A stretch of DNA of 26,284 nt from positions 1-26,284 of the IMG/VR virus record IMGVR_UViG_3300037563_000083, one strand, 5' to 3'. Position 1 is the stretch's first letter. Every line of letters begins with the position of its first letter. Under the pieces are notes generated by a model. The model was not told where the DNA came from. It was given only the letters and a program-made list of their open reading frames with translations, and made no database searches. The stretch comes from a virus. The position numbers were made by a program, and so were the translations under genes. Positions 1-26,284 of this stretch are shown here, piece by piece.

Positions 1-117
1 GAGTGCGTATGCGGCACCCTGGCTGGAACCTCAGACAACCCCGATAACCATCACAATTTCTGCCCCGTGGCCCGCTACATCCGCTCAGTCGAAGCGGTAC
101 GGAAGGCGGCGCTGTGA
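1..117 (+). CDS. C-terminal fragment of an unrecognised protein
   Basis: An open frame enters from the left edge in frame 1 and stops at the TGA at 115-117, giving 38 residues with three Cys (ECVCG and NFCPVAR) and a basic end. The stop overlaps the next start in a TGATG arrangement, as for most genes here, which supports it as a real gene end. There is too little sequence to assign a family. The Cys pattern hints at a small metal-binding protein, but this is a guess. Confidence 0.5.
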   Translation, partial: ECVCGTLAGTSDNPDNHHNFCPVARYIRSVEAVRKAAL

Positions 118-422
118 TGGCCCAACTCGATCCCATCTTTGCCAACGATCCTTCCACCCGGAACGCCGTGCAGATGGTAGACGGCATCTTCGCGGCCCTG
201 AGCCGCCCAGCCTACCAGCGCCAGCCCGAATGGATGCGCGAAGAAATCGCAGGCCTGGACGAGGACATCACCTGCTGCGAGCAGCGCATTGCCGAACTCA
301 AGAAAGAGATTCCGGCTCTCCAGCGCGAACTCCTCGAACAGCAGCGCGACCTCGCCGAGCACAAACTCACCCGCTACGAGAAACAGGCCGAGTTGGCCAC
401 GAAGACAGGCGGTGCAGCATGA
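117..422 (+). CDS. small coiled-coil hypothetical protein
   Basis: A 101-residue protein. Residues about 40-95 are rich in Glu, Lys, Leu and Gln with heptad-like spacing (EQRIAELKKEIPALQRELL), so a coiled coil is likely. A GTG at 114 directly precedes the ATG at 117; the ATG is chosen because it overlaps the upstream TGA. The stop (420-422) overlaps the ATG of the annealing-protein gene at 419, so the two should be translationally coupled. I recognise no family. Its position directly before a recombination pair suggests an accessory role in early DNA metabolism, by context only. Confidence 0.65.
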   Translation: MAQLDPIFANDPSTRNAVQMVDGIFAALSRPAYQRQPEWMREEIAGLDEDITCCEQRIAELKKEIPALQRELLEQQRDLAEHKLTRYEKQAELATKTGGAA

Positions 423-1408
423 GTACAGCTCTCACGATCAGCCCCAACGCCCCGCTCTCGATCACCGAGACCCGGCGCTCCACGCAGCAGATGATTGCCC
501 AGCGCGCCTCCATCGTCGAGTGCATGTCCTCGGTCATGCGGAAAGATCACGACTACGGCGTGATCCCCGGAACCGGGAAGCCATCGCTCTACAAGCCCGG
601 CTCGGAGAAGCTACTGGCGCTCTTCAATCTTGCAGCCCAGCCCAACGTCGAAGACCTCAGCACTCCCGATTGCATCCGCTACCGGGTGACCATCACCGTG
701 ATCCACGCGCCCACGCAGGCCGTGGTCGGTTACGGCGTCGGCGAGGCCAGCTCTGCCGAGTCGAAGTACCAGTGGCGCGCGGTGGTCTGCGAAGAAGAGT
801 GGCAGGACACGCCAGAGGATCGGCGGCGCCTGAAATGGAAGAAGGGTTACCAGGGCTCGCCCGCGAGTTGCATTCAGCAGATTCGCGCCGAGATGGAGGA
901 CGTGGCCAACACGGTCCTCAAGATGGCCAAGAAGCGCGCCCAGATCGACGCGGTTCTCACAGCCACCGCAGCCAGCGACGTGTTCGCCCAGGACGTGGAA
1001 GACCTGGTCGCCGCGGGCCTCGACCTGCCGCCCGATGCAACCGAGTTCGCCCCGCAAGCGCCGTTACCGCAGGAGCTGCAGCGCGAGGCCGACGCACCGC
1101 CGGCACGGACTCAGCAGCCGCAACCCCAAGCCCAACCCCAGGCACAGCGCCAGCAGGCCCCACCGCCCGCCCAGCGCCCGGTACAGCAGCCAACCCAGCA
1201 GCGGCAGGCACCAGCGCCGCAAAGCGGAGTGCGGCTCATCAGCGGCCCGCAGGCAAGCCGGTTCTGGGCCATCGCCATGCAGTACCACAAGGACCACACC
1301 AAGATCACGGGCTACCTGCACAACGTGCTCGGGGTGCAGAAGAAAGACGACATCCCGGTCAGCCGCTACGACGAAGCGATTGCCTGGGCGGAAGGGAAGG
1401 AGGACTGA
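419..1408 (+). CDS. probable phage single-strand DNA annealing / recombination protein
   Basis: A 329-residue protein with three parts. Residues about 20-215 form a conserved phage domain with the hallmarks DYGVIPGTGKPSLYKPGSEK and KKRAQIDAVLTATAASDVF. A Pro/Gln-rich low-complexity linker follows (about 225-285). The last 55 residues (ISGPQASRFWAIA to DIPVSRYDEAIAWAE) resemble the small C-terminal module appended to many phage RecT/Rad52-type and nuclease proteins. The 'KRA..DAVL' segment resembles the core of Rad52-like annealing proteins. The start at 419 overlaps the previous stop, and longer upstream extensions only shadow the coiled-coil gene. The next gene is a PD-(D/E)XK nuclease, matching the annealase-exonuclease pairing of many phages. 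The domain is recognised with good confidence; the annealing activity is inferred. Confidence 0.75.
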   Translation: MSTALTISPNAPLSITETRRSTQQMIAQRASIVECMSSVMRKDHDYGVIPGTGKPSLYKPGSEKLLALFNLAAQPNVEDLSTPDCIRYRVTITVIHAPTQAVVGYGVGEASSAESKYQWRAVVCEEEWQDTPEDRRRLKWKKGYQGSPASCIQQIRAEMEDVANTVLKMAKKRAQIDAVLTATAASDVFAQDVEDLVAAGLDLPPDATEFAPQAPLPQELQREADAPPARTQQPQPQAQPQAQRQQAPPPAQRPVQQPTQQRQAPAPQSGVRLISGPQASRFWAIAMQYHKDHTKITGYLHNVLGVQKKDDIPVSRYDEAIAWAEGKED

Positions 1409-2058
1409 TGTCTACCTTTCCTTCGGTTCTCACCGGCGAGGATGTCTTCTTCGAGCACGACGCCCACGCGTACATCGACGCGGACGGCCACACGCAGCGC
1501 ATGTCGGTCACCCAGGCCATCAAGATCGCGGGCTTGATCGACTACAGCATGATCCCACCCGACGTGCTGATGAATGCCGCGGCGCGCGGCCGTCTGGTGC
1601 ACCAGGGCGCGGCCATCCTCGACAAGGGCTATGACCTCAGCTACTACGAGATCCCGCCCGAGTGTGAACCGTACATCGAAGCCTACGCGCGGTTCTGCCG
1701 CGAGATGCGCTTCATTCCCGATCCCGAGTGGATCGAGCGCCCGATGATCGTCGAGATGTTCGGGCACCGGGTGGGCATGACACCGGACGCGGTCGGGACC
1801 ATCGACGGCGTACCCACCGTCCTGGAGCGCAAGGCGACGTCGGCCGCGCATCCCTCCTGGGCCATTCAGACCGCCGGATACGAGCTGGGGCTTCGCGCCG
1901 CCGGCTTGCAGATTCGGCAGCGGATGGCCGTTCAACTTCTTCGCACTGGCAAGTATCGCCCCTTCTATTACGAGGACCAGGGCGACTCCGAGACCTTCGC
2001 CGATGCTTTCCGGCTCGCCGCCTGGAAGCTGAAGCACAACCTGGCCAAGTTGGCCTGA
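1408..2058 (+). CDS. PD-(D/E)XK (RecB/Cas4-like) exonuclease
   Basis: A 216-residue protein with the motif order of RecB-type nucleases: RGRLVHQ around residues 60-66, an acidic helix (EPYIEAYARF, 87-96), TPDAVG with D127, the LERKA strand with E140 and K142, and a QTAGY motif (Q154 to Y158). These are the expected metal-binding and catalytic positions. The size fits stand-alone phage nucleases. The start overlaps the stop of the annealing-protein gene by one base, so the two probably act together: the nuclease resects ends and the partner anneals strands. A role in DNA processing before packaging is equally possible. Confidence 0.82.
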   Translation: MSTFPSVLTGEDVFFEHDAHAYIDADGHTQRMSVTQAIKIAGLIDYSMIPPDVLMNAAARGRLVHQGAAILDKGYDLSYYEIPPECEPYIEAYARFCREMRFIPDPEWIERPMIVEMFGHRVGMTPDAVGTIDGVPTVLERKATSAAHPSWAIQTAGYELGLRAAGLQIRQRMAVQLLRTGKYRPFYYEDQGDSETFADAFRLAAWKLKHNLAKLA

Positions 2059-2068
2059 GGACTCTCCA

Positions 2069-3133
2069 ATGGAAATGATCTCCATCGATCCTTCTCGCTC
2101 CTCTCAAATCGCGCAGATCGGCCATGACGGCCGCTCATTGTGCCGTGTGCTGTTTCGGCGCGGCGGTCTCTACGAATATCGGAACCTCGATTCCGAGATG
2201 TTTGCGCAGTTCCAGTCGCACCCGAAGCCTGGTGAATTCTTCCGGGACCACATCAAGGGCAACGCGGTGAAGTTCCCCTTCTCTAAGGTGGAAGGTTCGG
2301 AGTTCACAGCGCCTCCTCTCGAAGCGAGTCCGGCAGCGGTGGACCGCGCAGCATCCCGGCTCTACATGCACTCGACAGCGCCCACTTCCCATTTTGCCCC
2401 CTCAAATGAGGTCGAAAAAGAGGAAGCGCCCGCGCCTGAGATCGAGAACCAGGAGGTTGAGCAGGTGGCCCAGAAAGCAAGCCTCCTCGTCCAGAACGCC
2501 GTCACCCTGAAGGTCACAGACCCGACCACACAGCACCAGGCATCGCAAGTACTCCTTGCAATCGCCGCGCTGCGCAAAGAGGTCGCCGACACCTTCCGGC
2601 CCATGAAGGAAGCGGCCTTCAAAGCCCACCGCACCGTCTGCGAGCAGGAGAAGAAGCACGATCAGCCCCTGGCCGACGCCGAGCGCGCCGTCAAGGCTCA
2701 GATCGGGAACTTCGTCGCCGAGCAGAACCGGCTCGCCCGTGAGGCCGAGGAAGCCGCCCGCAAGGCCGAGCATGAGCGCGCCGAACGTGAGGCCCTGGAG
2801 CTTTCGCAGCAGCGGGCCATCGAGGACGCGGTTGCTCTGGAATCCATCGGCGACACGGTGGGAGCACAAGCGGTGCTCGACAATCCGGCGCCCATGCCGG
2901 TGCGCTATGTGGCCCCGGCCCCTATCGCGCCCCAGGTTGCTCAGGTGTCCGGCGTCTCGACCCGCGAGGACTGGGACTTCCGCATCACCGACGAGATGGC
3001 CATCCCGCGCGAGTACCTGCTCGTGAACGAGTCGGCCATCCGCGCTCTGGGGAAGACGACCAAGGGAAAGGCCCGGATCGCAGGCGTCGAGTTCTATTCC
3101 AAACAGGTGGTCGCCGCCAGCCGGCGCGGGTAG
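2069..3133 (+). CDS. KTSC-domain / phage coiled-coil fusion protein
   Basis: A 354-residue protein. Residues about 8-66 match the KTSC domain (Ser-start, IAQIGHDGRSLCRVLFRRGG, then a Tyr-containing strand and FFRDHIKG end). After a variable linker, residues about 150-270 form a long helical segment typical of an uncharacterised phage protein family (LRKEVADTFRPMKEAAFKAH, followed by a PLADAERAVK motif). The C-terminal 60 residues (REDWDFRITDEMAIPREYLL to KGKARIAGVEFYSKQ) are the usual end of that family. It sits beside recombination genes. KTSC occurs with lysyl-tRNA synthetases and in phage proteins, but its role is unknown. A GAGG-like ribosome site lies about 8 bases upstream; a second ATG at 2075 is possible. 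Confidence 0.8.
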   Translation: MEMISIDPSRSSQIAQIGHDGRSLCRVLFRRGGLYEYRNLDSEMFAQFQSHPKPGEFFRDHIKGNAVKFPFSKVEGSEFTAPPLEASPAAVDRAASRLYMHSTAPTSHFAPSNEVEKEEAPAPEIENQEVEQVAQKASLLVQNAVTLKVTDPTTQHQASQVLLAIAALRKEVADTFRPMKEAAFKAHRTVCEQEKKHDQPLADAERAVKAQIGNFVAEQNRLAREAEEAARKAEHERAEREALELSQQRAIEDAVALESIGDTVGAQAVLDNPAPMPVRYVAPAPIAPQVAQVSGVSTREDWDFRITDEMAIPREYLLVNESAIRALGKTTKGKARIAGVEFYSKQVVAASRRG

Positions 3134-3145
3134 CTCAACAGTGGT
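3131..3145 (+). repeat. left copy of direct repeat flanking the hexapeptide-repeat gene
   Basis: TAGCTCAACAGTGGT begins at the stop codon of the KTSC gene. Apart from one extra C it matches TAGCTAACAGTGGT at 3770-3783, which begins one base before the stop codon (TAG at 3770-3772 versus TAA at 3774-3776) of the next gene. Confidence 0.6.
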
Positions 3146-3182
3146 TGGAGCAACCGGCCACGGAGTGGTGGCGGAGGCAAGC

Positions 3183-3776
3183 ATGAACATCCTGAAGATC
3201 ACCAAAGCAGACCTTGATGAGCGCGGATTTTACGCAGCGTCCGAGAGCGTTAATTTTGACGGTGCGATTGAGATCGACGGCAATCTCGGTTGGGTGCAGT
3301 TTCGCGGGTTTTTGAGAGCCGCAGCGGGTATCGCCGCCAAGGCGGGCTCGGGCATCGAGGCGGGCTGGGGCATCAAGGCGGGCGAGGGCATCGAGGCGGG
3401 CTGGGGCATCAAGGCGGGCTGGGGCATCGAGGCGGGCTGGGGCATCAAGGCGGGCTGGGGCATCAAGGCGGGCTGGGGCATCGAGGCGGGCTGGGGCATC
3501 AAGGCGGGCTGGGGCATCGAGGCGGGCTGGGGCATCGAGGCGGGCTGGGGCATCAAGGCGGGCGAGGGCATCGAGGCGGGCTTCCAGATTTCCGCACGGA
3601 AAGCTATCAGCGCAAAACTGCGGATCTTCGCTGGCTTATGCATTTGGCGCGTTCCCGCAGCCACCGAGATGACGATCATCGCGCGCGAGGTAAACGGGTC
3701 CGTCTGCTACGGAGATGTGAAGTTGCTCACCGAGACGACGGAAGCGCCTACCGTAGCGAGGACGCGGACTAGCTAA
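3183..3776 (+). CDS. hexapeptide-repeat (GI[EK]AGW) phage protein, likely beta-helix
   Basis: A 197-residue protein. Residues 1-56 are non-repetitive (MNILKITKADLDERGFYAAS and a Trp/Gly strand region). Residues 57-134 are thirteen exact six-residue units, Gly-Ile-Glu/Lys-Ala-Gly-Trp, with Glu or Phe replacing Trp in three. The repeat then decays over QISARK AISAKL RIFAGL before a hydrophobic CIW segment. A strict six-residue period with Ile at position 2 and Gly at 1 and 5 suits a stacked left-handed beta-helix. The ATG at 3183 is chosen because GGAGG lies 6 bases upstream; a GTG at 3141 is less likely. Similar proteins occur in other phages without known function. Alternating Glu and Lys could form charge ladders along the coil. 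Confidence 0.8.
   Translation: MNILKITKADLDERGFYAASESVNFDGAIEIDGNLGWVQFRGFLRAAAGIAAKAGSGIEAGWGIKAGEGIEAGWGIKAGWGIEAGWGIKAGWGIKAGWGIEAGWGIKAGWGIEAGWGIEAGWGIKAGEGIEAGFQISARKAISAKLRIFAGLCIWRVPAATEMTIIAREVNGSVCYGDVKLLTETTEAPTVARTRTS
3351..3584 (+). repeat. 13 tandem 18-bp units (GGCATC[GA]AGGCGGGCTGG type)
   Basis: Thirteen in-frame 18-base units run without interruption. They differ almost only at the base that switches Glu (GAG) to Lys (AAG) and at the last codon (TGG, GAG or TTC). Near-identity at synonymous positions indicates recent expansion by slippage or unequal recombination rather than ancient structural conservation. Unit number is expected to vary between isolates. Confidence 0.95.
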
Positions 3777-3783
3777 CAGTGGT
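3770..3783 (+). repeat. right copy of direct repeat flanking the hexapeptide-repeat gene
   Basis: TAGCTAACAGTGGT, matching 3131-3145 except for one missing C. The two copies bracket the hexapeptide-repeat gene and its ribosome site, as if the cassette had been inserted or could be excised by recombination. Confidence 0.6.
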
Positions 3784-3868
3784 CGCGCGCGAAATAAGCA
3801 CGGCTCAATACGCGCGGGGTGAAAGGTGCACCCCTCCTAGACCACAGCCGAAAAGATCGAGGGCAGCA

Positions 3869-4084
3869 ATGGAGCAGCAGGTTACAGGTCAGATCGCCAA
3901 CGTCATCAAGCAGGCCCGCTATGGGTTCATCCATGACGGCACCGGCAAGCGGTACTTTCTCCACCAGTCGGCCATGAGGGAGCGCCGGCCGATTCCACCG
4001 CAGGGAACGCGGGTCTCCTTCTTCATCGCACCACCCCTCGACAAAGAGAAGCTGGAACGCGCCGTCAACGTCGAGGTCTTATGA
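3869..4084 (+). CDS. cold-shock-domain-like protein
   Basis: A 71-residue protein with the outline of a cold-shock (S1-like OB-fold) domain: VTGQIANVIKQARYGFIHDG corresponds to the first strands with the RNP-1-like aromatic 'YGFI', KRYFLHQSAM to the RNP-2-like 'YFFH' strand, and GTRVSFFI to the later strand. It would bind single-stranded RNA or DNA. The ATG at 3869 is chosen because GAGGG lies just upstream and the domain begins at once; the longer GTG start at 3779 adds an unrelated basic segment. The stop overlaps the start of the HNH gene (ATGA). The 92-base gap before it contains a GGTGCACC palindrome but no clear promoter. Confidence 0.75.
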   Translation: MEQQVTGQIANVIKQARYGFIHDGTGKRYFLHQSAMRERRPIPPQGTRVSFFIAPPLDKEKLERAVNVEVL

Positions 4085-4506
4085 GAAGGCTACCTCTTCC
4101 TGAGCGCATTCGACGGAACATCAACGTCAATCCGACGACGGATTGCTGGGAGTGGAAGCTCGCTTGCGACCGCCACGGGTATGGAAAGATTCGCATGGAA
4201 AACGGCCCGCAACTGGCGCATCGAGTCTCTTATTCAACGTTCGTTGGGCCGATTCCTTCTGCTCTGACTATCGATCACCTCTGCCGCAATCGGCGTTGCG
4301 TGAACCCTAAACATCTCGAAGCTGTGACGCGCAAGGAAAACACCTTGCGCGGAGAGGGTGTGTGCGCCGTCCATGCGCGCCAGACACATTGCGCCAGCGG
4401 TCACCCTCTCTCTGGCGCGAATCTCTATTCCTGGCATGGCTCACGGGCCTGCAAACAGTGTCGTCATGCCGCGACTAAAAGCTACCGGGTAAAGGAGGCA
4501 GCATGA
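4081..4506 (+). CDS. HNH endonuclease (free-standing, homing type)
   Basis: A 141-residue protein. The N-terminal half carries the standard HNH core: DCWEW near residue 21, LAHRVSY near 46, IDHLCRNRRCVNPKHLE at 64-80 with D65/H66, N75 and H78, and a following KEN at 85-87. The C-terminal third is a separate Cys/His module (THCASGHPLSGANLYSW, then CKQCRH) shared with the HNH protein at 9703-10200, so the two are likely paralogues. It nicks or cuts double-stranded DNA. It sits between small genes and splits none. The start overlaps the previous stop and the stop overlaps the next start. Confidence 0.9.
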   Translation: MRRLPLPERIRRNINVNPTTDCWEWKLACDRHGYGKIRMENGPQLAHRVSYSTFVGPIPSALTIDHLCRNRRCVNPKHLEAVTRKENTLRGEGVCAVHARQTHCASGHPLSGANLYSWHGSRACKQCRHAATKSYRVKEAA

Positions 4507-5003
4507 CCAGGTGGTGCATCGAGTGCGCGCAACAGCAGCAGCACCAGGCCGCGACGAAGACGGTCGACGGCGACCCGCTCTGTGACTTCCACGCGAAGAA
4601 GGCTGGTGAGTCGGGCGGCGAAACAGAGCCAGTAACACCGGCCCCGGCGAAGAAGCCGCGCGGGCCTTACCGCAAGAGAGTTGAGACCGCCGAGCCCCCG
4701 GCGAAGAAGCCGCGCGGGCCTTACCGCAAGAGAGTTGAGACCGCCGAGCCCCCGGCGCCCGCTCTCGAACTCCTGAAACACGAGCCGGAAGTCGCTCCGC
4801 CTGCGCCCAGCAATGCCGACCGCGTCCTCTGGAAGGCCCGGCTCAGCATTCAGCAGCGCAAGGACGAGTTCCTGTTTCGCGCCAGCGAGGAGTTTTCAGA
4901 AGCATCGACCATCGCAACCGACCTGCTCGACAGCTCACCAAGCTGCCAGATGGTGGGCGCGGTGATCGTCGGAATTGAACGCGTTGCACGGCTTTGGAAC
5001 TGA
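4503..5003 (+). CDS. zinc-finger-like protein with duplicated basic repeat
   Basis: A 166-residue protein. It opens with a short Cys/His region (CIECAQ then CDFHAKK), consistent with a small zinc finger. Residues about 49-84 contain two identical copies of an 18-residue basic segment (AKKPRGPYRKRVETAEPP), probably disordered and able to bind nucleic acid. The C-terminal 65 residues are predicted mainly helical (LWKARLSIQQRKDEFLFRAS). The PRGPYRKR core resembles AT-hook-like basic motifs but lacks the RGRP core, so no such function is claimed. I recognise no family. Confidence 0.7.
   Translation: MTRWCIECAQQQQHQAATKTVDGDPLCDFHAKKAGESGGETEPVTPAPAKKPRGPYRKRVETAEPPAKKPRGPYRKRVETAEPPAPALELLKHEPEVAPPAPSNADRVLWKARLSIQQRKDEFLFRASEEFSEASTIATDLLDSSPSCQMVGAVIVGIERVARLWN
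4647..4754 (+). repeat. perfect 54-bp tandem duplication
   Basis: Bases 4647-4700 and 4701-4754 are identical over 54 bases, including all synonymous sites, and keep the reading frame. Absence of any difference indicates a very recent duplication or ongoing copy-number change. Confidence 0.95.
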
Positions 5004-5013
5004 GGGGAGAGCG

Positions 5014-5997
5014 ATGGGGGCTAATAGCAAAATCGAATGGACCGACCACACATTCAACCCGTGGATCGGGTGCACCAAGGTTTCAGTGGGTTGCAGGAAC
5101 TGCTACGCGAAGACATCGGACGACCGGCACCTGTTTGGCCAGATAAGTCACTGGGGCCCAGGCGCACCGCGCCGGCGTACATCGGAGAGTAACTGGCGCG
5201 AGCCGATCCGATGGGCCAAGCGGGCACAGGCCGCAGGCGTCCGCGAGAAGGTCTTCTGCGCAAGCCAGGCCGATGTGTTCGACGCCGAAGCACCCGAGGG
5301 TGCGCAGCGCGACCTTTTCAATCTGATTCACATGACCTCAGACTGGCTCGACTGGCTCCTGGTGACCAAGCGGCCCGAGCGCATCCACACCGTGATGGAA
5401 GCCGCGTATCTCTGGCCCGAATGGTTCCTCGATCACCGCTGCTGGCTGCTGACCTCGACCGAGAACCAGGACGCGGCAGACAAGAGAGTTCCCTCGCTGC
5501 TGGAGATCCCGGCGGCTGTGCATGGCGTGAGCGCCGAACCGCTGCTGGGGCTGATTCGCTTCGACCGCATCGGCGAAGAGATCGAGGGCTACCTGAACGC
5601 CCTGGCCGCGGTGGTTCACTGCGACGGGCGCGGCACGAAGTCAATCACCGGCCTCGACTGGGTCATCTGCGGCGGCGAGATCGGCCACGGTGCGCGGCCG
5701 ATGAATCCAGCCTGGGCTCGGTCCCTGCGGGATCAATGCAAGGTCACAGGCACCGCCTTCTTTTTCAAACAGTGGGGTGAGTTCGCACCTATCGAGTCGC
5801 CGATTGGAAACGCCGGCGACGTGGTGCGCGGACAGCGCCAGCTAGTGCAGTTAGACGGCACTCACTTCAACAAGCTCTTCCTTGAGGATGTCCCGGCGGG
5901 CGCGCAGTGGATGGAGCGGCAAGGCAAGAAGGACGCCGGATCGCTGCTCGACGGCCAGGAACACAAAGCATTCCCGGAGGTGCTCGATGCCCGCTAA
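5014..5997 (+). CDS. phage Gp37/Gp68 family (DUF5131) protein, Fe-S/radical-SAM-like
   Basis: A 327-residue protein starting with the family signature SKIEWTDHTFNPWIGCTK followed by VGCRNCYA. Cys20, Cys27 and Cys30 (C-x6-C-x2-C) are set as iron-sulfur ligands. Later blocks also match the family: VFCASQADVFD, LVTKRPERI, STENQ, GVSAEPLLG, LDWVICGGEIG, ARPMNPAWARSLRDQC and FFFKQWGEF. The fold is thought to be a TIM-barrel related to radical SAM or photoproduct-lyase enzymes, but the substrate is unknown. The ATG at 5014 is chosen for its GGGGAGA site and because the signature begins there; an earlier start at 4975 overlaps the previous gene. Nucleic-acid repair or modification is plausible but unproven. 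Confidence 0.9.
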   Translation: MGANSKIEWTDHTFNPWIGCTKVSVGCRNCYAKTSDDRHLFGQISHWGPGAPRRRTSESNWREPIRWAKRAQAAGVREKVFCASQADVFDAEAPEGAQRDLFNLIHMTSDWLDWLLVTKRPERIHTVMEAAYLWPEWFLDHRCWLLTSTENQDAADKRVPSLLEIPAAVHGVSAEPLLGLIRFDRIGEEIEGYLNALAAVVHCDGRGTKSITGLDWVICGGEIGHGARPMNPAWARSLRDQCKVTGTAFFFKQWGEFAPIESPIGNAGDVVRGQRQLVQLDGTHFNKLFLEDVPAGAQWMERQGKKDAGSLLDGQEHKAFPEVLDAR

Positions 5998-6178
5998 GAA
6001 AGCCACCATCCCCAAGCAGATCATCAAGGCTCTCAGTATCGCCGAGACCTTTATCGAGGAAGAGCTTCAGGTTCGCCGGGCCTCTTTTCTCCCAACCGGG
6101 TCGCCGTACATCGACGAAGCCGAACGCGCACTGGCCGCTGTCACCAAGGCCCTCGCCAAAGCAGGGGGGGCACTCTGA
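5987..6178 (+). CDS. small helical hypothetical protein
   Basis: A 63-residue basic protein (MPAKKATIPKQIIKALSIAE onward) that looks mostly helical. The ATG at 5987 lies 11 bases inside the DUF5131 gene, with CCGGAGG about 7 bases upstream. Its stop (6176-6178) overlaps the next ATG. I recognise no family. Confidence 0.65.
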   Translation: MPAKKATIPKQIIKALSIAETFIEEELQVRRASFLPTGSPYIDEAERALAAVTKALAKAGGAL

Positions 6179-6531
6179 TGAGACCAAGCAAAACAATTCT
6201 CCTCTGGAGTGAATCCGAGGACGAGGCCAGCCGGTTGGCTTTTGTGCTCTCGATCTCCCTGCATGTCACGGTGGACCGCGCGGCGAGCGCCTGTGAGTTT
6301 AAGGCCGCTCTGAGCGCGCACAGCTATGACCTGGTGATGCTGCTCGACCCGCAACGCAAGCGCGGGGCGCTGATGCACCTGGCAGGCCCGGCGACCGCGG
6401 TCCTGGTCACCAGCAGCAAGCGCACCGAGAGTAATGCGGTGTTGCTCGACACGGTGAAGGCTCTCACGGCCCGGAAGCGCGGTCCGGTCCCAGCGATGCA
6501 CCCGGTACGGGCTTACGCGGAGGTCGCATAG
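6178..6531 (+). CDS. response-regulator-receiver-like small protein
   Basis: A 117-residue protein. Alternating strands and helices (TILLWSESEDEASRLAFVLS, then SYDLVMLLDP, then ATAVLVTSSK) resemble a CheY-type receiver. ESEDE would stand for the acidic pair, MLLDP for the phospho-acceptor strand and TSSK for the Thr/Ser strand. Conservation is weak and the C-terminal part is truncated or divergent, so phosphorylation is uncertain. Start and stop abut its neighbours, in keeping with operon packing. It could instead be an unrelated alpha/beta protein. Confidence 0.55.
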   Translation: MRPSKTILLWSESEDEASRLAFVLSISLHVTVDRAASACEFKAALSAHSYDLVMLLDPQRKRGALMHLAGPATAVLVTSSKRTESNAVLLDTVKALTARKRGPVPAMHPVRAYAEVA

Positions 6532-7425
6532 ATGGCCGCACGTTGGCAGCAATGGATGCCCCTCTACATCGACCGATTCCTGGGAAGCCCAGAGGTGCAG
6601 ATGATGGAGCCGGCAGAATTCAAGGGTTATGTCTGCCTCCTTCTCGCGGCATGGCAAACAGAAGACTGCTCTCTTCCATCCGACGAGGCTGAGTTAGCTA
6701 TAGTAAGTCGCCTCGGTACAAAGTTGTGGCGCAAACATTCTGATCACATTTTGCGAAAGTTTGTGATCGCAAACGGACGCCTCCGCAATGAAGTGTGCTA
6801 CGAGGAATGGCTTAAGGCATCGGCGACCTTTGATCGCAATTGCGAGGCGGCTGAGGAGTTGAAACGGAAGCGCAGTGAGGCTGGAAAGCGAGGGAATCAA
6901 ACTCGCTGGGGTGATCGCAAACCTATCGCAACCGGGGTCGCAAGTGGGATCGCAAACGAATCGCAAAACATCGCTTTAACAGGAACAGGAACAGGAACAG
7001 GAACAGGAACAGGGGGAACGCCCCCTTCTGCTCCGCCTGATCTCGCTCCTGTAAACCCCAACCCGAAGCCCGAGCCCATTCCTGAAGCCCTAGAGGCCCT
7101 GCCCTTCGACGCCGAGCCGGAAGATAACATTCCCGACGGTCTGGCCCCGATGCAATACGCGCACTTCGTGCTGACCGAGGCCGCAATCCCCGCTGGATAT
7201 GCGCTCAAAGTCAAAACCGGCGACGCGATTGAAATGCTGGCGCGGCTCGAGTCCTGCGGCATGGCAAAGGCCACCAAGCGCCTGCTCGACCGGATGCGCG
7301 CGGCTCAGGCCCGCGGCGACAAAGTGAATGGATTCTGGCTGGAAGACGGCCACTGGAAGACGGGCGGGGCATCGGGCTCCGCCGACGCCGAGCGTGATGC
7401 CTTCCTTGCGGGGGCGAGCCGATGA
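6532..7425 (+). CDS. DUF1376 (YdaU-like) phage replication protein
   Basis: A 297-residue protein. The N-terminal domain (about 5-95) has DUF1376 hallmarks: WMPLYIDRFLGSPEVQMM, EFKGYVCLLLAAW and LPSDEAELA, ending in GRLRNEVCYEEW. A basic region follows (KRKRSEAGKRGNQTRW), then a Thr-Gly and Pro-rich linker (about 155-185), then a C-terminal helical domain from about 205 (QYAHFVLTEAAIPAGY). Such proteins stand where replication-initiation or replisome-organiser genes sit in lambdoid-type phages. The gene itself contains the TCGCAA iteron cluster, a lambda-O-like layout in which the initiator gene holds the origin. The next gene may be its loader partner. Family call is good; initiator role is inferred. 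Confidence 0.85.
   Translation: MAARWQQWMPLYIDRFLGSPEVQMMEPAEFKGYVCLLLAAWQTEDCSLPSDEAELAIVSRLGTKLWRKHSDHILRKFVIANGRLRNEVCYEEWLKASATFDRNCEAAEELKRKRSEAGKRGNQTRWGDRKPIATGVASGIANESQNIALTGTGTGTGTGTGGTPPSAPPDLAPVNPNPKPEPIPEALEALPFDAEPEDNIPDGLAPMQYAHFVLTEAAIPAGYALKVKTGDAIEMLARLESCGMAKATKRLLDRMRAAQARGDKVNGFWLEDGHWKTGGASGSADAERDAFLAGASR
6903..6974 (+). other. candidate replication origin: phased TCGCAA iterons
   Basis: TCGCAA occurs exactly at 6915, 6926, 6938, 6950 and 6961, spaced 11, 12, 12 and 11 bases, about one helical turn each. Half-matches TCGCT flank them in the same rhythm at 6903 and 6971. The spacing is not a multiple of three throughout, so it does not come from a repeated peptide; the protein here is non-repetitive. 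Further copies of GATCGCAA lie upstream near 6766 and 6833. The surrounding DNA (about 6690-6980) is less GC-rich than its neighbours. All of this fits binding sites for an initiator lined up on one face of the helix. Confidence 0.6.
6981..7010 (+). repeat. hexanucleotide repeat (AGGAAC)x5
   Basis: Five exact AGGAAC units encode alternating Thr-Gly in the linker of the DUF1376 protein. Unit length six keeps the frame, so copy-number change would only vary linker length. It directly follows the iteron cluster and is a strand-asymmetric purine tract. Confidence 0.95.
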
Positions 7426-7865
7426 CACGCGAGCAGCTTTGGAAAATCTACCAGGATGCCTGCGCTGCCATCGGGCGCACAGCAGTGAGCGTGCAAGCCG
7501 AACCGTGGATGGCAGTACTCGGAACCTTCGAGGAGCGCGACGTGCGCGCGGCACTGGTCACCTGGTGGGGCGACACGGAACTGGTTCCCTCGGGCAGCGG
7601 CTTTCGCACGCGCGGGTCAGTGATGCCGGCGGCGTCGGACCTGAAAGCGATGGTGCTCGACGCCCTGCGCAAGGACCGCGAGGCGAGGCACTTCCAACCC
7701 TGCAGCCGGCGCACGACTGACGACAGCGGCAAAGAGTTCGCTTGCGACAAGGGCGACCTCTGGACGCGCGAGCCCGGCAGTTACTGGGAGCGCGCCGGCA
7801 AGTGCCCATGCCGCGTGAAGTGGGAGCAGACGAATGGAAAGGGAATTACGTACTTACTCCCTTGA
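7422..7865 (+). CDS. hypothetical protein, possible helicase-loader-like replication partner
   Basis: A 147-residue protein. The N-terminal 85 residues are helical (LWKIYQDACAAIG, FEERDVRAALVTWWG, MPAASDLKAMVLDALR). This resembles the small helical domain of phage helicase loaders of the G39P/G40P-loader type, in which Ala- and Trp-rich helices end in a 'mP..sdlk' helix. The C-terminal third has several Cys (QPCSRR, FACDKGD, CPCRVKW), perhaps a zinc site. The start overlaps the stop of the DUF1376 gene (ATGA), which supports joint function. The assignment rests on pattern and context and remains tentative. Confidence 0.65.
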   Translation: MTREQLWKIYQDACAAIGRTAVSVQAEPWMAVLGTFEERDVRAALVTWWGDTELVPSGSGFRTRGSVMPAASDLKAMVLDALRKDREARHFQPCSRRTTDDSGKEFACDKGDLWTREPGSYWERAGKCPCRVKWEQTNGKGITYLLP

Positions 7866-7881
7866 AAACGGAAAGGACTAA

Positions 7882-8142
7882 ATGACGTCTGAGCAACTGG
7901 AATCTCGCAAACAGCAAGACGAAATAGTGCGGCGCAAACTGGCCGTGGCCCCTTTGCGCTTCGAGGCCAACGGGAAAGAGATGATGTACTGCTATCCCGA
8001 CTCAAAGCATGATCTCGCAGGGTGGATATTGTATCGACATCCCGATGGCCAATGGGTAACTCTTCGTAAAGCCACAGACCAGGACATCTCTGCAATGAGC
8101 AGAGCGGTGAGTAAGCAGTTTCACGATGGCTACGGGAGTTAA
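7882..8142 (+). CDS. small hypothetical protein
   Basis: An 86-residue protein starting MTSEQLESRKQQDEI, with a central region rich in aromatic strands (MMYCYPDSKHDLAGWILYRH). AAAGGA about 6 bases before the ATG is a good ribosome site. No family is recognised. A short 32-base gap follows, with no evident terminator. Confidence 0.6.
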   Translation: MTSEQLESRKQQDEIVRRKLAVAPLRFEANGKEMMYCYPDSKHDLAGWILYRHPDGQWVTLRKATDQDISAMSRAVSKQFHDGYGS

Positions 8143-8174
8143 AACATAATTCCCAATGGAAAGGTGGTAGCGGC

Positions 8175-8423
8175 ATGATCGACTGGGCTGTCAGCACCAA
8201 CTGCGCGCATTACGATTGCGGCTCCTGTGTCGCCAAAGGTTGTGAATGCTCCTGCCACGTCTTCCCGCGTAACGACGACGGCGAGCCGGTCAACCTGGAG
8301 CCTTACGAGGACGACACCGATCCACTGCGCGGAATCATCAACGGCTGCATCTTTGGGCTGCTTGGATGGGGGGGCATCGCTCTCATAGCGTGGGCCATCT
8401 GGAAGGCGGTCCATCATGCCTGA
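8175..8423 (+). CDS. small Cys-rich membrane protein
   Basis: An 82-residue protein with two parts. Residues 9-27 carry six Cys and two His (NCAHYDCGSCVAKGCECSCH), probably a metal site. Residues about 53-78 form one membrane span (CIFGLLGWGGIALIAWAIW). An acidic linker lies between. The topology would place a small zinc-binding head on one side of the inner membrane. It overlaps the RusA gene by 8 bases. No family is recognised. Confidence 0.65.
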   Translation: MIDWAVSTNCAHYDCGSCVAKGCECSCHVFPRNDDGEPVNLEPYEDDTDPLRGIINGCIFGLLGWGGIALIAWAIWKAVHHA

Positions 8424-8817
8424 GCTGAGACTGGAGATCGCCGGGGTTCCCCCGACCAACAACCACTATAAGAATTTCCGCGTCATGCCCACCCGGAATG
8501 GCAAGAGCGTCCCGAGTTGGTATCACACCGCGAAGGCGAAGGAATGGTTCGCCGCCGTCGCCGCCCACGCCGCCGGCCGCAAGCTGAGGGCCGCGACCTA
8601 CACCGTGAGCTATGCCGTGTTCACCGGCTCGCCGGTCTGCACCGACGTGGACAACTACGCGAAGTGTGTGCTCGACGGCCTGGCCCACTGCGGTGTGATC
8701 GACAACGACAAGAACGTGATCGACCTGCATGGCTACCGCCGGATCGACCGCGGCAATCCGCGCACGGTCATCATCGTTCGGACCGAACAAGAGGGGCTGT
8801 TTGGGGGCGCGCAGTGA
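8416..8817 (+). CDS. rusA: RusA-family Holliday junction resolvase
   Basis: A 133-residue protein of normal RusA length. It has the N-terminal strand LRLEIAGVPPTNNHY and the catalytic block TDVDNYAKCVLDGL with D77, D79 and D87, followed by GVIDNDKNV with D96. These Asp residues and K83 match the metal-binding active site of RusA. It resolves four-way junctions made during phage recombination or replication and can clear branches before packaging. The stop overlaps the GTG start of the methyltransferase remnant. Confidence 0.9.
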   Translation: MPELRLEIAGVPPTNNHYKNFRVMPTRNGKSVPSWYHTAKAKEWFAAVAAHAAGRKLRAATYTVSYAVFTGSPVCTDVDNYAKCVLDGLAHCGVIDNDKNVIDLHGYRRIDRGNPRTVIIVRTEQEGLFGGAQ

Positions 8818-8976
8818 AAGCGCCAGTCTGCATCGATCTCTATTGCGGCCTGGGTGGATGGGCTGAAGGCTTCCTCGCTGAAGGCTACGAGTGCATTGAT
8901 CGCCAAGATCCCGTTTCCGCTCTCTCAGCATATCGCGCGCTGTTTCAAGCCGGTCGCATTGGAGGCCACCGCATGA
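8814..8976 (+). pseudogene. DNA cytosine-5 methyltransferase, internally deleted remnant
   Basis: From the GTG at 8814 the frame encodes KAPVCIDLYCGLGGWAEGF, a clear motif I (SAM-binding loop) of phage C5-methyltransferases, up to about 8897. Switching to frame 1 at 8899 gives IAKIPFPLSQHIARCFKP, the usual C-terminal end of the same family, and stops at the TGA at 8974-8976, which overlaps the next ATG at 8973. The middle of the gene (the PCQ catalytic loop and target-recognition region, some 150 or more residues) is gone and the frames no longer match. As left, the 5' frame reads on into the next gene and would give a 111-residue fusion. The product cannot be an active methyltransferase. Confidence 0.8.
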
Positions 8977-9149
8977 CCCTGTTCGATTTGGTTGAAGAGG
9001 TCCAAGAGAAGACGCACCTGGGCGAGCTGGAGATTCTCGACCGTGTGCAGCGCGCATGGCCCAGCCACACGCAATTCACGCCCACGCAGGCCGCGCTGAT
9101 GGTTCGCGCGATTCAGCGGGACGGGCAAAAAGAGAGGGCCGCGGCATGA
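8973..9149 (+). CDS. small hypothetical protein downstream of the methyltransferase remnant
   Basis: A 58-residue protein (MTLFDLVEEVQEKTHLGELE and on) with an Ala-rich basic end. The ATG at 8973 has GGAGG about 8 bases upstream and overlaps the old methyltransferase stop, so this is taken as its own start. The same frame is also open back to 8814 because of the deletion, so an annotator could merge them. No family is recognised; the helix-rich content could be a small DNA-binding protein, but nothing proves it. Confidence 0.6.
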   Translation: MTLFDLVEEVQEKTHLGELEILDRVQRAWPSHTQFTPTQAALMVRAIQRDGQKERAAA

Positions 9150-9310
9150 AGGACTTCTTCCGCAATATGGCAGCGTTCCTGTTTGTCGGCGCACTGTTCA
9201 TCGGCCTGCTCTGGGTTGCCGGCTGCAACTTCGACGGCACCTGGGACAACCTGAACTGGGATCACCCCACCAACTGGCTCGATCAGAGCCAACACCCGGA
9301 GGCGAAGTGA
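9146..9310 (+). CDS. short putative lipoprotein or membrane peptide
   Basis: A 54-residue protein. Residues 1-27 form a basic start (MKDFFRN), a hydrophobic core (AAFLFVGALFIGLLW) and VAGC, which fits a lipobox with Cys27 as lipidation site. The remaining 27 residues are Trp-, Asn- and Asp-rich (NFDGTWDNLNWDHPTNWLD). It could be a phage-encoded lipoprotein at the inner or outer membrane, or simply a single-span peptide. Overlaps with both neighbours (ATGA and GTGA) support its being real. It lies far from any lysis gene, so a Rz1-type role is not supported. Confidence 0.6.
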   Translation: MKDFFRNMAAFLFVGALFIGLLWVAGCNFDGTWDNLNWDHPTNWLDQSQHPEAK

Positions 9311-9522
9311 GCGACAAGACTTGCCCAACCTGCGGCCAGCCGTGGCCGCGCACAGGACCGAAGCGGGTGTGCACGGGCTGCGCGCTTCCGATCCGGCGCC
9401 ATGACCGCTGGCACTTCGGACGGCGCGGGCCTGAGCACAACGACTGCGAGCACCCGGAAGGTCTGCCGCTGATCGAACCTGAACCGACGATGGAGTTGCT
9501 GGGGGTGAGCGATGGGCAATAA
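9307..9522 (+). CDS. zinc-ribbon small protein
   Basis: A 71-residue protein beginning with GTG, which overlaps the previous stop. CPTCGQ and CTGC are spaced as a four-Cys zinc ribbon (residues about 6-25). A His/Cys-rich stretch follows (RRHDRWHFGRRGPEHNDCEH) that could bind a second metal. A role in nucleic-acid or protein contacts is possible. No specific family is recognised. Confidence 0.65.
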   Translation: MSDKTCPTCGQPWPRTGPKRVCTGCALPIRRHDRWHFGRRGPEHNDCEHPEGLPLIEPEPTMELLGVSDGQ

Positions 9523-9706
9523 CACCAGCAGATCGACACAATGGTCGGAAGCGCCCGCGAAGCCGAGTTACAAGATGTGCCTGCACCGGCAGTGGGAGTG
9601 GCCATTCAAGAGCTGCACCCGGCCCCAGGGACATGAGGGCGAGCACTGCGAAGAGAGACGCGCCGGGACCGTGATGGTCTCGACCTGGTGGCGGAGGGAA
9701 CCGTGA
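9512..9706 (+). CDS. small Cys/His hypothetical protein
   Basis: A 64-residue protein with MCLHRQWEWPFKSCTRPQGH and then HEGEHC, a C/H pattern seen in short phage proteins that probably bind zinc. The start lies 11 bases inside the zinc-ribbon gene, and the stop (9704-9706) overlaps the GTG start of the HNH gene. No family is recognised. Confidence 0.6.
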   Translation: MGNNTSRSTQWSEAPAKPSYKMCLHRQWEWPFKSCTRPQGHEGEHCEERRAGTVMVSTWWRREP

Positions 9707-10200
9707 GCAACATTACAGTCAACGAACTATCTCTGCATTTCTGGCCCCGTGTTGACCGTACACCCGGGCTGGGTCCGCAAGGCGACTGCTGGGAGTGGAC
9801 GGGGCCTATATCGGTCGGCTATGGGGCGGTGTGCTTCGACAGTTTCCACCTCCATGCGCATCGGGCGTCTTGGTGGATTGCGAACGGGCGCGAGCCTAAC
9901 GGTCTAGTTTGCCACACATGTGACAACAGAAAATGCGTGAACCCATCGCACCTATACGAAGGCGACCACTCCTCAAATATCCAGGACGCATGGGATCGAG
10001 GAAGAAGAGCCCCGAGAGAGACAACCATCCCGGCGCACTGCGCCAACGGCCACGAATTGACTGGCGACAATCTCTATCTTTGGGTGAATAAGGCTAACAA
10101 GTACTCCACCAGTCCGCGCGTTCAGTGTCGCGCCTGCAAGGCAATCAACTTCGAGAGGTTCTACGCGAAACGGAGGGCATCCCATGCAACTGCATCTTGA
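9703..10200 (+). CDS. HNH endonuclease, second paralogue
   Basis: A 165-residue protein with the HNH core: DCWEW at 28-32, HAHRASWW near 51, then VCHTCDNRKCVNPSHLYEG at 69-87 with H71, N80 and H83, and N92 following. The C-terminal part (AHCANGHELTGDNLYLW, then CRACK) is the same Cys/His module as in the HNH protein at 4081-4506. The GTG at 9703 is chosen because it overlaps the previous TGA and has GGAGGG about 7 bases upstream; a GTG at 9688 is possible. The gene ends 17 bases inside the next one. Confidence 0.88.
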   Translation: MSNITVNELSLHFWPRVDRTPGLGPQGDCWEWTGPISVGYGAVCFDSFHLHAHRASWWIANGREPNGLVCHTCDNRKCVNPSHLYEGDHSSNIQDAWDRGRRAPRETTIPAHCANGHELTGDNLYLWVNKANKYSTSPRVQCRACKAINFERFYAKRRASHATAS

Positions 10201-10549
10201 TTACTCACAACGCCTCGCCCCGGCAACCCAGGAGCGCATCGCCGACGGGATGCGGCAGGCCGACGAGAACGCCGACTGCCGGTGGCGCCACACCTTCGAC
10301 GGCTGTGTGCTGGCCGCGGCGCGCAAGAAGCCAGAGATCACCAGCGACGATGTACTGGCCGAGATCGAGGCGCTGCCCGACCCGCCAAGCACTCACAACC
10401 TGGCAGCCATCGGGCCGGCCATGAAGCGCGCTGCAGTGATGGGCATTCTGGCGCGGACCGACCGCTGTGTGCGCTCGCAGATCGGGCACAAAAACGGAAA
10501 CCTGCACGCGGTGTGGGTGAGCAAGTACTTCGCGGGGGTGACGGCGTGA
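10184..10549 (+). CDS. conserved phage hypothetical protein
   Basis: A 121-residue protein with the layout of a known phage family without function: ADGMRQADENADCRWRHTFD near the N terminus, a helix EITSDDVLAEIEAL, then NLAAIGPAMKRAAVMGILAR and a basic end (SQIGHKNGNLHAVWVSKYF). The central part looks like a winged-helix or small helical domain, and several such proteins sit among phage DNA-metabolism genes. GGAGGG lies before the ATG. The stop overlaps the adenine-methyltransferase start. Confidence 0.7.
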   Translation: MQLHLDYSQRLAPATQERIADGMRQADENADCRWRHTFDGCVLAAARKKPEITSDDVLAEIEALPDPPSTHNLAAIGPAMKRAAVMGILARTDRCVRSQIGHKNGNLHAVWVSKYFAGVTA

Positions 10550-10941
10550 ATCCTGCTGTCTATTTCAGTTCGGCCAGTGAAGAGTGGGCCACGCCGGTGG
10601 ACGTTTACGCCGCGCTCGACGCCGAGTTTGGATTCGACTTTGACCCATGTCCGCTGGGGGGGGAGATCGATGGAACGGCTCCGCTGTTCGTCGAGTGGCG
10701 CGGCAAGCGAGTCTTCTGCAATCCGCCCTACGGCCCACACTTGCGGCCATTCTTGGAACGAGCACAGGAAGCCGACCTTGCCGTGTTCCTGATTCCTGCC
10801 CGCACCGACACTCGCTGGTTTCACGAGATCGTCCTGCCTCATGCGGCAGAGATCCGATTCGTCAAAGGAAGGCTCAAGTTTGGCGGGGCGGCTAATAGCG
10901 CACCATTCCCGAGCATGATCGTAGTTTTCAACGCAGCATAA
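10546..10941 (+). CDS. phage DNA N-6-adenine methyltransferase (Dam family)
   Basis: A 131-residue protein, short but complete for this phage family. It has EEWATPVDVYAAL at the N terminus, FDFDPCP, the catalytic CNPPYGP motif with N59 to Y62, then LIPARTDTRWFHE and FVKGRLKFGG, ending in PSMIVVF. These blocks match phage N6-adenine methyltransferases (DNA_N-6-adenine-methyltransferase, Dam). It transfers a methyl group from SAM to adenine in DNA, probably shielding phage DNA from host restriction. The GTG start overlaps the upstream stop. With the cytosine enzyme lost at 8814-8976 it is the only intact methyltransferase in the window. Confidence 0.9.
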   Translation: MNPAVYFSSASEEWATPVDVYAALDAEFGFDFDPCPLGGEIDGTAPLFVEWRGKRVFCNPPYGPHLRPFLERAQEADLAVFLIPARTDTRWFHEIVLPHAAEIRFVKGRLKFGGAANSAPFPSMIVVFNAA

Positions 10942-10969
10942 CCCGGCCCGGATGGGCAATGGAGGCAAC

Positions 10970-11278
10970 ATGGAACACATAGATGCAGTTTTGGTTATCC
11001 CATGCGAACCGGCGAGGGTGATCGACCGCGACACCGCAGCGCTGCTGTCCGAAATCCAGTGGGAGGTTGAACGCTCGAAGATGCACGGCGAGAAGTTCGC
11101 CAGCCTCCATGAAGCCTACGCGGTGATTCTCGAAGAGCTGGACGAGGTGTGGGACATCGCCCGGCGCAAACGGCGCGACCGCGACCCGACCGAAATCCGC
11201 AAGGAAATGGTTCAGATTGCAGCGATGGCGGTAAAAGCCGTGAAATCACTCGAAAACTTCGTAGGCGGCGCCGTCTAG
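10970..11278 (+). CDS. MazG-like nucleotide pyrophosphohydrolase
   Basis: A 102-residue all-helical protein. ILEELDEVWD gives the E-x2-E-type acidic motif of the MazG/dUTPase-like superfamily, and a second helix KEMVQIAAMAVKAVKSL supplies the partner acidic residue. Phage members hydrolyse nucleoside triphosphates or affect (p)ppGpp. The ATG at 10970 has GGAGG 5 bases upstream and is preferred over 10952, which adds only six residues. Motifs are partial, so substrate is unknown. The following 46-base gap holds a short direct repeat (CTCTCAACC twice). Confidence 0.65.
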   Translation: MEHIDAVLVIPCEPARVIDRDTAALLSEIQWEVERSKMHGEKFASLHEAYAVILEELDEVWDIARRKRRDRDPTEIRKEMVQIAAMAVKAVKSLENFVGGAV

Positions 11279-11324
11279 GTCAGCTCTCAACCTCAACTCT
11301 CAACCGAAAGATGGAGGCAACACA

Positions 11325-12098
11325 ATGGAATCGACCACCTTCTTCCCCGGCGCCAACCGCCGGGTAACCCTGGGCAGCCCCACCAAGCAATGCTCAAACG
11401 GCCGCATCGTCTTCGCGGTGCAGATGCCCCTCACGGGCGAATCGTTCGCCGGCCTGCCCGACTGGGTCGGCAGCGGCTTCGAGGCCGTGTCCAAGGCATT
11501 CATGGAAGTGGACCCCGAAGTGCAGGAAGTGAGCGACCTCGCGCTGGCATTCTCGAACGACGCGCCCAAGGGTGAGCTGTTCGCGCCGCCATCGGCCCGG
11601 CTACCGGGAGCATCGCTCAAAGGCTTCAAGATCGTCCGCGCCGGCGAACCCGACGACCCGGAGATTGAGTTGCACTTCAAAGCCTACGGCCCCTTCACGC
11701 GCGACTTCTGGGCGTGGATCGGCGAGATGGCCGGGCAGGAGGTTTACATGGCGTTCCCGTCAACGGTCGGCGGTACGGTGACCGTGGCGAAGACCGCGCC
11801 TGCGCTGCATGACGATCCCGACGATGAAGCCGACCGCCTGGAGAACCTGAAGCCTGAGCATGACGACGAGTTCAGCGGCACGCTCTCAGACCTGTCGGGC
11901 GACATCCCCGAAGACCCCAGCCTCGAAGAAGATCTGGGACCGGAGTTCGAGAGCCAGGTTCGCCAGTCGATGGGAGCGCCGGAACCCTTCGGCGACAAGC
12001 CCCGCCTGGTGGATGCGCGGCCTGGGCGCGGCGGCAAGAGCAAGGACGGCGTAAAATCGAAGCCAAACGGCGCGCGGAAGTCCCTGGCAGTCAACTAA
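11325..12098 (+). CDS. phage hypothetical protein with acidic tail
   Basis: A 257-residue protein. Residues about 1-150 look like a compact alpha/beta domain (NRRVTLGSPTKQCSNGRIVF, DWVGSGFEAVSKAFMEV, IELHFKAYGPFTRDFWAWIG). From about 165 it is very acidic (HDDPDDEADRLENL, DEFSGTLSDLSG) and ends in a basic Lys/Arg segment (GRGGKSKDGVKSKP). An ordered domain with an acidic then basic tail suits a DNA- or protein-binding phage factor, perhaps related to single-strand-binding proteins with acidic tails, but I do not recognise a family. GGAGG lies about 8 bases before the ATG. Confidence 0.65.
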   Translation: MESTTFFPGANRRVTLGSPTKQCSNGRIVFAVQMPLTGESFAGLPDWVGSGFEAVSKAFMEVDPEVQEVSDLALAFSNDAPKGELFAPPSARLPGASLKGFKIVRAGEPDDPEIELHFKAYGPFTRDFWAWIGEMAGQEVYMAFPSTVGGTVTVAKTAPALHDDPDDEADRLENLKPEHDDEFSGTLSDLSGDIPEDPSLEEDLGPEFESQVRQSMGAPEPFGDKPRLVDARPGRGGKSKDGVKSKPNGARKSLAVN

Positions 12099-12111
12099 CA
12101 GAGAGGAACGA

Positions 12112-12624
12112 ATGCAGACCTCCATCTTCAATCGCGAGCCGCGCCCGTGCATACTGGCCCGGCTCGCCTGCATAAAGTGCGGGCCGGTGCGCATGGCGCT
12201 GGCCCCGCAAGACGAACCCATCACCGCGCTCGAATGCCCCTACTGTTTCAGTGAGGCCAAGGCGACACAGATCGGGACGGGGCGAACGCTGCGCAACCTG
12301 CCTTACTTCGAGTTCGAAGCCAAGGTCGAGATGCTCATCCAGCAGCCGCCGAAGTTCGGCGAGGGACGGCCCCGGCTGCAGCACGGTCAACTGGTGTTGT
12401 TCTGCCAGGAGACCAGCATCCTGCATCTCGCGGCCGTGGGCGACATTCACACCAACCGTGCCAACCTGAGCCCAGCCGGAATTCCCTCGATCAGCTTCAC
12501 GATAGGTGAGAACGGGACCGGGCCGGTGCCTCACGTTTCAGCGGCTCCGAGCTGCCCGCCCTGGTGGTGTTGGCCGGAAGAAGTGAAGGCGGCGCTGAAG
12601 AAGCCGAAGAAAGTCAAGAAATAA
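12112..12624 (+). CDS. zinc-ribbon hypothetical protein
   Basis: A 170-residue protein. LACIKCG and LECPYC (residues about 19-45) form a four-Cys zinc ribbon. The middle is a mixed domain (LPYFEFEAKVEMLIQQPPKF) and the end is strongly basic (LKKPKKVKK), preceded by an aromatic Pro/Trp cluster (CPPWWCWPEEV). GAGAGGAA lies about 5 bases upstream. It is the last gene before the promoter at 12639, so it likely ends the early gene block. No specific family is recognised. Confidence 0.65.
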   Translation: MQTSIFNREPRPCILARLACIKCGPVRMALAPQDEPITALECPYCFSEAKATQIGTGRTLRNLPYFEFEAKVEMLIQQPPKFGEGRPRLQHGQLVLFCQETSILHLAAVGDIHTNRANLSPAGIPSISFTIGENGTGPVPHVSAAPSCPPWWCWPEEVKAALKKPKKVKK

Positions 12625-12638
12625 TTTCGGCAGATGTA

Positions 12639-12666
12639 TTGACACCCCAGCCGAATGTGGTAACTT
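12639..12666 (+). promoter_or_regulatory. sigma70-like promoter
   Basis: A perfect TTGACA -35 box at 12639-12644 is followed after 16 bases by TAACTT at 12661-12666 as -10 box. The region is visibly richer in A and T than its surroundings. Transcription would start around 12673, entering the structured leader and the HNH-AP2 and late genes. It is the clearest promoter I can find in the window. Confidence 0.6.
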
Positions 12667-12685
12667 AAATCGCACCACACGATAT

Positions 12686-12764
12686 TGCTCATGGTGCAGG
12701 TAGCGCGGACCCCAATGCCGCGCGCGGTCGAACGGCGCTCCCCGGTCGTCCCGAACCATGAGCA
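12686..12764 (+). ncRNA. structured leader / candidate small RNA (tRNA-like closed fold)
   Basis: Bases 12686-12695 (TGCTCATGGT) are perfectly complementary to 12755-12764 (ACCATGAGCA), a 10-bp closing helix. Inside, GCGCGG at 12703-12708 pairs with CCGCGC at 12718-12723 around a 9-base loop, and GGT at 12744-12746 faces ACC at 12755-12757, competing with part of the closing helix. The helix is followed by G and CCA (12765-12768). It lies about 20 bases after the promoter. The outline recalls a tRNA but lacks a T-loop (TTCRA) and a proper anticodon loop, so it is not called tRNA. It may be a leader or regulatory RNA; the ATG at 12758 falls in the 3' strand of the helix. Confidence 0.35.
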
Positions 12765-13039
12765 GCCAACGTGTCTCCCGCGAAGAACGCATGTACGAGG
12801 TTTACCGCTTTCACCAGCGGTCAACCACCCAGCCCTGCGAGCTAATCGACGCCAAGACAGCAATTTACTGGCTTGACTGCGGCTTCGCTACGCGCGTTGG
12901 CCGCTGGCGTCTGCGCCTGGTCAAGGAATCCCCTCTGAAACTCCGCGATCTATCCGCAAGAATGGGGCCGTCTGTGATGTTCGCCGCGGCATGTGGCAGC
13001 AGACACCACCAGTCGCTTGTGGAGGCGTGGGCTCAGTAG
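12758..13039 (+). CDS. small hypothetical protein
   Basis: A 93-residue protein (SSQRVSREERMYEVYRFHQR and on) with a basic, Trp-containing centre (TRVGRWRLRLV). The ATG at 12758 has no ribosome site and is buried in the predicted leader helix. An ATG at 12791 (starting MYEVYRFHQ) has a weak GAAGAA upstream and lies outside the helix, so it may be the working start. The upstream reading at 12685 in another frame looks like a shadow. It is the first gene after the promoter. No family is recognised. Confidence 0.5.
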   Translation: MSSQRVSREERMYEVYRFHQRSTTQPCELIDAKTAIYWLDCGFATRVGRWRLRLVKESPLKLRDLSARMGPSVMFAAACGSRHHQSLVEAWAQ

Positions 13040-13063
13040 AGGGGGGATAAAAGGGGGGAGTGT

Positions 13064-13561
13064 ATGGAAAATACTGTTACTAAAGAGATTCCCCTTACGC
13101 GCGGTTTGGTTGCGTTGGTTGACGCGGCCGACTACGAATGGCTCTCGCAGTGGAAGTGGAGCGCGACGACGCGACGCGGAGAGTCTTATTACGCCGTTCG
13201 ACTGGATTCAGATGGCAAGGCGATCTACATGCACCGAGCGATCCTTGGATTAGACGCGGGTGATCGTCGCCTCAGCGATCACATCGATAGGAACAAGCTC
13301 AATAACATCCGCTCCAATCTGCGCATCTGTTGCGCTTCCGAAAATATGCGGAATTGCGGGAGGCATCGCAACAACCGAAGTGGATTCAAGGGAGTCAGTT
13401 GGGATCGCCTCAGTAAAACATGGCAGGTGCATATTCGGACCGGGAGCGGTCGATCAAGCAAAAGAATCAAGGTGGGCAATTACTCCAAAGCAGAGCTCGC
13501 CCATATGGCCTACCGCGAGGCTGCGAAGAGATTTCACGGGGAATTTGCCTGTGCGGAGTGA
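13064..13561 (+). CDS. HNH endonuclease with C-terminal AP2 DNA-binding domain
   Basis: A 165-residue protein of the homing-endonuclease type. The N-terminal part (residues 8-60: IPLTRGLVALVDAADYEWLS to YMHRAILGL) is the usual lead-in. The HNH core follows with SDHIDRNKLNNIRSNLR (D72, H73, N80) and N94 in ASENMRN. Residues about 105-160 form an AP2-type domain (RSGFKGVSWDRLSKTWQVHI, then AYREAAKRFHGEFA) that contacts DNA bases. GGGGGGAG lies about 6 bases before the ATG. It differs clearly from the other two HNH proteins and so arrived separately. Confidence 0.92.
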   Translation: MENTVTKEIPLTRGLVALVDAADYEWLSQWKWSATTRRGESYYAVRLDSDGKAIYMHRAILGLDAGDRRLSDHIDRNKLNNIRSNLRICCASENMRNCGRHRNNRSGFKGVSWDRLSKTWQVHIRTGSGRSSKRIKVGNYSKAELAHMAYREAAKRFHGEFACAE

Positions 13562-13568
13562 GGGGCAA

Positions 13569-13844
13569 ATGAACATTGAAAATACGCTCTACCACCCAGA
13601 AACAAACTCACTTGAGTGTCTTCATTGCCTCGATACCATCGAACTACGCAGGGTCACAGGTGCAGACCCAGAGCTTTTGATGGCGGTTCGAGAGGAGTAT
13701 GAGCTTGACCACTCTAAATGTCATCTCTACAAAGACCTCCGCAAGGCGAATCAAGCCCGCGAATACCGCACCGAAGGGCAACGCCGCAAGCTCCACGAGG
13801 CCAAAGCGAACGCGGTCCGCGTCCTCTGCGGCGCCATCCACTGA
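13569..13844 (+). CDS. small zinc-site-like hypothetical protein
   Basis: A 91-residue protein. SLECLHCLDTIELR and, further on, YELDHSKCHLYK supply a CxxC plus H/C set that could hold zinc. A basic helical tail follows (RTEGQRRKLHEAKANAVRV). GAGGGG lies 3 bases before the ATG at 13569; the longer frame from 13260 only shadows the HNH gene. No family is recognised. Confidence 0.65.
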   Translation: MNIENTLYHPETNSLECLHCLDTIELRRVTGADPELLMAVREEYELDHSKCHLYKDLRKANQAREYRTEGQRRKLHEAKANAVRVLCGAIH

Positions 13845-13851
13845 AAACAGA

Positions 13852-14022
13852 GTGAGCCTCAGTGACTTGATTCCCGATGCCCGGAACGCCAACCGGGGAA
13901 CGGATCGAGGCCGCTCGGCAGTGCGCAAGAGCCTGCAAGATTTGGGCGCTGGCCGGTCCATCGTGCTCGACAAGCATGGCCGCATCATTGCCGGAAACAA
14001 GACGGCGCGCAAGCTGCTGTGA
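13852..14022 (+). pseudogene. ParB-like (nuclease/N-terminal) domain, truncated
   Basis: From a GTG at 13852 the frame gives 56 residues: SLSDLIPDARNANRGTDRGR, then a helix, then GAGRSIVLDKHGRIIAGNKT. This is the opening of phage ParB-like proteins, in which the GNKT segment precedes most of the domain. Here it stops seven codons later (ARKLL then TGA at 14020), so most of the domain is missing. The next coherent coding, a zinc ribbon, is in frame 2 right after. A deletion or frameshift around 14000-14020 is the simplest reading. Ribosome site is weak. The fragment may still be translated but is unlikely to be active. Confidence 0.6.
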
Positions 14023-14194
14023 GGAATGCGGAGCCATGGACAGAAGGATCGAAGCTGCCCATCGGGATTACTCGCGCCCGCTGGACATCCGCTGGCTTTG
14101 CAGATCGTGTCATGTCCGGTGGGATAAAGCGCAACCCAAGGGCGGCACGGTTCGCGTAGATGAAGGATTCAGGGTTCAAGTGAGGCAAGCATGA
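14000..14194 (+). pseudogene. zinc-ribbon / HNH-like finger remnant lacking its N terminus
   Basis: In frame 2 the sequence encodes CCEECGAMDRRIEAAHRDYS, then RPLDIRWLCRSCHVRWD. This is a familiar phage zinc-finger pattern (C-x2-C, 'EAHHxDYSxPLxVRWLC', C-x2-CH). Its usual N-terminal helical part is absent because the ParB-like fragment lies directly upstream in another frame. An ATG at 14036 with GCGGAG upstream could start a 52-residue product lacking the first Cys pair. Its TGA (14192-14194) overlaps the next ATG, as an intact operon gene would. I take it as a decayed gene. Confidence 0.55.
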
Positions 14195-14751
14195 AGCTAC
14201 GCATCCCCATCCTGACGCTGGCAATGCTGGCTGCTTACAGCTCACTGCCGGCGCAGACGGTGACGGTCTCAGGCTCATACCTACAGGATTCTTCGCAGAA
14301 TCTGATGAGTGGAACGATCTGCTTTCAGGCCGTGAACACGAGCGGCCATAGCATCTCCTACCGAGCCCCAGGCGGCGGGCAGGTTGCAATTCAACCCGTC
14401 TGCGCGGCAGTGCTCAATGGAGTCTTCACAATAGGCTTGCCCGACACGACACTGACCAGTCCAGCCAACATTTGCTTTCAGGTCTCGGTTCAGACGAGCA
14501 AGGGAACCGCCCTGGGACCGGGTTACAGTTGCGTCCAACCACACGGAACGGCGGTGGGTGATACCGACTGGTGCCAAGCTGGCGCCTGCAACTTCGACGA
14601 CTACACTCCCAACCTTCCAGCGCTTCCCATCGCTTACGTTTCTCCTGACCTGATGAGTGCATGGAACGTGCAGGTCGCGTTGGACCGGCTCACACAGCGG
14701 TTTATCGACAGCGGCCTTTTGATCGTGCCCGACTTCTTGAAGGCGGCGTAG
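14191..14751 (+). CDS. secreted hypothetical protein with signal peptide
   Basis: A 186-residue protein. MKLRIPILTLAMLAAYSSLP is a textbook Sec signal peptide, with a probable cut at SLPA-QTV. The mature part is rich in Ser, Thr, Gly and paired Cys (GTICFQAVN, PVCAAVLNG, ANICFQVSVQ, GYSCVQ, DWCQAGACNF), suggesting a disulfide-bonded beta domain, and ends in a helical segment (MSAWNVQVALDRLTQRFIDS). GAGGCAAGC lies before the ATG. Virion proteins are not normally exported, so a host-surface or fibre-like role is open. Four more genes follow before the terminase and one DUF5681 gene separates it from a second exported protein. Confidence 0.75.
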   Translation: MKLRIPILTLAMLAAYSSLPAQTVTVSGSYLQDSSQNLMSGTICFQAVNTSGHSISYRAPGGGQVAIQPVCAAVLNGVFTIGLPDTTLTSPANICFQVSVQTSKGTALGPGYSCVQPHGTAVGDTDWCQAGACNFDDYTPNLPALPIAYVSPDLMSAWNVQVALDRLTQRFIDSGLLIVPDFLKAA

Positions 14752-14753
14752 TT

Positions 14754-15137
14754 ATGGCGCGCAACATTTCAGGGCTGAAGCCGTTCCCCAAAGGCGTCTC
14801 AGGCAATCCGGGCGGCAGGCCGAAGAAGCTGCCTGTAACCGACGTGATTCTGCAAAAGCTGAATGAGAAGTGCAAGCAGGACAAGCAGCGGCGCACCTGG
14901 GCCGAGTTGCTCGTCGTTGCGCTGCTGGGCCGAGCGGTCAAGGGCGACGTGAAGGCCATCGCTGAATTGATCGACCGGGCGGAAGGCAAAGCCAAGCAGC
15001 GGTCCGAGGTATCCGGTCCCGACGGTGGGCCGATTCCTTTCGACATCCCAGACACCCGCGAGGCCCTGGAGCTGCGCATCGCAGAACTCCTGGGGAGCCA
15101 AGCGACAACCGCCCCGAAGGGGAAGAAAAAGAGGTAG
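14754..15137 (+). CDS. DUF5681 protein, terminase-small-subunit-like
   Basis: A 127-residue protein starting with the DUF5681 hallmark LKPFPKGVSGNPGGRPKK, followed by a helical region (DVILQKLNEKCK, TWAELLVVALLGRAVKG, AIAELIDRAEGK) and a basic end. DUF5681 proteins commonly precede the large terminase in phages and are often treated as small terminase subunits that bind DNA at the packaging start. Here the large subunit follows two genes later. The ATG lies two bases after the previous TAG. Confidence 0.8.
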   Translation: MARNISGLKPFPKGVSGNPGGRPKKLPVTDVILQKLNEKCKQDKQRRTWAELLVVALLGRAVKGDVKAIAELIDRAEGKAKQRSEVSGPDGGPIPFDIPDTREALELRIAELLGSQATTAPKGKKKR

Positions 15138-15139
15138 CA

Positions 15140-15979
15140 ATGCGCAAGGCATTTGCAATGGTTCTCATGCTCGCGGCCGTTTCCGCCTTCGGGCAGTCGT
15201 CCACAGTGGCCGGCTCTCGAGTCGCCGGTCAGTATCTGGCCTATAACTACGGCTTCTGGAGTGTGCCGGTCATGCTCGGGAACTCGGCCACCGGATCGCA
15301 GTCGATCACGGTAAAGACTGCGTTGGTCGACCTCGGCGACAGTCACATCATCATGCCGTTCGCGGTGGGCACGCCCATCAAGATCGGCGCGGAGACCGTT
15401 ACGCCGACCGCACTGACCAACTGCTCCCTGACGCTTCCCAACACGCCCGGCCTGTGCAAGATCACGGCGACCTTCACCAAGACGCATAACTGGCAGGATT
15501 CGGTGTCGTCCGCAACCTACGGCCTGCAAGAGGCGCTGAATGATGCGGCTCTGAATGGTGGCGGCATTGTCCTGGCCGATGTCGCATGGGCGCAACGCGG
15601 CACACAGGCCATGGTGAGCGCGGCCACGGTTCCGGCTGGCTCCTACATCCAAGATTCGCGCACACCGGGCACACAGAGCACCTGGGGCCTGATCTTCAAC
15701 GGCACGCCCGCAGTCATCTCTTCCGGTTGCGGCACGCCGCCCATCATCACCGGCGGCGCCCTTGCTGGCCAGTTCACTATCGGCGTCACGTCGGCCTGTA
15801 ATGCGGTCATCACCCCAGGCGTCACCGCGCCGAACGGGTGGGCCTGCTCCATGCGGGATGTGACGACTCCGGCGGCCACCTTCGCGCAGACCGGATCGAC
15901 AACTACCACGGCCACCTTCACACAAACCGGAACCTCGGTCGCCACCGACAAGGTCATCTTCAACTGTGTCGAGTACTAA
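15140..15979 (+). CDS. secreted beta-rich hypothetical protein
   Basis: A 279-residue protein. MRKAFAMVLMLAAVSAFG is a Sec signal peptide with a probable cut near FGQ-SS. The body is Gly-, Thr- and Ser-rich beta sequence (VGTPIKIGAETVTPTALTN, LQEALNDAALNGGG). From about residue 190 it resembles receptor-binding or fibre-like domains: PPIITGGALAGQFTIGV, then WACSMRDVTTPAATFAQTGS and a Thr-rich repeat ending KVIFNCVEY. The ATG lies two bases after the DUF5681 stop. It is either an exported accessory protein or a fibre-like protein in an unusual place. No enzyme motif is visible. Confidence 0.75.
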   Translation: MRKAFAMVLMLAAVSAFGQSSTVAGSRVAGQYLAYNYGFWSVPVMLGNSATGSQSITVKTALVDLGDSHIIMPFAVGTPIKIGAETVTPTALTNCSLTLPNTPGLCKITATFTKTHNWQDSVSSATYGLQEALNDAALNGGGIVLADVAWAQRGTQAMVSAATVPAGSYIQDSRTPGTQSTWGLIFNGTPAVISSGCGTPPIITGGALAGQFTIGVTSACNAVITPGVTAPNGWACSMRDVTTPAATFAQTGSTTTTATFTQTGTSVATDKVIFNCVEY

Positions 15980-15994
15980 CGCTGCCCCAACTTG

Positions 15995-16020
15995 ACCGGG
16001 GCGGCAACCACTGCCCCGGT
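15995..16020 (+). other. GC-rich intergenic hairpin
   Basis: ACCGGGGC at 15995-16002 pairs perfectly with GCCCCGGT at 16013-16020 around a 10-base loop. No T run follows; the next bases (GGAGATGAATG) are the ribosome site of the next gene. It may stabilise the 3' end of the secreted-protein mRNA or cover the next start. Confidence 0.6.
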
Positions 16021-16031
16021 GGAGATGAATG

Positions 16032-16349
16032 ATGACCATTACAGAGTGGATAGCCTTGTGGGGGCTGATTCTTCTGTTCGTCGGGGCTGTGTGGAAGCAA
16101 GGCAGCGATGCCGGCGAAATCAAGGCCGGGGTGAAGGAATTGCTGGGCAGGGCGGAGCGGATAGACAAGAGTATGGACCGCGTAGAGAGCCGTGTGGACA
16201 CCCTCCAAACCCGGATGAATGACCACACCGAGCGCATCGCTCGGATCGAAGGCCGGGTCAAAGCAATAGGCGGAGGGCGGCATGGACATGAGCCGCTATA
16301 CGGTCGAGGAGTTAGCCGAGCTGGCAGTACTCCTCGAACGCCGCCGTGA
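16032..16349 (+). CDS. membrane-anchored coiled-coil protein
   Basis: A 105-residue protein. Residues 3-20 (TITEWIALWGLILLFVGAVW) form one membrane span; residues about 35-78 are a coiled coil (AERIDKSMDRVESRVDTLQT). The layout recalls small phage holin-accessory or XhlA/DUF2730-like proteins, although XhlA has the reverse order. ATGs at 16029 and 16032 are both possible; 16032 leaves better spacing from GGAG. Its last 23 residues overlap the terminase start by 68 bases in another frame and are Gly/Pro/Arg-rich, so the true end may be less constrained. Confidence 0.6.
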   Translation: MTITEWIALWGLILLFVGAVWKQGSDAGEIKAGVKELLGRAERIDKSMDRVESRVDTLQTRMNDHTERIARIEGRVKAIGGGRHGHEPLYGRGVSRAGSTPRTPP

Positions 16350-18015
16350 GTTCGAACAGCTCTCCGAGGCAGAGCAGCAGCGCCTCCAATATCGGGCCAA
16401 GCTCGAAGCGTCGCCAGCCGAGTTCTTTCGCGCGGCGTGGGATGTGCTGGAGCCGGGCAGGCCGCTGATCTGGTCTCCGCACTACGACCTCATCAGCGAG
16501 TGGCTGCTGAAGGTATGGCGCCGCGAATGCCTCCGCCTCATCATCAACGTGCCGCCCCGCACAGCGAAGAGCACCGAGGGCACGATCTGCTTTCCCGCCT
16601 GGGGATGGGCACGGGATGCGCGGCACAGGTTTCTGACGGCCAGTTACTCGAGCGACCTGAGCCGGGAGCACAGCAGCAAGCGCCGCAACCTGATCGAGTC
16701 TCCCTGGTTCAAGTCGCTCTGGCCGATGGCCTTCAGCGACGACACCAACCGCGCCGATCAGTACAAGAACGAGCAGCAGGGCGAGATGATCGCCACGTCG
16801 GTGGGCGCGACGGGCACGGGGCGCGGCGGCGACACGCTGATCTTGGACGACGGCCTGAGCGCAGACCAGGCGCAATCCGAGGCCGAACGCAAGACGGCCC
16901 ATGCGTGGTTCCGCGAGACCTTCCGCACCAGGTTGAACGACCCGGCAACGGGCGCAATCGTGGTGATCGAGCAGCGGACGCACCACGAGGACATTACCGG
17001 CTGGCTGTTGAAGAACGAGCCGGGGCAGTGGAAACAGGTTGTCATCCCGCTGGTGCAGGACGCGAAGACAGACCTCGAAGTCGTCTTCCCGGTCACCGGC
17101 CGCAAGTGGGAACGCAAGGTTGGCGACGTGCTGCAGCCTGAGAGGCACACGCCGGCAGTGGTCGCCGCGCAGATGATTCACCGGCGCACCTTCGAGACCC
17201 AGGCACAACAGAGGCCGAGTCCGGAGGGCGGCGACATCTGCAAGCGGGAGTGGTGGCAGTTTTATCGGGCCGTGCCGGATGAGTTCGACCAGGTAATTGA
17301 CTCCTGGGACTTGACGTTCAAGGACGCCAAGGATGCGGACTTCGTCGCCGGGTTCAAGGTTGGCATCAAGGGAGCGAGGCGCTACTTCCTCGATGCGATC
17401 CACGGGCGCATGGGATTCACCGCGTCGAAGGATGCGGTCAAACGGCTTCGAGTGAGAGAGCCGGTCGCAAGCCGGGTGCTGATCGAAGACAAGGCCAACG
17501 GGCCTGCGGTGATCGATTCGCTTCGGTCCAGTGTTCCGGGTCTGATTCCGGTCGAGCCGACGGGGAGCAAGTTTGCGCGGGCAGTGGCAGCGACGGGAGA
17601 CATCGAGGCCGGGAACTGCTACCTGCCCGATGTTGAGGTCTATCCGCAGCACCGCGTGTGGGTGGATGAGCTGATCGAGGAGTGGGCCAACTTTCCGAAC
17701 TATCCCACCGACGACATGGTGGACGGCAGCGACCAGGCCATCAACTACACGAGGTCGGCCATGGGCAATATCGCCGACTACTATCACGAGCGGGCCGCGG
17801 CTGCGGAAGCCAAGAAGAACCCGCCCAGAGCGCCGGAAGCACCGAAGGCGCGGGAATGGTCCGAGGCTCTGCGCACCGTGCGCATGGGCATCCTGCCGCC
17901 GGGCGAATTGCCGGTGGATGAGGTCAACGACTGGATCGCACTCTGCGAAGAGCAGGGGCAGCATGACGCCGCGGAAGTTGCGCGCGGGGTGCTCAAACAA
18001 GCCGAAGGAGGCTAA
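16282..18015 (+). CDS. terL: terminase large subunit
   Basis: A 577-residue protein of usual length. The ATPase domain has a Walker A variant PPRTAKST at 91-98 and a Walker B strand TLILDDG (D189, D190). The coupling region carries VVIEQRTHHEDI. The nuclease domain has SWDLTF (D343), VLIEDKANG (401-407) and DDMVDGSDQA (D481), the three acidic sites of a terminase nuclease. It pumps DNA into the prohead through the portal and cuts it at start and end. GGAGGG precedes the ATG. The Walker A motif lacks the typical 'PPRHGKS' His-Gly but keeps Lys-Ser/Thr. Confidence 0.97.
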   Translation: MDMSRYTVEELAELAVLLERRREFEQLSEAEQQRLQYRAKLEASPAEFFRAAWDVLEPGRPLIWSPHYDLISEWLLKVWRRECLRLIINVPPRTAKSTEGTICFPAWGWARDARHRFLTASYSSDLSREHSSKRRNLIESPWFKSLWPMAFSDDTNRADQYKNEQQGEMIATSVGATGTGRGGDTLILDDGLSADQAQSEAERKTAHAWFRETFRTRLNDPATGAIVVIEQRTHHEDITGWLLKNEPGQWKQVVIPLVQDAKTDLEVVFPVTGRKWERKVGDVLQPERHTPAVVAAQMIHRRTFETQAQQRPSPEGGDICKREWWQFYRAVPDEFDQVIDSWDLTFKDAKDADFVAGFKVGIKGARRYFLDAIHGRMGFTASKDAVKRLRVREPVASRVLIEDKANGPAVIDSLRSSVPGLIPVEPTGSKFARAVAATGDIEAGNCYLPDVEVYPQHRVWVDELIEEWANFPNYPTDDMVDGSDQAINYTRSAMGNIADYYHERAAAAEAKKNPPRAPEAPKAREWSEALRTVRMGILPPGELPVDEVNDWIALCEEQGQHDAAEVARGVLKQAEGG

Positions 18016-18017
18016 CT

Positions 18018-18329
18018 ATGCACTACAAGAATGGGCGTGAAGCAAAGAACGGCGACAAGGTTGTATGGATCCCTTCCTATGGTTCGCCGGTGGTCGGAAT
18101 TCTGTACGACGCGGTCGCTGGCAACGACTACTGCAATGGAAAGATCGCGCCGAGTTCGCCGAACGATCCCTGCCCAAACCTGAAGGAGTGTTTGCATCTC
18201 GACGACGTGCTGGCCGCCCTCACGGTCAATGGCGCACCCGACACATCGAAGCCCGTCGTCGTTTCAGCGGACAGTAGCCAGAGCAGGCAGGGGCGTTCTT
18301 CGGGACGCCTTTTCCATTGGAGGCAATAG
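18018..18329 (+). CDS. conserved phage hypothetical protein
   Basis: A 103-residue protein. Residues 1-68 look like a compact beta domain (MHYKNGREAKNGDKVVWIPS, GILYDAVAGNDYCNGK, CPNLKECLHLDDVL) of a recurrent phage family without known function. The last 20 or so residues (SSQSRQGRSSGRLFHWRQ) are different in character and are encoded by an intrinsic terminator hairpin (18292-18313). GGAGG precedes the ATG. The stop overlaps the next GTG. Confidence 0.7.
   Translation: MHYKNGREAKNGDKVVWIPSYGSPVVGILYDAVAGNDYCNGKIAPSSPNDPCPNLKECLHLDDVLAALTVNGAPDTSKPVVVSADSSQSRQGRSSGRLFHWRQ
18292..18313 (+). terminator. intrinsic terminator with UUCG tetraloop
   Basis: GGCGTTC at 18292-18298 pairs with GGACGCC at 18303-18309 (one T-G pair) around the loop TTCG, with the C(UUCG)G closing arrangement, and TTTT follows at 18310-18313. 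It lies inside the 3' end of the upstream gene, between terminase and portal, so it can separate their transcript levels. Confidence 0.75.
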
Positions 18330-18532
18330 TGGAACTTCCCAGGCGCATTACACCACCGCAGCCCATCGGCACCATGGCGCGCGTTCTGACGCTCAAGGGC
18401 CTCATGAAGCCGCGCGACGACCTCAAGGGGGAAGATCCCGAAGTGGTTCGGCTGGTGCGTGAACAGAACAAGGACGTTTACTTCCGCGACAAGCATGGCT
18501 CGTTGCGGCGCGTGTTTCCGAAGCGGGGTTGA
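18329..18532 (+). CDS. small hypothetical protein before the portal
   Basis: A 67-residue basic protein. The GTG at 18329 overlaps the previous TAG and has GGAGG 5 bases upstream. Features are LPRRITPPQPIGTMARVLTL at the start and DVYFRDKHGSLRRVFPKRG at the end. It sits directly after the terminator, so the transcript reaching it needs read-through or its own start. No family is recognised. Confidence 0.6.
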   Translation: MELPRRITPPQPIGTMARVLTLKGLMKPRDDLKGEDPEVVRLVREQNKDVYFRDKHGSLRRVFPKRG

Positions 18533-18534
18533 GC

Positions 18535-19968
18535 ATGGCCACTGAAATCCAAGTAGCAGCGGACCGTCCGAGTCTGATCGACCGCCTGCGCTCCGCATGG
18601 CAGGGATGGTACGACCCGTCCGCGCCGATCCCGCCGGTGGCACCCGCTGGAACGCCTCCGCGCCAGTTCGATTACCCGCTGGTGCTGAACCAGACCTGGC
18701 TCCCGCGCGCCGGCGAGAAGGTGGGCTTCCACCAATTGCGCATGATGGCCGACGGCTGCTATCTCATCCGCGCCATCATCGACAAAGTCATTGCCAGGAT
18801 CATCACCAAGAACTGGCACTTCCGGCTGAAACCCCAGGCTGGCGAGTACATGGCGCAGACCAAGGATCGGTCGAACAAAGACCCGCGCATCCAGGCTCTG
18901 ACCAACTTCTTTCAGATGCCCGATTCGACGCACAGCTTCCCGGTGTGGCTGGGGATGCTGCTCGAAGACCGGCTGGTGATCGACGCCCCCACCCTCGAAG
19001 TGCAGCGCACCCGCGGCGGCGACATCTTCAACCTGATGCCCGTCGATGGGGCGACCATCAATGTCCTGATCGATAACACCGGGCGCCGCCCCATGTACCC
19101 GCTGCCCGCTTACCGGCAGATCGTCAAGGGACTGCCCGCTATCGACTTCACCACGCGCGACCTGATTTACATGCCCGGCAAGGTCCGCAACCATAAGCTC
19201 TACGGCTATTCGCCCGTCGAGCAGACGCTGGGCATCATCCTCACCCTGATTTACAAGACGGTGATGCACCAGGACTGGTACGACGAGTCGAACATCCCGC
19301 TCGCGTACATGACCATGCCCGAGAACATGAGCACGACAGAGATTCTGCGGCTCATCCGGGAGATTCAAGCCTCGAACAACGGCAATCTCGAAGAGCGCGT
19401 GAAGATCCTGCCCGTGCCCAACGGCGGCAAGGTCGAACTGCTCAAGAAGGAAGAGTTCCAGCCCAAGTTCGAAGAGTGGTGCGCGCGCATCTTCGCTTAC
19501 GTGATGGGCGAAACGGCGACGCCGTTCGTGCAGCAGAACAACCGGGCCACGGCCCAGCAGTCAGACGACACCCGCGAGGAATCCGGCGAGAAGCCGCTCA
19601 CCTTCTGGGTGAAGAACGAAATCGACCAGATCGTGCAGCGGCGCGACCTCTTCAATGCGCCCGACATCGAGTTCGTCTACGACGAGGAAGCTGAGACCGA
19701 CGCTCTCAAACAGGCGCAGGTCGATCAGATCAACGTGGCCATCGGGACGCGCGTCGCTGATGAGTTACGCCAGCGCGACGGCCTCTCGCCGCTCTGGGAA
19801 GACTCGGGCGGCAACCCACCGCAGCCGTCCATGATGGTGGCCACCGAGGAAGACCAGGACGAGCCCGGCGACGACGACCAGGGCGGCGGCAATCCCAAGC
19901 CGAAGAAGGACGGCAAGAAGGTAAGCAAGGCGGCGGTCGCTCAAAAAAAAACTCTACACCGCTACTGA
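18535..19968 (+). CDS. phage portal protein (HK97-like)
   Basis: The zero-frame product has 477 residues. Portal features include the basic N-terminal arm, the stretch DRLVIDAPTLEVQRTRGGDI, the LIYMPGKVRNHKLYGYSPVE wing/stem block, YDESNIPLAYMTMP, and the C-terminal crown with RREDLFN-like QRRDLFNAPDIEFVYDEE. The end is disordered and charged (EEDQDEPGDDDQGGGNP). It forms the dodecameric ring through which DNA enters the head. A TTG at 18529 overlaps the previous stop; the ATG at 18535 is preferred. The frame runs into nine A bases and stops at 19966. A -1 shift there continues into the MuF-like frame. Confidence 0.9.
   Translation: MATEIQVAADRPSLIDRLRSAWQGWYDPSAPIPPVAPAGTPPRQFDYPLVLNQTWLPRAGEKVGFHQLRMMADGCYLIRAIIDKVIARIITKNWHFRLKPQAGEYMAQTKDRSNKDPRIQALTNFFQMPDSTHSFPVWLGMLLEDRLVIDAPTLEVQRTRGGDIFNLMPVDGATINVLIDNTGRRPMYPLPAYRQIVKGLPAIDFTTRDLIYMPGKVRNHKLYGYSPVEQTLGIILTLIYKTVMHQDWYDESNIPLAYMTMPENMSTTEILRLIREIQASNNGNLEERVKILPVPNGGKVELLKKEEFQPKFEEWCARIFAYVMGETATPFVQQNNRATAQQSDDTREESGEKPLTFWVKNEIDQIVQRRDLFNAPDIEFVYDEEAETDALKQAQVDQINVAIGTRVADELRQRDGLSPLWEDSGGNPPQPSMMVATEEDQDEPGDDDQGGGNPKPKKDGKKVSKAAVAQKKTLHRY
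19943..19951 (+). other. A9 slippery run: candidate -1 frameshift or slippage site
   Basis: Nine consecutive A bases lie in the portal frame as CAA AAA AAA ACT. The heptamer A AAA AAA (19944-19950) is the canonical -1 pattern. A -1 shift leads into the open MuF frame, which has no ATG, GTG or TTG before 20061. A 6-bp hairpin, CGGCCC at 19975-19980 with GGGCCG at 19986-19991, lies 24 bases downstream, further than usual for a ribosomal stimulator. Confidence 0.65.
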
Positions 19969-20777
19969 TTGACCCGGCCCACTTCGGGCCGAAGCGCAGA
20001 GCAGCCACCGACCACATCGAAGCGACGCTGAAAGGCTTCTTCGCCGCACAGCGCGTCTCGGTGAGCCGGGTGATTGAGAAGTACCTACCCGGCGTGCACA
20101 AAGCCGCAGGCGATACCACGCCGCCCGATGTTGAGGCCATCCTGGCCGCAATCGACTTCAGCGTGTGGGATGCGCTGGCCAGCCAAATGAAACCCGACCT
20201 CGAAGCGACGGCGCAGGAGGCCGTTACGACGGTCTTCGCCACGCTGAACCTGAGCACCGAAGGCTCGGACCTGTTCAACCTGTCCGATACCCAGGCGCTT
20301 GAATACGCCGAGATGCGCTCGGCAGAGCTGGTCGGCAAGAAGTGGGTGGATGGCGTTCTGGTGGACAATCCCAGCGCGCAGTGGGCCATCACCGAGACAA
20401 CCCGCGAGGATCTGCGCGAGATGATCGGGCAGGCCTTCGCCGAGCAATGGACGCCGGCACAACTCGCCCGGCACATCGACGAGTCCTTCACCTTCTCCGC
20501 CGGCCGCGCGGAGATGATCGCAGAGACCGAGACGGCCTTTGCGCAGACAGCGGCCACGGTCCAGACCGGAAAGAACCTCGGGGCCACAACCAAGTCGCTG
20601 TCGATGTCGAACCTGCATGACATCGACGACGAGTGCGATCTGGCGCAGGCGGCCGGGCAGATTCCGATTGACGACCCGTTCCCCGGCGGCGCATTGCATG
20701 TCCCCCTTCACCCGCGCTGCTGTTGCGTGGAGATGGTCCACGTTCCAAAGCCCACAAAGGAGCCCGACAATGATTAG
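19950..20777 (+). CDS. MuF / SPP1-gp7-like head morphogenesis domain (likely portal extension)
   Basis: Frame 0 is clearly coding from the A9 run onward: LLIDPAHFGPKRRAATDHIE then a helix GFFAAQRVSVSRVIEKYLPG, and later blocks NPSAQWAITETTREDLREMI, AQLARHIDESFTFSAGRAEM, and the C-terminal HVPLHPRCCCVEMVHV, the usual Pro-His-Pro-Arg-Cys end of MuF proteins. The part after the shift has 275 residues; joined to the portal it makes 747. GTG at 20061 would cut off the first helices. MuF proteins help head assembly and are often packaged inside. It may be made only by frameshift or slippage, or the A run may be miscounted. Confidence 0.8.
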   Translation, partial: NSTPLLIDPAHFGPKRRAATDHIEATLKGFFAAQRVSVSRVIEKYLPGVHKAAGDTTPPDVEAILAAIDFSVWDALASQMKPDLEATAQEAVTTVFATLNLSTEGSDLFNLSDTQALEYAEMRSAELVGKKWVDGVLVDNPSAQWAITETTREDLREMIGQAFAEQWTPAQLARHIDESFTFSAGRAEMIAETETAFAQTAATVQTGKNLGATTKSLSMSNLHDIDDECDLAQAAGQIPIDDPFPGGALHVPLHPRCCCVEMVHVPKPTKEPDND

Positions 20778-20970
20778 CCGGATTTGGAAGGGCCTCTGGG
20801 AAGACAAGCCGAAGTGCAACGCCGAAATGAAGCTCGGCATTCAGGTCTTCCGTCACATTCACTGCCAGCTTCCCAAGGATCACGCGGGCAGGCACCAGGC
20901 CAACGCGCTCACCCAGTGGCCGCACAAGCCCGGCGAGCACCGCCCCGGAGGAGGGCCAGAGGACTTATGA
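20770..20970 (+). CDS. small hypothetical protein
   Basis: A 66-residue protein with basic, His-rich sequence (SRIWKGLWEDKPKCNAEMKL, then PKDHAGRHQANALTQWPHKP). AAAGGAG lies 8 bases before the ATG; the start overlaps the MuF stop by 8 bases. Its end overlaps the protease start. Two Cys and several His might bind metal. No family is recognised. Confidence 0.6.
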   Translation: MISRIWKGLWEDKPKCNAEMKLGIQVFRHIHCQLPKDHAGRHQANALTQWPHKPGEHRPGGGPEDL

Positions 20971-22346
20971 GCAAGCCAATTATGAAAAGCCTCTTCTGCC
21001 GCATCTCCAAGGTGGATGAAGAGAAGCGCACAGTGACCGGGATCGGCGCATCGGAAGCCATCGACGCCGAGGGCGAGATTTTCGACTATGCCAGTTCCAA
21101 GCCTTACGTCGAGGCCTGGTCGGAAGGCGCGCAGCAGCGGTCGCAGGGTAAGAGCTTCGGCAACGTCCGCGAGATGCACCAGCTTTCGGCGGTCGGCAAG
21201 CTCTCCGAGCCCATCGTCTACGACGACGAGCAGAAGTTGCTCATCCTCACCAGCTACATCTCCGACGACGTGGCGTGGCAGAAGTGCCTCGACGGCACCT
21301 ACACCGGGTTCTCGATCCGCGGCCCCGTCGTCGGCGACAAGTGGTCGGATGGCACGAACCCCGGCGTCAAGCGGTACAGCTGCGCTCCCATCGAATTCAG
21401 CGTGTGCGACCTTCCCTGCAACGAGGAGGCGGTCTTCACCGCGGTCAAGGCTGGGGGCGTCACCGAAGAGCGCAAGTTCAAAACGGCCACGGCCGTAGAA
21501 ACGGAGGCCGAAGTGGCCAAGCAGACAGTTGCAAAGAGTCTTTATCAGATCGGCGACCTGGCCGACATTCTCGGCTGGATCACCAACTTGCAGGGCAACA
21601 CGAAGTGGGAAGCGGAGATCGAGGGCGACAATTCCCCCATCCCCGCCAAGCTCAAATCGTGGATGGCCGAGGGCGTCGATCTCCTGGTCGAGTTGGCCCG
21701 CGAGGAAGGCTCCGAGGCTGTGTCGGCCATGAAAGCCGCTCTCGCCGAGCGCGCGCCGAACGCGGTCGCGAAGGCCAAGAAAGACCCGGTCGCGAAGTGC
21801 ACCAAGGCGCTGGGCTCCATCGGCGAATGCCTCGACAAGACGTGCAAGTGCCAGGACATGGGTAAGTGCCTGACGAAGATGTGCGCGGCCCACGAGGACG
21901 CGACGCAAGCCCTCTACGAGCTCACCGAGGGCGACGGTTCTGAAAAGTCTGCGGCTCAAAAGGCTGCAACGGTGGCGACTCAGCCAACCACACCACAGAG
22001 CGAAAGCTCGGAAACGGAAGTAATAGACATGAATGATGCAGAAAAGGCACAGGTCGCCGCGGCTGAGACCAACTCCGCCAAGGCCCTGGAAATCGCAGAG
22101 AAGACCAACGCCAGCATGGAGCAGATTGCCAAGGCTCTCGCCGGGCTGACCAACCTGATTGCAGGCGAGCCGGTTGCACCCAAGAGCGTCACGGCAGCCG
22201 CGCCCGTCGCGGTCACCAAGGCAGCGGAGATCGAAGGCAAGCCGGTCGTCGCCGCGGGCAGTACGCACGACGTGGCCAAGTCGATCCGGTCCAACCCCCA
22301 CTACCTCTCGAACGAGGAAGCCGCCCTGCTGCACATCGGGCGGTAA
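20967..22346 (+). CDS. XkdF-like prohead serine protease with scaffold-like C terminus
   Basis: A 459-residue protein. Residues about 5-150 match the XkdF-like putative serine protease region (RISKVDEEKRTVTGIGASEA, DAEGEIFDY, FGNVREMHQL, LTSYISDDVAWQKCLDGTYT, FSIRGPVV), where His in REMHQL and Ser in GFSIRG are likely catalytic. The middle holds a Cys cluster (KCTKALGSIGECLDKTCKCQ then CLTKMC), odd for a cytosolic scaffold. From about 355 the sequence is Ala/Glu-rich and coiled (NDAEKAQVAAAETNSAKALE). The protease matures the head after assembly; the tail may scaffold it. The next gene is the capsid. Confidence 0.85.
   Translation: MSKPIMKSLFCRISKVDEEKRTVTGIGASEAIDAEGEIFDYASSKPYVEAWSEGAQQRSQGKSFGNVREMHQLSAVGKLSEPIVYDDEQKLLILTSYISDDVAWQKCLDGTYTGFSIRGPVVGDKWSDGTNPGVKRYSCAPIEFSVCDLPCNEEAVFTAVKAGGVTEERKFKTATAVETEAEVAKQTVAKSLYQIGDLADILGWITNLQGNTKWEAEIEGDNSPIPAKLKSWMAEGVDLLVELAREEGSEAVSAMKAALAERAPNAVAKAKKDPVAKCTKALGSIGECLDKTCKCQDMGKCLTKMCAAHEDATQALYELTEGDGSEKSAAQKAATVATQPTTPQSESSETEVIDMNDAEKAQVAAAETNSAKALEIAEKTNASMEQIAKALAGLTNLIAGEPVAPKSVTAAAPVAVTKAAEIEGKPVVAAGSTHDVAKSIRSNPHYLSNEEAALLHIGR
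22029..22346 (+). CDS. possible nested scaffold protein (internal start)
   Basis: An in-frame ATG at 22029 has CGGAAG about 8 bases upstream in an unusually A-rich stretch (GGAAGTAATAGAC). It would give a 105-residue Ala/Glu-rich protein matching the scaffold-like tail of the protease gene, as in phage lambda C/Nu3, where the scaffold is translated from inside the protease gene. Such a start is not proved by sequence alone. Confidence 0.4.
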   Translation: MNDAEKAQVAAAETNSAKALEIAEKTNASMEQIAKALAGLTNLIAGEPVAPKSVTAAAPVAVTKAAEIEGKPVVAAGSTHDVAKSIRSNPHYLSNEEAALLHIGR

Positions 22347-22355
22347 GCAGGAACC

Positions 22356-22388
22356 GGGGCCGCTGACCTGCGGCCCCTTCCCTTTGTT
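22356..22388 (+). terminator. terminator-like hairpin before the capsid gene
   Basis: GGGGCCGC (22356-22363) pairs perfectly with GCGGCCCC (22370-22377) around TGACCT, followed by TTCCCTTTGTT. The T tract is interrupted by C, so termination may be partial. The remaining 74 bases up to the capsid start hold no recognisable promoter; GAGGAC precedes the ATG. Confidence 0.6.
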
Positions 22389-22462
22389 CTCGGCGCGCAA
22401 CCCCAACGAAATCCAAACTGCAAACCCGTAGCGCATCACGCTTCGAGGACGAGGACAAAAGC

Positions 22463-23953
22463 ATGTTCGGACAAGACATGACCCGCATCGAGGAATTGAT
22501 CGCCAAGGCGACCGGACAAATCGCCTCGAAAGCGACGATCAGTACCTCCACCAACATCGCCGCATACGACCTGGAGCCCCTGCTCAAGCAGGTTTATCCG
22601 GTGCTCGCGCCCTTCCGCAACAAGTACCTGCCCCGCACCGTTTCGCCCATCGGCGGCACGGCTCACAACGCCAAGCGCCTCACTGCCATCAACCCGGCAG
22701 CCGGTGGCCTGGGCATTGCCGAAGGTCTCCGCGGCGCTTCCATCTCGGTGGTCGAGCAGGACTTCAGTGCGATCTTCCGCACGGTCGGCCAGGAAGCCGA
22801 CATCACCTTCGAGGCTGAGGATCTGGCTCGCGGCTTCGACGACGCCATGGCCGTCCGCACCGTCTCTCTCTTCAACTCGAACCTGATGGAAGAAGAGCGC
22901 CTGGTGCTGTTCGGTAACGGCGGCAACATCACCGTGGCTGGCGGCTCGGCACAGACCGCGCTCGGCACCCCGAATGCTCCGGTCCTGACCGGCGCCAACT
23001 CGGGCGGCACCATCACCGCGGCGACGTATCTCTGCTGGGTTGTGGCGCTCACCTACAACGGCCTGCGCTTCTGCTCGGTCGTCAACGGTGTGCCGATCCA
23101 GACCGTGCGCGCCAACAACGACGGCTCGACGACCACCACCAACGGCGGAAGCTCGAACGTCTCCGCGCAGTCGAATACCCAGGTCATCACCGGCACCGGC
23201 ACGCTGACCGCTACGGTCACCGCTGTACCGGGCGCGTTCGGTTATGCCTGGTTCATCGGAACCTCGAAGGCTGCTGCTTATCTGGCCGCAGTGACCCCGG
23301 TCAATACCATGACCATCACCGCGCCCCCGGCCGGCACTCAGGCCGCGACCGCCATCACGCAAGATAGCTCCATCGACCAGTATGTGTTCGATGGCCTCAT
23401 CACCCAGATTCAGCAGAGCGCATCGGGCGCCTACTCGGTCTCGCTCGACGGCGCGAACCTGGTGTCGAGTTCCGCTGCGGGCATCACCCAGATCGACCTC
23501 GCACTGCTCGCGCTTTACAACAACTGGAAGCTCGGGCCGCAGGTCATCCTCGTGGATGCTGGCACGGCGCAGTCCATCAACCGCAAGGTCATCGCGGCTG
23601 GCGGCGCACCGTTGTTCCGCTACACCCTGGACGGCAAGACGGGCGAGACGCTTTCGACCACCGCCAACATCATGGTCGGCAGCTACTTGAACCCGTTCAC
23701 CGGCGAGCTCATCAAGCTGGAGACGCATCCCTGGTTCCCGCAGGGCACGATCCTCGGCCTGACGCTCGACCTCCCCTACTCCACGCCCAACGTGCCCAAG
23801 CCCTACAAGCTGATTCCGCGCGTTGCCGACTGGCGTGAATACGAGTGGCCGCTGATCAGCCGCAAGCGGGTTCACGGTCAGTACCTCACCGCAGCTCTGA
23901 TCGGCTACACGAACTGGGCGCACTTCCTGATCCAGAACGTGGGCCAAAGCTAA
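22463..23953 (+). CDS. HK97-fold major capsid protein with inserted Ig-like domain
   Basis: A 496-residue protein, longer than typical 300-400-residue capsids. The N-terminal part carries SKATISTSTNIAAYDLEPLL, LPRTVSPIGGTAHNAKRLTA and EGLRGASISVVEQDFSAIF; the C-terminal part has LGPQVILVDAGTAQSINRKV, NPFTGELIKLETHPWFPQGT and DLPYSTPNVPKPYKLIPR, typical of HK97-fold capsids. Between about residues 165 and 295 is a Gly/Thr/Ser-rich beta segment (ANSGGTITAATYLCWVVALT, then VSAQSNTQVITGTGTLTATV) resembling an Ig/FnIII domain inserted in the fold. It forms the head shell; the insert likely projects outward. Confidence 0.9.
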   Translation: MFGQDMTRIEELIAKATGQIASKATISTSTNIAAYDLEPLLKQVYPVLAPFRNKYLPRTVSPIGGTAHNAKRLTAINPAAGGLGIAEGLRGASISVVEQDFSAIFRTVGQEADITFEAEDLARGFDDAMAVRTVSLFNSNLMEEERLVLFGNGGNITVAGGSAQTALGTPNAPVLTGANSGGTITAATYLCWVVALTYNGLRFCSVVNGVPIQTVRANNDGSTTTTNGGSSNVSAQSNTQVITGTGTLTATVTAVPGAFGYAWFIGTSKAAAYLAAVTPVNTMTITAPPAGTQAATAITQDSSIDQYVFDGLITQIQQSASGAYSVSLDGANLVSSSAAGITQIDLALLALYNNWKLGPQVILVDAGTAQSINRKVIAAGGAPLFRYTLDGKTGETLSTTANIMVGSYLNPFTGELIKLETHPWFPQGTILGLTLDLPYSTPNVPKPYKLIPRVADWREYEWPLISRKRVHGQYLTAALIGYTNWAHFLIQNVGQS

Positions 23954-23968
23954 ACAGAGCCGAACAAG

Positions 23969-24000
23969 ATTGGGCCGCTCCTGCGCCGGGACGGCCCAAT
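23969..24000 (+). other. strong hairpin after the capsid gene
   Basis: ATTGGGCCG at 23969-23977 pairs perfectly with CGGCCCAAT at 23992-24000; inside, TCC and GGA pair across the loop after one bulged base. No T run follows. It likely protects or separates the abundant capsid mRNA from the next genes. Confidence 0.7.
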
Positions 24001-24003
24001 AGG

Positions 24004-24042
24004 GTGGACTAGTTGCGGATTGCCTCCGCCCAACTGGTCCAC
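24004..24042 (+). terminator. second hairpin, possible weak terminator
   Basis: GTGGAC (24004-24009) pairs with GTCCAC (24037-24042), AGTTG (24011-24015) with CAACT (24031-24035), and CGGA with TCCG inside. It is followed by CGTCCTCTTT, a weak T tract. Together with 23969-24000 it fills the 115-base gap between capsid and connector. Confidence 0.5.
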
Positions 24043-24068
24043 CGTCCTCTTTCCACCGGGAGAATGCC

Positions 24069-24641
24069 ATGGCCGATTTAACCACGCTCGAAAATGTGAA
24101 GTCGTACATGCAGATCACCGACACCAGCCAGGACACCGTGCTGGCGCGGCTGATCTCGGCCTTCTCCCAGTGGTTCCTTACCCAGGTCAACCGCGGCGCG
24201 CTCATCAGCTCGACTTACACCGAGACGCGCAACGGGCAGGGCGGCGACTCGCTCACCACGATCTACTGGCCCATCCAGAGCATTACGTCGCTGACCGTGG
24301 ACGGGGTCACCATTCCACAGCAGGCGAATCCAGGGCAGAACGGATGGACGCCTGGTTACACCAACGACAGCTTCACCGTCTGGCTCACCGGCTACCGCTT
24401 CACCAAGCGCCGCGGCAACGTGCAGATCGTCTACGTGGCCGGTTACGCGAGTGTGCCGCTCGACATCGAGCAGGCCGTGATCGACCAGGTGGTCTTCACT
24501 TTGCGGCGCCAGCCGAACCTTGGCACCACGTCGCAAAGCATGAACGGTATCACCACGGTCAGTTTCTCGCAGAAGGACTTGGCCCCAGGCGTTCAGGCGG
24601 TGGTCGAGTTCTATCGCGACCGCGCGGTGGTGGGCCTGTGA
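24069..24641 (+). CDS. head-tail connector protein (gp6-like)
   Basis: A 190-residue protein of the gp6/gp15-like family. It starts with LENVKSYMQITDTSQDTVLA, then a helix pair SAFSQWFLTQVN and a long beta region (SSTYTETRNGQGGDSLTTIY, WLTGYRFTKRRGNVQIVYVA). Then come DIEQAVIDQVVFTLRRQ and a C-terminal helix (VEFYRDRAVVGL), the usual shape of the phage head-tail adaptor that docks below the portal. GGGAGAATGCC precedes the ATG. The stop overlaps the next GTG. Confidence 0.8.
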   Translation: MADLTTLENVKSYMQITDTSQDTVLARLISAFSQWFLTQVNRGALISSTYTETRNGQGGDSLTTIYWPIQSITSLTVDGVTIPQQANPGQNGWTPGYTNDSFTVWLTGYRFTKRRGNVQIVYVAGYASVPLDIEQAVIDQVVFTLRRQPNLGTTSQSMNGITTVSFSQKDLAPGVQAVVEFYRDRAVVGL

Positions 24642-25144
24642 TTGTCTCCTTTCAGATCGTCGGCGTCCCGGAAGTCTGCGCCGGCATCGAGGGCGGCGCA
24701 GCGCGGATGCAGATCGCAACCGCCAAGCAGATGGGCGTCGAGATGCTCGGCCTACGCAATTACGTTGTCGCCGAGCACCTGAACGGTCCCACCGGTCCAA
24801 CGACGCTGCAGCAGCGCTCGGGCAATCTGGCCCGGTCGGTATCGAATGAGGTCGATGAAGATTCGACCAGCGTCACCGGCCTGGTGGGCATTCCCACCGC
24901 GTCGACGGCCCAGGCTTACGCGCGCATCCTTCACGAGGGCGGCACAACCCGCGCCCATGTGATCGAGGCGCTGAACGCGAAGGCGCTGGCCTTCTCGATG
25001 GGCGGTCAGATGATCTTCCGCCGCAAGGTCAATCATCCCGGCTCGAACATTCCCGCGCGGCCGTATCTCACATCGGCGCTCGACGAGCAGGCGGCAGAGA
25101 TCAAGGCCAACCTCACCACGGCCATGCTGGAGAGCGTGCAATGA
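24638..25144 (+). CDS. HK97-gp10-like / tail completion protein
   Basis: A 168-residue protein. LNGPTGPTTLQQRSGNLARS followed by a beta region, AYARILHEGGTTRAHVI, and the end NIPARPYLTSALDEQAAEIK are typical of the phage gp10-like and virion-morphogenesis family that caps the tail-head joint: an RSGxLxRS motif, a YARI.E.GG block, and PARPYL.paL near the end. The GTG at 24638 overlaps the upstream stop; the long frame upstream to 24020 shadows the connector gene. Confidence 0.82.
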   Translation: MIVSFQIVGVPEVCAGIEGGAARMQIATAKQMGVEMLGLRNYVVAEHLNGPTGPTTLQQRSGNLARSVSNEVDEDSTSVTGLVGIPTASTAQAYARILHEGGTTRAHVIEALNAKALAFSMGGQMIFRRKVNHPGSNIPARPYLTSALDEQAAEIKANLTTAMLESVQ

Positions 25145-25665
25145 ACAACGGCGTCGTCAATCTCGAACCGATCTATGCGGCCTTCTTCGCGCTGCTCACC
25201 GACAGCGGCAATGTGCAGGCCTGCACCTGGACCGACCCGGTCAGCGGAGAGCCGACCACCTTCGCGGTCGAGTCTCGAGTCCCGCGCGACTGGGCGACGC
25301 TCACGCCGGGCCAGTTGCCGGCTCTCTTTCAGGAGGAACTCGGCTTTGAAATCGTGCCAGCGATTCAGACGGTTCAGGCGCGCACCAAGTACGAATTGCG
25401 CGTGGACGTGGTCGTCATCGTCTCCTGCGCCGGCGCAAAGCAGCAAGTGGGCCAGGAAACGCAGATCCCCACGCAGGCGCTCAATCTGGCCATCACGGCA
25501 GTCCTGAACGCTGCCACGCCCACACTTCCGGGCAATAAGCAGACCCTTGGCGGGCTGGTCGATTCGGTTGTAGCCAAGGGGCGTGTCGAGCGCATCAACG
25601 GACTGCCCGGCGCCGGCACGCAACTTTCCATCGCGGTCGTCCCATTCACAATTCTCACGATCTAA
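25141..25665 (+). CDS. tail terminator / minor tail protein candidate
   Basis: A 174-residue protein. It begins NLEPIYAAFFALLTDSGNVQ, has LPALFQEELGFEIVPAIQTV, a strand region (YELRVDVVVIVSCAG), and a helix LNLAITAVLNAATP. The size, the position between a gp10-like protein and a tail-tube-like gene, and the 'Pal' strand-helix order fit a tail-terminator (gpU/HK97 gp11-like) protein, but the match is weak. ATGA coupling with the upstream gene supports it. Confidence 0.65.
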   Translation: MNNGVVNLEPIYAAFFALLTDSGNVQACTWTDPVSGEPTTFAVESRVPRDWATLTPGQLPALFQEELGFEIVPAIQTVQARTKYELRVDVVVIVSCAGAKQQVGQETQIPTQALNLAITAVLNAATPTLPGNKQTLGGLVDSVVAKGRVERINGLPGAGTQLSIAVVPFTILTI

Positions 25666-25677
25666 ACGAGGAGCGAA

Positions 25678-26284
25678 ATGATGAACAGTTTTGGTGCAGG
25701 GTGGCTCGCCGGTCGGGCCGCCGCAACGACCGCAAATCCGACGCCCACGCCGAGAGTGTTCGGCCAGCTCCAGGATGTGAGCGTGGGCGATAGCTTCGAC
25801 GAGAAGAAACTCTTCGGGCAGAACTCAGCCCCGCTGCGCGGCTTCCGCGGACAACGCAAGATCGACATAAAGGCCAAGGCGGCGCAGATCAGCGGCCAGA
25901 TTTTCGCTGAAATCTACCACGGTCAAGTGGCTGCCACCGGGGCCACGCTGCCCTACTTCGGCTTCATCGCCACGATTCCGACCACGCCGTTCCAGGTCAC
26001 GATTGCGCCGCCAAGCTCGGGCACGTTCGCCGAGGACTTCGGCGTCAACTACGCAGCGTCTCCTTTCACGCCGCTGAAGCTCGTCGCCTCCGGTCCAACA
26101 CAGGGCCAGTACGCGGTGAACTCGGCAACCGGCATCTACACCTTCGCAGCGGCCGACACGGCGGCACAGGTGGTCATCAACTACACCTACGCCATTGCCA
26201 CGGGCATCTCTGTCCCGGTCAACAACAACGTGCAGCAGGAATCCCCGTACTTCGAGGTCTACGTGGCCAACCCCCAGGATGGCG
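25678..26284 (+). CDS. major tail (tube) protein, incomplete at the window edge
   Basis: The frame opens at ATG 25678 (a second ATG follows at 25681) after GAGGAG and runs without stop to the last base, giving 202 residues. VFGQLQDVSVGDSFDEKKLF, then APLRGFRGQRKIDIKAKAAQ and a long Ser/Thr/Gly beta region (YFGFIATIPTTPFQVTIAPP) resemble phage tail tube proteins, which start with strands like 'lQdvsv..s...k.L.G' and a conserved RG.RK segment. A later part (YAVNSATGIYTFAAADTAAQ) may be an Ig-like decoration. Its C terminus lies outside. Confidence 0.75.
   Translation, partial: MMNSFGAGWLAGRAAATTANPTPTPRVFGQLQDVSVGDSFDEKKLFGQNSAPLRGFRGQRKIDIKAKAAQISGQIFAEIYHGQVAATGATLPYFGFIATIPTTPFQVTIAPPSSGTFAEDFGVNYAASPFTPLKLVASGPTQGQYAVNSATGIYTFAAADTAAQVVINYTYAIATGISVPVNNNVQQESPYFEVYVANPQDG

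Follow-up and report, generated by a model that had tools for sequence, protein, structure and literature searches.

Programmed frameshifting in the virion genes of phages is best known from the tail assembly chaperones, along with a few capsid and tail-tube genes, and some of the chaperone G/GT frameshifts take place on G_GGA_AAR. The tau and gamma products of dnaX arise in E. coli by ribosomal -1 frameshifting at A AAA AAG and in Thermus thermophilus by RNA-polymerase slippage on nine As, a run that slips efficiently in vivo and yields about 50% of each product in T. thermophilus (PMC5009743, PMC1088944). Among phage head proteins, the portal of SPP1 binds few copies of gp7, which is designated a MuF protein (PMC6316719), and the minor protein gp44 of 80alpha is present at about 2 copies per capsid (PMC7290940). 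Portal and MuF domains are joined in one polypeptide in the portal-MuF fusions of Microbacterium EA/EB and Arthrobacter Sonali phages (PMC7302621), and PRFect has raised the possibility that gene pairs found fused elsewhere, VIP2-MuF being named, use frameshifting (PMC10885494). Our search of the open-licence literature found no description of portal or MuF frameshifting, and, it seems, no slip site in a portal gene has been reported before.

In this work, we analyzed a portal/MuF locus in a virus record of 26,284 bases with a GC content of 62%, the whole of which we call the window (Table 1). Its portal and MuF frames very probably constitute one gene with a programmed -1 recoding site, giving rise to a short portal and a portal-MuF protein. 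The locus resembles dnaX in using the same slippery sequences to make, as predicted, a truncated and a full-length product from one gene, and the family contains both sites of the E. coli type (A6-A7 with a Shine-Dalgarno sequence and a stem-loop) and sites of the Thermus type (A9 with neither). It differs from dnaX in the gene concerned, in occurring both fused and split, and in the conserved C-terminal tyrosine of the predicted short portal. With the tail assembly chaperone G/GT it would share a phage structural gene expressed as a short major and a long minor product by -1 recoding, whereas the module (head/portal), the domains (portal and MuF), and the A9-A10 class of site are different. 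Like SPP1 gp6/gp7 and 80alpha gp42/gp44, the locus encodes a low-copy minor head protein beside the portal (gp44 is likened by this trait alone), but those are separate genes whose copy number is not set by recoding. No recoding has been reported for the Microbacterium EA/EB and Sonali fusions, unlike what we propose for the window, and the slip site is absent from the portal/MuF junction of the Sonali and Brevundimonas phages.

Table 1. Features of the portal/MuF junction, in window coordinates.
Feature	Position	Strand	Basis
A9 slippage run	19943..19951	+	sequence; same in independent contigs and relatives
-1 slippery heptamer A_AAA_AAA in the portal frame	19944..19950	+	computed phase
Portal ORF (predicted short product, 477 aa, ending KKTLHRY-stop)	18535..19968	+	translation, Pfam, AlphaFold/Foldseek
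CGC TAC TGA, conserved Arg-Tyr-stop end of the predicted short portal	19960..19968	+	Tyr-stop in 17/22 split loci, 0.9 expected
MuF part (275 residues), reached by a -1 shift at 19944-19950	19950..20777	+	frames, Pfam PF04233
Stretch of the MuF frame open without ATG/GTG/TTG	19764..20060	+	start-codon scan
GC-rich hairpin CGGCCCACTTCGGGCCG, ~25 nt past the A9 run	19976..19992	+	structure prediction

The portal ORF is predicted to have the phage portal fold. Its match to Pfam PF04860 (E=3.5e-6, 26.9 bits) lies under the curated cut-off of 39.1, and its AlphaFold model (pLDDT 79) matches the portals of phage 812, HK97, and a gene transfer agent (GTA), with Foldseek E-values down to 7e-18. The MuF part matches PF04233, the MuF / SPP1 gp7 family, also under the curated cut-off (E=4.9e-5; 24.5 bits against 29.6). 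Its AlphaFold model is confident (pLDDT 91) and matched no PDB fold at E<0.001; sequence searches of the PDB with the portal and MuF profiles returned nothing useful. As no solved structural relative was matched, we tentatively assign the MuF identity from the profile match, the conserved HPxCxC at the C-terminus, and the gene position. In the ORF list, portal/MuF is preceded by a TerL-like ORF and followed by a capsid-like one. At the nucleotide level, the window matched none of the phage records searched.

The initial annotation had read portal and MuF as one 747-residue protein joined by a -1 shift, and the geometry of the junction agrees with it in each particular. Over the junction, the portal frame runs CAA AAA AAA ACT CTA CAC CGC TAC TGA, with the stop at 19966-19968, closely following the A9 run as that annotation had it. 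The MuF frame, in -1, begins KKNSTPLLIDPAHFGPKRR... and stops at 20775-20777; from its opening at 19764, its first ATG, GTG, or TTG is the GTG at 20061, which sits within the first long helix of the MuF AlphaFold model (H16-45). The computed phase places A AAA AAA in the zero frame as an X XXY YYZ heptamer, the standard -1 pattern, with the downstream product continuing in -1, and a shift there joins 472 portal residues to 275 MuF residues in the expected 747-residue fusion. This A9 is the sole run of at least seven A or T in the 26 kb window, where 0.04 runs of A9 or longer are expected on the window strand. Judged from its frame and start codons, the MuF part is a continuation of the portal gene and not a separately started gene.

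The run and the frame relation are identical in six further contigs of the window phage (L002-L006 and L010, 99.9-100% identical here), and run length does not vary among the assemblies of this phage, which are consensus sequences. Both are also kept in relatives: L007 (portal 96% identical, DNA identity 93%) has the same stop, as does L008 (DNA identity 86%), which with L022 has a portal 87% identical to that of the window; L014 and L163 (73% at MuF) have A10, yet keep the -1 frame relation. In a further four relatives (L009, L016, L017, and L038), portal and MuF are fused in frame with A9 still in place. We can now choose between the two alternatives that the initial annotation had offered. 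That a single A was gained or lost, by mutation or by sequencing error, in a simple fusion gene might be suggested by the fused relatives L009, L016, and L017, and by a near-identical pair that differs by one A in such a run (L062 and L065, 99.94% identical); however, seven contigs of the window phage share this A9, as do relatives that have the same stop and portals as little as 87% identical, and this, together with the conservation of the Tyr-stop described below, leaves the idea scarcely credible. Mutation or sequencing error is rejected as the origin of the A9 on the strength of the independent contigs and diverged relatives, and the other alternative, a programmed short portal with some fusion, is supported by the conserved run and the conserved end of the predicted short product.

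A wider survey placed the window in a large family of such junctions. Scanning with MuF alignments recovered 228 loci that have both domains, and these form 100 clusters at 90% identity; a scan of genome contigs returned four loci only. A canonical -1 slippery sequence (A9-A10, A6-A7, GGGAAAA/G, or CCCTTTA/C) is present at the junction in 53 of the 100 clusters, 22 of them split, with MuF in the -1 frame, and 31 fused, with MuF in frame. All 18 adjacent split loci that have no MuF start are of the -1 type, and all 18 carry A_AAA_AAA, G_GGA_AAA, or C_CCT_TTA/C in the overlap, against none of the nine split loci with a usable MuF start (Fisher P about 2e-7, calculated by hand and ignoring kinship). 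Four more split loci have the heptamer and a doubtful TTG near the portal stop.

These counts bear on whether MuF is made separately in the window, either through a non-standard start or through re-initiation close to where the portal stops. Homologs with their own MuF start, which would speak against a joined gene, do exist, but in a minority only: L069, L134, and L167 have ATG/GTG starts with a Shine-Dalgarno sequence at the portal stop, and none of these has a slippery sequence at the junction. The slip site is absent from loci with a usable start, while the window has no in-frame ATG, GTG, or TTG before 20061 and no Shine-Dalgarno sequence there, and we hold a separately made MuF to be highly improbable.

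Fused genes keep the slip site as well. In 55 fused clusters, an in-frame A_AAA_AAR at positions -80 to -35 relative to MuF occurs 28 times where synonymous shuffling predicts 4.8, and runs of at least nine As occur in 15 fused clusters against 1.9 expected; outside the junction, these clusters have A_AAA_AAR at 11 of 40,565 codon positions. Synonymous shuffling also rules out an amino-acid constraint from a lysine-rich linker as the cause of the A run. The A9 is a homopolymer of at least nine A/T on the coding strand that selection has kept, as is looked for in a polymerase-slippage site. About 20 fused clusters, Brevundimonas phages among them, have no slippery site, and mixed rings of the kind proposed below are therefore not obligatory in the family. 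By a fewest-changes count on the tree, fused and split arrangements have interchanged at least seven times among the A9-A10 rows, and the slippery class has changed at least 22 times overall; for example, L198 has A9 and its relatives L199 and L222 have G_GGA_AAA. In four loci (L056, L062, L082, and L091), the same A9/A10 run follows the portal and the next partner is another ORF or domain, not MuF; recoding is therefore not tied to MuF.

The strongest evidence for recoding, and for its -1 direction, is the predicted C-terminus of the short portal. Split loci end this product in tyrosine in 17 of 22 cases, where synonymous shuffles of the MuF frame give an expectation of 0.9, and the -1 product of fused genes does so in 19 of 31 against 1.7 expected (P about 4e-19, a value that, like all our shuffle P values, counts clusters as independent and ignores the shared ancestry of related loci). 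The +1 product of fused genes ends in tyrosine in two cases against 0.5 expected. Across the junctions of the 53 clusters, Tyr-stop is far above chance, and the end is often Arg-Tyr-stop. MuF conservation does not explain this, because the MuF-frame residues beneath the Tyr-stop, from codons read by eye, vary between loci. Where fused loci have no slip site at the usual place, a Tyr-stop in the -1 frame is very rare, and most of the exceptions carry a slippery sequence at another point of the linker (L111, L113, L153, and L207). A point against recoding is that the -1 tails of fused loci are no shorter than chance; selection for early -1 stops was looked for and not found. From the conserved tyrosine ends in both split and fused loci, it follows that the short portal is probably a selected product in both arrangements and that the shift is in the -1 direction. 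As to what the terminal tyrosine does, the simplest idea is that it makes a contact, either inside the ring or to a partner in the head or tail. A Neisseria gonorrhoeae prophage combines G_GGA_AAG with the -1 end CRAY-stop. We also observed a textbook cassette in a cultivated strain, a Herbaspirillum seropedicae AU13965 plasmid prophage (L249 2889, NZ_CP034394.1), where AAGGAGG, A AAA AAA in an A7 run, and a strong stem-loop sit in an annotated single portal gene with the -1 end RPVY-stop. An A7 run is likewise present in a prophage of another cultivated strain, Paludibacterium purpuratum CECT 8976 (L103).

An A run could also act as a phase-variable genomic switch that alternates fused and short genomes. 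Two records of one near-identical phage, 99.94% identical over 8.6 kb, carry after the portal an A9 with a split ORF (L062 2379) and an A10 with a fused ORF (L065 2378), and genomic length change therefore does occur in the family. For the window we consider such a switch very unlikely, as run length is constant among the assemblies of the window phage, and relatives with A6-A7, GGGAAAA, or CCCTTTA, which cannot phase-vary in this way, nevertheless keep the shift and the tyrosine end.

With programmed recoding as the preferred reading, there are two routes to the same pair of products, and the initial annotation had named both. Among junction A runs of at least six, lengths are 6-7 or 9-10, never 8 and never above 10. 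The A6-A7 sites are flanked by Shine-Dalgarno-like sequences upstream (median duplex energy -7.5) and by a stem-loop downstream (median z -2.25), whereas the A9-A10 sites are mostly without both (medians -2.9 and 0.12; Mann-Whitney p=5e-5 for the Shine-Dalgarno and p=2e-4 for the stem-loop). Such stimulators help ribosomal frameshifting and are not always required. The window falls in the A9-A10 class: it has no Shine-Dalgarno sequence ~8-14 nt upstream and no structure ~5-9 nt downstream of the slip site, only a weak AAGG match and the hairpin at 19976-19992, which at ~25 nt is too distant for a classical stimulator and is poorly kept in L163. Loss of one A from the run of a fused A9-A10 gene leads into a frame with an unusually early stop (mean percentile 0.21, p=3e-5), as would be expected if polymerase slippage yields several lengths; in a split A9 gene, the fusion comes from one added A, and short portals result from A8, A9, and A11.

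Ribosomal -1 frameshifting on A AAA AAA as the main route at the A9 is a serious but less favored explanation. The heptamer is in phase, a -1 shift is what all split loci need, and relatives use A7, G_GGA_AAA, or C_CCT_TTA, expected to be slippery to ribosomes only, with the A6-A7 relatives carrying a Shine-Dalgarno sequence and a stem-loop. A ribosomal route fits less well with an A9-A10 class that has no Shine-Dalgarno sequence or well-placed stem-loop, or with the skipping of length 8, and a -1 ribosomal shift does not explain the early stop of the one-A-loss frame. Both routes are thus retained for the A9. Because the A9-A10 class mostly lacks ribosomal stimulators, the site resembles that of Thermus dnaX, and the one-A-loss frames of fused A9-A10 genes stop early, we infer that RNA-polymerase slippage is the somewhat likelier of the two to dominate in the window.

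The reading of one recoded gene is built on the frame relation, the conserved slip site, the lack of any start for MuF, and the conserved C-terminus of the predicted short product, all of which can be seen in the DNA itself; that both proteins are made, in what ratio, and in a mixed ring is our extrapolation from these. We expect that most transcripts or ribosomes would stay in the genomic frame and give the short portal ending in HRY. A fraction of transcripts would gain one A (A9 to A10) when RNA polymerase slips, or a ribosome would slip back one base on A AAA AAA, and either event would give the same 747-residue portal-MuF fusion. The purpose would be stoichiometry: a portal ring with the MuF domain on only some subunits would place the low-copy minor head protein MuF at the portal vertex, and its presence on a minority of the subunits of a 12-subunit ring would set its low copy number. 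Evenly balanced, in our judgment, is the broader proposal that a family of tailed phages builds mixed portal rings in which the number of MuF domains is set by recoding, that the short form needs its exact C-terminal tyrosine as an unrecognized functional signal, and that lineages pass freely from fused to split genes and back, and likewise between polymerase slippage and ribosomal frameshifting, while both products are kept.

Programmed recoding of portal and MuF would, if true, account for the placing of a low-copy head protein on a ring of 12-fold symmetry, and it would correct many annotations, both of short portals followed by a startless MuF and of fused portals thought to make a single product. 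The family would also offer a natural set of homologs in which polymerase slippage and ribosomal frameshifting replace one another, and the conservation of the last tyrosine suggests that the portal C-terminus has a new function, one that is easy to test.

Two further features of the window lie away from the portal. A repetitive coding stretch at about 3290-3680 is open in several frames, reading KAGWGIEAGWGI in one and GHRGGLGHQGG in another, and three HNH endonuclease-like ORFs, recognized by eye, lie among the early genes at 4081-4506, 9688-10200, and 13064-13561.
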